A stretch of 64,000 nucleotides of DNA from Dyella psychrodurans (GTDB lineage Bacteria > Pseudomonadota > Gammaproteobacteria > Xanthomonadales > Rhodanobacteraceae). Below are positions 1 to 64,000 of this stretch, piece after piece. Positions within the stretch are counted from its first letter, which is position 1; each line of letters begins with the position of its first letter. A program made the position numbers and the translations under genes. The notes under the pieces were generated by a model that ran no database searches, was not told where the DNA came from, and was given only the letters and a program-made list of their open reading frames with translations. The stretch is from assembly GCF_003363265.1 (NCBI RefSeq), contig NZ_QRBF01000004.1:186001-250000 (forward strand). The letters run 5' to 3'.

Positions 1-1
1 T

Positions 2-244
2 CGCTGGGCCTTGAAGGAACGGCGCATGGATCTGTTGCGCTACCTGTTCGCCGGCAAGATGACCCTGCATGACGTGATGAGCATGGAACCGTATTTCACG
101 ACCGGCGCCATCGCGCCCCCGCGCTGGTTGCCGCCCTGGATGCAGCATGTGCACGGACTGGCCGGCAAGCTGGCGTTCTCTTTGTTTATCAACCGCATCC
201 GCATGTCCAAGGTGGAGGCGGAATCGCTCTCGGCCGGGGTGTAA
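2..244 (+). CDS. C-terminal fragment of an unidentified protein
   Basis: The frame is open from the window edge to a TAA at 242-244, giving 80 residues of a protein whose start lies outside the window. The visible part is rich in Trp, Pro and Met, with a stretch reading APPRWLPPWMQHVHG, and ends in a basic segment with Arg-Ile-Arg-Met-Ser-Lys. No motif allows a family assignment. A 130-base gap with no obvious promoter separates it from maeB. It is taken as coding because the frame is open, codon use looks like the neighbours, and it ends just before the next gene. Confidence 0.55.
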   Translation, partial: RWALKERRMDLLRYLFAGKMTLHDVMSMEPYFTTGAIAPPRWLPPWMQHVHGLAGKLAFSLFINRIRMSKVEAESLSAGV

Positions 245-374
245 CTGCGAGCTTTACGGTGACTCCGTCACGGCGGTGCCGGGGCATATGGGGCAAAGTG
301 ACGAGTGCTACCATGCGCCGATGCCGCCAGGGCGGCCAAAGCATCCTCACTTCCCTTCTGTTTCGGCATATCCG

Positions 375-2666
375 ATGGCTCATTCCGACGACTTCCGCAA
401 AGCCGCACTCGAGTACCACCGCAAACCGCGCCCCGGCAAAATCAAGGTTTCGCCAACCACCCCGCTGATTACCCAGCGCGACCTGTCGCTGGCGTACTCG
501 CCGGGCGTGGCCTACGCCTGCGAGGCGATCGTCGAAGATCCCCAGGCCGCCAGCGAGATGACCGCGCGTGCGAACCTGGTGGCTGTCATCACCAACGGCA
601 CCGCCGTGCTGGGCCTGGGCGACATCGGTCCGCTGGCCGGCAAGCCGGTGATGGAAGGCAAGGGCGTGTTGTTCCAGAAGTTCGCTGGCATCGACGTGTT
701 CGATATCGAACTGGCCGAGCGCGACCCCGACAAACTGGTGGACATCATCGCCTCGATGGAGCCCACCTTCGGCGGCATCAACCTGGAAGACATCAAGGCG
801 CCGGAGTGCTTCATCGTCGAGCGCAAGCTGCGCGAGCGGATGAAGATTCCGGTGTTCCACGACGATCAGCACGGCACCGCGATCATCGTCGGCGCCGCAG
901 TGATCAATGCGCTCGAAGTGGTCGGCAAGAAGATCGAAAACGTGAAAGTGGCCACCACCGGCGCGGGTGCCGCGGGCATTGCCTGCCTGGACATGCTGGT
1001 GGCGCTGGGCGTGAAGCCGGAGAACATTCTCGCCTTCGACCGCGAGGGTGTGCTCTATGCCGGTCGCGGCCACATGGACCCGGACAAGCTGCGCTACGCG
1101 CGCGATACCAAGGCGCGCACGCTGGCGGAGATCGTCGACGGTGCGGACATTTTCCTGGGGCTTTCCGCCGGCGGTATCCTGAAGCCGGAGATGGTCGCGA
1201 CGATGGCGGACAAGCCCATCATCCTCGCGCTGGCCAACCCCTCGCCGGAAATCCTGCCGGAAGACGCCAAGAAGGTGCGCCCGGATTGCATCATCGCCAC
1301 CGGCCGTTCCGACTATCCGAACCAGGTCAACAACGCGCTGTGCTTCCCGTACATCTTCCGCGGCGCGCTGGACGTGGGCGCCACGGTCATCAACGAAGCG
1401 ATGAAGCTCGCCTGCGTGCACGCGATCGCCGAGCTGGCGCAGATGGAAGCGGGCGACCTTGCCGGTGCCTATGGCGGTGAATCGCCGACTTTTGGTGCGG
1501 ATTATTTGATTCCGCGTCCGTTCGATGTGCGTCTGCTGGTGATGCTGGCGCCCGCGGTGGCCAAGGCGGCGATGGAATCGGGTGTTGCGACGCGCCCGAT
1601 CACCGACATGGACGCGTACATCGAAAAGCTCGCGCAGTTCATCTACCGCACCGGCCTGATCATGAAGCCGGTGTACGAGCGCGCACGCGCCGATCGCAAG
1701 CGTGTCGTTTACGCCGAAGGCGAAGAGGAAACCGTACTTCGTGCGGTGCAAACGGTCATCGACGAGAAGCTGGCCTATCCGATTCTGATCGGACGCCCCG
1801 ACGTGATCGAGACGCGCATCCAGCGCCTTGGTTTGCGCATGCGCGCGGGCGTGGATTTCGAACTCACCAACATCAATGAAGACCCGCGCTTCAACGAATA
1901 TTGGCAGCACTACCATGCGCTGACCCAGCGCCGTGGCGTATCGCCCGCGGCGGCGAAGAACCTGCTGCGTTCGCGGCCCACGCTCATCGCCGCGATCATG
2001 GTCGAGCGCGGTGAGGCGGATGCGATGATCTGCGGCCTGGTCGGTCGCTATCACAAGAAGCTCGGTTACATCCGCAGCGTGTTCGGCCTGGATCCCGGTG
2101 TGCAGTGCACATCGGCCATGAGCGGGGTGATCAACGAGAAAGGCACCTGGTTCTTCCTCGACACCCACGTGCAGTGCGACCCCACCGCGGAGCAGATCGC
2201 CGACGCGACGCTGCAGGCCACTTATCGCCTCAAGTTGTTCGGCGTCGAACCGAAGGTCGCGCTACTTTCCCATTCCAACTACGGCAGCCACGAGAACGCC
2301 AGCGCAGCCAAGATGCGCGAGGTGTTCAAGATTCTCAAAGCCCGCGCTCCGAAGCTTGAAGTGGACGGCGAAATGCAGGCCGACACCGCGTGGGACGAAT
2401 CACTGCGCGAGCGCATCTTCCCCAACACCACGCTGAGCGGTCGCGCCAACCTGTTCGTGATGCCCAATCTCGATGCGGCCAACATCACCTACAACATGGT
2501 GCGCGTGATGACCGATGGCGTGGCCATCGGACCGATCCTGATGGGCGTGGACAAGCCGGCGCACATCCTTACCCCTTCGTCCACCGTGCGTCGCACGATC
2601 AACATGACCGCGATTGCGGCGGTGGATGCGCAGATTCGCGCGGCGCAGGGCGAGCGGGCCAGCTGA
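375..2666 (+). CDS. maeB: NADP-dependent malic enzyme with phosphotransacetylase-like domain
   Basis: Oxidative decarboxylation of malate to pyruvate with NADP, feeding pyruvate and NADPH supply in the cytosol. The 763-residue protein has the two-part MaeB architecture: malic enzyme N-terminal and NAD-binding domains (about 1-420, with [12 protein letters not shown] near the N-terminus and the metal/substrate loop FHDDQHGTA near residue 160), then a phosphate acetyl/butyryltransferase-like domain (about 430-755). In this family the second domain usually acts as an acetyl-CoA-responsive regulator rather than an enzyme. The ATG at 375 (MAHSDDF) was chosen because homology-like sequence begins there; the frame is open further upstream but that part looks non-coding. 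The next gene downstream is aceE, which uses the pyruvate product. Confidence 0.95.
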
Positions 2667-2679
2667 TCTGTGGTGCGCT

Positions 2680-2711
2680 GCGGCAGGTTGATCTCCACAT
2701 CAACCTGCCGC
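2680..2711. terminator. Perfect 13-bp hairpin after maeB
   Basis: Arms GCGGCAGGTTGAT (2680-2692) and its exact complement (2699-2711) enclose a 6-base loop, 14 bases after the maeB stop codon. There is no T-tract, so it may act as a factor-dependent terminator or an mRNA 3-prime stabiliser. Confidence 0.55.
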
Positions 2712-2733
2712 GTCCGAATGGGCTTCGCCCGTG

Positions 2734-2745
2734 CGCATACGTATG
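2734..2745. promoter_or_regulatory. Candidate operator CGCATACGTATG upstream of aceE
   Basis: The palindromic core CATACGTATG lies just upstream of the predicted aceE -35 box (2759). The same 12 bases occur upstream of aceF at 22614. I noticed no other copy in the window. The position, about 50-60 bases before the predicted start point, would suit an activator. The binding protein is unknown. Confidence 0.45.
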
Positions 2746-2758
2746 TATTTCAATTCAT

Positions 2759-2787
2759 TTGGCGTGATCGTCGCAGGCGGCTAGAAT
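2759..2787 (+). promoter_or_regulatory. Predicted sigma-70 promoter of aceE
   Basis: TTGGCG (2759-2764), a 17-base spacer and TAGAAT (2782-2787) form a good sigma-70 promoter. Transcription would start near 2794 and leave a leader of about 140 bases before the aceE ATG. Confidence 0.55.
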
Positions 2788-2934
2788 CGGAAGGCTTAGC
2801 TCGTTCTGCGGCGAATACGCCTCGCGGTTCCGTTCCGTGCCGGCCTCAGCCGCCCAAGCGATGCAATGGTTTCGTCGCCTCCCCAGCGACGCGCATCCAC
2901 CGCAAGGCGGCGCCCCGTGCCGCGGAGACGTTCC

Positions 2935-5628
2935 ATGGATCAGATCGACGACATCCTCCACCAGGACCTCGACCCCACCGAAACCCAGGAATGGGTTGAA
3001 TCGCTCAGTGCCGTCATCAATCGCGAAGGCACCGAGCGAGCGCACTTCCTGCTGGAAAAGCTGGTCGATTCCACGCGTCGTTCGGGTGGCTATCTGCCGT
3101 TCGATCCGACCACCGAGTACGTCAATACCATTCCGCCGCACCTGGAAGCCAAGATGCCGGGCGATGGCGCGATGGAGTGGCGCATCCGCACGCTGATCCG
3201 CTGGAACGCGATGGCGATGGTGGTCCGCGCCAACCGCAAGCCAGGCGAGCTTGGCGGCCATATCGCCAGTTTCGCATCGTCGGCGACGCTCTACGACGTC
3301 GGCTTCAATCATTTCTGGCGCGCGCCGAGCGCCGATCATCCCGGCGACCTGGTGTTCCATCAGGGCCACTCCAGCCCGGGCATCTACGCACGTTCGTTCC
3401 TCGAAGGCCGCATCGGCGAAGACCAGCTCGACCTTTTCCGCATGGAAGTCGCCGGCCACGGCCGTGGCCTGTCCTCGTATCCGCACCCCTGGCTGATGCC
3501 CGACTACTGGCAGGTGCCGACGGTGTCGATGGGTCTGGGTCCGATCCAGGCGATCTACCAGGCGCAGTTCTGGAAGTATCTCGAGCACCGCGGCCTGATT
3601 CCGAAGTCCGATCGCAAGATCTGGTGCTTCATGGGCGACGGTGAAACGGACGAGCCCGAATCGCTGGGCGCGATCGCGCTGGCCGGCCGCGAAGGTCTGG
3701 ACAACCTCATCTTCGTCATCAACTGCAACCTGCAGCGCCTCGATGGTCCGGTGCGCGGCAACGGCAAGATCATCCAGGAACTGGAAGGTGTCTTCCGCGG
3801 CGCCGGCTGGAATGCGCTGAAGGTGGTCTGGGGCAGCTACTGGGATCCGCTTCTTGCGCGCGACCAGAATGGCGTGCTGCGCAAGCTGATGATGGAAACC
3901 ATCGACGGCGAATACCAGGCCTGCAAGGCTTTCGGCGGCGCGTACACGCGCGAACATTTCTTCGGCAAGTATCCGGAGACGCGCGAGATGGTCGCCAATC
4001 TGAGCGACGACGACATCTGGCGCTTGAACCGTGGCGGTCACGATCCGCACAAGGTGTATGCGGCTTACAACGCTGCGGTGAACACCAAGGGCATGCCCAC
4101 CGTGATCCTCGCCAAGACGGTGAAGGGTTACGGCATGGGCGCCGCTGGCGAATCGCAGAACCCGACGCACCAGCAGAAGAAGCTGGACGACGAAGCCGTG
4201 CGTCACTTCCGCGACCGCTTCAACATCCCGGTTTCGGACGACAAGCTCAAGGACGTGCCGTACTACCACCCCGGCAAGGATTCGCCGGAAGTGCAGTACA
4301 TGCTGGAGCGCCGCAAAGAGCTGGGCGGCTTCCTGCCGCAGCGTCGCCGCCACACCGACGTGAAGCTCAAGGCACCGGAACTGCCTGCGTTCGAGCAGAT
4401 CACCAAGGGCACGGGCGATCGCGAAATCTCCACCACCATGGCGCTGGTGCGCGGCATGAACCTGCTGCTGCGCGACAAGGCCATCGGGCCGCGCGTGGTG
4501 CCCATCGTCGCCGACGAAGCGCGCACCTTCGGCATGGAAGGCATGTTCCGCCAGATCGGCATCTATGCGCCGTTCGGTCAGAAGTACCGTCCGCAGGACG
4601 CCGATCAACTGCTGTACTACCGCGAAGACCAGAAGGGTCAGGTGCTGCAGGAAGGCATTTCCGAAGCCGGCGGCATGGCCGCCTGGATGGCGGCCGCGAC
4701 GAGCTACAGCATCAGCAACCAGCCGATGCTGCCGTTCTTCATCTACTACTCGATGTTCGGCTTCCAGCGCATCGGCGATCTGGCCTGGGCTGCGGGCGAC
4801 ATGCGTTCGCGCGGCTTCCTGATCGGCGGTACCGCGGGCCGCACCACGCTCAACGGTGAAGGCCTGCAGCACGAAGACGGTCATTCGCATCTGCTCGCCG
4901 GTGCCATCCCGAACGTGCGCGCGTACGATCCGACCTTCTCGTACGAAGTGGCCGTCATCCTGCAGGACGGCACGCGCCGCATGCTGGAAGACCAGGAGGA
5001 TGTGTACTACTACCTCACGGTCATGAACGAGAACTACAGCCATCCCGATCTGCCGCAAGGCGTCGAGGAAGGCATCGTCAAGGGCATGTACCTGTTCAAG
5101 GATGGCGGCAAGCCGAAGAAGGGCGAGACGCGCGTGCAGCTGCTCGGTTCGGGCACCATCCTGCGCGAAGTGATTGCCGCGGCGGAATTGCTGGAGAAGG
5201 ATTTCGGTGTCACGGCCGACATCTGGTCCGTGCCCAGCTTCAGCGAACTGCGCCGCGACGGTTTCGACGCGGAGCGCTGGAATCGCCTGCATCCGGAAGC
5301 CGAACAGCGCGTGCCGTTCGTCACCGGTCTGTTGCAGGGTCGTCAGGGTCCTGCGATTGCCGCCACCGACTATGTGCGCGAATTCGCCGACCAGATCCGC
5401 GCCTTCATGCCCGACGGCACGCGCTACACCGTGCTGGGCACCGATGGCTTCGGTCGTTCCGACACGCGCGAGCACCTGCGCAGCTTCTTCGAAGTGGATC
5501 GCTACTGGATCGCGCACGCCGCGCTCGCCGCGTTGGCGAAGGACGGCAAGGTCAATGCCAAGGACGTGGCGCGCGCCATTCGCGAGTACAAGCTCGATCC
5601 GGACAAGCCGAATCCGCAGACGGTGTGA
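2935..5628 (+). CDS. aceE: Pyruvate dehydrogenase E1 component, homodimeric type
   Basis: Thiamine-diphosphate-dependent decarboxylation of pyruvate and acetyl transfer to the lipoyl group of E2, in the cytosolic pyruvate dehydrogenase complex. The 897-residue length is normal for the homodimeric E1. The thiamine-diphosphate signature starts with GDGETDEPES near residue 233 and continues through an NCNLQ segment; the start MDQIDDILHQDLDPTETQEW is typical of the family and has GGAG upstream. An upstream in-frame extension to 2866 is open but has no homology-like content. The E2 and E3 subunits are not adjacent; they are encoded at 22744-25923. A strong hairpin terminator follows, so aceE is probably monocistronic. 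Confidence 0.97.
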   Translation: MDQIDDILHQDLDPTETQEWVESLSAVINREGTERAHFLLEKLVDSTRRSGGYLPFDPTTEYVNTIPPHLEAKMPGDGAMEWRIRTLIRWNAMAMVVRANRKPGELGGHIASFASSATLYDVGFNHFWRAPSADHPGDLVFHQGHSSPGIYARSFLEGRIGEDQLDLFRMEVAGHGRGLSSYPHPWLMPDYWQVPTVSMGLGPIQAIYQAQFWKYLEHRGLIPKSDRKIWCFMGDGETDEPESLGAIALAGREGLDNLIFVINCNLQRLDGPVRGNGKIIQELEGVFRGAGWNALKVVWGSYWDPLLARDQNGVLRKLMMETIDGEYQACKAFGGAYTREHFFGKYPETREMVANLSDDDIWRLNRGGHDPHKVYAAYNAAVNTKGMPTVILAKTVKGYGMGAAGESQNPTHQQKKLDDEAVRHFRDRFNIPVSDDKLKDVPYYHPGKDSPEVQYMLERRKELGGFLPQRRRHTDVKLKAPELPAFEQITKGTGDREISTTMALVRGMNLLLRDKAIGPRVVPIVADEARTFGMEGMFRQIGIYAPFGQKYRPQDADQLLYYREDQKGQVLQEGISEAGGMAAWMAAATSYSISNQPMLPFFIYYSMFGFQRIGDLAWAAGDMRSRGFLIGGTAGRTTLNGEGLQHEDGHSHLLAGAIPNVRAYDPTFSYEVAVILQDGTRRMLEDQEDVYYYLTVMNENYSHPDLPQGVEEGIVKGMYLFKDGGKPKKGETRVQLLGSGTILREVIAAAELLEKDFGVTADIWSVPSFSELRRDGFDAERWNRLHPEAEQRVPFVTGLLQGRQGPAIAATDYVREFADQIRAFMPDGTRYTVLGTDGFGRSDTREHLRSFFEVDRYWIAHAALAALAKDGKVNAKDVARAIREYKLDPDKPNPQTV

Positions 5629-5635
5629 TGGTCAT

Positions 5636-5669
5636 AAAAAAGAAACCCGCCGAAAGGCGGGTTTCTTTT
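5636..5669. terminator. Bidirectional rho-independent terminator
   Basis: A 12-bp stem AAGAAACCCGCC with a GAAA tetraloop, A-rich before and T-rich after. It sits between convergent genes (aceE on plus, the DUF883-like gene on minus) and can serve both. Confidence 0.85.
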
Positions 5670-5692
5670 CAATGGTGTGTTGAACGCTTCGA

Positions 5693-6010
5693 TCAGTCTT
5701 CGTCGTCACTGTGAAACGCGCGACGCAGCAGCAGGAACGCGCCAATGGTGCCGGCAACGATGGCCACCGTGGCCACCGGATGACGATTCACGTGCCGGCG
5801 CAGGCGGCGATATTGATAGTTCGCCTCGTCCGCGAAATCTTCGGCGGCCTGGGCGATGCGACGAGTGGCGTCGCCGCGGTTGAGCCGGCCCACGGCGCGA
5901 CGTCCCCGGCTCACCCAGCCTTCGGCGGTGTCCGTGACGCCATCGGTGTATTGCCTGACGCGGCTACTAAGATCGTCGAGGCGACGTTCGATATCGGCTT
6001 GCCTGCTCAT
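5693..6010 (-). CDS. ElaB/YqjD-like (DUF883-type) membrane-anchored protein
   Basis: A 105-residue protein with an amphipathic helical, charged N-terminal region (RQADIERRLDDLSSRVRQ) and one C-terminal hydrophobic segment (about residues 78-96, HPVATVAIVAGTIGAFLLL) followed by RRAF and an acidic tail. This is the layout of the ElaB/YqjD/YgaM family, tail-anchored inner-membrane proteins linked to ribosomes and stationary-phase stress in Escherichia coli. The ATG at 6010 is preferred to a GTG 12 bases upstream because GGAG is well spaced before it. It is separated from the upstream GST gene by 78 bases. The family call is from architecture, so moderate. Confidence 0.7.
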   Translation of the reverse strand: MSRQADIERRLDDLSSRVRQYTDGVTDTAEGWVSRGRRAVGRLNRGDATRRIAQAAEDFADEANYQYRRLRRHVNRHPVATVAIVAGTIGAFLLLRRAFHSDDED

Positions 6011-6088
6011 GGGATGCTCCACCGCTGTCCAGATGTATCACGTTGCCAGCGCTCACGTGAGTGTGGCGTTAACCGTAGTCGCTTTCGT

Positions 6089-6763
6089 TCAGCCACTCAA
6101 CAAGCTGTACTCGCCCCCGCGTTCGATCGCGCGCTGGTAGGCAGGGCGCGCGTGGACCTTTTGCAAAAAAGCCTGCAGATGGGGGTAGCGACTGTCCAGT
6201 CCGCCACGGGCCGCTGCGGCTTCCAGTGGGAAGCTCATCGCGATGTCCGCGACGCTGAAGGCATCGCCGCCGAACCATTCCGCCTTGGTCAATTCGCCTT
6301 CCATGTAGGCCAGGTGCAACGCAATCTGCGGGTCGACGAAACTTTGTTGCACCTTGCCCGCGATGCCCTTGGCCACCGGGCGTACGAAGAAGGGCACGGG
6401 TGCGGTTTCAACGCGGCGGAACACCAGCTTCAGCAGCAAGAGCGGCATCGCCGATCCCTCCGCATAGTGGAGCCAGTAATTGATGCGCAATCGTTCCGGC
6501 GTGCCGGGCGATGCGATCCATCGGCCAGCACCGTAACGATCGCCGAGGTATTCGATGATCGCACCGGATTCGGCCAGGGTCAGATCGCCATCCGTGATGA
6601 CCGGCGACTTGCCCAGCGGGTGCACGGCACGCAATTCTGGCGGCGCCAGCATGGTTTTCGGATCACGCTGGTAGCGCTTGATCTCGTAGGGAAGACCCAG
6701 CTCCTCGAGCAGCCAGAGCACTCGTTGTGAGCGCGAGTTGTTGAGATGATGGACGGTGATCAT
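6089..6763 (-). CDS. Glutathione S-transferase family protein
   Basis: A 224-residue cytosolic GST. The N-terminal thioredoxin-like domain (about 1-80) carries NNSRSQRVLWLLEEL, the cis-Pro stretch LGKSPVI and the glutathione gamma-Glu-binding ESGAII. The C-terminal helical domain has the conserved FSVADIAMSFPLEAA region. The substrate is unknown; the sequence resembles the YfcG/GstB-like groups more than the zeta class seen in maiA at 41954. Its ATG overlaps the stop of the upstream membrane-protein gene by four bases (ATGA), which indicates translational coupling. GGGAA precedes the start. Confidence 0.9.
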   Translation of the reverse strand: MITVHHLNNSRSQRVLWLLEELGLPYEIKRYQRDPKTMLAPPELRAVHPLGKSPVITDGDLTLAESGAIIEYLGDRYGAGRWIASPGTPERLRINYWLHYAEGSAMPLLLLKLVFRRVETAPVPFFVRPVAKGIAGKVQQSFVDPQIALHLAYMEGELTKAEWFGGDAFSVADIAMSFPLEAAAARGGLDSRYPHLQAFLQKVHARPAYQRAIERGGEYSLLSG

Positions 6764-7371
6764 GGCGAATTCCCAGTGATCGTCGTGGATGCGAGAACAG
6801 GTGCAAACTCCTGGCGAATCGGCGCGCTGACCAGCTTCTTGATGATCCATCCAAGCAGTATGGAGATGCCGACTGACATCAGCATGGTGAATATCCGTAT
6901 CACGTTCATGAAGCCGCGCATGACCTGCATCATTTGCTCGACGTCGGGCTTCGGATTCGGTGGCATGGGGAAGTGATCGAACACGGCGCTCATATACCAC
7001 CACTGAAAAAACAATCCGCCGATTTGATAGAGGATGCCGAACGCCATCAGGCCGATGAACAGCTTGCGCGCCCATTCTTTGCGCAACAGCAAGCCGATGG
7101 AGGCCGTCAGCACCGATAGCGACAACAGCAGGAAGATACGGAACATCCAGAAGAGGTGATCGAACATCCAGCCCATCTGCACCGGCATGCCGGGCGGAAG
7201 GTTCTGCGACATAGGGACGTGTTGCTGCTGCATCAGCGGCACGAAGATCAATTGCAGCATCAGGTTCTGCATCAGGCTGATCAGCGAGGCAAAGCCGGTG
7301 AATCCGATGAAGATCCATGCGAGCACGGTGACGAACGTGGAGCGCGCAGGCATTGCGGGTTGACTGTTCAT
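6760..7371 (-). CDS. Four-helix integral membrane protein of unknown function
   Basis: A 203-residue inner-membrane protein with about four hydrophobic segments (near 13-45, 72-92, 103-120 and 160-182). A Met/Pro-rich loop follows the first segment and another MPPNPKPD loop lies before the last. No catalytic motif is visible and I do not recognise a named family. It overlaps the downstream GST gene by four bases, so the two are probably cotranscribed. The MFS exporter gene lies upstream on the same strand, 63 bases away, and could be in the same operon. Confidence 0.75.
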   Translation of the reverse strand: MNSQPAMPARSTFVTVLAWIFIGFTGFASLISLMQNLMLQLIFVPLMQQQHVPMSQNLPPGMPVQMGWMFDHLFWMFRIFLLLSLSVLTASIGLLLRKEWARKLFIGLMAFGILYQIGGLFFQWWYMSAVFDHFPMPPNPKPDVEQMMQVMRGFMNVIRIFTMLMSVGISILLGWIIKKLVSAPIRQEFAPVLASTTITGNSP

Positions 7372-7434
7372 AGATGCCCCTGCATGAAAGTGTCGATCCG
7401 GTGATGGGTGTTCGACCTGCAGCCCGTGCGCGCG

Positions 7435-8706
7435 CTAAACCGTTTGCGCAGAGGGTTCCTTCTCTTCCACGACTTGTTCCAGATGCAATCGCTGACGCAG
7501 GCGCAACGTTGGAAACATCAGCATCCACAGGCCAGCCACCGCCAGTGTACCGATGCCGCCGACCACGGCCGAGCCGACGGCGCCAAGCCATGCGGCGACC
7601 ATGCCCGACTCGAATTCGCCAAGTTGATTCGAGGTGTTGATGAAAATGGAGTTGACCGCGCTGACGCGGCCGCGCATGGCGTCGGGTGTATCCAGTTGCA
7701 CCAGCGAGCCACGGATCACCATGCTCACCATGTCGAACGCACCGAGCGTAAACAGCGCTGCCAACGACAGCCACAACACTTTCGAGAGTGCGAACACCAG
7801 CGTCGCTGCACCGAAGCCGGCGACCGATGCGAACATGATCATCCCGACACGACGTTCCATACTGTTGTGCGCAAGCCAGAACGACATCAGCAAGGCGCCC
7901 ACGGCGGGAGCTGCGCGCAGCAAGCCAAGACCCCATGGCCCGGTGTGCAGGATGTCCTTGGCAAAAATCGGCAGCAGCGCCGTTGCACCTCCTAGCAATA
8001 CCGCGAAAAGATCCAGCGAAATGACGCCGAGTATGTCCTTGCGTTCGCGGATGAAATGCACACCTGCAAACAGCGTTTTAAGTGTGGCCGGTTCGCGCTT
8101 GGGCGGCGCCTGTTCGTAGCGCAGCTGCGACACCATTGTGGCGGCGATCAGATACAACACGGCGGAGACCGCATACACGACGCCGGGGCCTGCCACATAC
8201 AGCAGGCCGCCCAATGCGGGGCCCATGATCATCGCCGCCTGCATCGCCGAACCATTCACCGCCATCGCCCGTGGCAGCAGGGAAGGGGGAACCAGCGCGG
8301 GCACCATCGATTGCATCGACGGCGATTCGAAGGCCTTGGCGACGCTAATGGTAAAAATCAACGCCAGAATGCCGAGCTCATTGATGGCATGCAGCAGCGT
8401 GAGCGTGGCAAGCGACACGATCGCGATCCATTCCACGATCTGTCCGATCAACACGACGCGACGCCGGTCGAACTGGTCTGCAATGTGGCCCGCCGGCAAA
8501 GCCAACAGCACCGACGGGAAGAATTGCACCAGGCCAATCAGGCCCAGATCGAAAGCCCGCCCCGTCATGGCGTAGATCTGCCAACCCACGGCCACCGACA
8601 GCATCTGGAAGCCGAAGCTGGAGGCAGTGCGAGCGCACCAGAACGCAAGGTATGCGCGGTGCTGGAACAGCGAATCCTTTGAGCCCTGCGTGGAGGTATT
8701 CGACAT
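7435..8706 (-). CDS. MFS transporter (EntS-like exporter)
   Basis: A 423-residue major facilitator with about 12 membrane segments. It belongs by pattern to the EntS/DUF894-type group: an early FWCARTASSFGFQM helix, and GHIADQFDRRRV, the cytoplasmic loop 2-3 signature of MFS proteins. Substrates of this group include siderophores and drugs; none can be assigned here. The start at 8706 (MSNTSTQGS) was chosen over an open extension to 8781, which looks non-coding. The region upstream of the start contains a palindromic element (8808-9076) shared with the divergent LytTR gene. Confidence 0.85.
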   Translation of the reverse strand: MSNTSTQGSKDSLFQHRAYLAFWCARTASSFGFQMLSVAVGWQIYAMTGRAFDLGLIGLVQFFPSVLLALPAGHIADQFDRRRVVLIGQIVEWIAIVSLATLTLLHAINELGILALIFTISVAKAFESPSMQSMVPALVPPSLLPRAMAVNGSAMQAAMIMGPALGGLLYVAGPGVVYAVSAVLYLIAATMVSQLRYEQAPPKREPATLKTLFAGVHFIRERKDILGVISLDLFAVLLGGATALLPIFAKDILHTGPWGLGLLRAAPAVGALLMSFWLAHNSMERRVGMIMFASVAGFGAATLVFALSKVLWLSLAALFTLGAFDMVSMVIRGSLVQLDTPDAMRGRVSAVNSIFINTSNQLGEFESGMVAAWLGAVGSAVVGGIGTLAVAGLWMLMFPTLRLRQRLHLEQVVEEKEPSAQTV

Positions 8707-8807
8707 CACCAGTCCTTGTCGCGATCCGCCATTATCGGGGTCCCCCGCCGTCGCGCAAAGTCGCAGCGGCACACGTTCCACGAAGCGCGGCTATGTAGAA
8801 TCCCCTT

Positions 8808-9076
8808 GGAGCCTGTTCATGATCTTTGCGTAGCCCGCGTTGTGTCTGTATGGCCGTCAGGTGGTGGCGTGCGGCGCCGCGCCTGACTGGCCGTCAGGTC
8901 AAGCCGCGCGCTGCCGCATGGCGGCCATACAGACACAACCCTTCGGGCCGGGTCTGTTTGCCCGCATGGCCGCGTCATCACTCGCTCATGTATCGACATA
9001 CACTTCGCTCGTTCTTCCTTGCCCTGCGTGCAAACAGATCCCGGCGCGGGCCACGCAAAGATCATGAACAGGCTCC
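8808..9076. repeat. Palindromic MITE-like element, copy A
   Basis: A 269-base element with terminal inverted repeats. 24 bases are perfect (8808-8831 against 9053-9076); after one mismatch the pairing continues through the shared AGCCCGCG/CGCGGGCC block. Inside are a second perfect 18-bp inverted repeat (8839-8856 against 8922-8939) and a direct repeat TGGCCGTCAGGT (8851, 8888). The right half from about 8970 is clearly homologous to copy B at 20531-20682; the roughly 100 bases at 8840-8950 look like an insertion relative to B. There is no transposase gene. It fills the divergent gap between the MFS gene and the LytTR gene. Confidence 0.8.
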
Positions 9077-9077
9077 T

Positions 9078-9950
9078 ATGGGCACAAGCCGCGGTTTTAC
9101 CTTCGAAAGCTTCCAGCGCTGGCGGCGATCATTCGAGATCGCTTTCTGGCCGGCGTTCTTTGTCCTCAACACCGTTTTCAATGGCGAGATTTCGGTGATG
9201 GACCACCCTCGTGTTCAATGGTGGGAGCCATGGGTGTGGGAGGCAAGCAGCTCGACCGTAATGCTGGCGCTGGTGCCTGCGCTGGTGACGGCATCGCGGC
9301 GCTGGCCGATCCGCATCGATACGTGGCAGCGAAACTTGCCGTTGCATCTGATGTTCAGCGTGGTCTTCAGTGCCATCCACGTGGCAGGCATGGTGGGGTT
9401 GCGCATGCTGGCTTACGCGATGGCCGGACAACATTACGATTTCGGGGCGTGGGCCACCAATTTTGCCTACGAATACCTCAAGGATGGTCGTTCTTATTTT
9501 TGGATATTGGTCACGATAGGCTTGTACCGGTTCTGGGTAATGCGTCTCCAGGGCGAAGCAAGTTTGCTGGAGGAGCCCGACGTCGGGCCGCCGGTAGAAC
9601 CGGTGGAACAACCCGAGCGGTTTCTGGTGCGCAAGCTCGGCAAGGAGTTTCTGCTGGCTGCGCGTGAAATCGAATGGCTGCAGGCATCGGGCAACTACGT
9701 GAATCTGCATGTGCGCGGGCGCGACTATCCGTTGCGCGCCACCATGGCGGGCATCGAAACGCGACTCGATGCGCAGCACTTCGTACGGGTGCATCGAAGT
9801 TACGTGATCAATCTGGACTTCCTCGCGGAAATCGAGCCTCTGGATACCGGCGATGCGCGTCTGTTGATGCGCGACGGCGTGAAAATTCCCTGCAGCCGGC
9901 GTTACCGCGCCATGCTGCGCGAGCGCTTCGGCCAGCCCACGGCGGCTTGA
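9078..9950 (+). CDS. Membrane-bound LytTR-family transcriptional regulator
   Basis: A 290-residue protein with an N-terminal membrane part of about four helices (roughly residues 18-160) and a C-terminal LytTR DNA-binding domain (about 185-285). LytTR features seen are EIEWLQASGNYVNLH, RATMAGIE and the terminal FVRVHRSYVINLDFL stretch. It lacks a receiver domain, so the signal probably enters through the membrane part; its target genes are unknown. The ATG at 9078 begins one base after the right end of repeat copy A, and the frame stays open through the element. The only ribosome binding site available is formed by the element end (AGGCTCCT) and is poor, so the start is less certain than the family call. 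Confidence 0.85.
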   Translation: MGTSRGFTFESFQRWRRSFEIAFWPAFFVLNTVFNGEISVMDHPRVQWWEPWVWEASSSTVMLALVPALVTASRRWPIRIDTWQRNLPLHLMFSVVFSAIHVAGMVGLRMLAYAMAGQHYDFGAWATNFAYEYLKDGRSYFWILVTIGLYRFWVMRLQGEASLLEEPDVGPPVEPVEQPERFLVRKLGKEFLLAAREIEWLQASGNYVNLHVRGRDYPLRATMAGIETRLDAQHFVRVHRSYVINLDFLAEIEPLDTGDARLLMRDGVKIPCSRRYRAMLRERFGQPTAA

Positions 9951-10017
9951 GCGGGCGGTTGCACCCGGTCATCACTCGTTTCAAGCTAGCGGCCTGTCCT
10001 TTGCCGGTGTGCTGCCA

Positions 10018-10752
10018 ATGACCCGTTCGTTCCTTCGTCGTTCTGTCCCCCTTTTTGCCGCCTGTAGCCTGCTTGCGCTCGCCGCGTGCTCGCAACAGGA
10101 GCCAAGCGCGCCGTCGCAAGCCGATGCGGCCAAGGCCCAGGCTCAGGCGGAAGCTGACGAAGCCAATAACCAGCTGCAGACGTATCGCAAGATGCTGCAG
10201 ATGAAGAGCGACGAAATGGCTTCGCAACTTGGCCAGCAGATCGTCCAGCAATTTCCTAACAGCGACGCGGCCAAGGAAGTGCAGCAGACGCTGCCGGCCG
10301 TGGAGCAGCGTTGGAAGGAAACCAGCGAAAAGCGCCGGTTGACGGCGTTGTGGACCTATCAGGTCGGCCCGATGGAAGGCGGCACGCAGTCCACTGCCAG
10401 TCTTTACAGCACATCGCCCTCGGGGGATCGCGCCGTGCGTCTCGTGCTGCGCCGGCACACCAAGTGGGGCCAGAGCGTGTTCATGTTTGGGACGGGCCAC
10501 GGCTTTGTGTGCAAGGGCAATTGCATGATCCAGACGCAATTCGACGGCAAGTCGCATCCGCTGCGCGCTTTCTTGCCCACCACCGGCGAGCCGGCGATTT
10601 TCATTCGGGACGACAAGCCTTTCATCGAGGCGATGGAGAAGACCAAGCGCATCACGATGAATGTGGAAATGCAGGATGGCGGCAAGCAGACGCTGGTGTT
10701 CGAAGTCGGCGGCTATGATCCGACCAAGTGGACCGAGGTAGGCAAGAAATAA
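10018..10752 (+). CDS. Putative lipoprotein, function unknown
   Basis: A 244-residue predicted lipoprotein. A basic start, a hydrophobic core and the lipobox LAAC place the modified cysteine at residue 24. The mature N-terminus is a Q/A-rich helical linker up to about residue 110, followed by a compact domain with a pair of cysteines (FVCKGNCM) that may form a disulfide, then a beta-rich C-terminus. The ATG at 10018 is favoured over an in-frame GTG at 10009. It is in the same direction as the following lipoprotein genes and 62 bases upstream of the next. No named family recognised. Confidence 0.75.
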   Translation: MTRSFLRRSVPLFAACSLLALAACSQQEPSAPSQADAAKAQAQAEADEANNQLQTYRKMLQMKSDEMASQLGQQIVQQFPNSDAAKEVQQTLPAVEQRWKETSEKRRLTALWTYQVGPMEGGTQSTASLYSTSPSGDRAVRLVLRRHTKWGQSVFMFGTGHGFVCKGNCMIQTQFDGKSHPLRAFLPTTGEPAIFIRDDKPFIEAMEKTKRITMNVEMQDGGKQTLVFEVGGYDPTKWTEVGKK

Positions 10753-10814
10753 CCGCTGTGCACTGGCTGCGCATGCGTGCGTTGAATCGAGTATCCGGTG
10801 ACGGAGAACGTGCC

Positions 10815-11291
10815 ATGTTGAACATGCGAGTGTTGATGATCTTATTGGCCGGTGCGTGGCTTGCCGACTGTACCAGTGTTCCTTACGCGCAGCATCTCCA
10901 GCAACGCCAGCAGGCCTACAGCGCGGCAGCGGGCGCCCCAGTCCGTAGCTTTCGCCTGGTCCTGGGCGCGCAGATCTACTCGTGGGAACCACTCAGCGAA
11001 ACGCAGCTGGTGGTCTACACCTTGCCCACGCGGGCCTATCTGCTCGATGTCTGGCCCTGCAGCAATCTGACCTTTACGAATACCATCGGCCTGACCAGTT
11101 TTGCCGATCAGGTGCAGACAGGCTTCGACAAAGTGCTGCAGGGACGGGACTACGTGCCTTGCATGATCAAGCAGATTCGTCCCATCGATCTGACGCAACT
11201 GAAGTTGGACAAAGACCGAGAGGAACAGCGTCACGTCGACAACGTGCAGCGCGATAGCAGCAATGGCACGCCGCCACCCGGCAAGAACTGA
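10815..11291 (+). CDS. DUF6491-type lipoprotein, first paralog
   Basis: A 158-residue small envelope protein, clearly paralogous to the product of 11672-12139: both start MLxMRV, then share SVPYAQ, AYxAAAGAPVRSF, SWEPLS, QLVVYT and a closing QIRPIDL. The pattern resembles DUF6491-type proteins, whose role is unknown. A lipobox-like LADC places the cysteine at residue 19, but the -1 residue is Asp, which is unusual; the paralog has the normal VAAC. Either this copy is a poor substrate for lipoprotein processing or it is simply secreted. Two further cysteines probably form a disulfide. The zinc-ribbon gene starts 3 bases downstream. Confidence 0.75.
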   Translation: MLNMRVLMILLAGAWLADCTSVPYAQHLQQRQQAYSAAAGAPVRSFRLVLGAQIYSWEPLSETQLVVYTLPTRAYLLDVWPCSNLTFTNTIGLTSFADQVQTGFDKVLQGRDYVPCMIKQIRPIDLTQLKLDKDREEQRHVDNVQRDSSNGTPPPGKN

Positions 11292-11294
11292 GCG

Positions 11295-11567
11295 ATGAGT
11301 GAGCCGGACATCTATTGCCCGCATTGCGCCTGGCGTCCGCTCGGCACCAGTCGCTGGCTCTGTTCGCATCACATGGGCGGCTGCGGCACGACATGGAACA
11401 CGTTCTGGACCGGCGGTGTCTGCCCCGGTTGCGGGTATCGCTGGGAGATCACGGCGTGTCTGGCGTGCAAGCAATTCGCGCTGCACAGGGACTGGTATCA
11501 CTGGCCCGAATCCGATGCGCATCATCTGGACCGCACGCGAGAAACGGAGCAGCCGGCAGGACAATAA
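11295..11567 (+). CDS. Small zinc-ribbon protein
   Basis: A 90-residue cytoplasmic protein without a signal peptide. Four Cys/His groups (CPHC near residue 8, CSHHMGGC, CPGC and CLAC) are spaced as two zinc ribbons, with an aromatic segment WYHWPESDAHH near the C-terminus. Function unknown; nothing identifies a nucleic-acid partner. It starts 3 bases after the upstream lipoprotein gene, so the two are very likely cotranslated. It sits exactly between the two DUF6491-type paralogs. Confidence 0.75.
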   Translation: MSEPDIYCPHCAWRPLGTSRWLCSHHMGGCGTTWNTFWTGGVCPGCGYRWEITACLACKQFALHRDWYHWPESDAHHLDRTRETEQPAGQ

Positions 11568-11671
11568 GGTCTTTCCAGTCCTTTTCCCTGAGGTCCGTTC
11601 GCATCATCGGGACTGTGCACTCTCAAGACGCTGGTGCGTTAACTCTCAGTAGATGAATCCGGAGTTGTGCC

Positions 11672-12139
11672 ATGTTGAAGATGCGTGTTGCGGGTGTTGT
11701 TCTGCTCGGTGCTTGGGTGGCGGCTTGTTCCAGCGTGCCCTACGCACAGCGCCAGAAACAGCGTCAGGATGCTTACAACGCGGCCGCCGGCGCGCCAGTG
11801 CGCAGCTTCGTGTACCTGGGTCGGATGTGGTCGTGGGAACCGCTCAGCGACCAGCAACTGGTGGTCTACACCGTACCCAGCCGGGCCTACCTGCTTGACG
11901 TATGGGGCTGCCCGAACCTGCCATGGACGCAGGTCATCGGTTTGACCGCCAGCTTCCGCGAAGTGCAGACCAACTTCGACAAAGTGCTTACCGGGCGCCG
12001 CTACGCACCCTGTCCGATTACCCAGATACGGCCGATCGATCTGGCGCGCCTGAAGCTCGAGCAACAGGCGCAACGCGAGGTCGATATGCAGCCCAGAAGC
12101 GATGCCAATACGCCATCCGTTCCGGCTGGTCAGCAGTAG
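11672..12139 (+). CDS. DUF6491-type lipoprotein, second paralog
   Basis: A 155-residue lipoprotein with a canonical lipobox (VAAC, Cys19). It shares most of its length with the gene at 10815: SVPYAQ, AAAGAPVRSF, SWEPLS, QLVVYT, RAYLLDVW and QIRPIDL. The two mature cysteines (in WGCPNL and APCPIT) are conserved with the paralog. The 104-base gap from the zinc-ribbon gene has no strong terminator, so one transcript could cover all three. It ends 37 bases from the convergent ferritin-like gene. Role unknown; probably periplasmic or outer-membrane associated. Confidence 0.75.
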   Translation: MLKMRVAGVVLLGAWVAACSSVPYAQRQKQRQDAYNAAAGAPVRSFVYLGRMWSWEPLSDQQLVVYTVPSRAYLLDVWGCPNLPWTQVIGLTASFREVQTNFDKVLTGRRYAPCPITQIRPIDLARLKLEQQAQREVDMQPRSDANTPSVPAGQQ

Positions 12140-12176
12140 TGCCATGACCGGCGCCGGAGCGAGGGCTGGGATGGGT

Positions 12177-12998
12177 TTACTGCAGGAATAACCTTTCGCT
12201 GATGCGAGCCAGCGGTTTTTCCAGGGTCTGCTGCAGCCTGGGCGGCAGATCCAGCGGCTTGAGCAGCATCTTCACCGTCATTTCGGCAGGGATGTGGCGA
12301 CGCAGCAGCGCCTGCGCGGGACCGGCCACCTTCTGGAACTGTGCCTTGTCGTCCTTGTATTGCGGGTAGCACTGGTTGAACACGTGGCGCAGCGCGATGT
12401 CGCTGTCCTCGTTCCGGATTTCGTTGACCCGGCGCACGATCGCGCGGAAAACCTTGTAGCGGCCCAGCCGTTCCTGCTCGCGATAACGCTGGAACGCCTG
12501 GTAGAAGTGTTTGTAATGCCGCACTTCGTCGCTCTTGATGTGGCTGGTCAGCTGTTTGAGCACAGGCTCGTCGACGATATCGTTCAAGGCGCGATACAGG
12601 CTGGCGGTGCCGGTTTCCACGACACAGCGTGCAGCCAGTTCCAGCCCGCGCGAAGGTTCCAGTTGCTCATTCGTGCACAGGGCGCCGTAGTCGTTCCAGA
12701 AAGCCTTGAATCCGCTTTCCCAGTCGAACTCGGGCCATACATGCTGCACATACGCGGCCAACGCGCGGCCGTGTTGCAGTTCTTCGTGCTCCCAATGCTC
12801 GCGCAGCCACGCCTGCAATTCGAGATCACCGTCGAAGTGTTCGATCAGGTTGTGTGTGTAGAGGTCCGAACCGCTTTCCACGAACGACGCACTGCAGAGC
12901 AGAAGAAAGAGATGTTCGTCATGCCGCACGCGTGCGATATCGATCTCGGCAAAGTTGAGGCTTTCCAAGGTCCATGGCAGGGCGGGGCTGTAGTCCAC
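12177..12998 (-). CDS. Ferritin-like di-iron domain protein
   Basis: A 273-residue, mostly helical cytosolic protein. Two carboxylate/histidine motifs typical of ferritin-like di-iron proteins are visible: EHWEHEELQHGRA near residue 70 and SDEVRHYKHFYQA near residue 160, with extra acidic residues in the N-terminal helices (FVESGSDLYTHN). The pattern suits a four-helix bundle with an oxidase or desaturase-like iron site. The substrate is unknown. It is transcribed alone; repeat copy C lies about 100 bases upstream of the start. The ATG at 12998 gives MDYSPALPW; an open upstream extension in another frame was ignored. Confidence 0.75.
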   Translation of the reverse strand: MDYSPALPWTLESLNFAEIDIARVRHDEHLFLLLCSASFVESGSDLYTHNLIEHFDGDLELQAWLREHWEHEELQHGRALAAYVQHVWPEFDWESGFKAFWNDYGALCTNEQLEPSRGLELAARCVVETGTASLYRALNDIVDEPVLKQLTSHIKSDEVRHYKHFYQAFQRYREQERLGRYKVFRAIVRRVNEIRNEDSDIALRHVFNQCYPQYKDDKAQFQKVAGPAQALLRRHIPAEMTVKMLLKPLDLPPRLQQTLEKPLARISERLFLQ

Positions 12999-13097
12999 GT
13001 GGAGTTTCCTGTGCAGAAAAGGCCACCCGACCCATGACAGATCGGGGACAACAGCATAAAGGGTGAACGATGCCGCGGATTAATGCCAGCCGACCAC

Positions 13098-13142
13098 TTA
13101 GAGCCTGTTCGCGATCTCCGCGTAGCCGCGAACAGGCTCTAA
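13098..13142. repeat. Palindromic repeat, short copy C
   Basis: A perfect 16-bp inverted repeat (13098-13113 against 13127-13142) with a 13-base loop. The left arm plus loop matches the left terminal arm of copies A and B up to GCGTAGC, and the right arm is only the outer end. It looks like a deletion derivative of the longer elements. It lies between two minus-strand genes, just downstream of the stress-protein stop, and could also end that transcript. Confidence 0.75.
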
Positions 13143-13152
13143 CAGCGAGGTG

Positions 13153-13569
13153 TCAACGGACAACCGTAACGGGTACGTGCGCGCCCGCCAGCACGTCATC
13201 GGACACTGAGCCCAGCAGCCAGCGTCCCAGGGCGCCCCGTCCGGTATGACCGATGACAATATGATCGATGGGGTGCTGCCGGACCTGGTTGAGCAGCACG
13301 TCGCCCGGGCTGCCGTGGATGATTTCAAGGTCCACGAACTGGTCCGAATCCGGGGCGATGGACTTCAATTCCTCTTGCAATTCCACCGTCCTCTGGGCGG
13401 CCGAGTCGGTCATCATCAGCGCGCAGGCGTCGGCGCCACCCTGGGTGACCTGCAGCACCGAAACGACGCGTACCCGGCCCCCTCCGCAACGGGCCAGATC
13501 CATGGCAAAGCGAAAAGCACGCTGCGAAGAATCGGAACTGTCATAGCCGACCAGCGAATACTTGAGCAT
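13153..13569 (-). CDS. Universal stress protein, UspA family
   Basis: A 138-residue single-domain Usp. It has the N-terminal strand MLKYSLVGYDSSDSS with the conserved Asp, and the C-terminal ATP-binding signature of the G-2X-G-9X-G(S/T) type in GHTGRGALGRWLLGSVSDDV, so it is likely an ATP-binding UspFG-type member. The start at 13569 has a strong GGAGG eight bases upstream. It is monocistronic, with repeat copy C just after its stop. Its upstream region (13570-13784) is shared with the divergent exported-protein gene. Confidence 0.9.
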   Translation of the reverse strand: MLKYSLVGYDSSDSSQRAFRFAMDLARCGGGRVRVVSVLQVTQGGADACALMMTDSAAQRTVELQEELKSIAPDSDQFVDLEIIHGSPGDVLLNQVRQHPIDHIVIGHTGRGALGRWLLGSVSDDVLAGAHVPVTVVR

Positions 13570-13687
13570 GTTTCCTCCATGGCAGAAACGTGCTTCCACA
13601 CAGCGTCAGTGTGCGCGGCACGTCGTTAGTTAAGCATCAAGCCGCGGGAAACAACAGGCAATACTTTCACGGGATCTTGTTGATTCT

Positions 13688-13705
13688 GAACGGGTCGACC
13701 GGTTC
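13688..13705. promoter_or_regulatory. Near-palindrome GAACnGGTCGACCnGTTC
   Basis: An 18-base inverted repeat with two mismatched positions, in the divergent gap between the stress-protein gene and the exported-protein gene, 80 bases before the latter. It is a candidate operator; no binding protein can be named. Confidence 0.3.
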
Positions 13706-13784
13706 TTGCTGGTTCGTTCAGTTTGCAGGTCCGACACTCTTGTCTCGGCATTGATGACCGTCAACGCACTGTAAGGAGACCTCC

Positions 13785-14252
13785 ATGAGCAAGCGTACCC
13801 TTGGTTTGACTGCCGCCCTGGTCCTGGGTGTTGCCGGCTTGGCCGGGCTGCCCGCCAGCCGGGCCCACGCGGCCCCGGCCGCCGACATCAAGTGCCATCT
13901 GAAATTCAGCCTGGCCGGCTGGTCGGCGCTTTATCAGCATGCCGAAGGCAGCGGACACATCGTCTGCGATAACGGCCAGCGGGCTGCGGTGAGCATCAAC
14001 ATGGTGGGCGGCGGCCTCACCGCCGGCAAGTTCCGCATCGACAATGGCACCGGTGAGATCAGCCACGTCCGTGGCATCCAGGACGTGTTCGGCGATTACG
14101 CCGAGGCGGGTGCATCGGCCGGCGTGATCAAGAGCGGCTCGGCGCAGGTGCTGACCAAAGGCACCACGTCGATTGCGCTGGCCGGCAGCGGCGAAGGCAT
14201 CAATCTGGGTGTTGCAGTCGACAAGTTCTCGATCAAGCCTGTCAGCCACTGA
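13785..14252 (+). CDS. Exported protein of unknown function
   Basis: A 155-residue protein with a Sec signal peptide (MSKRTLGLTAALVLGVAG, cleavage probably after AHA near residue 29). The mature domain is Gly/Ala/Ser rich with alternating beta-type segments, two cysteines (IKCHLK, HIVCDN) and no membrane segment after the signal. This resembles a small periplasmic or outer-membrane lipid-binding beta fold, but I do not recognise the family. AAGGAGA precedes the start at good spacing, and a strong terminator follows, so it is monocistronic. Confidence 0.75.
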   Translation: MSKRTLGLTAALVLGVAGLAGLPASRAHAAPAADIKCHLKFSLAGWSALYQHAEGSGHIVCDNGQRAAVSINMVGGGLTAGKFRIDNGTGEISHVRGIQDVFGDYAEAGASAGVIKSGSAQVLTKGTTSIALAGSGEGINLGVAVDKFSIKPVSH

Positions 14253-14271
14253 GTAGCCGATATCTTGCGGT

Positions 14272-14305
14272 AAGCGAAAGGCGCCATCAGGCGCCTTTCG
14301 CTTTT
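14272..14305 (+). terminator. Rho-independent terminator
   Basis: A 14-bp perfect stem AAGCGAAAGGCGCC with an ATCA loop and a following T-run, 20 bases after the exported-protein gene. Confidence 0.85.
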
Positions 14306-14358
14306 AAGCCACAGCGTATACTCGCCGGGCAGTGTTTCTTTCCCCGGGAGTTACATTC

Positions 14359-14907
14359 ATGCGTCGTTTTTCGGTCGCGCTTGCGCTGATCTGCCTGCTG
14401 AGCCTGCTGGCCACTCCGGCGTTCTCAGGCATAAAGGTAGGCAATCCGCAGGTAGGCCAGGCCGCCCCTTCGTTCCGCTTGCAGGATCAGAACGGTCACT
14501 GGCGCACGCCGGCCGATTACCACGGACGCTGGCTGGTGCTGTACTTCTATCCGAAAGATTTCACGCCGGGATGCACGACCGAGGTGTGCGCATTCCGCGA
14601 CAACATCGCCAAGCTGCGTCAGGCCGGTGCGGATGTGGTGGGCGTAAGCCTGGATGACGTGAAATCCCACGAGGAGTTCGCGGCCAAGTACCACGTGCCA
14701 TTCCCGCTGCTCTCCGACGCCAACCGCCAGGTCGCCATCAACTACGGCGTGCTGACATCGGCGGTCGGCTTTCACTTTGCCAAGCGCACCACATTCCTGA
14801 TTGATCCCAACGGCAACATCGCCAAGATTTACCGCGAAGTGGATCCCGAGAAAAATTCCGCCGAAGTATTGAGCGACCTCACCACCCTGAAGAAGGCGTT
14901 CCATTGA
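14359..14907 (+). CDS. Exported peroxiredoxin, Bcp/PrxQ type
   Basis: A thiol peroxidase reducing peroxides. The 182-residue protein has an N-terminal signal peptide (about residues 1-23), unlike cytosolic Bcp, then the PrxQ fold with YFYPKDFTPGCTTEVCAFRD: peroxidatic Cys72 and resolving Cys77, the usual 2-Cys intramolecular arrangement. It therefore probably acts in the periplasm. The ATG at 14359 (MRRFSV) is preceded by GGGAG. The stop codon overlaps the start of the following membrane-protein gene by one base, so they are coupled and the membrane protein may support it. Confidence 0.9.
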   Translation: MRRFSVALALICLLSLLATPAFSGIKVGNPQVGQAAPSFRLQDQNGHWRTPADYHGRWLVLYFYPKDFTPGCTTEVCAFRDNIAKLRQAGADVVGVSLDDVKSHEEFAAKYHVPFPLLSDANRQVAINYGVLTSAVGFHFAKRTTFLIDPNGNIAKIYREVDPEKNSAEVLSDLTTLKKAFH

Positions 14908-15425
14908 TGCTGATATCAAGTTCCGACCTGGGCATACGGCGGTCCGGGTTTGCATGGTGGCGCATGCTCGTGTGGGTGCTCCTGTTGCTGGCGGGGTTCG
15001 GCGGGGTGCAATACGTCTCGCATGCGCAGCAGGTATGGGGCGTTCTGCAATCGCTGCCGCCGGGCGATGCCTCGGCGAGTTCCGCTCTCCACGGCGTGCT
15101 GGCGTGGGATCTGGGTTATCTGGCGGCGGCCTTCGCGCTGATCGTGGTCTGCGCCGGCTGTATCCTGCGGCAGGCATGGGCTCGACCCGTGCTGCGCTTG
15201 GTCGCCCTGGTTCTGTGCGTGTGGAGTGCGTACCGCGGCGTGCTGTTGTGGCAGCAATGGAGCACGCTCAATGAAGCGGGAAGCGCTGCGCAGCTGACGG
15301 ACTTGCGGCACATCGTGCTGGCCGGCTTGGGGCTGCGGGCCATGGCCGTGCCGGTGCTGCTGTGGCTGTCCTGGCAGCTGGGCCAGCCGGCCGTCCGGCT
15401 GCAATTCAAGGCGCGCAGGCACTGA
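14907..15425 (+). CDS. Integral membrane protein of unknown function
   Basis: A 172-residue protein with four hydrophobic segments (near 19-37, 68-90, 98-112 and 137-156) and basic ends. The ATG at 14907 overlaps the peroxiredoxin stop by one base (TGATG), so translation is coupled. There are few conserved polar residues and no visible catalytic motif. The context suggests a partner of the periplasmic peroxiredoxin, but this is inference only. Confidence 0.7.
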   Translation: MLISSSDLGIRRSGFAWWRMLVWVLLLLAGFGGVQYVSHAQQVWGVLQSLPPGDASASSALHGVLAWDLGYLAAAFALIVVCAGCILRQAWARPVLRLVALVLCVWSAYRGVLLWQQWSTLNEAGSAAQLTDLRHIVLAGLGLRAMAVPVLLWLSWQLGQPAVRLQFKARRH

Positions 15426-15497
15426 TTCAGCGGCAGTTCCTGCACCGGGCTTTATCGCTGTCGGCCTGTCTCCCTGGCACGCCGACAACGCCGACCC

Positions 15498-16250
15498 ATG
15501 TCCATGAAACGATCGCTCGCCGCCTTGATCCTGGTACTCGCCGCAGGAACCCTGCACGCGCAGGATCTGGCCAAGGTTTGTCACGCCACCAGCAGCTATG
15601 ACCTGACCGTTCAGTCGGATCGAATGGTGTTCGACCGCGACACCCCCGCGCCCACACGCGTGGTGCTCAGTCCCGGCATGCTGCAAACGGACGGCCGCAG
15701 CGTGCCGTTGAGCTACGAAGACCAGGATCGCCTGGATCTGTTCCAGCGCGATCTGCGTGCCTTGATGCCGCGTGTCAAAGCCATTGCGCAGCAGGGGGTG
15801 GGCGTGACCTTGCAGCTGGTTCGCGACGAATCGGGCAGCCTGAACTTGGATGCCGACACCCAGGCGGAATTGAATCGTCGCCTGGCCGCCCATTCGGCGG
15901 AACTGCGCCAGCGCATCGCCGACAGCCAGAGCACGCATGACTGGCACGGCGACGCCGCCGACCGCTATGCGAACGAAATCGTCAGCGACATCGCGCCGCT
16001 GTTTATTTCGGCGCTCGGACAGCAAGCGGTCAGCGCCGCCATGAGCGGCGACCTGCAGCAGGCGGCCGCCCTGCGCGATCGTGCCAGCAATCTTGCCGGC
16101 AGCTTCCAGCCCCGCCTCCAGCGGCGTCTTCAGGTCCTTCGGCCCGAGATCCAGGCGCTCTGTCCGGATATCCAGCGCCTCTCGGCCCTGCAGGCCGGCA
16201 TTCGCGCCAGCAACGGCCGTCAGCTGAACCTGGTCCTGATCGGCCAGTGA
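15498..16250 (+). CDS. DUF2884 (YggN-like) exported protein, first copy
   Basis: A 250-residue exported protein with a clear signal peptide (MSMKRSLAALILVLAAGTLHA). The mature part follows the YggN/DUF2884 pattern: an early CHATSSYDLTVQSD segment, a DGRSVPLSYEDQDRLDLFQRDLR region and a helical C-terminus with a late cysteine (ALCPDIQRL). A second gene with the same plan lies at 20823. The role of the family is unknown; location is periplasmic. It is probably transcribed separately from the 172-residue membrane-protein gene 72 bases upstream. Confidence 0.8.
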   Translation: MSMKRSLAALILVLAAGTLHAQDLAKVCHATSSYDLTVQSDRMVFDRDTPAPTRVVLSPGMLQTDGRSVPLSYEDQDRLDLFQRDLRALMPRVKAIAQQGVGVTLQLVRDESGSLNLDADTQAELNRRLAAHSAELRQRIADSQSTHDWHGDAADRYANEIVSDIAPLFISALGQQAVSAAMSGDLQQAAALRDRASNLAGSFQPRLQRRLQVLRPEIQALCPDIQRLSALQAGIRASNGRQLNLVLIGQ

Positions 16251-16363
16251 AACGCAGGCTGAGCGGAGTCGAACACCCGATAGCGGGTTAATCCCCCGGT
16301 AAGTAGCCGTCTTGCAACATGCTTGCCAATACAAGATTTTGCGACCAGGCAGGAGGCGACCCC

Positions 16364-16807
16364 GTGTCGCTGGAAACCCGACATCTGTGCAATGGCCTGA
16401 TACGCCGCAGCATCGAGCTGCGCGCGCTGTATCGTCATGCCGCCGCCCAGGTGAGCGAACCCGGCCTGCGCACCGTGCTGGACGAAGAAGCCCAGTCCCT
16501 GGACGCCGTGATCGCCGAGCTGCAGACGCAGATGCGCAACCACGATCGCACGCCCGCCACGCGCAGCCGCATGATCGAAGCCGCGCGGCACCGGTTCGAT
16601 GTATGGCTGGTCCGCGGCATGCCGCGCAGCGACGATGCCTGGATACGCCTCCTGGCGCGTCACGAGCAGGGTTTGCTGCGTGCGTTCGAGCGCGTGCTGA
16701 CGCGTGTCTCCGCCGGCGACATGACCACCACGCTGCATCGCCAGCTTCCGCGCCTGCAGTCCATTCACCTGGATATGCACAGCCTCGCCAAGGCTGTCGG
16801 TCAGTAA
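16364..16807 (+). CDS. Helical-bundle protein, DUF2383-like
   Basis: A 147-residue all-helical cytosolic protein. The order (TRHLCNGLIRRSIELRALYRHAAAQ at the start, then alternating Glu/Arg-rich helices and a terminal IHLDMHSLAK) suits a ferritin-like four-helix bundle of the DUF2383/PA2169 type, although the metal ligands are not obvious. The GTG at 16364 is preferred to the ATG at 16319 because AGGAGG lies seven bases before it. It is followed 3 bases later by a DUF924 gene, so the two form an operon. Confidence 0.6.
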   Translation: MSLETRHLCNGLIRRSIELRALYRHAAAQVSEPGLRTVLDEEAQSLDAVIAELQTQMRNHDRTPATRSRMIEAARHRFDVWLVRGMPRSDDAWIRLLARHEQGLLRAFERVLTRVSAGDMTTTLHRQLPRLQSIHLDMHSLAKAVGQ

Positions 16808-16810
16808 TCC

Positions 16811-17395
16811 GTGGCACCGCCGCCGCCCGACGCGCTGGCGGTGCTTACGTTCTGGTTCGATCCCGCCCACCACGATGAGTGGTACGCCGCCCGCCCGCAG
16901 TTCGATGCTTTGATACGCGAACGATTTGCGACAACGGTCGACGCCGCAGTGGCGGGCAAACTTTCGGACTGGACGAACACGCCTTCCGGTTGGCTGGCCC
17001 TGCTGATCGTGCTGGATCAGTTCACGCGCAATCTCTATCGCAACGATGCGCGCGCATGGAAACAGGACCTTCGCGCACAACAACTTGCCGTGTGGGGCAT
17101 TGAGGAAGCTTACGACGGCCAACTTCCGGCCATCCAGCGTGTGTTTGCCTACATGCCGCTGGAACATGCTGAAGATAGGGGCATGCAGGATCGTTGCGTT
17201 GCCTTATTCGAATCGCTGTGCGACGGCCTGCCGCCCGAGGAACGAAGCGGCTACATCGGCTTTCTCGACTATGCTCGGAAACACCGGGCGGTGATTGCGC
17301 GCTTCGGCCGCTTTCCGCATCGGAACGCTGTGCTGGGTCGTGCAAATACACCAGATGAAGTGGCGTACCTGGCTGAGTCGGGCGCCGGTTTCTGA
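16811..17395 (+). CDS. DUF924 family protein
   Basis: A 194-residue cytosolic helical protein of the DUF924 (TPR-like) family. Family features seen: an opening ALAVLTFWFDPAHHDEWYA, LIVLDQFTRNLYRNDARAW, a central YMPLEHAEDRGMQDR and the terminal FGRFPHRNAVLGR block before a TPDE segment. The biochemical role is unknown. It uses a GTG start, 3 bases after the upstream gene. Confidence 0.9.
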   Translation: MAPPPPDALAVLTFWFDPAHHDEWYAARPQFDALIRERFATTVDAAVAGKLSDWTNTPSGWLALLIVLDQFTRNLYRNDARAWKQDLRAQQLAVWGIEEAYDGQLPAIQRVFAYMPLEHAEDRGMQDRCVALFESLCDGLPPEERSGYIGFLDYARKHRAVIARFGRFPHRNAVLGRANTPDEVAYLAESGAGF

Positions 17396-17449
17396 TCACT
17401 CAACGTGTTCGGCCATGGAAAGTGGCCTCATTGCGACATGGAGCGTGTC

Positions 17450-17773
17450 ATGCGTCGTTACCTCGTGATGGTCTTGCTTGCCTGCGCATATCCAGCGCAC
17501 GCGCTGGAAAGTCTGCGTGTCGGTAGTCAGCTGCTGGTTGTCGGCGACAGCGCCGCGAGGGTAAAGGCGTTACTAGGTAAGCCTTCCAGTCATTCAAAGA
17601 GCAGCAGCTCGCAGAAATCATCGTCAAAGAACTCGGGAAACCGCAAGAACAAGTCGGCCAAAAGCACCGCGAAGGACAAGGGCGAAAAGTGGCAATACAG
17701 GCGCGACGGTCACACCACCATCATCACCATGGTGGATGGCAAGGTGGCGCACATCGAAGATCTGCCGCGCTGA
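17450..17773 (+). CDS. DUF2845-like exported protein
   Basis: A 107-residue exported protein. A signal peptide (to about residue 20) is followed by LRVGSQLLVVGDSAARVKALLGKPS, typical of DUF2845/SmpA-like small envelope proteins, then a low-complexity Ser/Lys/Asn linker of about 35 residues and a closing beta hairpin WQYRRDGHTTIITMVDGKVAHIE. The low-complexity insert is unusual and is probably disordered. The ATG at 17450 was chosen because the signal peptide starts there. It ends 5 bases before the convergent ketopantoate reductase-like gene. Confidence 0.7.
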   Translation: MRRYLVMVLLACAYPAHALESLRVGSQLLVVGDSAARVKALLGKPSSHSKSSSSQKSSSKNSGNRKNKSAKSTAKDKGEKWQYRRDGHTTIITMVDGKVAHIEDLPR

Positions 17774-17778
17774 CGCTA

Positions 17779-18792
17779 TTACCGGGCGTTGCGCAGTGTG
17801 TTGAGCAAGGCATCGGCCTCCCACCGAAGATAGGATCGCTCGGCGTCACGCATCAGTTCGACAATGCGCGCGTTGGCCGGTGCGCGAAGGCCCTTCGATT
17901 TGGCCAGCGCGACGATTTCGCCATTGATGTAGTCGACTTCGGTGCGTCGTCCCGCTTGCAAATCGTCCCAGGTGGAAGATCGCGCAAGAGGATCGATGGC
18001 CAGCATGCGCGCGGCGATGCGATGGAACATCGCATCCGGCAGCGACAGCACGGTCGGCAGCCAGCGTGCGGGAAGCGCGGTGACTTGTGCCGGGCGAATG
18101 CCGGCGACTTCCAATATCTGCAACCCTTCGCGCTGAAGTAACGCGAGACAACGACGCCATGTTCGATGTGCGAGCTGATCGCGCAGCGGCAAGCCGCTCA
18201 ATGCATTCAGCGGATTGTTGAGATTGATCAGCAGTTTCGCCCAGAGTACCGCCTGCATGTCGTCCTGCCGTTGCAGTGCGAGTCCGCCACCGGCAAAGAC
18301 AGGCAGGAACGGTTCGAGCTCAGCGGAATGTTCCACCATCAACTCGCCTGACGAGCCTTGATGAAAATGGCCCGGCTCGGGTTGGGTCACGTTGAACGGC
18401 ACCATGCCGGCCAGAACGCTATGCCCGGGCAGCGACGCACGCAGTTCGGCGGTGTTGCGCACGCCGTTCTGAAAACTGATGACCAGTGAGCCGGGCGCAA
18501 GCACTTCGGAAAGTTCGTGACCCACGTCCATCGTTGCCGACGATTTCACCGTCACCAGCACCAGCTCGGCGTCGCGTGCGGCTTCGGGATGCGTGTGCAC
18601 ATCAAGCACATCCGGTGCGATGTGTTGTCGATGACCGTTGAGATCGCTGACGGTCAGTCCGCACGCTTTCAGTGTAGACGCGATGCGCGGCCTTGCAATG
18701 AAACGCACCCGCGCGTGGTCATGCAGACGGCCACCGAGATAGTTGCCGATCATGCCGGCACCATAGATGGCAATGCGCGGTAACGGCTTCAT
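17779..18792 (-). CDS. 2-dehydropantoate 2-reductase family protein (PanE/ApbA-like)
   Basis: NADPH-dependent reduction of a 2-keto acid; in the pantothenate pathway ketopantoate to pantoate. The 337-residue protein has the N-terminal Rossmann motif IYGAGMIGNYLGG, the conserved VTVKS near residue 85, an SFQNGV loop and the C-terminal helical domain with AKLLINLNNPLNAL, where Lys and Asn match the family catalytic positions. It overlaps the upstream flavoprotein gene by four bases, so the two are coupled. Whether it serves pantothenate synthesis or a related keto acid is open, because many genomes have several paralogs. Confidence 0.88.
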   Translation of the reverse strand: MKPLPRIAIYGAGMIGNYLGGRLHDHARVRFIARPRIASTLKACGLTVSDLNGHRQHIAPDVLDVHTHPEAARDAELVLVTVKSSATMDVGHELSEVLAPGSLVISFQNGVRNTAELRASLPGHSVLAGMVPFNVTQPEPGHFHQGSSGELMVEHSAELEPFLPVFAGGGLALQRQDDMQAVLWAKLLINLNNPLNALSGLPLRDQLAHRTWRRCLALLQREGLQILEVAGIRPAQVTALPARWLPTVLSLPDAMFHRIAARMLAIDPLARSSTWDDLQAGRRTEVDYINGEIVALAKSKGLRAPANARIVELMRDAERSYLRWEADALLNTLRNAR

Positions 18793-20444
18793 GCCACGGC
18801 CGCTGCGGCAGCGCGCCCCGCAATACGCCCGGAAAACAGGCATCCGCCAAGGAAGCTGCCTTCGAGTGCGCGATAACCGTGCAATCCGCCGCCGCCGAAA
18901 CCGGCGGCTTCGCCCACGGCATAAAGTCCGCGCAGGGGTTGGCCGTCGTGACCGAGTACGCGCGCCTGCAGATCGGTTTCGAGTCCGCCGAGCGTCTTGC
19001 GCGTGAGGATGTTCAGTCGCACGGCGATCAACGGGCCGTTGGAGGGATCGAGCAGGCGATGCGGCTTGGCGACGCGCACCAGGCGATCGCCGCGATAACG
19101 GCGCGCGTTGTGAATGGCCATGACCTGGCTGTCTTTCGCATACGGGTTGTCGAACTGACGGTCCCGCGCCTCGATTTCCTCGCGCAGACGCGCGGCATCG
19201 ATAAGTTGGCTGCCGGCGAGTTCGTTCATGCCGACAACCAGGTCGTCCAGGTTGTCGCGCACCACAAAATCGCGGCCGTGCCGCTTGAAGGCCTCCACCG
19301 GCGCGGGCGCATGCTTGCCAACCGCGCGTTTTGCAACTTGCCGCCAACTCTTGCCGGTCAGATCGGGATTTTGCTCGGAACCGGAAAGCGCGAATTCGCG
19401 CCGGATGATCTGTTGATCCAGCACAAACCAGCTGTAGTCGTAACCCGTGCGGCGCAGGTGTTCGAGCGTGCCCATCGTGTCGAAGCCGGGCCACAGCGGG
19501 CAGGGCAGGCGGTGGCCGCGTGCGTCGAACCAGAGCGACGAGGGGCCGGGCAGGATGCGAATCGCGTGCCTGGGCCAGATCGGATTCCAGTTCTCGATCC
19601 CTTCGACGTAATGCCACATGCGGTCGCGGTTGATCAGGCGTGCGCCCGCCGCTTCGCTGATGCCGAGCATGCGGCCGTCTACATGTGCGGGGACGCCACA
19701 CAACATGTGCGACGGTGGCGGACCCAAACGTTCGGGCCAGTTTTTGCGCACCAGTTCGTGATTGCCGCCGATGCCGCCGGACGCCACGATGACCGCCTGC
19801 GCGCGATATTCGAAATCGCCCGCTACCTCGCGCGAACTCGGCTTGCCGCGTTCGACGCTGTCGTCGGCCAGGCGCACGCCATGCACGCCGACCACGCTGC
19901 CGTTTTCCATCATCAAGCCATCGACGCGATGGCGGAAAGCAAACTGCAACAAACCTTTCGATGCCGCGTCGCGTGCGCGACGCACGAAAGGTTCCAGCAC
20001 GCCCGGACCGGTGCCCCATGTCACATGAAAGCGCGGTACCGAATTGCCGTGGCCGATCGCGCCATAGCCGCCGCGTTCGGCCCAGCCCACCACGGGAAAC
20101 CAGCGCATGCCCATGCCATGCAGCCAGGCGCGTTTTTCGCCCGACGCAAAATCGACGTAAGCCTGAGCCCATTGGCGCGGCCAGTGGTCTTCGGCACGAT
20201 CGAAGGCGGCCGTGCCCATCCAGTCGGCCAGCGCCAGCGCATGCGAGTCGCGTACACCCATGCGACGCTGCTCCGGCGAATCCACGAAAAACAGGCCGCC
20301 AAAAGACCAATGCGCCTGCCCGCCGAGGCTCTGCTCCGGTTCCTGTTCGACCAGCAGCACGCGTCGTCCTGCATCGGTCAGCTCCGTGGCGGCGACGAGG
20401 CCGGCCAGCCCCCCGCCAACCACGATGACATCGGTGGATTGCAT
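18789..20444 (-). CDS. FAD-dependent dehydrogenase/oxidoreductase (KstD/fumarate reductase-like)
   Basis: A 551-residue flavoprotein. The N-terminal FAD motif is DVIVVGGGLAGLVAATEL, followed by an FAD-contacting acidic strand (LLVEQEPEQSLGG). Further FAD-binding regions are VIVASGGIGGN and the C-terminal GLYAVGEAAGFGGGG. This is the plan of the FAD-binding-2 family that includes fumarate reductase flavoprotein and 3-ketosteroid dehydrogenases; annotated relatives are usually called FAD-binding dehydrogenase. The substrate is unknown. It is the first gene of a coupled pair with the PanE-like reductase. Repeat copy B lies upstream, 87 bases before the start. Confidence 0.85.
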   Translation of the reverse strand: MQSTDVIVVGGGLAGLVAATELTDAGRRVLLVEQEPEQSLGGQAHWSFGGLFFVDSPEQRRMGVRDSHALALADWMGTAAFDRAEDHWPRQWAQAYVDFASGEKRAWLHGMGMRWFPVVGWAERGGYGAIGHGNSVPRFHVTWGTGPGVLEPFVRRARDAASKGLLQFAFRHRVDGLMMENGSVVGVHGVRLADDSVERGKPSSREVAGDFEYRAQAVIVASGGIGGNHELVRKNWPERLGPPPSHMLCGVPAHVDGRMLGISEAAGARLINRDRMWHYVEGIENWNPIWPRHAIRILPGPSSLWFDARGHRLPCPLWPGFDTMGTLEHLRRTGYDYSWFVLDQQIIRREFALSGSEQNPDLTGKSWRQVAKRAVGKHAPAPVEAFKRHGRDFVVRDNLDDLVVGMNELAGSQLIDAARLREEIEARDRQFDNPYAKDSQVMAIHNARRYRGDRLVRVAKPHRLLDPSNGPLIAVRLNILTRKTLGGLETDLQARVLGHDGQPLRGLYAVGEAAGFGGGGLHGYRALEGSFLGGCLFSGRIAGRAAAAAVA

Positions 20445-20530
20445 GCGCCTTGCCCCTGAGTACGCTCCAATGGATGAAGTTATCGCGCGCCCGACGGTTT
20501 TCCTATGTGCGCTGCGCCATCGCCCGGTCC

Positions 20531-20682
20531 AGGGTCTGTTCGCACTATTCGCGTAGCCCGCGTTTTGTCCGCCATCCGGCGTCATCGCTCAGTCGTGTAC
20601 GGACGTACACTCCCTCGCTCTTCCTTGGTTGGCGAGCAAACAGCTCCCGGCGCGGGCCACGCGAATAGTGCGAACAGACCCT
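20531..20682. repeat. Palindromic MITE-like element, copy B
   Basis: A 152-base element with 32-base terminal inverted repeats (20531-20562 against 20651-20682) that differ at one position only, the same A/G position as in copy A. The interior from about 20575 to 20650 is homologous to the right half of copy A, including the CTCGCTCTTCCTTG stretch. It occupies the divergent gap between the flavoprotein gene and the DUF2884 gene. No open reading frame or transposase. Confidence 0.8.
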
Positions 20683-20822
20683 AGGAGATATGACCGATGG
20701 CACGGGATGACGCATGGCCCATGTAAACGAGTGCCCCGCCGTTAAACCCTATGCAGGCTGGGACGCATCCAAGCGGATAACGGCAGGTTCGGGCCGTGTC
20801 GTATCGGGAGAGGGAATCGCTC

Positions 20823-21629
20823 ATGCATCGTCATGTCACGGAAATTGCGCTCGTGGTCGGTCTGGCCGTTGCCGGCGGCGCGCAGGCGTCGGATGCGCAC
20901 TTCCATCATCTGCAGTGTTCCTACAACAGCGACTACGACGTACAGATCAAGTCGGATGGCATCGCGTTCACGCGCGAACAAGGCCATCCGAATGATGTCT
21001 TCATGCACGACGGACAACTGCGCGTGGACGGTCGCGATGTGCCTGTTACGCACGAAGACGCCGTGCGATTGCGCGCATACGAACATCAGGTGCGCGATCT
21101 CCTGCCGGCGATGGCGGATATCGCACGCGACGGTGTGGATATCGGTTATTCCGCGATGACCACCGTCGTCGCAACGCTGGCCGACGATAGCGACGAACGC
21201 ACGCGCATCATGGAGAAGCTGCGCGACCGTCACGCCGTCGCCTTGCAGCAGATCGACGGCACGCTCGGCCACGGCTTCTGGAAGTCGGGCGATGGCGGCG
21301 AAACCTTCGGCGCCACCGTGGAAGAGGCGGTGGCCGATATGGTCGGCAGCATCACGCGCGATGTGTTGAAGGACGCGCTGAGCAACGACCCCAGCAAGCT
21401 GGCGGCGCTGGAAGCGCGAACCAGCGCGCTGGACACCACGCTGGACAAAGCCGTCGAAGTGCCCGCCAACAAGCTTGAGCAGCGCGCGGACGCGCTGTGT
21501 CCGCGTCTGGGCGAGCTCGATCAATTGCAGCGGCAACTTCAGTTTCGCCTTCCCAATGGCGATCGTCTGAAACTGCTTTCATCGGACACGGATAGTGATA
21601 ACAAAACGAGGCAATACGCCCAACGTTAG
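20823..21629 (+). CDS. DUF2884 (YggN-like) exported protein, second copy
   Basis: A 268-residue exported protein paralogous in plan to 15498-16250. It has a short signal peptide (cleavage near QAS, residue 20), the early CSYNSDYDVQIKSDGIAFTRE matching the CHATSSYDLTVQSD segment of the other copy, the shared DGRxVPxxxED region and a late cysteine in ALCPRLGELD. Periplasmic; role unknown. The ATG at 20823 has GGGAGAGGG upstream. A rho-independent terminator follows at 21674. Repeat copy B is 140 bases upstream and probably lies in its promoter region. Confidence 0.82.
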   Translation: MHRHVTEIALVVGLAVAGGAQASDAHFHHLQCSYNSDYDVQIKSDGIAFTREQGHPNDVFMHDGQLRVDGRDVPVTHEDAVRLRAYEHQVRDLLPAMADIARDGVDIGYSAMTTVVATLADDSDERTRIMEKLRDRHAVALQQIDGTLGHGFWKSGDGGETFGATVEEAVADMVGSITRDVLKDALSNDPSKLAALEARTSALDTTLDKAVEVPANKLEQRADALCPRLGELDQLQRQLQFRLPNGDRLKLLSSDTDSDNKTRQYAQR

Positions 21630-21673
21630 TAACTCCCCCCGAACGCCATGCTTCCCCAGCATGGGACAGTCAC

Positions 21674-21705
21674 GTGCCCGGCTACCCCTCCGGGCACTTT
21701 TTTTT
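21674..21705 (+). terminator. Rho-independent terminator
   Basis: An 8-bp stem GTGCCCGG/CCGGGCAC with an 8-base loop and a run of eight T, 45 bases after the DUF2884 gene. Confidence 0.88.
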
Positions 21706-21767
21706 GGCGTAATCATCGATTCCCGAACGGGCTGCTAGGCTTTCGGTAGTTTTCCAAGGGCTGCGCC

Positions 21768-22604
21768 ATGTTCGACTACCTCCTGCGTCTGTCTCTCGAC
21801 GACCTCACTGCGTTCTTCACGCGCCATGGTCCGGCTTTGTTCGGCGCACTGCTGGTGTTGCTGCTGGGCAACTGGCTGGCGGGGCGATTGGCGAACTTCA
21901 TACAACGTGCGATGCAGCGCGCATCGATCGATCCGACCTTGAGCGGCTTTCTGCGCAATCTCATCTATGGCGTCCTGATCGCCGTATTGATCGTGATTGC
22001 GCTGCAGACGGCCGGTGTGCCGAGCGCGCCGTTGCTCGCGGCGCTCGGTGCGGGCGGCCTGGCGATCGGTCTGGCCTTGCAGGGTTCGTTGAGCAACCTG
22101 GCGTGGGGCGTGTTGCTGATCGTGTTTCGTCCGTTCAAGGTCGGCGATTTCATTACCGCCGGCGGCATCGATGGCACGGTGGAAGGCATCAACCTGATGC
22201 ACACGCAGTTGGTGCTGGCCGACAACCGCGAAGCCGTCGTACCCAATTCGAAGATCGGTGCCGATGCCATCATCAACTACAGCCGGCGCGGCACGCGGCG
22301 CTTCGAATTGCGCGTCGGCATCGGCTATGGCGATGACATCGGCAAGGCGATCGGCGTGGTGCGACGCCTGTTTGAAGCGGACGTGCGCATCCTGAAAGAT
22401 CCGGCACCCACCGTGTGGACCGACAGCCTCGGCGAGAGCGCCGTCTATTTGCTGCTGCGCGCTTATACGCAGACCAAGGATTTCTGGCCGGCGCAGACCG
22501 ATCTGCTGCGCGCGGTGAAGGAGCATTTCGACGCCGAAGGCATCCGTATTCCGCCGCCACAGCGCGAGGTGCGCATCGTCGGCGCACCTGCTGATCTCAA
22601 GTAA
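21768..22604 (+). CDS. Small-conductance mechanosensitive channel, MscS family
   Basis: An inner-membrane tension-gated channel that releases solutes on osmotic downshift. The 278-residue length matches MscS. Three membrane helices (about 22-45, 62-82, 87-112) include the pore helix APLLAALGAGGLAIGLALQGSLSN, with the Gly/Ala packing pattern of TM3. The beta domain follows with FRPFKVGDFITAGGIDGTVEGI and PNSKIGADAIINYS, then a mixed C-terminal domain. It is transcribed alone; the aceF operator and promoter lie in the gap that follows. Confidence 0.95.
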   Translation: MFDYLLRLSLDDLTAFFTRHGPALFGALLVLLLGNWLAGRLANFIQRAMQRASIDPTLSGFLRNLIYGVLIAVLIVIALQTAGVPSAPLLAALGAGGLAIGLALQGSLSNLAWGVLLIVFRPFKVGDFITAGGIDGTVEGINLMHTQLVLADNREAVVPNSKIGADAIINYSRRGTRRFELRVGIGYGDDIGKAIGVVRRLFEADVRILKDPAPTVWTDSLGESAVYLLLRAYTQTKDFWPAQTDLLRAVKEHFDAEGIRIPPPQREVRIVGAPADLK

Positions 22605-22613
22605 GGCCGGTCC

Positions 22614-22627
22614 CGCATACGTATGCG
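22614..22627. promoter_or_regulatory. Candidate operator CGCATACGTATGCG upstream of aceF
   Basis: A perfect 14-base palindrome. The first 12 bases are identical to 2734-2745 upstream of aceE. It lies about 65-75 bases before the predicted aceF transcription start, a position like that in aceE. Confidence 0.45.
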
Positions 22628-22674
22628 CATGGCGCTTTCAGGCCGATTTGCCATGTCCGTAAAGGGGTGTCGGT

Positions 22675-22683
22675 TGCTATGAT
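22675..22683 (+). promoter_or_regulatory. Extended -10 promoter element of aceF
   Basis: TGC followed by TATGAT gives an extended -10 element. No good -35 box is visible at 17 bases, which would fit an activator-dependent promoter. The start would lie near 22690. Confidence 0.45.
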
Positions 22684-22743
22684 GGAAGCCTTGCGGCCGA
22701 CCCCGCCTCCCCATGCGGCCGCCTTCGATCTGCAGGAGTAATC

Positions 22744-24111
22744 ATGGCCGACCTGAAAGAAGCCCGCGTTCCTGATATCGGCGGTCACGCCGATGTGCCC
22801 GTCATCGAGGTGATGATCAAACCCGGTGACACGGTCGAAAAGGACCAAAGCCTCATCACGCTGGAGTCGGACAAGGCCACGATGGAAGTGCCTGCGCCCT
22901 TCGCCGGCGTGGTAAAGGAAGTGAAATTGAAGGTCGGCGATGAAGTATCGGAAGGTGCTCTGATTGCCGTCATCGAGGCTTCCGGCGGTGCTGCCGCACC
23001 GGCGCCGGCCCCCGCCAAGGCCGAAGCCCCGGCTCCGGCCCCTGCGCCCGCCCCCGCTCCGGCGGCGGCGGCTCCGCAGGTGAAGGAAGAGCCGGCGCCG
23101 CTGGGCGGCCGCAGCGTGCTCCCTGGCAATGCGCCGGAGGGCGATGTGTCGCCGCAGGCCCGCCCGCCGTTCGACGCCAACATCGTCATGCCGGGCGATG
23201 CTCCCTACGCCAGCCCGGCCATCCGCGCCTTCGCGCGCGAGTTGGGCGTGGACATCCGCCAGGTGAAGGGCAGTAGCCGTGGCGGCCGTATCGTGCGCGA
23301 GGACGTCACCGCCTACGTCAAGCATGCGCTCGCTTCCGGCGCGCGTCCGGTGACGGGCGGCGGTGCCGCCATGGGCGGCCTCAACCTGCTGCCGTGGCCG
23401 AAGGTCGATTTCGCCAAGTTCGGCGCGATCGAAGAAAAGCAGCTGTCGCGCATCCAGAAGATTTCCGGCGCCAACCTCGCGCGCAACTGGGCGATGATCC
23501 CGCATATCACCCAGCACGAAGATGCCGACATCACCGAGATGGAAGCCTTCCGCAAGAAGCTCGGCGAAGAGAACAAGGACGTGAAGATCACGCCGCTGGT
23601 ATTCCAGATCAAGGCGGTGGTCGCGGCGCTGAAGAAATTTCCCACGTTCAATTCCTCGCTCGACGAAAGCGGCGAGAAGCTGATTCTCAAGAAGTACTTC
23701 CACATCGGCATCGCGGTCGATACGCCCGATGGCCTGGTCGTGCCGGTGATTCGCGACTGCGACAAGAAGGGTTTGCTGGATCTGGCCATCGAACTGGGCG
23801 AGATCTCCAAGAAGGCACGCGACAAGAAGCTGGGCCCGAACGACATGTCCGGCGGCTGCTTCTCCATCTCCTCGCTCGGCGGCATCGGCGGTACGGCGTT
23901 CACGCCCATCGTCAACGCGCCGGAAGTGGCGATCCTCGGCGTGTCCAAGGCGCAGACCAAGCCGGTGTGGAACGGCAAGGAATTCGCTCCGCGCCTGATC
24001 CTGCCGCTGTCGCTCAGCTACGACCATCGCGTGATCGATGGCGCGCTTGCCGCGCGCTTCGCTTCGTTCCTCGCGGCCCAGCTCGGCGACATCCGTCGCC
24101 TGTTGCTCTGA
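22744..24111 (+). CDS. aceF: Pyruvate dehydrogenase E2, dihydrolipoamide acetyltransferase
   Basis: Transfers the acetyl group from E1 through its lipoyl arm to coenzyme A and forms the core of the complex. The 455-residue protein has one lipoyl domain (about 1-80, lipoylated Lys44 in ESDKATME), an Ala/Pro linker, a peripheral subunit-binding domain (about 157-190, [16 protein letters not shown]) and the catalytic domain with the active-site DHRVIDG near residue 427 (His about 428, Asp about 432). Many E2 proteins have two or three lipoyl domains; here there is one, and the E3 gene adds another. lpd follows after 15 bases. Confidence 0.97.
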
Positions 24112-24126
24112 CGAGGGGAGACGATC

Positions 24127-25923
24127 ATGGCGAATACGATCGAAGTGAAAGTCCCCGATATCGGCGGGCACGAAAACGTGCCGGTGATCGAGGTGATGGT
24201 CAAGGTCGGCGATACCGTCGCGAAGGAACAGAGCCTCATCACGCTGGAGTCGGACAAGGCGACGATGGAAATTCCGTCGAGCGTCGCTGGCGTCATCAAG
24301 GAATTCAAGCTCAAGGTTGGCGATGAAGTGTCCGAGGGCGCGGTCATTGCCGTGATCGAGGCGAGCGAAGGTGCTGCGGCATCTGCGGAAGCGCCGAAAG
24401 CTGCGGCGCCCGCACCGGTCGCCAGCTTGCCAGCTCCCGCACCTGCGCCGGCACCTGCCAAGGCTCCGGCAGCTCCCGCGCCACAGGCGGCAGGCGCATC
24501 CGACCGCAAGGCCGACATCGAGTGCAAACTCGTCGTGCTCGGTTCCGGTCCAGGCGGTTATACGGCCGCTTTCCGTGCTGCCGACCTCGGTGTCGATACG
24601 GTGCTGGTGGAACGCTACGCCAAGCTTGGCGGCGTGTGCCTCAACGTCGGTTGCATTCCGTCCAAGGCGCTGCTGCATGCCGCTGCAGTGATCGACGAAG
24701 CCGATGCGATGGCCGCGCACGGTGTGACCTTCGGCAAGCCCAAAATCGATATCGACAAGCTGCGCAGCTTCAAGGACAAAGTCGTGGGCCAGCTCACCGG
24801 CGGCCTGGCCAGCATGGCCAAGCAGCGCAAGGTGCGCACCGTGCAGGGCGTGGGTACGTTCATTTCGCCGAACGAAATGGAAATCGACACGGCCGAAGGC
24901 AAGAAGCTGCTCCGCTTCGAATACGCCATCATCGCCGCCGGTTCGCAGTCGGTGAAATTGCCCGCGTTCCCGTGGGACGACGATCGCATCGTCGATTCCA
25001 CCGGTGCGCTGGAACTCAAGGACGTGCCGGCCAAGCTGCTGGTCGTCGGCGGCGGCATCATCGGCCTGGAAATGGCGACCGTGTACTCCGCGCTCGGCAG
25101 CGAAGTGACCGTGGTCGAATTCATGGACCAGATCATTCCCGGCGCCGATGCCGATCTGATCAAACCGCTTGCCAAGCGTCTCGGCGGCAAGGTCAAGGGC
25201 ATTCACCTCAAGACCAAGGTGGTCGAGGCGAAAGCCACCAAGAAGGGCATCGAGGTCAGCTACGAAGGCGAGAACAAGCCCGAAACCACGCTGTTCGACC
25301 GCGTGCTGGTCTCTGTTGGCCGCTCGGCCAACGGCAACAAGATCGGCGCGGACAAGGCCGGCGTCGCCGTCACCGAACGCGGCTTCATCAACGTCGACAC
25401 GCAGATGCGCACCAACGTGAAGCACATCTTCGCCATCGGCGATCTGGTCGGCCAGCCGATGCTGGCGCACAAGGCCACGCATGAAGCGAAAGTGGCGGCG
25501 GAAGTCGTCGCCGGCATGAAGAGCCACTTCGATGCGCGCGTGATTCCGTCGGTCGCGTTTACCGATCCGGAAGTGGCGTGGGTGGGCGTCACCGAGCGCG
25601 AGGCGAAGGAAAAAGGCCTCAAGATCGGCGTCGGCAAATTCCCGTGGGTGGCCAGTGGTCGCGCCATCGGCATCGATCGCACTGAAGGCTTCACCAAACT
25701 GCTGTTCGACGAAGAAACGCATCGTATCGTTGGCGGCGCCATCGTCGGTCCGCATGCGGGCGATCTGATTTCCGAAATTGCGCTGGCGATCGAGATGGGC
25801 AGCGAAGCGGCCGATATCGGCCTTACCATCCATCCGCATCCGACGCTCAGCGAATCGGTGGGCATGGCGGCGGAGGTCTACGAAGGCACCATCACCGACT
25901 TGTACATGCCTAAGAAGAAATAA
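24127..25923 (+). CDS. lpd: Dihydrolipoamide dehydrogenase (E3) with N-terminal lipoyl domain
   Basis: Reoxidises the dihydrolipoyl groups of the complex and passes electrons through FAD to NAD. The 598-residue protein is about 120 longer than plain E3 because of a lipoyl domain (about 1-80, Lys44 in ESDKATME) and an Ala/Pro linker. The E3 part has the FAD motif [12 protein letters not shown], the redox disulfide CLNVGC near residue 171, the NAD-binding [12 protein letters not shown] and the C-terminal catalytic HPHPTLSE. The lipoyl domain is nearly the same as that of aceF. It is the last gene of the aceF-lpd operon; a terminator follows. Confidence 0.97.
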
Positions 25924-25942
25924 TTCACGCATATTGCAAACG

Positions 25943-25972
25943 AAAAAGGCCCGGAGAAATCCGGGCTTTTTC
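25943..25972 (+). terminator. Rho-independent terminator after lpd
   Basis: A stem of CCCGGA/TCCGGG with A-rich and T-rich flanks (one bulged G) and a GAAA loop; ends in a T-run. Confidence 0.85.
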
Positions 25973-26291
25973 GTTGGCAGTGGTCGCATGACACTCGGTA
26001 CGGCGAAGAATCAGTCAGTTGCCGATAGGTCTGCGCAAGCGATGGCGGAGAAAATATCCAACATGACGATTCATGCTGTATGGCTATCAAATTCCTCAGT
26101 GCTAAGGGCACACGTGTTGGGTGTTGGTCGATACCAGGGAAACATGGAAAATGCCTATGTCGTGTACTCGACGAAGGTTAGGTCGACTGCCAAGTAAATG
26201 ATTCGGCAGAGAGGCGTTTCCTGACTTACAGCTTTTGGACAATTGTCAGTAAACAGCAACACATGTGTTTCATATGGTTTGTGAGGTAGCC
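25973..26291. other. Intergenic, AT-richer stretch before the Mig-14-like gene
   Basis: About 320 bases with no convincing gene; short open frames on both strands lack a ribosome binding site and homology-like content. It is less GC-rich than the surroundings, like the following gene, and probably holds that gene's promoter, although I cannot place a clear -35/-10 pair. Confidence 0.4.
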
Positions 26292-27209
26292 ATGTTTTCC
26301 CGCCTTAGATTGGGTCTCCGGTCGGCGAACAGTGACGAAATCGGCGCGGAGGACTATGCCCGTTGCTATCACACGTGGGGCGGCAGCTTCATAGTTCATC
26401 CCGATGTCTTGCGGTATTTTGAAGAAACGCACGATGTGAGGGTCCGCTATCGCGGTTATTTCAAGCGCGGGGAGTGCGTAGGTGCAGTGGCGGTTTGGGG
26501 GGCATTTCTTGCGGGCGACCGGTTGGCACTGGATGCCTATCGGCTGAGCGACAATGAGGACTTCGGCTATCCGGTGATCTATTTGCCGATAGATCCCGGA
26601 CATCAATGTACTGTGCTTTACAAGGCAAAGCATTTATTGAGTCTGCAAAGGCCGCAAATCGCCGGTGTCCTGTTTAACGGGCTCAAGGAGATGTCGATTC
26701 TCAGGCAAATCCCCGAGGAGCTGCCCACCGGCAAAAAGGAATATCAAATCAAGGCGCGCCGGTTCGAGCGGTTAGGTGGAACCGTACGCGACGTTCAGGA
26801 ATTTAGCGGGGAGGAGATCGCCGACATTTACACGGACCTTTTCCAGCAGCGGTGGAATCACGCGCCTCATGCCGCTACATCACTTGGCAAGACCTTTTCG
26901 GCCCTTAAAAGGTTTCTTTTCGGGAAAATCCTTTGGCTGGACAATCGGCCTGTCGCCATCCAGATCAACTATCGCGCCGACACCCATCGAACGATATGCA
27001 TCGATTACATCAATGGCGGCGTTGATAAAACCCTCAAGGGCCTCAGCCCCGGATCGTTCCTCTCCTATATCAACGGGCTTAACGCGTGCGAAGAAAGCCG
27101 AAGCAGCGGCAAACTTCTCATTTACAGCTACGGCAGGGCCAATAACGAATACAAGGACCAATGGTGTCATCGCGTTTCGCGTGGAGTGACCGGGTTCTGG
27201 TTGCCATAG
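26292..27209 (+). CDS. Mig-14-like protein
   Basis: A 305-residue protein resembling Mig-14 of Salmonella, an inner-membrane-associated protein with a GNAT-like fold needed for resistance to cationic antimicrobial peptides. Features that match my knowledge of the family: an early GGSFIVHPDVL, VRYRGYFKRGE, a WGAFLAGD segment, VIYLPID, an EEIADIYTDLFQQRW region and the C-terminal GGVDKTLKGLSPGSFLSY with a final WCHRVSRG. The ATG at 26292 was chosen for GAGG seven bases upstream. The gene has lower GC and different codon use from its neighbours, a sign of transfer. A weak terminator follows. Confidence 0.82.
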   Translation: MFSRLRLGLRSANSDEIGAEDYARCYHTWGGSFIVHPDVLRYFEETHDVRVRYRGYFKRGECVGAVAVWGAFLAGDRLALDAYRLSDNEDFGYPVIYLPIDPGHQCTVLYKAKHLLSLQRPQIAGVLFNGLKEMSILRQIPEELPTGKKEYQIKARRFERLGGTVRDVQEFSGEEIADIYTDLFQQRWNHAPHAATSLGKTFSALKRFLFGKILWLDNRPVAIQINYRADTHRTICIDYINGGVDKTLKGLSPGSFLSYINGLNACEESRSSGKLLIYSYGRANNEYKDQWCHRVSRGVTGFWLP

Positions 27210-27216
27210 CGGCTGC

Positions 27217-27273
27217 AAAAAGCCGGAAGCAGCTAAATGTACTTAACTACCTCCGGCCCTTTTTTGGCTTTTT
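27217..27273 (+). terminator. Nested inverted repeats after the Mig-14-like gene
   Basis: An inner pair GCCGGA (27222) / TCCGGC (27252) is followed by a run of T at about 27260. An outer pair AAAAAGCC (27217) / GGCTTTTT (27266) competes with it. The arrangement suits a rho-independent terminator with a long loop. Confidence 0.5.
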
Positions 27274-27386
27274 GGGACCGTGTTCCGATCTTATGGAATG
27301 GCTGATGTCGAGGAGTCATCCCAAGGATGCGTGTGAACGACAAGCGCGCACGGCAGCATCGATTCACGATGCGACACAAGCGGTGT

Positions 27387-28469
27387 TTACGCGAACAAAT
27401 CTCTCTGGGCGATGAAGCTGTCCTGATCCACGAAGCCCGATAGTCCCACGCCGACCAGCCGGTAGCGGCTATCGGTGGGGCGTTCCACGCGCCCGCGCAA
27501 TGCGCAAGCTACGTCCGCCAACTCGTGTGCCGAGCCCGGAACGGATGCGGGCGTAAGGCTGCGAGTCAGCGTGTGGAAATCGGATGTCTTGAGCTTCAGC
27601 ACGATGGTGCGTGCAATGCGGCCTCGTTGCGCTTCGTGCTGATGTGCCGCCCAGGTTTTTTCGGCCAACCGGCGGATGTGCGGTTCCAGTTCGTCGAGCG
27701 TGAGATCGTGCTCGAACGTGTCTTCGGACGACACTTGCAGGGTGAGCTGGTTGGGCTGCACGGCATGATCGTCGATGCCCAGCGAAAGCTCGTGCAAACG
27801 ACGGCCCCAGCGGCCAAAGCGCATTTCGAGTTCGGCAAGTTGCAATGCAAGTAAGTCGCTCACCGTCTTGATGCCCAGCGTTTCCAGTTTTGCTTCCATC
27901 ACTTTGCCGACGCCGGGAAGTCGGTTGACCGGAAGCGGTGCAAGGAATGCCTGCACCTGGTGCGGACGAATCACGAACAGGCCGTCGGGTTTGTTCCAAT
28001 CCGACGCGATCTTGGCCAGGAATTTGTTGGGTGCCACGCCGGCCGATGCGGTAAGGCTGGTTTCCTCGCGGATCGCCGCGCGAATGGCTTCGGCGGTGGC
28101 CGTGGCGGAAGGCAGGTTGCTCTTGGTGACGGTGACGTCGAGATACGCCTCGTCCAGCGACAGCGGTTCGATCAGGTCGGTATGCCGGGCGAAGATCTCG
28201 CGCACTTGTCGCGATACCGCTTTGTAGCGCACGAAATCCGGCGGCACGAAAATCGCCTGCGGACAAAGCCGCTCAGCGCGCACTGCGGGCATGGCCGAGC
28301 GCACGCCGAACTTGCGCGCTTCGTAACTCGCGGCGCACACCACGGAGCGTGCGCCGCGCCAGGCAACAACTACGGGTTTACCACGCAGCGATGGATCGTC
28401 GCGCTGTTCCACCGACGCATAGAACGCATCCATATCAACGTGGAGGATCTTGCGGGGCGGTGTGGACAC
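27387..28469 (-). CDS. dinB: DNA polymerase IV
   Basis: A Y-family translesion polymerase of 360 residues. The catalytic acidic residues are present: HVDMDAFYASVE (Asp12) and LSLDEAYLDVT near residue 105. The helix-hairpin-helix region (NRLPGVGKVMEAKLETLGI) and little-finger domain follow. The C-terminus ends QRDLFA, a beta-clamp-binding motif of the QxxLF type. The start is a GTG at 28469. The ATP-grasp gene lies 33 bases upstream on the same strand, so they may share a transcript. No obvious LexA-type box was seen in front. The other Y-family-like gene in the window, imuB, lacks these catalytic residues. Confidence 0.96.
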   Translation of the reverse strand: MSTPPRKILHVDMDAFYASVEQRDDPSLRGKPVVVAWRGARSVVCAASYEARKFGVRSAMPAVRAERLCPQAIFVPPDFVRYKAVSRQVREIFARHTDLIEPLSLDEAYLDVTVTKSNLPSATATAEAIRAAIREETSLTASAGVAPNKFLAKIASDWNKPDGLFVIRPHQVQAFLAPLPVNRLPGVGKVMEAKLETLGIKTVSDLLALQLAELEMRFGRWGRRLHELSLGIDDHAVQPNQLTLQVSSEDTFEHDLTLDELEPHIRRLAEKTWAAHQHEAQRGRIARTIVLKLKTSDFHTLTRSLTPASVPGSAHELADVACALRGRVERPTDSRYRLVGVGLSGFVDQDSFIAQRDLFA

Positions 28470-28502
28470 AACAATGCCGGCTGGAGGGTGACGGGTCCGA
28501 TT

Positions 28503-29441
28503 CTAAGCTGTGCCACCGACCTTCGCAGCGACCTCCGGGCGATCGTGCTTGTTGGGCAGGCGTCGCAGCCGATCGAGGATATGTTCCGCGAATTTCTCCG
28601 CCGCGTCGGGCCGTATGGCCAAGTGCAGCAGCGGTTCGATCAGTTCCAGTTCCATGACGCGGAATTGCCCGTTCACCACGACGCCGTCCACGCGAACATA
28701 CGCGTGTTCGCGATGGCCTAGTTCGGTCACGGCTGCGAGCGCCTTGTCCGCGGCACTGACGACGATCGCGTCGGGCTCGGCTTCCCGGGCCGTGCCTCCG
28801 TGCTGTTGCTGCACGCGATAGTCGCCGGTCGCTGGGTATTTGATGACGGCGTGGCTGTAGCGGCCGCCAAAGTAGAGCAGGGACCATTCGCCATTGCTTG
28901 CAATCTCGGGCACAAACGGTTGCACGAGGTAATCGAGTTCAGCCGGCAACCGGGCGAGCGCCTGCTGAAAGGCCGCCGTGCCGACGGTGCCGCGCAGCGT
29001 GTGCCACGCACCGCCGCTGACGGTGGGCTTGATCACGACATCTTGTGCAGACATCGATGGCAGCACGTCAGGCAAGGTGCCGGCGGGTGCCACGCGTGTC
29101 GGGATAATAGAGACGCCTTGTTGCTCGATGTCGAGCAGATAACGTTTCTCGCTGTTCCAGCGAATCAGCCGGCTGTCGTTGATCATCGGCACGCCGATGC
29201 GATCGAGCGTGTCCAACCAGGCAAGAAACGTGGCGTAATGCTCGAAGTAATCCCACGCCGTGCGGACGAGCACGGCGTCGAACGCCGTCCAATCCACGGC
29301 GGCATCGTTCCACACACAAGGCGTGGCCTGGATGCCGAGACGCTCCAGTACGTCAACGAAATACACGTCGTCCGGATAAACGCCCGGATACATGGCAGAC
29401 GTGGCAAGGGCAAGGCGAAACGAAGAAGCGGGCACAGACAT
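28503..29441 (-). CDS. ATP-grasp domain protein (RimK/DcsG-like)
   Basis: A 312-residue cytosolic enzyme. The N-terminal part has LATSAMYPGVYPDDVYFVDVL and RTAWDYFEHYATFLAWLD; the ATP-grasp domain (about 95-295) has IKPTVSGGAW for nucleotide binding, then LVQPFVPEI, GEWSLLYFGGRYSHAVIK and the metal-binding ELELIEP. This resembles the RimK-type and DcsG-like ATP-grasp ligases, which join a carboxylate to an amine or cyclise. The substrate is unknown. The start at 29441 has GGAGGT eight bases upstream. It lies upstream of dinB and is divergent from the amino-acid permease gene. Confidence 0.8.
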   Translation of the reverse strand: MSVPASSFRLALATSAMYPGVYPDDVYFVDVLERLGIQATPCVWNDAAVDWTAFDAVLVRTAWDYFEHYATFLAWLDTLDRIGVPMINDSRLIRWNSEKRYLLDIEQQGVSIIPTRVAPAGTLPDVLPSMSAQDVVIKPTVSGGAWHTLRGTVGTAAFQQALARLPAELDYLVQPFVPEIASNGEWSLLYFGGRYSHAVIKYPATGDYRVQQQHGGTAREAEPDAIVVSAADKALAAVTELGHREHAYVRVDGVVVNGQFRVMELELIEPLLHLAIRPDAAEKFAEHILDRLRRLPNKHDRPEVAAKVGGTA

Positions 29442-29795
29442 GGGTACACCTCCAGTAACTGGGGTGGGCGCCCTTGATCGTTGTGAGTGATCGGCAGCCG
29501 AGCGTGGCGGACCGGTGTCCGTCGCAGCACCCCTCGGAGCCGAGGCGCCAATGAAGCAGTCTTGGCGCGTAACTGGCTCAGTATTCGTACATGGCCCCGG
29601 CGATGTCAATGTGGCTTTTGTCATTGAAGGGCAAGCGCTCACCTTACCGTCATACATGCACATGATCGGTAGCCGGCTATGCGGTGCTGTGCAGTGAGCA
29701 TCGGCATTCCCTGTACTCGTGCGCGATCGACGGTCACCCGGAGATAAAAGCATATAGGGCATAGGTCACCGGACATGAGGTGCCGACTCAGGTTA
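29442..29795. other. Divergent intergenic region
   Basis: About 350 bases between the ATP-grasp gene and the permease gene. It must hold both promoters. No convincing gene and no clear promoter pair; a TATAGG sequence near 29752 could be a -10 box for the permease. Confidence 0.35.
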
Positions 29796-31139
29796 ATGTC
29801 GGCATCTATGACTGATGAAACCTCCAACTCCTATCTGCGGCGGCTCGGCGTCTGGGACGGCGCCGCCATTGTCGTCGGCGGTGTGATCGGCGGCGGTATC
29901 TTCCGCACGCCGGCCACGGTGGCCAAGCAAACAGGCGCGGGGCTGCCGTTGCTCACGTTGTGGGCCATCGGCGGTTTGCTCACGCTGGCCGGCGTGCTGT
30001 GTTACGGCGAACTCGGCGCGCGTCGACCGCAGGCCGGCGGCATCTACATCTATCTGCGCGAAGCCTTCGGTTCGCTGCCGGCCTTCCTGTTCGGCTGGAC
30101 GATGGCGCTGATCAACTATCCAGGCAGCGTCGCGGCGGTGGCCACCACCTTCGCCGACTATTTCTGCCATGCCTGCGGTTTGACGGATGTGTGGGTGAAG
30201 CCGTCGGCGGTGGGGGCGATTGTCTTCATCGTCGGCGTCAACCTGTTCGGCATTCGCGCGGGCGCGTGGATGCAGAACCTTTTCACGATACTCAAGCTGG
30301 CCGCCATCGCGATGCTGGTGGTAGTGGGGCTGGCGCTGGCGCACGGGCATTTCGGTCGCGTGCTGGCGGTGGACACCGCCCATCCAGTGCCCAGTGGCGC
30401 GTGGATCGGCGCGTTGCTGCCGGTGTTGTTTGCCTACGGCGGCTTCCATTACCTCAACGATCTGGCTGGCGAGGTGCGCGATCCGCAACGCACGCTGCCG
30501 CGTGCGCTGGCGATGGGCATGATCGGCGTGGTGGTGTGCTATCTGCTGGTCAACGTCGCCTATCTGACGGGACTGGGGCATGCGGGCCTGGCGGCCAGCA
30601 TTGCTCCGGCAGCGGATGTGATGAGCAACATCTTCGGTGCGCGCGGCGCGACGCTCATGGCGATCGGTATCGCATGCTCCACGTTCGGTTATTGCAGCAT
30701 TGCCATCGCCGGTGGCGCGCGCGTGTTGCAGACCATGGGCGCGGACGGCATGTTCTTTCGCTCGGTGGGTCGCATCGATCCACGTTGGCGCGCACCACAA
30801 ATTGCGTTGGCCGTGCTGGGCGCATGGGCCATCGTGTTGATCCTGACCGGTACGTTCGACCAATTGCTCGACTACACCACGGTGGGCGAATGGTTGGGTC
30901 ATGCGTTTGGCATCGCGACGCTGTTCTGGTATCGACGCCGCTTTGCGGATCAACCGCTGCCTTATCGCGTGCCGTGGTATCCGGTGATCCCGTTCGTGTT
31001 TGTCGCCACCGTATTCGGCGTGATCGTGGCGACGGTGATCAGCAAGCCGCAGGATGCCGGCATGAGTCTGTTGATCATTGCGCTCGGCATACCGGTGTAT
31101 GCGGTGTGGCGTTACTGGGAGAGGCGGCGCACCGGTTGA
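29796..31139 (+). CDS. Amino-acid permease, APC family
   Basis: A 447-residue inner-membrane transporter with about 12 helices. The first helix carries the substrate-binding GVIGGGIFRTP, typical of the APC superfamily (LAT/YfnA-like group); RRPQAGGIYIYLREAFG follows helix 2, and FAYGGFHYLNDLAGEVRDPQRTLPRA is the conserved helix 6 segment with EVRDPxRTLPRA. The substrate amino acid cannot be assigned. Two ATG codons, at 29796 and 29808, are both possible starts. No neighbour shows a pathway link. Confidence 0.88.
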   Translation: MSASMTDETSNSYLRRLGVWDGAAIVVGGVIGGGIFRTPATVAKQTGAGLPLLTLWAIGGLLTLAGVLCYGELGARRPQAGGIYIYLREAFGSLPAFLFGWTMALINYPGSVAAVATTFADYFCHACGLTDVWVKPSAVGAIVFIVGVNLFGIRAGAWMQNLFTILKLAAIAMLVVVGLALAHGHFGRVLAVDTAHPVPSGAWIGALLPVLFAYGGFHYLNDLAGEVRDPQRTLPRALAMGMIGVVVCYLLVNVAYLTGLGHAGLAASIAPAADVMSNIFGARGATLMAIGIACSTFGYCSIAIAGGARVLQTMGADGMFFRSVGRIDPRWRAPQIALAVLGAWAIVLILTGTFDQLLDYTTVGEWLGHAFGIATLFWYRRRFADQPLPYRVPWYPVIPFVFVATVFGVIVATVISKPQDAGMSLLIIALGIPVYAVWRYWERRRTG

Positions 31140-31204
31140 TGTTCTGTCAACCAGGCGTCGGCGAATAACGCATACTGCGCGAACCTCACCATCGCGGATC
31201 GTCC

Positions 31205-33346
31205 ATGAAGCGGGTCGCCCTGTTTGTAACCCTGGCCTTATGTGCGTCGCCGTTCGATCATGCCGCGGCGGTCGAAGTGACCGATCTTTCGACAGCAACC
31301 TCGGGTACGCAGATCCAGTTGCTGCAGGTGGAGCGTGTCGGCAGCACGGAACATGACAGTCGCGGCACGGCGCTGCAGCGCTACGCATTCCAGCCATCGA
31401 GCCAGCCGCAGCTGGTGATAACGCCGACAAACGGCATGTGGAATTGGTCGGGGCAGGGCGCGTTGCAGATCGACGTGCAGAATGCGATGGCGTGGGCGGT
31501 CACGCTGGTTGTCGATATCGATGGCGCTGCGCCGAATCAACATTTGCATGCGGTGGTGGGGTTGCCCGCGGGACCTGCGCAAACCCTGGTCGTGCCTTTG
31601 CATGACGCTTCACCGCGCAGCTTCGGTATGCAGGTCGGTCCGCTGATGCCTTTCGACGATCACGGTCGCGACGTATTCGTAGCGACGAAGGTCGAAGGCG
31701 CCATCGATCCGGCACAGATTCGCGCCATCCACCTGAGCATGTCCGCGCCGCAAGCTGTGCAGCAATTGCTGCTTGGAAAGGTGGATACGGCCGTTGGCGA
31801 TGCATCGTTGCAGGACGCCTATCGCGGCATCGTCGATCAGTGGGGGCAGTACACGCGCGGCAAATGGCCGGAAAAGGTCGGTAGCGACGCCGTGCTGCGT
31901 GCCGGGCACATGCAGGAGCAACACACGCTCAATGCAGAGATGGCGGAACGACACGGGTTGGATGTTTACGGCGGTCGCCAGGACATCGCACTCACGCGCA
32001 CCGGGTGGTTTCACACGCAGAAGGCGAAGGGGCGCTGGTGGCTGGTGACACCTGATGGTCATGCGTTTTTCTCGCTGGGCGTGAATGCCGTGGCAGCGGA
32101 CAACTCGCGCACCTATGTGCAAGGCCGCGAGTACATGTTCGTCAATCTGCCGCTGGACGAAGCGCCATGGCACACGTTCTACGGCCTCAGCGACAGTCGC
32201 GACGCGGAGCGTGTCGCGAGCATGGGCCTTGGCGCCAACCGCGGACGCTGGTTCGATTTCTATGAAGCCAACCTCTATCGCGCCAGCGGTGCCGACTGGC
32301 TGACAATATGGCGCCGACGCGCGCTCGATCGCCTGCAGGCCTGGGGTTTCAACACGATCGGCAACTGGAGCGACGATGCGCTGGGCAAGATGCATCGCGT
32401 GGCCTACACCTTGCCGATCTACATCGACGGCACGTTCGGCAATGTCTCCAGCGGCTTCGATTACTGGGGACGCATGCCCGATCCGTTCGATCCGCGCTTT
32501 GCCAGAGCCGTCGAACAGGCGGTGGCGAATGCAACGGAAAACGGGCGCAAAGATCCGTGGCTGCTCGGCTATTTCGCCGACAACGAACTGGCGTGGGCTG
32601 GTTTTGGACCGCAAGGACGCTGGAATTTGGCGATGGGCACCTTGCGCGGCGAAGCACGCAGCGACGCCAAGCAGGCTTTCATCGCCATGTTGAAGAAAAA
32701 GTACGGCGAGCCTGCGAAGTTCGCGGCAGCGTGGGGCATCGCGCTTGCGGATTGGTCGGCGTTGAATGCGACAAACTTTGCCGCGCCCGAACCGGGCGAC
32801 GCGCATCCGGCCATCGCGGAGGATTACAGCGCATGGTTGCGCATGTATGCCGACAAGTATTTCAGCACTGTCGCCGCAGCGATCCATCGCCACGATTCGC
32901 ATCATCTGTTTCTCGGCGGCCGTTTCGCGGTGAACACGCCCGAGGCAGTAGCGTCGTGCGCGCAGTATTGCGATGTGATCAGCTTCAACCTGTATGCGGA
33001 CGTGCCGCAGCATGGTGTGGATCTCGACGCTGTGCACAAGCTGGATAAACCGGTACTCATCACCGAATTCCATTTCGGCTCCGACGATCGCGGTCCGTTC
33101 GGCAAGGGCGTCGTGTCGGTGTGGAACGAGGCGCAGCGTGGCGAGGCTTATGCGCGCTTCGTGCAGGCGGCGGCGAGCGATCCGGCCATCGTCGGCACCC
33201 ACTGGTTCGAATACGCCGATCAGCCGGTGACGGGTCGCCTGATCGATGGCGAAAACAGCCATATCGGGTTGGTCGGCATCACCGATCTCCCGTTCGGAGG
33301 CTTCGTGGAGGCGGTACGCAAGGCCAATCTCGGCCTTTCGCACTGA
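31205..33346 (+). CDS. Exported glycoside hydrolase, agarase-like (GH50/GH42 clan A)
   Basis: A 713-residue protein with a signal peptide (to about residue 22). The N-terminal third is beta-rich (about 25-190), then a TIM-barrel domain with GRWWLVTPDGHAFFSLGVN, RLQAWGFNTIGNWSD, the acid/base-type motif GYFADNELAWAG (Glu near 460) and the likely nucleophile in LITEFHFGS (Glu near 620). This is the pattern of GH50 beta-agarases and their GH42-like relatives. The specific substrate is unknown, and an agarase role in this lineage is not implied. It is transcribed alone, 65 bases after the permease. Confidence 0.75.
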   Translation: MKRVALFVTLALCASPFDHAAAVEVTDLSTATSGTQIQLLQVERVGSTEHDSRGTALQRYAFQPSSQPQLVITPTNGMWNWSGQGALQIDVQNAMAWAVTLVVDIDGAAPNQHLHAVVGLPAGPAQTLVVPLHDASPRSFGMQVGPLMPFDDHGRDVFVATKVEGAIDPAQIRAIHLSMSAPQAVQQLLLGKVDTAVGDASLQDAYRGIVDQWGQYTRGKWPEKVGSDAVLRAGHMQEQHTLNAEMAERHGLDVYGGRQDIALTRTGWFHTQKAKGRWWLVTPDGHAFFSLGVNAVAADNSRTYVQGREYMFVNLPLDEAPWHTFYGLSDSRDAERVASMGLGANRGRWFDFYEANLYRASGADWLTIWRRRALDRLQAWGFNTIGNWSDDALGKMHRVAYTLPIYIDGTFGNVSSGFDYWGRMPDPFDPRFARAVEQAVANATENGRKDPWLLGYFADNELAWAGFGPQGRWNLAMGTLRGEARSDAKQAFIAMLKKKYGEPAKFAAAWGIALADWSALNATNFAAPEPGDAHPAIAEDYSAWLRMYADKYFSTVAAAIHRHDSHHLFLGGRFAVNTPEAVASCAQYCDVISFNLYADVPQHGVDLDAVHKLDKPVLITEFHFGSDDRGPFGKGVVSVWNEAQRGEAYARFVQAAASDPAIVGTHWFEYADQPVTGRLIDGENSHIGLVGITDLPFGGFVEAVRKANLGLSH

Positions 33347-33366
33347 GGGTCTCAGGCCCTGACACG

Positions 33367-33388
33367 GCCCCGGAGCACCCTCCGGGGC
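33367..33388. terminator. Hairpin after the glycoside hydrolase
   Basis: An 8-bp perfect stem GCCCCGGA/TCCGGGGC with a 6-base loop, 20 bases after the stop. No T-run. Confidence 0.5.
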
Positions 33389-33450
33389 AAGCCAAGCGGT
33401 TCTGCAGCCGGCAAGTCATTGATTGTCGGGCGGTACTGCCACCCCCTTCA

Positions 33451-33472
33451 TTTTCACCAAAAAAGGTGAAAA
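33451..33472. promoter_or_regulatory. Palindrome TTTTCACC-N6-GGTGAAAA at the lexA2 start
   Basis: A perfect inverted repeat with 8-base arms and an A-rich spacer, ending one base before the lexA2 ATG and containing its ribosome binding site (AGGTGAAAAG). The position and symmetry suggest an autoregulatory operator. It does not resemble the CTGT-N8-ACAG box of LexA in enterobacteria. Confidence 0.5.
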
Positions 33473-33473
33473 G

Positions 33474-34100
33474 ATGAGCCCCATGACTCTCCATCTCACC
33501 AGCCGCCAGTCCAACATCCTCGCCTTCATCCGGGCGCGCCTGCAGCAGACCGGCGAGGCGCCCACCCTGGACGAAATCGGCAATGCCATGGGCCTGCCCA
33601 ACGTCAGCGCGGTGCTCAAGCACGTGCGCTCGCTGGAGGCGAAAGGGCGGCTGGCGATCGAGCCTAACCGCGCGCGCGGCATTCGCCTGATACAGGAGTC
33701 CGATCCGCTCGCCGCCGACACCATGGAACTGCCGCTGATCGGTCGCATCGCGGCCGGCGAGCCGATCTTTTCCGAGTCGCGGGTGGAACGCAGCATGTAC
33801 GTGTCGCGCGATCTGTTTCGCCTGCGCCCGGATTACCTCGTGCGCGTCATCGGCGATTCGATGCGCGACGAAGGCATCCTCGATGGCGACCTCGTCGCCG
33901 TGCACGCCACGCCGGTGGCGCGACACGGGCAGGTGGTGGCCGCGCGCGTGGACGATCGCTTCACCATCAAGCGCCTTTACTGGAAGGGCGATCTGATTCG
34001 CCTGCTGCCCAACAGCCAGGGTTATGAACCGATCGATCCCGATCCCACCGAAGACTTCGCCATCGAAGGCTTGTTTGCAGGTCTCGTGAGGGGCGCCTGA
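33474..34100 (+). CDS. lexA2: LexA2-type SOS repressor
   Basis: A 208-residue LexA. The N-terminal winged helix (about 1-70, SRQSNILAFIRARLQQTGEAP) differs from canonical LexA. The C-terminal peptidase domain has the autocleavage site Ala94-Gly95 (RIAAGEPIF), nucleophile Ser129 in GDSMRDEGILDGD and general-base Lys166 in FTIKRLYW, so it is cleavable. It is the first gene of the known lexA2-imuA-imuB-dnaE2 cassette, which is induced by DNA damage. Its stop overlaps the imuA start by one base. A strong palindrome lies on the ribosome binding site. Confidence 0.95.
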   Translation: MSPMTLHLTSRQSNILAFIRARLQQTGEAPTLDEIGNAMGLPNVSAVLKHVRSLEAKGRLAIEPNRARGIRLIQESDPLAADTMELPLIGRIAAGEPIFSESRVERSMYVSRDLFRLRPDYLVRVIGDSMRDEGILDGDLVAVHATPVARHGQVVAARVDDRFTIKRLYWKGDLIRLLPNSQGYEPIDPDPTEDFAIEGLFAGLVRGA

Positions 34101-34837
34101 TGGGTGCGATCGTGGCCCTGGCGAATCTGCTCGATGCGCGACAGGTGTGGCGCGGTCAGGCAGTGCCGATTGTGGAAGGCGAGCAGCCGACCGGTTGGCC
34201 GCAACTCGACGCCGTACTGCCGACGCGCGGCTGGCCGGAAGCATCGTTGTCGGAAATCCTGATACCGGCCGACGGCATCGGCGAATTGCGATTGGTGTTG
34301 CCGGCCCTGGCGCGATTGACGCAAGGCGCTCGTCCCGTGGTGTTGATCGCGCCGCCGTATCTGCCGTGCGCCATGGGATGGCGTCAGCATGGCGTGAATC
34401 TGCAGCGACTGGACATCGTCGATGCGGAAGAGAAACAGGTGTTGTGGGCTGCCGAGCAATGTTTGCGCTCTGGCAGTTGCGCCGCGGTGCTGGCATGGCC
34501 GCATCAGGTAGACGACCGCAGCCTGCGCCGCTTGCAGGTGGCCGCGGATACCGGGCGCGCGCTGGCGTTCGTGTTTCGCGACCGCAAGCATCTGGCGAAC
34601 GCATCGCCTGCTTCGTTGCGGCTCGAACTTACGACTGCGCCGCACACCGCCATCTGGGTGCGCAAATGCCGTGGCGGCAATGCGCCGTCGCAAGCCATTC
34701 CCTTCGATCACGTTCACCGTCTTTCCAGCGAGGGCTGGAATTCAGAAGTGACAACGCATGCGGTTCATCAGCGTATGCGCGGTTCTCTGAATTCCGGCCT
34801 TCGCCGGAATCACGAACGAAAGAAGCAAAGCGCGTGA
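34100..34837 (+). CDS. imuA: ImuA (SulA/RecA-like cassette protein)
   Basis: A 245-residue protein of the mutagenic translesion machinery. ImuA is a RecA/SulA-related protein that acts with ImuB and DnaE2. Visible features are WPQLDAVLPTRGWPEASLSEIL, VLIAPPYLPCAMGW and the segment ALAFVFRDRKHL. There is no clear Walker A motif, as usual for ImuA. The last 33 residues or so (from about 213) are read through a REP-type repeat (34737-34810), so this tail is not ancestral. The start overlaps the lexA2 stop by one base, and imuB begins 9 bases downstream. Confidence 0.88.
   Translation: MGAIVALANLLDARQVWRGQAVPIVEGEQPTGWPQLDAVLPTRGWPEASLSEILIPADGIGELRLVLPALARLTQGARPVVLIAPPYLPCAMGWRQHGVNLQRLDIVDAEEKQVLWAAEQCLRSGSCAAVLAWPHQVDDRSLRRLQVAADTGRALAFVFRDRKHLANASPASLRLELTTAPHTAIWVRKCRGGNAPSQAIPFDHVHRLSSEGWNSEVTTHAVHQRMRGSLNSGLRRNHERKKQSA
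34737..34810. repeat. REP-type repeat inside the 3-prime end of imuA
   Basis: Inverted pair GGAATTCAGA (34737-34746) / TCTGAATTCC (34786-34795), then a perfect 8-bp hairpin ATTCCGGC-CTTC-GCCGGAAT (34791-34810). The same hairpin type occurs at 47573-47600. It lies inside the imuA coding frame. Confidence 0.75.
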
Positions 34838-34846
34838 GGGCCGCCT

Positions 34847-36247
34847 ATGTTGTGGGCCTGCCTGTTGCTGCCGCAGTTGGCGCTGGATGGAGTCCTCCGT
34901 CACCGCGCCGATGATTCTCCGCTGGTGTTGGTGGACGGCCCCGTCAACGCGCGCACTGTGATGGCCGCCAACGCACGCGCACGTGCGGCAGGGCTGCATA
35001 TCGGACAGCGATTGACGGCGGCGCAGGCACTCCTGGCGCAATTCGATGCGATCCCTTATGACGCTGCCGAGGTCGGGCGTTGGCAACAGTTTCTCGCCGG
35101 CGTGGCCTATCGCTACAGCTCGCAAGTGGCGTTGCTGCCGCACGCGATTGTGCTTGAGGTCAGCAAAAGCCAAAGCCTGTTCGGATCGTGGTCGACGATG
35201 GAACGCCGTTTGCGCAGCGACGTCGCTGCGCTCGGTTTTCGCCATCGCGTTGCTGCGGCGCCGACGCCGCATGGCGCGTATGTGCTGGCCGGTGTCGGCG
35301 ATGGACAAACGGCCTTGAGTCACGAGGGCATGCAGCGCCTTCTCGACGATGTACCTTTGAGTAAAAGCCGTTTGCCGACGGAACCGGTGGATACGCTGCC
35401 GCGCATGGGTGTGCGGCGACTCGGGCAGTTGCTGCGCATGCCTCGCGATGGTCTGCAACGCCGATTCGGCGCCGGGCTGTTGCAAGCGATGGATCGCATG
35501 ATGGGCGATATGCCTGCGGGACTCGATCTCTACGTCCCGCCCGATGGCGTGGATTGGCACATCGAGCTATCGCACGAAGTCGAAAACATCGCTGCGCTGA
35601 TCTTCCCGTTGCGGCGCATGATAGGGGATCTTGCCGCGTATCTTTCCGGTCGCGATGGCGGCGTGCAGCGATTCCTGTTGCGGCTGGAGCATCGCGATCG
35701 CGTCGTTACCGATGTGCCGGTAGGCATGCTTTCGCCCGAACGCAGCACCGACGTCCTGTTCGACGCGGCACGCGGCCGTCTTGAACAAGTGCAATTGCCC
35801 GCGCCCGTGCTCGCCTTGCGACTGATCGCCGACGATCTTCCTGCCTTCGTTCCCACGGGCCGCGATCTGTTCGATGAACGTCCCGCCAACGCGCTACCTT
35901 TCGAGCAATTGCGCGAACGCTTGCGTGCGCGACTCGGTGATGGCGCGGTTTATCAGTGGAGTACCACCAACGATCCACGTCCGGAGCATTCGCAACGCGT
36001 TGCGGCGGAAGACGAAGGTCTACTTGAGCCACGTCCACGTCCCACGTGGTTACTGGAACGGCCCATTCCATGGCGTGGTGCGTTACGTATTGTTTCCGGC
36101 CCTGAGCGTCTGGAGACCGGTTGGTGGGACGGTGGCGATACGCGCCGCGACTATTACGTCATCGAAACCGATCTGGGTCAGCGCGCATGGGCGTTCTGTG
36201 CACCCGATGAGCAATCAGGCTGGATGCTGCACGGATGGTTTGCATGA
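34847..36247 (+). CDS. imuB: ImuB, catalytically inactive Y-family protein
   Basis: A 466-residue Y-family polymerase relative that organises the ImuA-ImuB-DnaE2 mutasome on the beta clamp. The catalytic acidic residues of Y-family enzymes are gone: the first motif reads [10 protein letters not shown] in place of DMDAFYASVE, and the SLDE motif reads [12 protein letters not shown] helix-hairpin-helix ([14 protein letters not shown]) is kept. GRDLFDER near residue 345 resembles a clamp-binding motif. Its stop overlaps the dnaE2 start by four bases, so the two are coupled. Confidence 0.94.
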
Positions 36248-39200
36248 CGGATTACGCCGAACTGCACTGCCTTTCCGATTTCTCGTTTCAGCGCGGCGCT
36301 TCCAGCGCGCGCGAATTGTTCGAACGCGCATCGGAGTGTGGCTATGCCGCACTGGCGATTACCGACGAATGTTCGCTCGCCGGTATCGTGCGCGCCTTGG
36401 AATCTTCCCGTGATACGAAAGTGTCGCTGATCGTCGGCACGGAAATCCAGCTCGCCGATGGCCCTAAGCTGGTATTGCTTGCAGAAAACAAACAAGGCTA
36501 TGTGTCACTGTGTCGTTTGATCACGCGAGGTCGCAGAGCATCCGAAAAAGGCGATTACCGCCTGACCCGCGCTGACATGGCCGAAGGTGCTCCGGGGGCG
36601 TTGGTGCTATGGATTCCCGAGTGCGAACCTGATCGCGAGCATGGCGCATGGGTCAAGCATCTTTTCGATGGCCGAGCATGGCTGGCGGTGGAGTTGCATC
36701 GCGATAGCGATGATGATGCACGCCTCGCTGAACTCGAGGCATTAGGCGAATCGTTGCAGTTGCCGCGCGTTGCAAGTGGCGACGTGCATATGCACGTCCG
36801 ACGGCGCTTGCCGCTGCAACATACGATGACCGCGATTCGTCATCACACGACCATAGCCAAAGCGGGTGCCGTGTTATTTCGAAATGGCGAGCGGCATCTG
36901 CGCAGGCGCTCGGCACTGGAAAAGATTTATCCCAAAGCATTACTGGATGAGAGCGTGCGCATTGCGAAGCGATGTACGTTTTCGTTGAAAGATGACTTGC
37001 ACTATCAATATCCCAAGGAACTTGTTCCCGATGGCTGCACGGCCATGCAATGGCTGCGCCATCTTGTGGCCGAAGGTGCCGCATGGCGTTGGCCCAATGG
37101 TGTGCCGGGCGACTTTCAATCAAAGATCGAGCATGAGCTGTGGTTGATCGAGGAGAAACGTTACGAGGCGTTCTTCCTTACTGTGCATGACATCGTGCGT
37201 TATGCGAGGAGCCAGCACATCCTCTGTCAAGGGCGCGGCTCGGCCGCCAATTCCATCGTGTGCTTTGCGTTGGGCATCACGGATGCCGATCCCAGAAAAA
37301 TTGATTTGCTGGTAGAGCGATTCATTTCCATCGAGCGTGACGAGCCACCCGATATTGATGTCGACTTCGAGCATGAGCGTCGCGAGGAGGTCATCCAATA
37401 CGTCTATAACAAATACGGACGCGAACGCGCTGCGCTTGCAGCGACGGTTATCAGTTACCGTACCAAAAGCGCGGTGCGCGACGTAGCCAAAGCCCTTGGG
37501 TTGCCTGAGGACCAAATCGACAAGCTTGGCCGGAGCTTTTTTCGTCTTGGAGACGCTTCTCTGGGAAGGCGTCTACGTGAGCAAGGCTTCGACCCCGACG
37601 CGCCTGTGATGCGCAAGCTTCTTGCACTGACTGCACAGTTGCTCGACAAGCCTCGTCACCTGAGCCAGCACGTGGGCGGCTTCGTCATCCACGATGCGCC
37701 GCTGCATGAACTGGTGCCGGTGGAAAATGCGACGATGCCCGATCGGACCATCATCCAGTGGGACAAGGATGACCTGGACACCATGGGTTTGCTCAAGGTC
37801 GATTGCCTGGCACTTGGCATGCTGACGTGCCTGCGCAAATGCTTTGGCATCGTTCATCGACATCGTGGCAAGGCATTGACCCTTGCCACGATCGAGCACG
37901 ACGACAAGAAAACGTATGACATGATCCAGCGCGCCGACACCGTCGGCGTGTTCCAGATCGAGAGTCGCGCGCAGATGTCGATGCTGCCTCGACTCAAACC
38001 TGCCAATTACTACGATCTGGTCGTCCAGATCGCCATCGTGCGTCCCGGTCCGATTCAGGGCGGCATGGTTCATCCTTATCTGCGTAGACGCAAGGGTGAG
38101 GAGCCGGTCGACTATCCGTCAGAAGTGCTAAAACCGGTGCTCGAACGCACCATGGGTGTACCACTCTTTCAAGAACAGGTGATGAAGCTGGCTGTGGTGG
38201 CGGCCGGCTATACACCAGGGCAGGCGGATCAATTGCGTCGCTCGATGGCAGCGTGGCGGCGTCATGGCGATATGGAAGTACACCATGAACGCATAACCCG
38301 CGGCATGCTGGAAAGAGGTTACACGCAGGCTTTCGCCGAGCAGATCTTCGAGCAGATCAAGGGCTTCGGAAGTTATGGTTTTCCGGAAAGCCACGCCGCC
38401 AGTTTCGCCAATCTCGCTTACGTCAGCAGTTGGCTGAAATGTCACGAGCCGGCTGCGTTTGCGTGCGCATTGCTCAATGCCCAGCCAATGGGTTTCTATG
38501 GACCTAGCCAGATTGTGCAGGATCTGCAACGTCGCGATATTGCAGTGCGACCGGTGGATGTGCGCCATAGCGATTGGGATTGCACGCTGGAAAGCGATCC
38601 GCGCAGTCATGGCGGTTTGGCGTTGCGGCTTGGCATGCGGCAGCTGCGTGGCTGTCGTGACGATGTGGCGTTGCGCATTTCGAAGGCGCGAGAGCAACAA
38701 GCCTTCCGCGATATCGTCGATCTGTGCACGCGCGCGCAGCTGGATCGGCGTCATCAGGATCTTCTGGCTGACGCGGGAGCTTTGCGCGGTCTCGCCGGAC
38801 ATCGTCATCGCGCGCTGTGGCTGTCGGCTGGTGTGGAATCGCAATTGCCGCTGTTCGGGCGAGAAAGCCCGCGCGAGGGCGATATCGTGTTGCCATTGCC
38901 GACAGTGGCGGAAAACGTGATCGCTGATTACGCCTATAGCGGACTGAGTCTAGGGCCGCATCCGCTCAAGCTTTTACGCCATCGATTGCGCGCGGCGCGT
39001 TTTATCGATTCGCGCAGTCTGCGCGCGCAGCAACACGAAGCGCAGGTGCGCACGGCGGGGCTGGTGACACAACGGCAACAGCCTCAGACGGCCAGCGGCG
39101 TTACCTTCATCACCATTGAAGATGAATTCGGCTGCGTGAATGTAGTTGTGTGGAATCACATCGCGCAAAGCCAGCGTCGCCCGTACCTGGAGGCGCGACT

Positions 39201-39321
39201 GCTTGCCGTCGAGGGACGCTGGGAGGCGGTGGATGGTGTAAGCCATCTCATTGCGCGGCGCTTGCATGATATGAGCGGCATGCTTGGCGACCTGGACGCG
39301 CGGTCGCGGGATTTTCATTAA
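36244..39321 (+). CDS. dnaE2: Error-prone DNA polymerase DnaE2
   Basis: A C-family DNA polymerase of 1025 residues for damage-induced mutagenic synthesis. It has an N-terminal PHP domain (about 1-210, [20 protein letters not shown]), then the polymerase domain with the catalytic aspartates in [17 protein letters not shown] near residue 367, and a C-terminal OB-fold domain ([18 protein letters not shown]). The length is right for the DnaE2 type, shorter than DnaE1. The start is the ATG at 36244 overlapping the imuB stop; the open frame to 36235 was ignored. It probably works with ImuA and ImuB. An AlkB-like gene follows after 31 bases. Confidence 0.97.
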
Positions 39322-39352
39322 GGATTTCGCTCGCGTTGCATAGGTGATCGTT

Positions 39353-39952
39353 ATGCAGACACTACTTTTCGACGAGACGGTGCAAGCGATTGCCGATGCA
39401 TCGACTGGGCCGATTACCTATCAGCCAGGCGTGATATCACCAGCGTTGGCGTCCGCCTGGTTTTCCGCGCTGCGCGATGCCGTCGATTGGCATGCCAGTG
39501 CGCGCATGATGTACGAGCGCATGGTGGACGTGCCGCGTTTGCATACGCATTACACCATCGACGATCCCGGGCTTCCTGACGTGTTGCGCGAGGCGCTTGC
39601 CGTGGTTGGAGCGAACGTGCATGCATCGTTCAACAGCATCGGGCTGAATTTCTATCGTGATGAGCACGACAGTGTGGCGCCTCATAACGACAAGCTGCAT
39701 GAGCTGGTGCCGCATCAGCCTATCGCTTTGCTGTCGCTGGGCGCCACGCGAACCATGGTGATCCGCCGCAAGCTGCCGCCGCATTTGAAAACGGAGCTTG
39801 AATTGGAGGCGGGGAGTTTATTGCTGATGGGGTGGAATGCGCAGTTGCATTACGACCATGGCATTCCCAAGCTGCGGCGGCCGGTGGGGCCGCGGATCAG
39901 TCTGGCGTTTCGTGTCAGGCCGACACGTGCGTCCGAAACGTGGGGCGGTTGA
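39353..39952 (+). CDS. AlkB-like 2-oxoglutarate/Fe(II)-dependent dioxygenase
   Basis: A 199-residue AlkB-family oxygenase, likely removing alkyl lesions from nucleic-acid bases with iron and 2-oxoglutarate. The iron ligands are visible as HND in VAPHNDKLHELV and the histidine in LHYDHGIPKLRRP. The 2-oxoglutarate-binding arginines are in GPRISLAFRVRP. N-terminal sequence YQPGVISPALASAWFSALRD is typical. The ATG at 39353 is preferred to a GTG at 39344. It lies 31 bases after dnaE2 on the same strand and may be cotranscribed with the mutagenesis cassette. Confidence 0.9.
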   Translation: MQTLLFDETVQAIADASTGPITYQPGVISPALASAWFSALRDAVDWHASARMMYERMVDVPRLHTHYTIDDPGLPDVLREALAVVGANVHASFNSIGLNFYRDEHDSVAPHNDKLHELVPHQPIALLSLGATRTMVIRRKLPPHLKTELELEAGSLLLMGWNAQLHYDHGIPKLRRPVGPRISLAFRVRPTRASETWGG

Positions 39953-40010
39953 TAACCCGCTTTTTTGCTGGTCAATGACGGGTGTGTGAGTGTGATGGCC
40001 GAGCAGATGC

Positions 40011-40646
40011 TCAGGCGGGTTGCAGGAGAGCCCCGAGATACGCCGGATGCTCAATCACGGCACGCGCGCCCGCTACTTCAAGCTCTTCGCGACTACCGAA
40101 TCCCCACAACACGCCAATACCCGCGACGCCATTGGCCACCGCGCCTTCCATATCGAAGCGCCGATCGCCAATCATCGCCGTCTCGTGCGGCGAGGCATCG
40201 AAGTCCGTCAATGCAGCGGCGATCATCGACGCCTTCTCGCTGTGCGGACTCGACGGATGCGGCCCATACAGTTTCTCGAAGCGATGGCCAAAGGGCAGCG
40301 CATCGATGATGGGTTGCGCATGCCGATGCGGCTTGCTGGTCACGATGGCGAGTCGATGACCGGCCGCGTGCAGCTCGGCCATCAGGTCTTCAATGCCCGG
40401 ATAGATGCTGTGCTCGCGCCAGCCGAGCGTGGCGAAACGCTCGTGGTAGTACTCCACCGCCGCCTCGATGCGTTCGGCATCGTTATCCAGCAGCGGCGCG
40501 AAGCTGTGACGCAAAGGCGGGCCGATCCACGAACGCAGATCGTCCGGCGACGGCACATCGAGCTTCGCCAGCGCATGCTGGATGCATGCGCTGATCCCTG
40601 GCTCGGAATCGATCAGCGTGCCGTCGAGGTCGAACAGGCAAAGCAT
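40011..40646 (-). CDS. HAD-superfamily phosphatase (phosphoglycolate phosphatase-like)
   Basis: A 211-residue HAD hydrolase. The catalytic motif is LFDLDGTLIDSEPG; motif II IVTSKPHRHA and motif IV MIGDRRFDMEGAVANGV are present, with a helical cap of subfamily I type. It resembles Gph/PgmB-like small-molecule phosphatases and probably acts on a sugar or glycolate phosphate; the substrate is open. Its ATG overlaps the pgk stop (TAATG), so it is translated with phosphoglycerate kinase. That pairing may point to a metabolite repair or glycolysis by-product role. Confidence 0.88.
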   Translation of the reverse strand: MLCLFDLDGTLIDSEPGISACIQHALAKLDVPSPDDLRSWIGPPLRHSFAPLLDNDAERIEAAVEYYHERFATLGWREHSIYPGIEDLMAELHAAGHRLAIVTSKPHRHAQPIIDALPFGHRFEKLYGPHPSSPHSEKASMIAAALTDFDASPHETAMIGDRRFDMEGAVANGVAGIGVLWGFGSREELEVAGARAVIEHPAYLGALLQPA

Positions 40647-41824
40647 TACTTTGCAGCGCGTGCCTTGAGTGCGGTAACAGCCGGCAGCTCCTTGCCTTCG
40701 AGGAATTCCAGGAACGCGCCGCCGCCGGTGGAGATGTAGGAAACCTTGTCGGCGATGCCGTACTTGTCCACCGCGGCCAGCGTGTCGCCGCCGCCGGCGA
40801 TGGAGAAGGCCTTGGAGTCGGCCACCGCATGGGCGAGTAATTCCGTGCCCTTGCCGAAGGCATCGAACTCGAACACGCCCACCGGACCGTTCCACACCAC
40901 GGTGCCGGCCTTGGCGATCAGCTCGGCGTACTGCCTGGCGGTTTCCGGGCCGATGTCCAGGATCATCTCGCCGTCTTTGACCTGATCCACCAGTTTGACC
41001 GTGGCGGGCGCATGCGCGGAAAACTCCGGCGCGACGACCACATCCACCGGCATCGGCACCTGGGCGCCGCGACGCTTGGCATCGGCAAGCACTTTCTTGG
41101 CGGCGGGGAGGAGATCCGGCTCATACAGCGAGTTGCCTACGGGGTAACCGGCCGCTGCGATAAAGGTGTTGGCAATGCCGCCGCCCACGATCAGCTGGTC
41201 GACCTTGCCGATCAGGTTTTCGAGCAGTGTGAGTTTGGTGGACACTTTCGACCCGGCGACAATGGCGAGCAGCGGATGCGCCGGGTGTTCCAGCGCCTTG
41301 CCGAGTGCATCGAGCTCATCGCACAGCAGCGGACCGGCGGCGGCGATGGGAGCGAATTTGATCACGCCGTGTGTCGAAGCTTGCGCGCGGTGCGCGGTGC
41401 CGAAGGCATCCATCACGAACACGTCGCACAGCGCGGCGTATTTCTTGGAGAGCGCTTCGTCGTCCTTGCCTTCGCCGACATTCATGCGGCAGTTTTCCAG
41501 CACGACGACTTCGCCGGCGGCCACGTCCACGCCATCGAGGTAGTCGGCGACCAGGCGCACCGGCGTGCCGAGTTGCTCGCCCAGCCATTTCGCCACCGGC
41601 GCCAGCGAGGATTCGGCGTCGAACTGGCCTTCCTTGGGGCGACCCAGGTGCGACATCACCATCACCTTGGCGCCGGCATTGCGGGCGGCCTTGATGGTGG
41701 GCAGCGAAGCGTCCAGACGCTGGGTGGACGTGATGCGGCCGTTTTCGATCGGCACATTCAAGTCTTCGCGGATCAGCACGCGCTTGCCGCGCAGGTCGAG
41801 GTCGCTCATGCGGGTGACGGTCAC
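40646..41824 (-). CDS. pgk: Phosphoglycerate kinase
   Basis: Converts 1,3-bisphosphoglycerate and ADP to 3-phosphoglycerate and ATP, in glycolysis. The 392-residue length is right. The N-terminal [11 protein letters not shown] substrate-binding segment, [12 protein letters not shown], the ELDAL region and the nucleotide loop [17 protein letters not shown] are all present. The GTG at 41824 is chosen because AGGAG lies six bases before it; an ATG at 41809 is the alternative. It is the first gene of a coupled pair with the HAD phosphatase. Other glycolytic genes usually near pgk are not in the window. Confidence 0.97.
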
Positions 41825-41953
41825 GTGATACTCCTGGCATAGCTGAGGAAGTCGGCCACCGAAGGCCGGAACCGCGTATTTTCCCGCCCGCGCCGCGTCG
41901 ATGCAAACGGCGGGGTTTACACTGTTCTCATCGTCCCTCCATGGAGTGGTCCT

Positions 41954-42619
41954 ATGGCGTCCGATCTCGTCCTTTACAGCTATTGGCGCTCCAGCGCGTC
42001 CTTTCGCGTGCGCATTGCGCTGAATCTAAAGGGTTTGCGTTACGAAACGCGGGCAGTGCACCTGGTTCGCGACGGCGGCGAGCAGCACGGGACGGGCTAT
42101 GCGGCGCTCAATCCGCAAGAACTGGTGCCGACGTTGATCGACGGCAATCGGGTGCTGACGCAGTCGATGGCGATTCTGGAATATCTGGACGAGACGCATC
42201 CGCAACCGCCGCTGCTGCCAGCCGATGCGGCGGGGCGTGCGCGCGTGCGCGAGCTGTCGCAAGTTACAGGGTGCGATATCCATCCCATCGGCAATCTGCG
42301 CGTGTTGCAGCGACTGGGCAGCCAGTTCGATGCGGACGACGAACAGAAGGCGATCTGGATGCGGCATTGGGTCGCCACGGGGTTCCATGCATTGGAAGCC
42401 ATGCTGGCGAGCAGTAAGGACACGGGGCATTTCTGCCATGGGGATACACCCACCATGGCCGACGTGTGCCTGGTGCCGCAGGTGTATAACGCACGGCGCT
42501 GGAAGGTGCCGCTGGGGGATTACCCGACGATTCTGCGCATCGATGCGTTGTGTGATTCGCACGATGCGTTTCGCGATGCGACGCCCGATCGGCAGCCGGA
42601 TGCGCCGTCACATGCTTGA
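41954..42619 (+). CDS. maiA: Maleylacetoacetate isomerase (zeta-class GST)
   Basis: Isomerises maleylacetoacetate to fumarylacetoacetate in tyrosine degradation, with glutathione as cofactor. The 221-residue protein has the zeta-class active-site motif [16 protein letters not shown] (the usual SSCS Cys is replaced by Ala), the [11 protein letters not shown] and [11 protein letters not shown] glutathione-binding parts and a helical C-terminal domain with [21 protein letters not shown]. The other tyrosine degradation genes are absent here, so a general zeta GST role is the alternative. It is divergent from pgk. Confidence 0.88.
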
Positions 42620-42642
42620 GCGGTCATTCCGGGGTGCTGGCT

Positions 42643-42676
42643 CTAGCGTGACGCCTTGATTAAGGCGTCACGCTAG
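42643..42676. terminator. Perfect 15-bp hairpin between maiA and pilU
   Basis: CTAGCGTGACGCCTT and its exact complement with a 4-base loop, 24 bases after the maiA stop and 18 before the convergent pilU stop. No T-run; probably bidirectional. Confidence 0.65.
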
Positions 42677-42693
42677 GCGAGAGGTATGAGGCG

Positions 42694-43809
42694 TTAGAAG
42701 CCCAGCCCGTACGGATCGTTGCCCGCCAATTCGGTACTCTCGGCGTTGCCGCCTTCCGACAGGCGAATCTTCAACGCCAGACCATCGCGCGAGTCGGCCT
42801 TCGCCAATGCTTCTTCCAGCTCGATACGGCCACTCCTGTACAGCTTGTACAACGACTGGTCGAACGTCTGCATGCCTTCCTGCAGGCTGCGATCCATCGC
42901 TTCCTTCACTTCGTGGATCTGGCCGCGGCGGATCATGTCGCGGATGAAGGGCGTGTTGAGCAGCACTTCCACCGCTGGCAAACGGCGGCCGTCCTTGCCC
43001 AGCACCAGGCGCTGGCTGATCACGGCGCGAAGGTTCAGGGCCAGGTTCATCAGCACGTTCTTGTGTGCCGATTCGGGGAAGAAGTTGAGGATGCGCTCCA
43101 GCGTCTGGTCGGCGTTGTTGGAGTGCAGCGTCGCCAGGCACAAGTGACCGGTTTCGGAGAACGCGATCGCCGCTTCCATCGTATCCGTGTCGCGGATTTC
43201 GCCGATCATGATCACGTCGGGCGCTTCGCGCATCGCATTGCGCAGGGCCTCGTGATAGGTGTGCGTATCCAGGCCCACTTCGCGCTGGTTGACGATCGAT
43301 TTCTTGTGGCGATGCAGGTATTCGATCGGGTCCTCGATGGTGAGGATATGGCCCGACGAATTGGAGTTGCGATGGTCGAGCATCGCCGCCAGCGTCGTGG
43401 ACTTACCGGAACCCGTCGCGCCCACCACCAGGATCAGTCCGCGCGGTTCCATGATCAGTTCGCGGAAAATCGGCGGCAGCTGCAATTGCTCGACGCTGGG
43501 AATTTCGCTCTTGATCGCGCGAATCACCATGCCGACTTCGCCGCGCTGCTTGAAAACGTTGATACGAAAGCGGCCGGCTTCCTTCACCGCCAGCGCCATG
43601 TTGAGTTCCAGGTCGCGCTCGAATTGCGGCACCTGGCCTTCATCCATAAGCGAATAGGCGATCTTTTTCACCATGCCGCTGGGCAGCCCGGTATTGCCGA
43701 GCGGGTAAAGCTTGCCCTCGACCTTGATGTTCACCGGGGCGCCCGTCGTCAGAAACATGTCCGACGCGCCCTTGTCCACCATCAGCTTAAGGAAGTAACC
43801 GATATCCAC
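42694..43809 (-). CDS. pilU: Type IV pilus ATPase PilU
   Basis: A hexameric cytoplasmic ATPase that assists pilus retraction. The 371-residue PilT/PilU-family protein has the Walker A motif GATGSGKST near residue 131, the Asp-box region ILTIEDPIEYLH, a Walker B-like APDVIMIGEIRD and the His-box segment FSETGHLCLATLHSNNA. The length, the MDIGYFLKLMVDKGASDMFLT start and the long C-terminal tail favour PilU over PilT. The start is a GTG at 43809. pilT is not adjacent, which is unusual; the upstream region is shared with the DUF4398 gene. Confidence 0.93.
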   Translation of the reverse strand: MDIGYFLKLMVDKGASDMFLTTGAPVNIKVEGKLYPLGNTGLPSGMVKKIAYSLMDEGQVPQFERDLELNMALAVKEAGRFRINVFKQRGEVGMVIRAIKSEIPSVEQLQLPPIFRELIMEPRGLILVVGATGSGKSTTLAAMLDHRNSNSSGHILTIEDPIEYLHRHKKSIVNQREVGLDTHTYHEALRNAMREAPDVIMIGEIRDTDTMEAAIAFSETGHLCLATLHSNNADQTLERILNFFPESAHKNVLMNLALNLRAVISQRLVLGKDGRRLPAVEVLLNTPFIRDMIRRGQIHEVKEAMDRSLQEGMQTFDQSLYKLYRSGRIELEEALAKADSRDGLALKIRLSEGGNAESTELAGNDPYGLGF

Positions 43810-43846
43810 CGTAAAGACCCCAAAATTTTACGCATTGCATTCAAGG

Positions 43847-43864
43847 ATTGTGCCCGCTCACAAT
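43847..43864. promoter_or_regulatory. Inverted repeat ATTGTG-N6-CACAAT
   Basis: A perfect 6-bp inverted repeat in the 84-base gap between the divergent pilU and lipoprotein genes. The two half-sites are two bases closer than in a CRP/Clp site (TGTGA-N6-TCACA), so another regulator is more likely. Confidence 0.3.
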
Positions 43865-43893
43865 ACGCTGTGATCCTCGGAGAGGAATGAGTG

Positions 43894-44583
43894 ATGGTGC
43901 ACACATTTTCCCCGTTACAGGAACGCGACAGGCGTTTCCCGACGGTGGTCCCGGTATGGGTGCTGGCTGCGTTGCTGGCGTTAAGCGGTTGCGCAAGCGT
44001 ACCTCCGCCGGATAGCGCGATGAATCAGGCCCAGGCCCAGTTGCAGGCGGCACGCGACGCGGGTGCGGCCGACTACGATCCGGTCGACTTCGGCTTCGCG
44101 CAGGACAAGTTCCAACAGGCCCAGGCCGCCATGGCCGACCGCAAGTATGCGCTCGCCGGCGACCTTGCGGACGAATCGCGGGCCGATGCCAACCTGGCGC
44201 GGACCAAGGCGATGCTCGGCCAGGCACGTGCCCAAATTCAGTCCAAAACCGACGCAAACAGTCAGTTGCGCTCCCAGAATGCCGAAGCGCAGTCGGAGAA
44301 CGACCAGCACTACCAGCAGCTGAAGGCCCAGCTGGCCGCCCAGCAGGCGTCCATGCAGCAGGCGGGTGGCGGAGATAATGGCGACAACGGCGCCAATCCG
44401 GCCTCGTCGTCGACCTTGCCGGCGCCGGCCGCGCCATCGAGTACCGCGCTGCCTAGCCAGGCACCGGTGCAACAAGACATGCCGGCACCTTCGTCCTCGG
44501 TACTTGGCAGTCCGCAGCAGCAAGGGCAGGGCTTCCAGACCCAGCCCGACTCTGGCCAGCAGAGCCAGGGAGGCCAGCCATGA
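43894..44583 (+). CDS. DUF4398-type lipoprotein
   Basis: A 229-residue envelope protein. A hydrophobic segment with lipobox LSGC (Cys near residue 35) follows an unusually long, charged N-terminal region. The mature part starts SVPPPDSAMNQAQAQLQAARDAGAADYDP and continues as a coiled-coil helix (DUF4398 pattern), ending in a long Pro/Ser/Gln-rich disordered tail. The next gene overlaps by four bases and encodes an exported coiled-coil protein; together they look like an envelope pair that in other genomes accompanies an OmpA-family protein, which is absent here. Confidence 0.75.
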   Translation: MVHTFSPLQERDRRFPTVVPVWVLAALLALSGCASVPPPDSAMNQAQAQLQAARDAGAADYDPVDFGFAQDKFQQAQAAMADRKYALAGDLADESRADANLARTKAMLGQARAQIQSKTDANSQLRSQNAEAQSENDQHYQQLKAQLAAQQASMQQAGGGDNGDNGANPASSSTLPAPAAPSSTALPSQAPVQQDMPAPSSSVLGSPQQQGQGFQTQPDSGQQSQGGQP

Positions 44584-45209
44584 AAAAACGTTACGCATCC
44601 ATCATTGCCGTGTCGCTGCTGGCCCTGTTCGCCAGCACCGCCGTCCAGGCGCGCAAGGACGACATGGACGTCGATCGCCTCAACAACAGCCTGAACCAGC
44701 TGGCCAGCGATCCCTCGCTCGGCACCTATGCCCAGGCCGATCAGGCGCTCGCGCGCGATGCGGTCAGCCAGCTGGCCCAGGCCAGCTCGCATGATCGGCC
44801 GCATGCGCTGTACATCGCCGAGCGCCGCGTCAACCAGGCCAAGGCCGAAGCCCAGCTGCAACTGGCGCAACGGCAGCTCAATCAGCTCGATCAGGAAAAC
44901 GCGCAGCTGCAGCTCGAACGCAGCCGCATCGATGCCACGGCCGCGCAGCAGCAGCTGGATATCCAGCGCATGCAATATCAGCTGTCGCAGCAGGAAACCG
45001 AACGTCTGCAGGCGCAAGGCCAGGCCGCCGCCGACCAGGCCGCGCAGGCCCGTGCCGAGGCCGAGCAGGCCCGCAAAGTGGCTGCCGCGCAGGGCAGAGT
45101 GGCAGCCGCCGCCAGAAAGCAGGCGGAACTGGCCGCCAAGGCCGCCAAGGCATTGCGTTCGCAGATGCAGGACAGCCAGTCCTCCGGCAGTTCCAGCGGC
45201 GGTAACTGA
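44580..45209 (+). CDS. Exported coiled-coil protein, partner of the DUF4398 lipoprotein
   Basis: A 209-residue periplasmic protein with a signal peptide (cleavage near VQA, residue 24). The mature part is almost wholly alpha-helical, Gln/Ala/Glu rich, with long heptad-like stretches from about residue 60 to 195 and a Ser/Gly tail. It has no visible catalytic motif. The start overlaps the lipoprotein stop (ATGA), so expression is coupled. It probably spans or braces the periplasm together with the lipoprotein; this is inference. Confidence 0.75.
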   Translation: MKKRYASIIAVSLLALFASTAVQARKDDMDVDRLNNSLNQLASDPSLGTYAQADQALARDAVSQLAQASSHDRPHALYIAERRVNQAKAEAQLQLAQRQLNQLDQENAQLQLERSRIDATAAQQQLDIQRMQYQLSQQETERLQAQGQAAADQAAQARAEAEQARKVAAAQGRVAAAARKQAELAAKAAKALRSQMQDSQSSGSSSGGN

Positions 45210-45245
45210 GTCTCCGCCGGCGCTGCCAGGCAGTGCCGGTTTTAC

Positions 45246-45265
45246 GGGTTTTTGATCAAAAACCC
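45246..45265. repeat. 20-base perfect palindrome
   Basis: GGGTTTTT-GATC-AAAAACCC, 37 bases after the exported coiled-coil gene. As RNA it forms an 8-bp hairpin and may end the operon; the A-run in the right arm makes it an atypical terminator. Confidence 0.5.
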
Positions 45266-45282
45266 AGCACTGATGCGGCTTC

Positions 45283-45308
45283 CCGAGGGGCGCTTGCGCC
45301 CCCCTCGG
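45283..45308. repeat. GC-rich hairpin
   Basis: CCGAGGGG-CGC paired with GCG-CCCCCCTCGG, with two bulged bases. It lies downstream of the 20-base palindrome. Role unknown; could be part of the leader of the next gene. Confidence 0.4.
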
Positions 45309-45490
45309 ACCGGGAGTAGGGTCGAATTGCCGCGGACCTCCAGCTTTCGCGGTTTACCGACCCGAATCATGCGCATACCCGTCAACGTCCCCTCACCCAT
45401 GTCCTTCCTGAAGGATGTGGGCTGTGGTCATGCGTGCGGTTCGATTCTGCCAAAACTTGCTTGCCCGCAGTATTGCGAGGAGGTTGGATC

Positions 45491-45718
45491 ATGTTTGAAA
45501 ACCAGCAGCGTGACGATGTCGAAGCCTTGATGAAAGCCGACGCGGAGTTTCGTCGGCTCTACCAGCACCACAGGGAACTCGACAGCAAGGTGCACGATGC
45601 CGAAATCGGCGTTCTCCCCATCGACGATATGACCTTGGCAGGGATGAAGAAGGAAAAGCTCTACGCCAAGGAACGTCTCCAACGCATGTGGGACAACCGG
45701 CAGCACCCCGTCAACTGA
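45491..45718 (+). CDS. YdcH/SlyX-size family protein (DUF465)
   Basis: A 75-residue, charged, fully helical protein: MFENQQRDDVEALMKADAEF, a central YQHHRELDSKVHDAE and a C-terminal LKKEKL-like KKEKLYAKERLQRMW segment, which is the YdcH/DUF465 pattern. Role unknown; proteins of this size usually form short coiled coils. The ATG at 45491 is preceded by GAGGAGG at good spacing, which decides against the longer open frame from 45434. A terminator follows, so it is monocistronic. Confidence 0.85.
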   Translation: MFENQQRDDVEALMKADAEFRRLYQHHRELDSKVHDAEIGVLPIDDMTLAGMKKEKLYAKERLQRMWDNRQHPVN

Positions 45719-45740
45719 CCTGCACGTTTTCACATGACGC

Positions 45741-45768
45741 ACGGCCCCGGACTACCGGGGCCGTTTCA
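45741..45768 (+). terminator. Rho-independent terminator
   Basis: A 10-bp perfect stem ACGGCCCCGG/CCGGGGCCGT with an ACTA loop, then a T-rich tail, 22 bases after the DUF465 gene. Confidence 0.85.
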
Positions 45769-46039
45769 TTTTGGGGCGTTGCAAATCATGCGTTCGCACT
45801 TGCGAAAACGAACTTGCATCAAAGAACAAGCGTCACTGTTGCCATGGCGATGCGCGCGCCGATTGTATCGATTCAATCGCTCCATCCGGATCAATGGATT
45901 CCTTCGGCGAAGCGCATCGGCAGGGCGAGGCATGAATCACAACACCCCTTGCACGGAGCAACCGCCTCGCTCGGTTATCATGCGCCATTGGCGCGACGAT
46001 CGAGTCCGCGCGCTTCACCATCCAGGCAACGGAGTTTTC
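45769..46039. other. Leader region of cystathionine beta-synthase gene
   Basis: About 270 bases with no gene of its own; the open frame running through it in phase with the downstream gene has atypical content. It should hold the promoter; no clear -35/-10 pair or riboswitch-like structure is visible to me. Confidence 0.35.
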
Positions 46040-47410
46040 ATGACGGTCAATGCAAGCGTCCTCGAACTGATCGGGAACACCCCCATGGTGCGCGCCCAGC
46101 GCCTGTACACCGGGACTTGCGAGCTGTTCCTCAAGCTGGAAAGCGCCAATCCGGGTGGTTCGATCAAGGATCGCATCGGCCTGTCGATGATCGAAGGCGC
46201 CGAGAAAGCCGGCAAGATCAAGCCCGGCGCCACGCTGGTGGAAGGTACCGCCGGCAACACCGGCCTGGGCCTGGCGCTGGTGGCGCAGGCGAAGGGGTAT
46301 CGCCTGATTCTCGTGGTGCCGGACAAGATGAGCCGCGAGAAAATCTTCAACCTCAAGGCGATGGGCGCCGAAGTGGTGCTCACGCGTTCCGATGTCGCCA
46401 AAGGTCATCCGGAGTATTACCAGGACATGGCCGAACGCATCGCGCGCGAAACGCCCGGTGCGTACTTCATCAATCAATTCGGCAATCCGGACAATCCGCT
46501 CGCACATATCCAAACCACCGGTCCGGAAATCTTCAGGCAGATGGATGGCAAAGTGGATGCCGTGGTGGTGGGTTGCGGCTCGTCCGGCACCATGACAGGC
46601 TTGTCGAAATACTTCGCCGAAGTGTCGCCGCATACGGAAATCGTGCTGGCCGATCCGGTGGGTTCCATCCTCGCGCAGTACATCAACGAAGGCGTGCTGT
46701 CGACGAAATCGGGCAGCTGGATGGTCGAAGGCATCGGCGAGGATTTCCTGCCGACGATCAGCGATTTCTCGCGCGTCAAAAAGGCCTACGCCATTTCCGA
46801 CAAGGAAAGCTTTCTCGCCGCGCGCGCCTTGCTCGCAAAAGAAGGTGTGCTCGGCGGTTCTTCCACCGGCACCTTGCTCGCCGCCGCATTGAAATACTGC
46901 CGCGAACAGACTGAACCCAAGCGCGTCGTGACGCTGGTGTGCGACACCGGCAACAAGTATCTGTCGAAGATGTACAACGACTACTGGATGCTCGACAACG
47001 GATTCATCGCGCGCGATCAACACGGCGATCTGCGCGATTTGCTGCTGCGCCCATTCGCGCAGCGCGACACCGTGGTGGTCGGTCCGAACGAATTGCTGAT
47101 GACGGCGTACACGCGCATGAAGCTTTACGACGTGTCGCAGTTGCCGGTGATGGACGGTAGCCGCATCGTGGGCATCCTCGACGAATCGGACGTGCTGATG
47201 CATGTGCACGCCGACGAAGCGCGTTTCCGCGACTCCGTCGCCACCGCCATGATCACCGATCTCCAGATGCTGGACGTGCGCTCGCCGATCCAGTCGTTGC
47301 TGCCCGTGTTCGAGCGCGGTCACGTTGCCATCGTGGTGGATGGCGAGCAGTTCCTTGGTCTCATTACCCGTATCGACCTGTTGAACTATTTGCGACGCAA
47401 GGTGCACTAA
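46040..47410 (+). CDS. Cystathionine beta-synthase (pyridoxal-phosphate enzyme with CBS domains)
   Basis: Condenses serine and homocysteine to cystathionine in transsulfuration, or acts as a related cysteine synthase. The 456-residue protein has the fold-type II catalytic domain: NTPMVRAQRL, GGSIKDR with the pyridoxal-phosphate Lys43, the GTAGNTGLGLALV substrate loop and the phosphate-binding GCGSSGTMTG. Two C-terminal CBS domains (about 335-455) suggest nucleotide or S-adenosylmethionine control. No heme-binding region is present. The ATG at 46040 follows CGGAG; a long in-phase extension to 45734 was rejected. Confidence 0.92.
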   Translation: MTVNASVLELIGNTPMVRAQRLYTGTCELFLKLESANPGGSIKDRIGLSMIEGAEKAGKIKPGATLVEGTAGNTGLGLALVAQAKGYRLILVVPDKMSREKIFNLKAMGAEVVLTRSDVAKGHPEYYQDMAERIARETPGAYFINQFGNPDNPLAHIQTTGPEIFRQMDGKVDAVVVGCGSSGTMTGLSKYFAEVSPHTEIVLADPVGSILAQYINEGVLSTKSGSWMVEGIGEDFLPTISDFSRVKKAYAISDKESFLAARALLAKEGVLGGSSTGTLLAAALKYCREQTEPKRVVTLVCDTGNKYLSKMYNDYWMLDNGFIARDQHGDLRDLLLRPFAQRDTVVVGPNELLMTAYTRMKLYDVSQLPVMDGSRIVGILDESDVLMHVHADEARFRDSVATAMITDLQMLDVRSPIQSLLPVFERGHVAIVVDGEQFLGLITRIDLLNYLRRKVH

Positions 47411-47498
47411 GTTCGAACCGTAAGCGAAAAAAGTAGGTGCCCGAAAAGAGCAGAAACAAAGCAACCTTCATTCTCGCGTTGCGGCAAACCGCCCCCGC

Positions 47499-47600
47499 CG
47501 TCATTCTGGCGAACGCCGGAATCCAGTAGCGAGAGCTTGCAGATGTGCAGACATGCATGTGGCTAGTCGTCACTGGATTCCGGCCTTCGCCAGAGTGACG
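47499..47600. repeat. Pair of inverted REP repeats
   Basis: Left unit 47499-47526 and right unit 47573-47600 are inverted copies with 2 differences in 28 bases, each carrying the GGATTCCGG / TTCGCC core also seen in imuA. The 46-base spacer includes an ATGCATGT stretch. This is a BIME-like arrangement between cystathionine beta-synthase and glmS. Confidence 0.8.
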
Positions 47601-47672
47601 GGTCCAGCCAGAAAGCCAGCCGAAACGGCACGCCCCTAATGTGCCCGCTCATTTTGATCAGGAACTGACGTC

Positions 47673-49502
47673 ATGTGTGGAATCGTCGCTGCCGCCGCTC
47701 AACGAGACGTTGCCCCGCTGCTGATCGCCGGCCTCAAGGCCCTGGAATATCGCGGATACGATTCAGCCGGCCTGGCCGTGCTGGAATCGGGGCAGGTGCG
47801 TCGCGTGCGCGCCAAGGGCAAGGTCCGCGAAATGGAATCGCTCTATCTCGCCGATCCCTTCCCGGGCGGCACCGGCATCGCGCACACCCGCTGGGCCACG
47901 CATGGCGTACCCAACGAAGCGAATGCGCATCCGCACATGATCGGCCGCATTGCGGTGGTGCATAACGGCATCATCGAAAACTACGCGCCGCTGCGTGCAG
48001 CGCTGCAGGCGAAGGGTTGCAACTTCACGTCCGAAACCGATACGGAAGTGATCGCGGCGCTGATCGACGCGAATGTATCCAAGGGCATGCACCTGCGCGA
48101 AGCCGTTCTCGCCAGCGTGCGCGAGCTGGAAGGCGCGTATGCCATTGCCGTGATCGATCGCGACGAACCGGGCCATGTCGTCGGCGCGCGCCGCGGTGCG
48201 CCGCTGCTGGTCGGCGCGGGCATTGGCGAAAATTTCCTCGGTTCCGACGCGCAGGCACTGGTCCAGGTCACCAACAAGATCATCTATCTCGAAGACGACG
48301 ACGTCGTCGAGATCACCCGCAACGACGTTCAGGTCTACACCATCGACGGCAAGCCGGTCGAGCGCGCCGTGCACGAAAGCGAGCTGTCGGCCGACGCGGT
48401 CGAGCGCGGCGAATACCGCCACTACATGCAGAAGGAAATCTTCGAGCAGCCGCACGCCGTGAGCAACACGCTCGAGGCGCGCATCGGCGCGAGCGGCGTA
48501 CTGCCGAATATCTTTGGCGTCGGTGGCGACGAGCTGCTGGAAAAAGTGAAAGGCGTGCACATCATTGCCTGCGGCACCAGCTATCACGCCGGCATGGTCG
48601 CCAAATATTGGATCGAGGATTACGCACGGCTGCCCGTCAGTGTCGAAGTCGCCAGCGAATACCGCTATCGCGAATCCGTCGTGCCGGAAGGCACCTTGTT
48701 CATCGCCATTTCGCAATCCGGCGAAACCGCCGATACGCTGGCCGCGATGCGCGAATCGCGTCGTCGCGGTTACCTTGGCACGCTCGCCATCTGCAACGTT
48801 CCCGAATCCTCCGTCGTGCGCGAAGCCGATCTGAAGCTGATGACCCGTGCCGGTCCCGAGATCGGCGTGGCGTCGACCAAGGCATTCACCACGCAGCTGG
48901 CCGCGCTTGCATTGCTCACGTTGCATCTGGCCAGGCAACGGAACCTGGACGAAGCGCGCCACGCCGATCTGTGCGCGCAGCTGCACCGCCTGCCGCGCGC
49001 CCTCGAAGAAGCATTGAAGCTCGAGCCGCAGATCATCGAGCTTTCCGAGCGCTTCGTTCACCGCCACCACGCCTTGTTCCTCGGTCGCGGTGCCCACTAT
49101 CCGGTGGCGCTGGAAGGCTCGCTCAAGCTCAAGGAAATTTCCTATATCCACGCCGAGGCCTATCCGGCCGGCGAACTCAAGCACGGACCGCTGGCGCTGG
49201 TCGACGAAGACATGCCCGTCGTCGCCGTGGCACCGAACGGCCCGCTGCTCGACAAACTCAAATCCAACCTGCAGGAAGTGCGTGCCCGCGGCGGCGAACT
49301 GATCGTCTTCGCCGACTCCGCCGCGTACATCGATGACAATGCCACGCGCGGCAGCATCCTGCGCATCGATGCCGGCGGCGATTTCATCGCGCCCGCCGTG
49401 TTCACCGTGCCGTTGCAATTGCTGGCCTATCACGTCGCCGTGCTGCGCGGCACCGACGTTGACCAGCCACGAAACCTGGCCAAGTCTGTCACGGTGGAGT
49501 GA
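47673..49502 (+). CDS. glmS: Glutamine-fructose-6-phosphate aminotransferase
   Basis: Makes glucosamine-6-phosphate from fructose-6-phosphate and glutamine, the first step toward UDP-GlcNAc. The 609-residue protein has the class-II glutaminase domain with nucleophile Cys2 (MCGIVAAAAQ), HTRWATHG and NGIIENY, then two SIS domains with CGTSYHAG, ISQSGETADTL and the terminal DQPRNLAKSVTVE. glmU is not adjacent. The product pathway feeds UDP-GlcNAc, which is also the substrate of the wecB product encoded 2.4 kb downstream. Confidence 0.98.
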   Translation: MCGIVAAAAQRDVAPLLIAGLKALEYRGYDSAGLAVLESGQVRRVRAKGKVREMESLYLADPFPGGTGIAHTRWATHGVPNEANAHPHMIGRIAVVHNGIIENYAPLRAALQAKGCNFTSETDTEVIAALIDANVSKGMHLREAVLASVRELEGAYAIAVIDRDEPGHVVGARRGAPLLVGAGIGENFLGSDAQALVQVTNKIIYLEDDDVVEITRNDVQVYTIDGKPVERAVHESELSADAVERGEYRHYMQKEIFEQPHAVSNTLEARIGASGVLPNIFGVGGDELLEKVKGVHIIACGTSYHAGMVAKYWIEDYARLPVSVEVASEYRYRESVVPEGTLFIAISQSGETADTLAAMRESRRRGYLGTLAICNVPESSVVREADLKLMTRAGPEIGVASTKAFTTQLAALALLTLHLARQRNLDEARHADLCAQLHRLPRALEEALKLEPQIIELSERFVHRHHALFLGRGAHYPVALEGSLKLKEISYIHAEAYPAGELKHGPLALVDEDMPVVAVAPNGPLLDKLKSNLQEVRARGGELIVFADSAAYIDDNATRGSILRIDAGGDFIAPAVFTVPLQLLAYHVAVLRGTDVDQPRNLAKSVTVE

Positions 49503-49620
49503 CGGACTTAGCCCTGCGATATTCCCTGATCGATACGAATAAAGTCCGTATCGCAAAGTCGCAGCGTGCCGGAAAACCAACTCTCACTTTGGTCCGGTTT
49601 TGCCGATGCTGGTCAAAAGG

Positions 49621-49647
49621 GAGCCCCTTCCCGAAGGAAAGGGGCTC
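49621..49647. terminator. Hairpin terminator after glmS
   Basis: GAGCCCCTTCC paired with GGAAAGGGGCTC with one extra base, followed by TTC. It lies between glmS and the convergent DUF2334 gene and may serve both. Confidence 0.7.
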
Positions 49648-49687
49648 TTCATGCCGGGGTCTGCAGGGTGGCCTCGGCGATGAACCG

Positions 49688-51472
49688 TCAACCTTTTTCA
49701 ATCACGCTCACGGACACGAAGGTGTAGCCCATGGCCTGCAGGCCTTCCACGATCTGCTTGAGGTAGCTGATGTCCAGGGTCGGGTCGATAAAGAAGCTCT
49801 GCACGGAATCCTGGATCACTGTGTTGCAGTTGGCGCTGGACAGGATGTCTGCCGGGAAGCGTGGTGGATTGTTGTTGTATTCCACCAGTTCGACATCGCC
49901 GAGCTGTTCGGGCAGCACCATGGAGCCGAACACGTTGCGCACCAGGTACGGATAGAACTGGCCATAGATCTTGGTGTAATCCGGCGTCCCCGTGCCGCAA
50001 GCGCCATTCGGGCACCAGCCGACGGCGTACAGGTCGCGTTGAGACATTGCCTGGAACTGGGATTGGAATACCTGGTAGTCGATGGCCGAGGCGGCATAGT
50101 GCGGCGGTACGAAAACCGTGGGCAGGGCCAAGCCCGCTTTGGCGAATTCCTGGAAGCCGTTGGCGACGCGTCCCATCGTCCATGATGCGGAATCGACCGG
50201 CACAGGGGTATCGAAAATCACGCTGTTGGACGCGTCGATGTGTGCGGTATAGAACTCGAAATCGTCGCCACTGACGGCGGTGTAAGGGTTGTCGATATTG
50301 GAATACTGATGCGTGTAGCCATGCATCATCATGACGCCGCCCCTGGCGACCATGTATTTCAATGCGCTGACGAAGGTTTTGTTCTGGTACAGATGGATCG
50401 ATACCGGCACACCGTTGTTGTAGTAGCCATTCGGGTCCACGTAATACGGAATCAGCGCGACGCTGAAAGGCACGTTCTTGCTGTACAGGTAATCGGCGAT
50501 CGCGCGCAGCTGGGCAGGGCTGTCTTCCACATCCACATCCTCAATGCGCACCAACGCACGTTTGCGTGATGGCATGTTCGGGTTGGATACATTGCCGATC
50601 AGGTCGATCGCTGCCAGATAGCGATCGTTCATGCCGGTGTAACTGAAAGGAATCTCGCCGATATAGGTGAGGTTGGCGCCACGCGTGGCCCAATTGACGG
50701 TGCCGCCGGTATCGTTGGTGGCGACTGCAAGTGCCTGCGCCTTGGTGGGATCGTTGATCGTCGTCTGCAGCAGGCCGGAAGGTACTGCCAATGCATTGCG
50801 TTGCAGCGCAACGCCCTTGTAGGTCACCGTCAAGGTGTTGGAGAAGTCGAAGTACATCGGCGTGAAGCCGTATTGCCCCGCGAAATTCGCGGCTTGCGCG
50901 GACAGCTGCCAGATGTTGTCGTTCATCCACAGCACCGGCTTGGTCGTCGCCAATACATCGTTCAGCAGCGCGGCGGGCAAGGGCTCGCCATACGTCGAGC
51001 CGATGTAGATCAGTCCGGTGTAGTTGCTGAGTTCACCCGCGACATAGTTTATGGCGGGATGCATGGTGTACTTGCTGCCATGCGTGACCAGGTTGCCGGC
51101 CATGACGCCATACGCTTCGCCGAGCCAGCCCCATTGCCCGGTGACGTCGTAGAGCACGAGCGTGTTCTGGTTCGGGTTTGCACCGGGTGCCGCCGCGTAA
51201 GCGTTCGGTGCGGACGTTGTCGCGGCCGTGACTCCGCGTGCGAGTGTCCTCCATGTACGCGGCGCCTGCTCGATCACTGCCCGCACTTTTGGCAAAGCAG
51301 CTTGCGGTGGCGGCGGCGGCGCAGGCAAGGGCGCGCGATCAAGCCTCGGCATCATCGAGCCTTGGGCTGCATGGACTGCGGACATCGGGCCGGATGCCGC
51401 CAGTAGTGCCAATGCGGCACTGATGAGGAAAGTCTGAAAACGAGATGGCCCGCGGAGTGATGGTCTGAGCAT
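49688..51472 (-). CDS. Exported DUF2334 polysaccharide deacetylase-like protein
   Basis: A 594-residue exported protein. A signal peptide (to about residue 36) is followed by a Pro-rich linker, a Rossmann-like domain (about 100-300) and a DUF2334 deacetylase-like domain (about 300-590). The metal-binding pattern is seen as RIEDVDVEDSP and MMMHGYTHQYS, with VFVPPHYAAS as the third motif. Members are found beside exopolysaccharide genes and may trim or bind the polymer. It is divergent from the wecB-nfrB-nfrA operon with about 410 bases between, so shared control is possible. Confidence 0.82.
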   Translation of the reverse strand: MLRPSLRGPSRFQTFLISAALALLAASGPMSAVHAAQGSMMPRLDRAPLPAPPPPPQAALPKVRAVIEQAPRTWRTLARGVTAATTSAPNAYAAAPGANPNQNTLVLYDVTGQWGWLGEAYGVMAGNLVTHGSKYTMHPAINYVAGELSNYTGLIYIGSTYGEPLPAALLNDVLATTKPVLWMNDNIWQLSAQAANFAGQYGFTPMYFDFSNTLTVTYKGVALQRNALAVPSGLLQTTINDPTKAQALAVATNDTGGTVNWATRGANLTYIGEIPFSYTGMNDRYLAAIDLIGNVSNPNMPSRKRALVRIEDVDVEDSPAQLRAIADYLYSKNVPFSVALIPYYVDPNGYYNNGVPVSIHLYQNKTFVSALKYMVARGGVMMMHGYTHQYSNIDNPYTAVSGDDFEFYTAHIDASNSVIFDTPVPVDSASWTMGRVANGFQEFAKAGLALPTVFVPPHYAASAIDYQVFQSQFQAMSQRDLYAVGWCPNGACGTGTPDYTKIYGQFYPYLVRNVFGSMVLPEQLGDVELVEYNNNPPRFPADILSSANCNTVIQDSVQSFFIDPTLDISYLKQIVEGLQAMGYTFVSVSVIEKG

Positions 51473-51882
51473 GGGATGTCCCCCTAGCGCAAAAACGAAG
51501 ACGACGCACGACAGCAGCTATAACGCCCTGCGCGCATGGCTGTGAATGCGATGAATCCCGAAAGCCCAGGCCCCTGTCCCGTGAAAGGAACGCCTCGCCG
51601 TAGGGGAGAGTACGGCGATTCGTTTCATTTGTCGACTAGCAAATTATTTTGATCGAGTCAATAGTGTATTAACGAAAATATCATGAAATTAATGTGTATA
51701 TTTAACGTCAAGTTGGCAATATGAGATACCGCGCAACTTTTTGCGCTGTGATACCAGCGTGTCCACCGATTCCGTCCAATCGGGAGATGCGCGGTCCGCT
51801 GCTCGCGACTGGGCATTAGGGGGCGAGGACAGGATGTCCAAGGAGCAGGGTGGCGTCTCCATCCTGCAAGTTAGGGGGATGT
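51473..51882. other. AT-rich divergent control region of the polysaccharide locus
   Basis: 410 bases without a gene. The part from about 51620 to 51725 is markedly AT-rich in this GC-rich window, and a short hairpin GCGCAA-CTTT-TTGCGC lies at 51731-51746. I cannot place a confident plus-strand promoter, but the composition is typical of a control region bound by nucleoid proteins. Confidence 0.45.
51517..51546 (-). promoter_or_regulatory. Predicted promoter of the DUF2334 gene
   Basis: On the minus strand TTCACA (complement of 51541-51546), an 18-base spacer and TATAGC (complement of 51517-51522). The transcript would start about 38 bases before the ATG. Confidence 0.4.
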
Positions 51883-52995
51883 ATGCAGGACATCCTGATC
51901 GTTTCCGGCACGCGTCCGGAGATCATCAAGCTTGCGCCGTTGTATCACTGCTTGTGTGCAAGCGGTTGGGCACGACCGCATTGGTTGCACACCGGGCAGC
52001 ACGGTGAAATGGCGCGGCAGATGCTTGAGTGCTTCGACATTCTTCCCGATGTGACGCTTGAACGCGGCGGCGATGGCTTGTGCGAATTCAGCACGTGCTG
52101 CCGCAGTCTGCTCGACAGCGTGATGGCGAGCGGCGGATGGTCGCTGGTGCTGGTGCAGGGCGATACCGAAAGCACTTTTCTCGGCGCGCTCTGCGGTTTT
52201 CATCGCCGCATTCCCGTCGCGCACATCGAGGCCGGTTTGCGTACTTACGATCTGGGGCGGCCGTTTCCCGAAGAGGGATTGCGTCAGATGGTCAGCCGCA
52301 TTGCCAGCTTTCACTTTGCGCCGACCGAACGCGCCGCGCTGGCCTTGCGCAAAGAGGCCATTCCAGAGGACCGCATCAGCGTTACCGGCAATACGGTGAT
52401 CGATGCACAGCATTGGATAGTGCGGCGTCACCGGCTGCGCCGCAGGATGGAAGGGCGCGGCCATTTGCTGGTCACCGCGCACCGGCGCGAAAACTGGGGC
52501 AGCGATCTGCGCGAGATCTGCTATGCGATTGCCGATGTCGCCGGCCGCCATCCCGAGCTTGAAGTGCTGTTTCCGGTGCACCTCAATCCAGTCGTGAGTC
52601 AGCCGGTGCATGCGATTCTCGGCGGGTTGTCGAACGTGCACCTCAGTCCGCCATTGGATTACCTGCAGATGCAGCAGGCCTTGCTCGATGCCTGGTTGGT
52701 GTTGACGGACTCGGGCGGTTTGCAGGAAGAGGCGCCCACCTTCGGCGTGCCGTTGCTGGTGCTGCGCACGGAAACCGAACGGCCGGAAGCGATCGAGGCC
52801 GGTTGCGCACGGCTGGCCGGCACGCGGCGGACATCCATCGTCCATCAGATCGAGGCGTTGTGGTCGAACGCGGATGCGTACCACGCGATGGCGCACGCGG
52901 GCAATCCATTTGGCGACGGCACGGCCAGTGTGCGTGTCGTCGATGTGCTCAAGGAGGCATTGGCCGACAACGAGCGCAAGCGCGAAGTCGGCTGA
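51883..52995 (+). CDS. wecB: UDP-N-acetylglucosamine 2-epimerase (non-hydrolysing)
   Basis: Interconverts UDP-GlcNAc and UDP-ManNAc and so supplies ManNAc units for a surface polymer. The 370-residue protein carries the WecB family motifs: SGTRPEIIKLAPL, VQGDTEST, HIEAGLRTYDLGRPFPEEG, VTAHRRENWG and LTDSGGLQEEAPTFGVP. The ATG at 51883 follows GGGGGAT, which decides against the longer open frame. nfrB starts 16 bases after the stop, so this wecB belongs to the polysaccharide operon and is not the usual enterobacterial common antigen gene, whose neighbours are absent. Confidence 0.95.
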   Translation: MQDILIVSGTRPEIIKLAPLYHCLCASGWARPHWLHTGQHGEMARQMLECFDILPDVTLERGGDGLCEFSTCCRSLLDSVMASGGWSLVLVQGDTESTFLGALCGFHRRIPVAHIEAGLRTYDLGRPFPEEGLRQMVSRIASFHFAPTERAALALRKEAIPEDRISVTGNTVIDAQHWIVRRHRLRRRMEGRGHLLVTAHRRENWGSDLREICYAIADVAGRHPELEVLFPVHLNPVVSQPVHAILGGLSNVHLSPPLDYLQMQQALLDAWLVLTDSGGLQEEAPTFGVPLLVLRTETERPEAIEAGCARLAGTRRTSIVHQIEALWSNADAYHAMAHAGNPFGDGTASVRVVDVLKEALADNERKREVG

Positions 52996-53011
52996 GCCAG
53001 GGAGATGCGGC

Positions 53012-55237
53012 ATGTGGTGGCTGGATGCATTCTCGACCTACCTCTACGCCTTGGGCGTAGTGGTCATTGTCATCGCCGTACTGATACTGGTCAGCGGCCT
53101 GGACGATTTTTTCATCGACCTCGTCTACTGGACGCGGCGGTTGTGGCGCTCGCTGTTCGTCTACCAGACGCGCGAGCACACCCGTTATCACGAGCTGTAT
53201 CGCCCGCCGGAAAAGCCGCTGGCGATCATGGTGCCCGCATGGCAGGAAACCGGCGTGATCGGCCACATGGCCGAGCTGGTGGCCGTCACGCTGGATTATG
53301 AGAACTACCACATCTTCGTAGGGACCTATCCGAACGATCCGGATACGCAACGCGATGTCGACAATGTGAGCGCGCGCTTTCCCAACGTGCACAAGGTGGT
53401 GTGCGCGCGGCCCGGGCCGACCAGCAAGGCGGACTGCCTCAACAACGTGCTCGACGCGATCCTGCAGTTCGAACAGCGCGCACGCCTGGTCTTCGAGGGA
53501 TTCATCCTGCACGATGCGGAAGACGTCGTGTGCGAACACGAGCTGCGTCTGTTCAATTACCTCGTGCATCGCAAGGACCTGATCCAGATACCGGTGTATC
53601 CGTTCGAGCGCCAGTGGAACAATTTCACAAGCCTGCACTACCTCGATGAATTCGCCGAACTGCACGGCAAGGACGTGCCCGTGCGTGAAGCGCTGGCCGG
53701 CCAGGTGCCGAGCGCCGGCGTGGGCACCTGTTTCAGCCGGCGCGCCATGCTCGCCCTGATCGAAGACGGCAACGGCATCGCGTTCGACGGGCAAAGCCTC
53801 ACCGAGGATTACGACATCGGCCTGCGCTTGAAAGAGCGGGGCATGCAAGAGATCTTCGTGCGCTTCCCGGTGCTTCGCTACCAACGCCACCCCAAGCAGT
53901 CCGAGAAGTTCGGCCAGAGCCGGCAGGAAGCGAACGTCATCTGCGTGCGCGAATATTTTCCCGACCGCCTGGCGACGGCGGTGCGGCAGAAATCGCGCTG
54001 GATCATCGGCATCGTCTACCAGGGCTATCGCACCCACGGCTGGAAGCGGAGCCCGGTGCTCAACTATTTCCTGTGGCGCGACCGCAAAGGCGCGATCAAC
54101 AACTTCGTCAGTTTTGCCGCCATGCTGATCATGCTTCAGCTCAGCGTGATCGGCTTGTTGCAGCTGGTGTGGACGAGCGCGCCGCGTTTCGTATCGATCT
54201 TCGAAGGGCAGCGCTGGTTCGACGTGGTGCTTGTGGCGAACATCGCGTTGATGGGCAACCGCATGCTGCAACGGGTCATCTTCGTGTCTGGCTACTACGG
54301 CGTGAAGCAGGGTCTGTTGTCGATACCGCGGTTGTTGTGGGGCAACCTGATCAATTTCCTGGCGAACTGGCGCGCGATTCGCCAGATCATCCGCAGCGGC
54401 GACCCGCGCCGCGTGGCCTGGGACAAGACCACCCACGATTTCCCCAGCATCGGCGGCGAAAACCAGGCCAAGCGCTCACTGGACGACGTATTGGTTGCGA
54501 ACGGCGTGATCTCGACGACGCAGCTGCACGAGGCGCAGCAACATCGCATCGATGGCTTGCAACTGGGTAGCTCGATGATTCACGAGGGGCGCATCACCGC
54601 CGAACAGCTGGCGGCACCGATGGCGGAGCAGATCGGCGTGAGCTGCGAGTCGGTCGATCCGGTCGGCTTGCCGCACGAGTTGATCATGACGGTGCCACGG
54701 CACATCGCGCTGCATTACGCCGTGCTGCCGCTGCGCGTCGAAGGCGGCACGCTGGTGCTTGCCAGCGAGTCGTATATCGATCCGGTGTCGCTTGCCGCCA
54801 TAGCGCGCCAGCTCGGGCGGCGCGTGCGCTATGTGATCGCCTACAAGGGCCAGGTCACCGTCGGCCTTCGCCGCTGGTACGCGCAGGCGCACAAGAGCGA
54901 TCACGATCCCCATCATCTGCTGGAAATGGCTGCCGAGCGCGGACTGATTTCGCCCGAGCGCGTGCCGCAGTTGTGGAGCGGTTACGTGTCTCGCCAGGTG
55001 ATGCTGGGTGAGATCCTGGTTGCGCAAGGTCATCTGGACGAAGTCGCGTTCAGGGCCTTGCTGCTCAATCATGCGCGCAGCGAGCAACGACTTGGCGATT
55101 TCCTGATCGGGCAGGGCGTGATCAGCACGGAAACCTTGAATCGCCTGCTGAGGTTGCAGGCGGCATTGCAGCCCAGCGTGACGAGCCTGCTCGAGCAGGA
55201 ATGCGCCGACTTCGAGCGGCTGGAGCGTGTCTCATGA
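53012..55237 (+). CDS. nfrB: NfrB-type membrane glycosyltransferase with C-terminal MshEN modules
   Basis: A 741-residue inner-membrane GT2 synthase like NfrB, the partner of the N4 phage receptor NfrA. An N-terminal helix (about 9-30) precedes the catalytic domain with MVPAWQE, the acidic HDAEDVV, TEDYDIGLRL and RQKSRWIIG (the usual QxxRW), then membrane helices to about residue 470. The C-terminal part holds two tandem MshEN-like blocks, about 487-545 and 660-735 (LDDVLVANG, LGEILVAQG, LGDFLIGQG), around a T2SSE-N-like domain. MshEN domains bind c-di-GMP, so activity is likely c-di-GMP controlled. Its stop overlaps the nfrA start by four bases. Confidence 0.93.
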   Translation: MWWLDAFSTYLYALGVVVIVIAVLILVSGLDDFFIDLVYWTRRLWRSLFVYQTREHTRYHELYRPPEKPLAIMVPAWQETGVIGHMAELVAVTLDYENYHIFVGTYPNDPDTQRDVDNVSARFPNVHKVVCARPGPTSKADCLNNVLDAILQFEQRARLVFEGFILHDAEDVVCEHELRLFNYLVHRKDLIQIPVYPFERQWNNFTSLHYLDEFAELHGKDVPVREALAGQVPSAGVGTCFSRRAMLALIEDGNGIAFDGQSLTEDYDIGLRLKERGMQEIFVRFPVLRYQRHPKQSEKFGQSRQEANVICVREYFPDRLATAVRQKSRWIIGIVYQGYRTHGWKRSPVLNYFLWRDRKGAINNFVSFAAMLIMLQLSVIGLLQLVWTSAPRFVSIFEGQRWFDVVLVANIALMGNRMLQRVIFVSGYYGVKQGLLSIPRLLWGNLINFLANWRAIRQIIRSGDPRRVAWDKTTHDFPSIGGENQAKRSLDDVLVANGVISTTQLHEAQQHRIDGLQLGSSMIHEGRITAEQLAAPMAEQIGVSCESVDPVGLPHELIMTVPRHIALHYAVLPLRVEGGTLVLASESYIDPVSLAAIARQLGRRVRYVIAYKGQVTVGLRRWYAQAHKSDHDPHHLLEMAAERGLISPERVPQLWSGYVSRQVMLGEILVAQGHLDEVAFRALLLNHARSEQRLGDFLIGQGVISTETLNRLLRLQAALQPSVTSLLEQECADFERLERVS

Positions 55238-58146
55238 AACGGCTCTCGCCGGGCCGTTGTGCGCTGGCGCTGTTCATCATGGTGCCGGCATGGTCGATGT
55301 GTGCCGAGAGCCAGGAATCCTCTGGCGGCGACAGCCGCTACCAGCAGTTCATGGTGTATCCGCATCGGCAGGCGGGTTATGCGGCCATGCGTGCCGGCGA
55401 CGAGCGCACTGCCATGGCCGAATTCACGCGTGCGCGCGAACTGGCGCCGCAAAGCGTCGACACGGCGTTGGATCTGGCTGAAGCGTACCGGCATTTCAAC
55501 CAAGCCGCGCGAGCGCAAACCGTGCTTGACGAACAGGCGCGCTACACGCCCAACGATTCGCGGCTGCGCGCCGCCATGACGCCACCGGCACCGCCGGCGG
55601 TGGACTGCACGCGCGACAATCGGCCCGTATGCCGCGCCAAGCGTGGCTTCGGCGATCTGCAGGTGGGCGATCTTGCTCGCGCGCAAGCCGAGCTGGATGC
55701 GCCGGATTTCGCTGCCAGCCCGGAAGGTCGCAACTTGCGCCATGCGCTGGTGCAGCGCGCGATTTATCTGGGCGATGACCAACGTGCCGTCGCACAACTT
55801 TCCGAACTGGATAAGCAAAACCAGCTCAGCAGCGACGAACGCAACCAATGGTTCACGCTGTTGCTCAAGCTCGACAGACTCGACGCCGCGCGCGAACTTC
55901 AGTCGCGCAGTGGATTGGATACGCCGACGCAGGATCTGGCCATGGCGCAGGCGATCGGCAACAGCGGCGATCGCAAGGCGCTCGCGTCGTATATGGCCGC
56001 GCGTCAGCCCGCATTCGCCAACGAGAAGGACGAGCGGCAGTGGATCAATCTGCTGGCGATGGCGGCACGCGCCCAACCAGCGCTGTTGGACCATTACACG
56101 GTTCGCTATCCCGCCAATGCCATGTGGCAGGCGCGTGTCGCGCTGCCCTTGGCGATGCTGCGTGGCGATCGCGCAGTCGCAGGCAGCATGTTGTCACGCC
56201 TGCCGGCCGACAGCTTCCACGAGGAACGCTTCAGCCTCTATCTGCAGCAAGGGCAATACGTCCAGGCGCAACAGCAGGCCGAAGTGCTGATCGCACAGCC
56301 GGAAGGCTATCGTCTGCTCGATCCGCTCAGCTACCGCCTGATGGACGCAGGCGCGACCTATGAAGCGAAGCAATTGCTGCTCGATGCTTATCCCTTTACC
56401 GGCAATACGCATTCGGCGGCTTTATTGGCGCGCCTGGCGGTGCTGGCCGGTCAGCAGCCTGCGTTGTTTTCGGCCGATGACCGCGCACGCCTGCGCCGGC
56501 CGCTGGATAGTGTGGCGTTGCGCGTTGCGCAACTACACATTCTGAGCGCGCTGCGCGATTGCGAAGGGATTCGCCAGGTGATGGCGGACCAGTCGCCGGA
56601 CTATCCCGCCGAGTTGTGGCGTCAACTCGGCGACTGCTACAGCAAGGACCACCCCGGGCTGGCCGAATACGCCTATGCGCAAGCCGGCAAGCACGAGCCC
56701 AGTGCGGACACGACGCGTGCGCTGGCGTATCAGGCCTATAGCGCGCAGGACTATGAAACGGCGTTGCTGGCCTGGCGTTCCGTGCCCGCGGCACACTTGC
56801 AGCAGGCGGACTTGCTCGCTGCCGCAAACACCGCACTCACCATCCACGAAACCGCCGTGGCGCGCGCATGGCTGGACGACTACGCAGCACGAGGCGGACG
56901 GCAGGATGGCGCTTACTGGTGGCTGCGTGCGCAGGCCGATGAGCCAAGCAATCCCGCGCTCGCGCGCACGGATTTGGAAAACGCCGTCGCCTTGCAGCCC
57001 GATCCGCGCTACTACGCGCGCCTCGCGGCGCTGCAAGCTCAGGCGGGTGACGCACAGCAGGCGCTGGCTTCATGGCAGCACGCCAGCGCGCTCGCTCCCC
57101 AAGACAGCCGAATAGCTGCATCGCTTGGCTATGCCTATCTGCAGGCGGGCGAGCCGGAGAAAGCCTTGGCGCAATTCGAGCGCGCGCACCAGGCCGATCC
57201 CGATAACCCTGCGTTGACGCGCCAGCTGCTGTACGTGAACCAGCAGTTGGGCGACTACGCACAGGCACGCATGTACGCCGAGCAGGCGATCGATCAATTC
57301 GGCAATGTCGGTGCAGCTGATCCTGCTGGAGCCGGGAGTGATACTCAGCAAAGCCAGGACGATCTCTACAGCTTGCGCCGGCTGCACGAAAACCTCGACC
57401 GCAGGTGGAGCTTCAATGCCGACACGTCGCTGGGCGATACCGTTTCCTCGGCAGCGAACAGCGTGGCGCCAGGCGTTTCCTATCGAAGCTACGCGCAGTT
57501 CGAGGCGCAATATCACCTGGATCCGCAGCTGACCGGCGGCGATCTCAACACGCTGACCGCCTACGCACGACTGTTTGCCGGCAGTGGTGTCACGGGTACG
57601 GTGTGGCCGGTGCATGAGGCGATGCTGGGCATCGGCGTGCATTGGAAACCGCTGACCTCGCAAAACATCGTGCTGTCGGTAGAGCAACAGACACCGGCCG
57701 ACAACAGTCGCGTGACGCACAACGACACCCTGTTTCGCGCCAGCGGTTCATGGTCGTTTGGTCAAAAGTTCAGCGACGATTGGCACGCGAGCGGGCGGGG
57801 TTGGTTCACGCAGAACTTCTACGTCGACGTCGCGCACTATCTGCGTGCCGAGGAAACCGTTGTCACCCTCGATTACCGGTTCGGGTTTCACGACAAAATC
57901 GTCAACGGGCAAACCATCGAACCGTACTTCCATCTGCAATACACCGGCATCGACCGTACGCAAGGGCTGACCTATCTGCGCGACGGGCGCGCGGGACTCG
58001 GCGTGCAATGGAATGTGTGGTACGGCGAAACGCATTACGATGCTTATCCGCATCGCCTCAGCGTGGCGATCGAAGGGCAGCATGCCTTCACGACCTACCT
58101 GCGCGATACAAACGCGGCATTCCTGATCGTGAGGACGCAATGGTGA
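55234..58146 (+). CDS. nfrA: NfrA-type outer-membrane polysaccharide exporter / N4 receptor-like protein
   Basis: A 970-residue protein with a signal peptide (to about residue 25). From about 40 to 700 it is made of TPR-type helical repeats (for example AALQAQAGDAQQALASW, GYAYLQAGEPEKALAQFE). The C-terminal domain (about 730-970) has the NfrA_C pattern of alternating beta strands and ends in a Trp after FLIVRTQ, as outer-membrane barrels do. In Escherichia coli NfrA is the phage N4 receptor and the likely exit for the polymer made by NfrB. Its start overlaps the nfrB stop (ATGA), and its stop overlaps the next gene by seven bases. Confidence 0.9.
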   Translation: MKRLSPGRCALALFIMVPAWSMCAESQESSGGDSRYQQFMVYPHRQAGYAAMRAGDERTAMAEFTRARELAPQSVDTALDLAEAYRHFNQAARAQTVLDEQARYTPNDSRLRAAMTPPAPPAVDCTRDNRPVCRAKRGFGDLQVGDLARAQAELDAPDFAASPEGRNLRHALVQRAIYLGDDQRAVAQLSELDKQNQLSSDERNQWFTLLLKLDRLDAARELQSRSGLDTPTQDLAMAQAIGNSGDRKALASYMAARQPAFANEKDERQWINLLAMAARAQPALLDHYTVRYPANAMWQARVALPLAMLRGDRAVAGSMLSRLPADSFHEERFSLYLQQGQYVQAQQQAEVLIAQPEGYRLLDPLSYRLMDAGATYEAKQLLLDAYPFTGNTHSAALLARLAVLAGQQPALFSADDRARLRRPLDSVALRVAQLHILSALRDCEGIRQVMADQSPDYPAELWRQLGDCYSKDHPGLAEYAYAQAGKHEPSADTTRALAYQAYSAQDYETALLAWRSVPAAHLQQADLLAAANTALTIHETAVARAWLDDYAARGGRQDGAYWWLRAQADEPSNPALARTDLENAVALQPDPRYYARLAALQAQAGDAQQALASWQHASALAPQDSRIAASLGYAYLQAGEPEKALAQFERAHQADPDNPALTRQLLYVNQQLGDYAQARMYAEQAIDQFGNVGAADPAGAGSDTQQSQDDLYSLRRLHENLDRRWSFNADTSLGDTVSSAANSVAPGVSYRSYAQFEAQYHLDPQLTGGDLNTLTAYARLFAGSGVTGTVWPVHEAMLGIGVHWKPLTSQNIVLSVEQQTPADNSRVTHNDTLFRASGSWSFGQKFSDDWHASGRGWFTQNFYVDVAHYLRAEETVVTLDYRFGFHDKIVNGQTIEPYFHLQYTGIDRTQGLTYLRDGRAGLGVQWNVWYGETHYDAYPHRLSVAIEGQHAFTTYLRDTNAAFLIVRTQW

Positions 58147-59042
58147 CGCGCGCACGAATCCGCTTCACGGTGCTGCTGTGGCTGCTGATGCCATGGCTGG
58201 CGTGCGCGTCGACGGCCATCATCTATCAGCCGCAGCTTCGCGATCGTGCCGTCGCCCAGGCACAGTGGACGCAGTTCTTCACGCAATTGCGCGGGCAAGG
58301 CTTCGACACGCTGGTGGTGCAGTGGACGGAATACGGCGATGCTTTCAGCGATGCCGAAGGCCATGTGTGGTTGCTGCAACGTGTGCGCGAGGCACGCGCC
58401 GCCGGGTTGCGCATCGTGCTTGGCCTGAGCAGCGATCCGGCGTTCTTCCAGCGCCAGGAGGCGTCGACCGCTGCGCTGGGCGATTATCTGCACACGCTAT
58501 CGCGCCGTAACGACGCGCTGGCGCATCGCTGGGCAAACGACCTGGGCGTGGAAGCCATCGGCGGTTGGTATCTACCTGTGGAAATCGACGACAGGCGCTG
58601 GCGCGATATCGCGGCGCGCAAGCCTTTGCTGGACTATCTGGCATCCGAGCGCCGTCAGCTCGATCGGATCGCGCAGCGGCCGATCTATGTTACGTCCTTT
58701 TTCGCAGGCAACATGACGCCTGAGCGTTATGCGGAACTGCTCGACGACGTGCAGCACACGGGCGTGCGCGCCTGGGTGCAGGATGGCGCGGGAACCGGGC
58801 GTCTTGGCGAGGGCGAGCGCAAGCTGTATCTCGATGCGGTCAGCCAATGCGCAGCCGTGCATGCAAACGGCATCGTCTTCGAGATATTTCACCAGACCGG
58901 CGAAGACAAGGCGTTCAGCGCCATGGCATTGCCGGCCACCGAAGCGAGTGCGGCGCTGGCGCAGCGCGCGCCATGCGGCGGCGACAGCGTGTTCTTCGAA
59001 TTACGTTACCTGCCGGAGATGACGGAGGTCATGAAGCGTTAG
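58140..59042 (+). CDS. DUF4434 exported protein of the polysaccharide operon
   Basis: A 300-residue protein with a signal peptide (to about residue 24). The mature domain begins TAIIYQPQLRDRAVAQAQW and follows a TIM-barrel-like alternation: FDTLVVQWTEYGDAF, LRIVLGLSSDPAFF, VEAIGGWYLPVEIDDRRW and RPIYVTSFFAG. This is the DUF4434 pattern, related to glycoside hydrolases; as I recall, YbcH beside nfrA in Escherichia coli is of the same family. It probably trims or binds the polymer in the periplasm. It overlaps nfrA by seven bases. Confidence 0.82.
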   Translation: MVTRARIRFTVLLWLLMPWLACASTAIIYQPQLRDRAVAQAQWTQFFTQLRGQGFDTLVVQWTEYGDAFSDAEGHVWLLQRVREARAAGLRIVLGLSSDPAFFQRQEASTAALGDYLHTLSRRNDALAHRWANDLGVEAIGGWYLPVEIDDRRWRDIAARKPLLDYLASERRQLDRIAQRPIYVTSFFAGNMTPERYAELLDDVQHTGVRAWVQDGAGTGRLGEGERKLYLDAVSQCAAVHANGIVFEIFHQTGEDKAFSAMALPATEASAALAQRAPCGGDSVFFELRYLPEMTEVMKR

Positions 59043-59080
59043 GGCACGGCGCCCGAAGCGCTTGCTCCGCGCAGGGGCAT

Positions 59081-59115
59081 CGCGGACGAAGGCTCTAGGT
59101 GAACCTTCGTCCGCG
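59081..59115. terminator. Bidirectional hairpin
   Basis: A 12-bp perfect stem CGCGGACGAAGG/CCTTCGTCCGCG with an 11-base loop, between the convergent DUF4434 gene and the exported hydrolase gene. Confidence 0.65.
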
Positions 59116-59137
59116 GATGCTGCAACTTACAAGTGTG

Positions 59138-60115
59138 TTATTGCGGAACCTTCAGCGGCGCGATCGTCTGATCGAGCGTGCTCCAGTACGTCTTGGTGTA
59201 CGGCACCATCTCTTCGGCGTAATACCACCAGAAGAAGCCGCCGATGAACTTCGGATCCTTCATGCTGTTGACCATCGGGTAGTAGGTCTTGATCAGGTTC
59301 GTCTGCACCGACGCGGGCGCGCCGGTGCTGGAGGTGCCGATCTCGCCGAAGCCGACCTTCGCGTTCGGGAAGATGCTCTCCACCGCACTGAAATCGTTGT
59401 TCCACGAAGGCGACAATCCCGGGCAATCCTGGTACGGGTAGTAGCTGAAGAGTACGTAGTCAGTGCTCTGAAGCACGGAAGCCGGCAGGAAGGTGGTGGG
59501 CCAGGTCTTCCAGTAATCCTGGGGCTTCTCCCAGCAATTGTTGCCCTTGCTGTCGTCGTTGTAATACAGCGTGATCGCGGTCTTGCCACCTGCTTTTTTC
59601 ACGATCGTGCTGGCGGCGGCGACCATCTGGCCGATGGCGGCCTCTTCCGCATTCACCACGCTGTTGCTGCCATCCGGATTTTGGCGCAGCCATTCGCCAT
59701 TGATCTCGTTGGCGATTTCCCACACGTCGACGGTGCCGTTCAGACCGTTGACCAATTCATTGGTGCGCGCGGTGTAAACGCTGAGTGTGGTCGGGAAGTA
59801 ATACGAATCCATGATTTCGCCCATCACGTTGGCGACCGTGTGCAGCTTCACCAATGCGGGGTAGTACTGGGCGGCGCTGGTGCCTGGATCGAACACCACA
59901 CGCACCGTGGGACGGTACGGCAGCTTGCTCAGCGAGGTGATGATGGCATCGAGTTTGGACAGATCATCCAGCGTCACGCCGTAGATCGGGGCCTTCAGGG
60001 TGGCGGCTGCCTGCGCGTCGGCATTCGACGACAGTGGTGCGGAAGCAGCGAAGATGGCAAGGGATGCAGCGAGTGGAGCAACAAGTTTCTTTGTAACGAG
60101 TGCAAGTTTTCTCAT
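59138..60115 (-). CDS. Exported TIM-barrel glycoside hydrolase-like protein
   Basis: A 325-residue protein with a signal peptide (to about residue 35, AQA). The fold pattern is a clan-A-like barrel: YGVTLDDLSKLDAIITSL at the start, VWEIANEINGEW near residue 135 as a likely acid/base motif (Asn-Glu pair), YVLFSYYPYQDCPG and VGFGEIGTSS near residue 250 as a likely nucleophile. The family is unassigned. It converges on the nfr operon and may act on the same polymer. Some 810 bases upstream contain no other gene. Confidence 0.72.
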   Translation of the reverse strand: MRKLALVTKKLVAPLAASLAIFAASAPLSSNADAQAAATLKAPIYGVTLDDLSKLDAIITSLSKLPYRPTVRVVFDPGTSAAQYYPALVKLHTVANVMGEIMDSYYFPTTLSVYTARTNELVNGLNGTVDVWEIANEINGEWLRQNPDGSNSVVNAEEAAIGQMVAAASTIVKKAGGKTAITLYYNDDSKGNNCWEKPQDYWKTWPTTFLPASVLQSTDYVLFSYYPYQDCPGLSPSWNNDFSAVESIFPNAKVGFGEIGTSSTGAPASVQTNLIKTYYPMVNSMKDPKFIGGFFWWYYAEEMVPYTKTYWSTLDQTIAPLKVPQ

Positions 60116-60927
60116 CGATTCGAGTTCACGTACGTTGGCGCTCCTTCGCCTGGTTTGAGTTGTGGCAATAACGCAAATGCATCGGCCAAAACTTGACGGC
60201 GGCGCCGCAGATAAAAGGTGCGGAACCGGGCTTGGTCGTGCTTATCCGAGCACCATGTAGATCGTCCGTAGAACGGCTTGATCGTCTTCCCCTGAGCGCC
60301 GAAACGCGAAAGATGATGGGCAGCAGCCGTTTGGTATGCCTGCGAAAACGTCGAGTACTGCGCGAACGATCGACATGCCGACGCCGTTCGCCGTACGCCG
60401 CGCGGCCATTCCCGGGGCGGTGGGAAGCCGTGCGGTACCTATCCTGGGAATGACGCACCTGGATTCCGCTGGCCGGTGGAGTCTATAGATCGATCTTGGA
60501 GGGGGATAAAGATTTGGTTAGCGCCGGCAATTCGCGAGCCTCTTTTGTGACCGACATCACGTAGTTGATGCTTGAAAAGACTTTCTTGTTTCCGCAAAGA
60601 GCGCCGCGCGATTGCTGTGCGAACCCTGGCATGACGGGTGACAGTTCACGCGCTGAAGATTTTCTTGCGTGAACCTTACGCACAATCCTGTTTTTTGTAC
60701 TCGATCTCGCCCACGTCGAGTGCGAGAGCATCGATAGTTGTGCAACAGCAAGGATTCACCATGTGACACAGGGCGAGTCGCTGACGCCGTTCAAAAGTTT
60801 GAAGAGTTAGCCGACGTCCGCTTCCGACCCAAAGCGAACAGCGTGAGCTGCCCGGCTGTGACTTTTGTTCGATACTTTGAAAACCGCGCTTGATCGCCAC
60901 GTCGCCCCCTACTTACCGGGTTTTCCC
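60116..60927. other. Long region without a convincing gene
   Basis: About 810 bases. A minus-strand open frame at 60483-60731 (81 residues) has protein-like content near its end (YVMSVTKEARELPALTKSL) but no good start or ribosome binding site, and may be a gene remnant. A GTCCGCTTCC-type repeat lies at 60816-60840. The promoter of the exported hydrolase should lie near 60116-60200. Confidence 0.35.
60816..60840. repeat. GTCCGCTTCC-type dispersed repeat, copy 1
   Basis: 25 bases that recur with one change at 63561-63585; a related hairpin form is at 61337-61359. The type resembles short palindromic repeats common in gammaproteobacterial intergenic DNA. Confidence 0.55.
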
Positions 60928-61323
60928 ATGACCAAACGAATCGCTTCATGCAGCTGTGGCCAACTCTCGGTGACAACGTTTGAAGATCCCATTCGCGTTT
61001 CGGTCTGTCACTGCCTGGCTTGCCAACGTCGAACAGGCAGTGTGTTCGGAGTGCAGGCAAGGTTTCGCAGAGATGGCTTGGAGCTGTCCGGACAATCGAC
61101 CAGATATGTTCAGATAAGCGACGAAGGCAACAAAACAAACTTCGAGTTCTGTCCCAACTGCGGAGCGACGGTTTACTACACGAGCGAAGGCTCGGAAGAA
61201 ATGGTCGCTATTCCAGTGGGTGTGTTCGCAGAGCCGGCCTTTCCCGCGCCAATCATCTCCATTTACGAAGAGAGAAAGCACGGCTGGGTGGTGATGCCCG
61301 AGGGTATTGAGCACCTGAACTAG
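60928..61323 (+). CDS. GFA family zinc-binding protein
   Basis: A 131-residue protein of the GFA (glutathione-dependent formaldehyde-activating enzyme-like) fold. Zinc ligands are visible as CSCGQL, CHCLACQRRTGS and FCPNCGATVYYT. Most members of this family have no proven formaldehyde role. The ATG at 60928 (MTKRIASCSCGQ) is chosen over an open extension to 60865 because the family domain begins there. It is transcribed alone, followed by a short hairpin. Confidence 0.9.
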   Translation: MTKRIASCSCGQLSVTTFEDPIRVSVCHCLACQRRTGSVFGVQARFRRDGLELSGQSTRYVQISDEGNKTNFEFCPNCGATVYYTSEGSEEMVAIPVGVFAEPAFPAPIISIYEERKHGWVVMPEGIEHLN

Positions 61324-61336
61324 GCGATCTTGCAGT

Positions 61337-61359
61337 GTCCGCTTTCAACCGAAGCGGAC
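61337..61359 (+). repeat. GTCCGCTT/AAGCGGAC hairpin repeat
   Basis: A perfect 8-bp inverted repeat with a 7-base loop, 13 bases after the GFA gene. It belongs by sequence to the GTCCGCTT repeat type and may work as a terminator. Confidence 0.55.
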
Positions 61360-61475
61360 GCCTGGCGCTTTGCGCGCATCTCCTTCCTGTATCCCTTTAG
61401 CGGATACAGGAAGTGATGCAGGGGCGAGCAGTAGTCCCTTCCAAGCAAGCGCGTTTTCCCATCCTCCAGGCGCGC

Positions 61476-62234
61476 CTATGTCGTCACGAACAAACCCACG
61501 GTCAGCGCAATACCGATACAGACAATAGCGATGCGCAAGGCCTTCTCGTTGACACGGTGCAATAGCTGCGCACCTATCTGGCCGCCGACGATCGCAGGAA
61601 CGGCTACGCAGGCGATCAGCGGCCATGGAAGGACGCGAGCCTGCACCAGGAAGATCACCACGGCAGAAGCATTCATCACCGCCGCCAACACGTTCTTGGT
61701 TGCACCAGCGATGCGTACGCTCAAGCCCGCCGCGGTGAGCGCGGCCAACATCAGAATGCCGATGCCGCCGCCGAAATAGCCGCCGTAGATAGCGATGCAG
61801 AACTGGACAACCATGGCCGCGTGTTTGCCCAAAGCTGCTTTGGCGCCGTTGTCAGGTGGCTTCCTGAAAAAGCTGCCCCAGGCGAATACGACGGTGGCGA
61901 ATAACACGAGATACGGCACGAGCCGGGTAAACACGCTGACCGGCGTCACAAGCAATAACACAGCCCCCAAAGCACCACCGACCAGGCTGATCCAGAGCAG
62001 CATGCGGAACGATAAGCCCTCGGCACCCGCAACGTGCGCGCGCCCGGCCAGTCCCGTGGTCACCTGGCCAGGAAACAGCGCAATGGTGGAGGCGATATTC
62101 GCCGCGCGCGGATCAAGGCCGGCGAACAACAGCGCGGGAAAGGTGAGAAAGGATCCCCCTCCCGCCAATGCGTTCTGCACGCCGGCTGCGAACGACGCAA
62201 GGATCAATACCAGCCAAGACCATGTCGGGTGCAT
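61476..62234 (-). CDS. TauE/SafE family membrane transporter
   Basis: A 252-residue inner-membrane protein with about eight helices. The family repeat is visible twice: AAGVQNALAGGGSFLTFPALLFAG in the first half and IYGGYFGGGIGILMLAALTAAG in the second. TauE/SafE proteins export sulfite, sulfoacetate or related anions; the substrate is not determined here. It is transcribed alone. The region upstream (62235-62588) has no gene. Confidence 0.92.
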   Translation of the reverse strand: MHPTWSWLVLILASFAAGVQNALAGGGSFLTFPALLFAGLDPRAANIASTIALFPGQVTTGLAGRAHVAGAEGLSFRMLLWISLVGGALGAVLLLVTPVSVFTRLVPYLVLFATVVFAWGSFFRKPPDNGAKAALGKHAAMVVQFCIAIYGGYFGGGIGILMLAALTAAGLSVRIAGATKNVLAAVMNASAVVIFLVQARVLPWPLIACVAVPAIVGGQIGAQLLHRVNEKALRIAIVCIGIALTVGLFVTT

Positions 62235-62588
62235 ACGAACTCTTCTGTTGAAGGAACATCACTACCGAAAGACCCTTTACATCGACCGATCGGCTGGCCG
62301 ATGGCGGGTCTTGCAATCGGAGCGGATCGTCGGCAAACCAGGCGACGGTTGGCAGCGTTACCATCGGATCAGAACACATCCCCGATCGAAAGTGCGATGC
62401 CAATCAGACAGGGTAAATCCATCGAGCGTAGAGCGAGGCTCGAACTGGCAACGGGGTCAGGTTGAACTAGCAACGGGGTAGCTAGCAACGGGGCAGGTTC
62501 ACTTCCGTTCTCAGTTGCGAACCTCACCACGTTTCGAAACGTGCCTGGGCATCCCTGATTTTTCCGATAGTTCACGTACGGTGAGACA
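62235..62588. other. Intergenic region with short direct repeats
   Basis: About 350 bases between divergent genes. It holds three copies of GCAACGGGG (62448, 62470, 62485), two of them within AGCAACGGGG units. No gene; promoters of the TauE/SafE gene and the leucine-rich-repeat gene should lie here. Confidence 0.45.
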
Positions 62589-63542
62589 ATGGACGAAAAC
62601 CGTAAGGCAACAGAGAAAGTCGAGCGCAATCGCTCCTTCGGTCATGGCCATGATTCGTTTGAGCCCCTGGGTGCTGAATGCACGCGCGTCGCGGTCAGGT
62701 TGCCGATGGCGCCTGCGGACCTGGAAAGGCTGGCCGGCCTGATCGAGGGGAGGCCCGACGTTACGCTTCATTTCCACACTGCGCCGTGGAAGGACCTCGA
62801 GTTCCTGAAGCATTTCCCCTCCGTGCGACGCCTGAGCGTGGACTTGTGGAGTCTCGAGGACATCAGCGGATTTTCGTATTTGCCTGGTGATCTTGAGGTC
62901 CTTCATTTCGGCCGCACCAAAAAGCGGTTCTCATTGAAGTTCCTGCAAGACATGCCCGAACTTGAGAGGCTTTCCCTGGAGGGTCACACCAAGGACATCG
63001 TCAACGTTGGCGGCCTCGCGCGACTAACTTCGCTGGGGTTGCGATCCATCACGCTCCCGGATCTCTCCCTGTTGGCCCCGCTACGCGAGCTGAGCAGCTT
63101 CGGTCTCATGCTCGGAGGCACACAGAATCTTGCTCATCTCGCAGAGCTGCCCAAACTGAAGGCGCTCGACTTGCTGCGGATCAACAAGCTCGATGATCTA
63201 TCCATTCTGGCCAAGCTCACGTCGCTGCAGAAGCTTGGCCTTGATTCGATGCGCAACGTCGCGTCCTTGCCGAGTCTGGATGCCTTGATGCACCTCGAAG
63301 AAGTCACCCTGGAAACGATGAAGGGGCTCGCCGAGCTATCCGCGATCGCCGCAGCCCCCAACTTGCGCCAACTCACTATCGCCGGGATGCCGCAACTCGA
63401 CGTCGCCGCTTTCCGCTGCCTGGTGGGTCATCCGAGCCTAAAAAAGCTTCGACTGTGGAGCAGCCTTGATGGCGCGGTGGGCCTCAAGAAATCGGTACGC
63501 GAGTCCGTCAGGCAGTTATTGCCGGACGTTACCGAGGCCTGA
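62589..63542 (+). CDS. Leucine-rich-repeat protein, cytoplasmic
   Basis: A 317-residue protein with no signal peptide or membrane segment. From about residue 75 to 300 it has about ten LRR units of roughly 21-23 residues with the pattern LxxLxxLxL (for example LPKLKALDLLRINKLDDLSIL, LTSLQKLGLDSMRNVASLPSL). The N-terminus is charged and without a known domain. Such proteins usually bind other proteins; the partner is unknown. The start at 62589 follows GGTGAG. It is flanked by GTCCGCTTCC-type repeats, which could mark a variable locus. Confidence 0.8.
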   Translation: MDENRKATEKVERNRSFGHGHDSFEPLGAECTRVAVRLPMAPADLERLAGLIEGRPDVTLHFHTAPWKDLEFLKHFPSVRRLSVDLWSLEDISGFSYLPGDLEVLHFGRTKKRFSLKFLQDMPELERLSLEGHTKDIVNVGGLARLTSLGLRSITLPDLSLLAPLRELSSFGLMLGGTQNLAHLAELPKLKALDLLRINKLDDLSILAKLTSLQKLGLDSMRNVASLPSLDALMHLEEVTLETMKGLAELSAIAAAPNLRQLTIAGMPQLDVAAFRCLVGHPSLKKLRLWSSLDGAVGLKKSVRESVRQLLPDVTEA

Positions 63543-63560
63543 CAAGCTAAGCGAAGTTGC

Positions 63561-63585
63561 GTCCGCTTCCGGCCCAAAGCGAACA
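63561..63585. repeat. GTCCGCTTCC-type dispersed repeat, copy 2
   Basis: One difference from the copy at 60816-60840 over 25 bases. It lies 19 bases after the leucine-rich-repeat gene. Confidence 0.55.
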
Positions 63586-63740
63586 TGGCATCACCCATCG
63601 CAGGATTGCGAAATTTCGTCATCTCGCACAAGATTTGCCTGCGCAAACAAGCGCGAATCGTGGCTTTGGATGGTGCGCGCCAGGCTTCGCGACGGATGCG
63701 AGAGATATACGTCAGGAAACGACTCACACAGGGGAAAAAT

Positions 63741-64000
63741 ATGTCATTACGCAGGCTGTGGCTCTTGCCGCTGGTCATGTTGCTCGCCAGTTGCACGACA
63801 GATCCGATCATGAAAGACACTGCGGCGCTGCCGCCGGGGACCGGCATCATGGTCGCCAACGTGCTGGTCACGTCGGTAGGCGGCGTACCGTATCCGCCCC
63901 TCAGCATCAAAGTCGACAAACTCCATGGCCTGTCTACGTCGACGACTCTCAATCTTCCACGGCAGAACAACCTCATCGTGATTGAGCTTCCAGCGGGGGA
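63741..64000 (+). CDS. Putative lipoprotein, 5-prime part
   Basis: The open frame runs off the window end after 86 residues. A basic start, a hydrophobic core and the lipobox LASC (Cys near residue 18) show a lipoprotein. The mature part is beta-rich (GIMVANVLVTSVGG, PPLSIKVDKL). GGGG lies seven bases before the ATG. Function unknown. Confidence 0.7.
   Translation, partial: MSLRRLWLLPLVMLLASCTTDPIMKDTAALPPGTGIMVANVLVTSVGGVPYPPLSIKVDKLHGLSTSTTLNLPRQNNLIVIELPAG

Follow-up and report, generated by a model that had tools for sequence, protein, structure and literature searches.

A widespread family of structured, MITE-like elements with matched terminal arms in Dyella and related bacteria

The Dyella psychrodurans genome (4.54 Mb in 16 contigs) contains palindromic repeats whose terminal arms differ strongly from copy to copy and match within each copy. 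A first-pass annotation of a 64,000-nucleotide stretch of this genome (the window) described three such copies, A, B and C, and attributed the paired changes to selection on, or copying through, a hairpin. This locus raises the question of what keeps the two arms alike, and whether the answer lies in the folded structure, in replication or in the mobility of the element.

Copies in the window and distribution of the family

The coordinates first given for the three copies were correct (Table 1). The left arms of A and B differ, as described, at positions 1, 3, 5, 12, 13, 14, 15, 17 and 20, the right arms differ at the identical nine positions, and the single left/right mismatch falls at arm position 25 in both copies. 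Copy C has GAGCCTGTTC in common with them and is a palindrome with 16-base arms. In one detail the first description needs correction: A is full-length and B is a deletion derivative without hairpin 1. A second inverted repeat inside A (8839-8939) had not been described.

Table 1. Features of copies A, B and C, in positions of the window
Feature	Position	Strand	Remarks
Copy A, left outer arm (terminal inverted repeat)	8808..8839	+	Tip GAGCCTG, variable zone 9-22, GTAGCCCGCG
Copy A, hairpin 1	8839..8939	+	Arms 8839-8875 / 8903-8939
Copy A, mini-hairpin CCC-TTC-GGG	8939..8947	+	
Copy A, hairpin 2	8947..9044	+	Conserved GCGTCATC...CTTCCTTG loop
Copy A, right outer arm	9045..9076	+	
Copy B, left outer arm, variant sequence	20531..20562	+	
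Copy B, shortened interior	20563..20650	+	Without hairpin 1, mini-hairpin and start of hairpin 2
Copy B, right outer arm	20651..20682	+	
Copy C, short palindrome	13098..13142	+	Arms only; probably a deletion derivative

Two other features of the window were recorded. A SAH riboswitch at 29459-29539 (minus strand) scored 37.8 bits, just over the Rfam gathering score of 37, and another inverted repeat at 47498-47601, with 35-nt arms that are 89% complementary (CCGTCATTCTGGCG...), is by eye unlike the family of A, B and C.

The search of the genome and its relatives that the first-pass annotation had proposed was run with copy A. Ten matches covering most of A were found in the D. psychrodurans genome itself (G000), with several arm types present together. 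At E<=1e-5 there were matches, some shorter than full length, in 16 of 16 genomes of the genus and in at least 92 of 197 genomes of the family, the own genome being included in both counts, and at order level at least 35 of 250 genomes matched, at least 10 of them outside the family; the family- and order-level searches scored three candidates per genome, so that these counts are lower bounds. Among the matches listed, the named records with the element were mostly Dyella, Rhodanobacter and Fulvimonas, members of the Rhodanobacteraceae. Viral contigs had no exact match to one 21-base pattern of the element, and plasmids had none to A. A match on an Acidisphaera contig (L190) was set aside as in appearance due to chance, the rest of the element being absent there.

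A total of 210 copies were collected with their flanks. Both arms could be parsed in 181, the other 29 having no arm anchor that was found, and 172 entered a single alignment, 9 further copies being left out by length. The element is a mobile, non-coding sequence of about 268 bp that is dispersed among soil-dwelling relatives of Dyella and Rhodanobacter. In a six-frame check, 41 of 172 copies had a best frame that ran across the whole element without a stop codon, a result that indicates no coding capacity, and the mean GC content was 65.2% in the elements and 61.6% in the window. The first-pass annotation had recognized no named family, and Rfam likewise gave no match above the gathering threshold (the best below it was mir-431, at 25.1 bits against a threshold of 70); nor was the element found described in the titles or abstract openings of the literature searched, in which coverage of subscription journals was thin. 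The family of structured, MITE-like elements is real and widespread, and no name for it was found in that literature.

The full-length element has four parts: the outer stem, with about 31 pairs, then hairpin 1, the mini-hairpin CCC-NNN-GGG and hairpin 2. The fold was scored on 40 sequences, made up of 32 diverse copies from the family and 8 from five genomes at a greater distance (three of them nearly alike); 8 of the 48 sequences chosen for this mixed alignment were not located by exact text, and L408 and L413-L415 were left out. Pairing was found in 94.1% of cells compared with 31-42% in slid controls, although the alignment that was scored had also supplied the structure, which therefore has some advantage over its slid versions. 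Two-sided changes occupied 740 cells vs 183 after shuffling, and the covariation score was 0.523 vs 0.180 shuffled and 0.06-0.10 slid, so that the covariation exceeds what relatedness would give, as in a structured RNA. The distant copies differ in their stems and keep the loops.

Several individual copies depart from this layout. The distant relatives L414 and L415 (genomes G366 and G213) have the CCC-NNN-GGG and hairpin 2 section in common with the family and a different hairpin 1 (GGCGCGAGGAGTGAAG...); modules may have been swapped between elements. L003 (G000 C1:554090) is truncated and starts on the left with the 5' arm of hairpin 2 (CTAGGGTCTGTTTGC), as though this inner arm had been used as an alternative end. 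In L006 (G000 C9:81517-81762) hairpin 1 is a mosaic, with the left arm as in L005 and the right arm as in L007, which suggests conversion between copies. Since such conversion occurs, finding the same interior with different arms is no proof that the arms changed at transposition.

Insertion sites and ends shared with IS5-type insertion sequences

Probes made of the flanks only gave 16 readable sites in a close relative, of which 11 were empty, 5 were filled at full length and none was decayed (neither L193 nor L166 could be read, and L210 was scored as empty on partial matches). Two sites were occupied in other relatives by shorter forms, with lengths of 59 bases in G076, 175 bases in G131 and, in inverted orientation, 160 bases in G140, so these sites have been hit more than once. 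A 3-bp direct repeat flanks 35 of the 181 copies, compared with 15.5 by reassignment, and 34 of the 35 are TNA; most copies have no intact direct repeat. IS5-family insertion sequences target TNA. Between tandem genes, as called for this analysis, 98 of 131 copies lie no more than 20 bp from the upstream stop codon, probably because TAA and TGA are themselves TNA targets at which insertions survive. Orientation with respect to the flanking genes was without bias (68 ++ and 63 --). An oriented cis-acting RNA such as a terminator was rejected on this ground and because wobble bias and loop type are independent of the direction of the flanking genes.

Ends like those of the element occur on two kinds of IS5-type insertion sequence, which we assume to be IS427-like. 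One, in genome G054, ends in GAGCCTGTTCAAAGTCTC; of its two reading frames, the second matches NF033580 above the cut-off and the first below it; the arms of elements L066 and L120 are identical to this end over 18 bases, and insertion sequences with similar ends are present in G031 and G037. The other, in L299, has a left end that differs from its right end, and the right end is identical over 18 bases to the CTAGGGCGTGTCATCAAT with which L404 and L405, from another genus, start. The IS5-type insertion sequence in L301 (G054 C46) has partial tandem repeats of its own end regions and is rearranged. Relatives of the G054 transposase were found in 9 of 197 family genomes. In G000 there was no relative of it at E<=1e-15, and the sole PF01609 match there showed no ends like those of the element; the search for insertion sequences with PF01609 or PF13340 covered part of the loci, so other matching ones may be missed. 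A transposase with matching ends, which the first-pass annotation had said should be sought, was thus found in a few genomes but not in the own genome. As to a documented parent, insertion sequences with the same ends exist, but the interior is, as far as seen, not derived from them.

With its empty sites, TNA duplications and IS5-like ends, the element is a non-autonomous insertion element, and its early description as non-autonomous and MITE-like was sound. Judging from the sequences of the ends, it is probably mobilized in trans by IS5-family transposases.

Changes in the arms and in the interior hairpins

On average the two arms of a copy agree at 29.97 of 32 positions over the 181 copies, while in 1000 reassignments of the right arms the mean was 22.7 and the maximum 23.2. 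Chance is thereby excluded as the cause, and the arm covariation that the first-pass annotation had wished to see tested is confirmed. Unpaired arm changes in other copies, which it had named as evidence that would refute it, do occur to some extent, and in columns 9-24 of the 172 copies there are 108 unpaired cells against 804 with a paired alternative. Column 20 has 74 paired alternatives and 2 unpaired, and as it lies past the 18 bases that resemble insertion sequence ends, its pairing is not explained by end recognition alone.

The timing of the changes was examined in 12 same-site pairs (11 of them reciprocal best matches, with L050/L096 at ranks 1 and 4). Their outer stems had 24 one-sided and 2 two-sided column pairs, divided as 16 and 1 in seven pairs and 8 and 1 in five. 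Nearest neighbours at other sites, compared in the same columns with same-site pairs removed, had 22 one-sided and 16 two-sided where no more than two pairs differed (Fisher p 0.004) and 65 and 68 where no more than four differed (p 2e-5), a comparison in which best-match selection could bias the same-site set against paired changes and the neighbour set may be of any time depth. Four same-site pairs with paired changes (L056/L109, L088/L090, L223/L251 and L162/L265), none of them reciprocal best matches, may represent separate insertions or change in place. Compensation in place was set aside as the reading of paired changes at shared sites, since the two copies are not each other's best match in just those pairs where paired changes are most numerous, and since different forms can hit one site. 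The plain reading is that the outer arms regain their pairing across transposition and that resident copies do not maintain it. Mismatches in the outer stem have no wobble bias either (75 G.U vs 78 A.C with column 25 omitted; G.T 17 and A.C 28 among nearest neighbours, where, as in the neighbour counts for hairpin 1 and for paired transversions below, same-site pairs are included), and together with the mostly one-sided changes at shared sites this favours matched transposon ends, renewed by transposition, as the nature of the outer arms.

A possible, though in our view unlikely, alternative is that the matching is mainly a mutational by-product, in which polymerase template switching copies arm onto arm (quasi-palindrome correction) without selection. 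PMC8794818 sets out such a mechanism for RNA stems, and paired transversions are common among nearest neighbours (43, vs 69 paired transitions). The loop triplet at columns 135-137 is TNC in 90 copies and GNA in 72, together 162 of 172, and is of equal type between nearest neighbours in 118 of 172; the two types resemble the ttc/gaa spacer inversions reported in PMC8604942. Against this alternative, TCC and its inverse GGA stand at an unbalanced 28 vs 1, and the mismatch at position 25 persists, being matched in only 45 of 181 copies.

The interior hairpins behave differently from the outer stem. In hairpin 1 there are 803 G.U mismatches vs 37 A.C, about 500 of the 803 being supplied by four columns. 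Among nearest neighbours its segregating mismatches are G.T in 76 cases vs A.C in 8, one-sided changes in 7 orthologue pairs went 19 times to G.T and 5 times to A.C (p 0.007), and the 8 distant copies from five genomes have 33 G.U vs 1 A.C. This one-strand preference for G.U is as expected of a folded single strand, and under template switching its polarity needs selection or strand-biased mutation in addition. Hairpin 2, whose middle pairs poorly, leans to the opposite strand (45 vs 98 and 23 vs 89), so that the strand favoured in hairpin 1, and perhaps in hairpin 2, reads inward from the end closer to it. Since the bias is equal for either direction of the flanking genes, read-through transcripts of the host do not explain it. 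The original choice between selection on and copying through a hairpin is therefore well supported for the interior, whereas the outer arms favour matched transposon ends.

Resident copies are also conserved. In 15 same-site pairs the pooled identity of the element is 93.7%, compared with 93.4, 96.3 and 75.3% at codon positions 1, 2 and 3 of the flanking genes and 87.3% in the remainder of the flanks, and the element exceeds codon position 3 in 15 of 15 pairs. Similarity was the basis on which these pairs were picked, and in 3 of them the two copies are not each other's best match; 4 of the 5 sites that the flank probes found filled are included, and the fifth (L181/L384) is 93.3% identical over the element. 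According to PMC8604942, short inverted repeats in proteobacteria lie in regions that are better conserved than the sequence around them, and template switching may therefore have a part in this conservation.

The same conservation, the loops kept while stems changed across families and the hairpin 1 changes in orthologue pairs are what would be seen if the element were a functional RNA or DNA whose whole fold, outer stem included, is selected in residents, with mobility secondary. We consider this doubtful. Empty sites are frequent, the outer stem changes mostly on one side with no G.U bias, hairpin 2 leans to the other strand, neither orientation nor wobble and loop type follows gene direction, and the conservation itself is measured on pairs chosen by similarity.

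A proposed mechanism and its comparison with known systems

The explanation that we favour, with a probability of roughly 0.6, is that these are non-autonomous, MITE-like elements moved in trans by IS5-family transposases, that the arms co-change as matched ends, and that the interior is under selection for its fold. IS5-family transposases would recognize the outer arms and a TNA target and so move the element of about 268 bp. Both ends would have to suit one transposase, and the outer arms would for that reason change together, probably helped by template switching within the palindrome, with one arm serving as template for the other. After insertion, the resident arms would change mostly one side at a time, while selection on a folded single strand, either RNA or DNA, would keep the interior hairpins and that strand would travel with the element.

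The element resembles bacterial (type II) MITEs as outlined in PMC10969869, where these are less than 500 bp long, have terminal inverted repeats of 4-30 bp and are typically AT-rich. It shares with them the length, many intergenic copies, target duplication, foldability, the lack of a conserved reading frame, and terminal inverted repeats held in common with an insertion sequence, its 32-base arms being slightly longer than the range given there. It differs in being GC-rich, although AT-richness is typical of MITEs in that account rather than defining, in its covarying stems with conserved loops, and in arms that vary strongly within one genome and match within each copy. Mobile, intergenic, foldable repeats also include bcr1, ERIC and Correia, which we liken to it by description only, after PMC10969869 and PMC2267715. 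IS5-family insertion sequences (NF033580) have similar end sequences and the same TNA target, but the element has no transposase and no insertion sequence interior was recognized in it. The likeness to REPINs drawn in the first-pass annotation fared less well: a REPIN or other palindrome mobilized by a RAYT is highly improbable, for although the element is palindromic, many left arms have the GTAG motif and PF01797 was matched in 67 of 97 family genomes, no such RAYT-type gene was found in the element-bearing genomes G000, G014, G053 and several others, and a REPIN would not be expected to have the 268-bp architecture, the TNA target or the IS5-like ends.

It is tempting to speculate further, and only tentatively, that the mobile element carries a structured nucleic acid cargo with its own conserved loops, in which hairpin 1 would form in the strand that reads inward from the left end and hairpin 2, perhaps, in its counterpart from the right end, and that the arms have been exchanged pairwise for different IS5-type transposases as the element spread across several families of the order.

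The some two hundred copies gathered here, with many more in reach, form a natural data set in which shared insertion sites let paired and unpaired changes be put in order, and with the changes so ordered, selection for structure, template switching and end recognition become separable. The element itself may be a widespread, as yet unnamed family of structured RNA or DNA.
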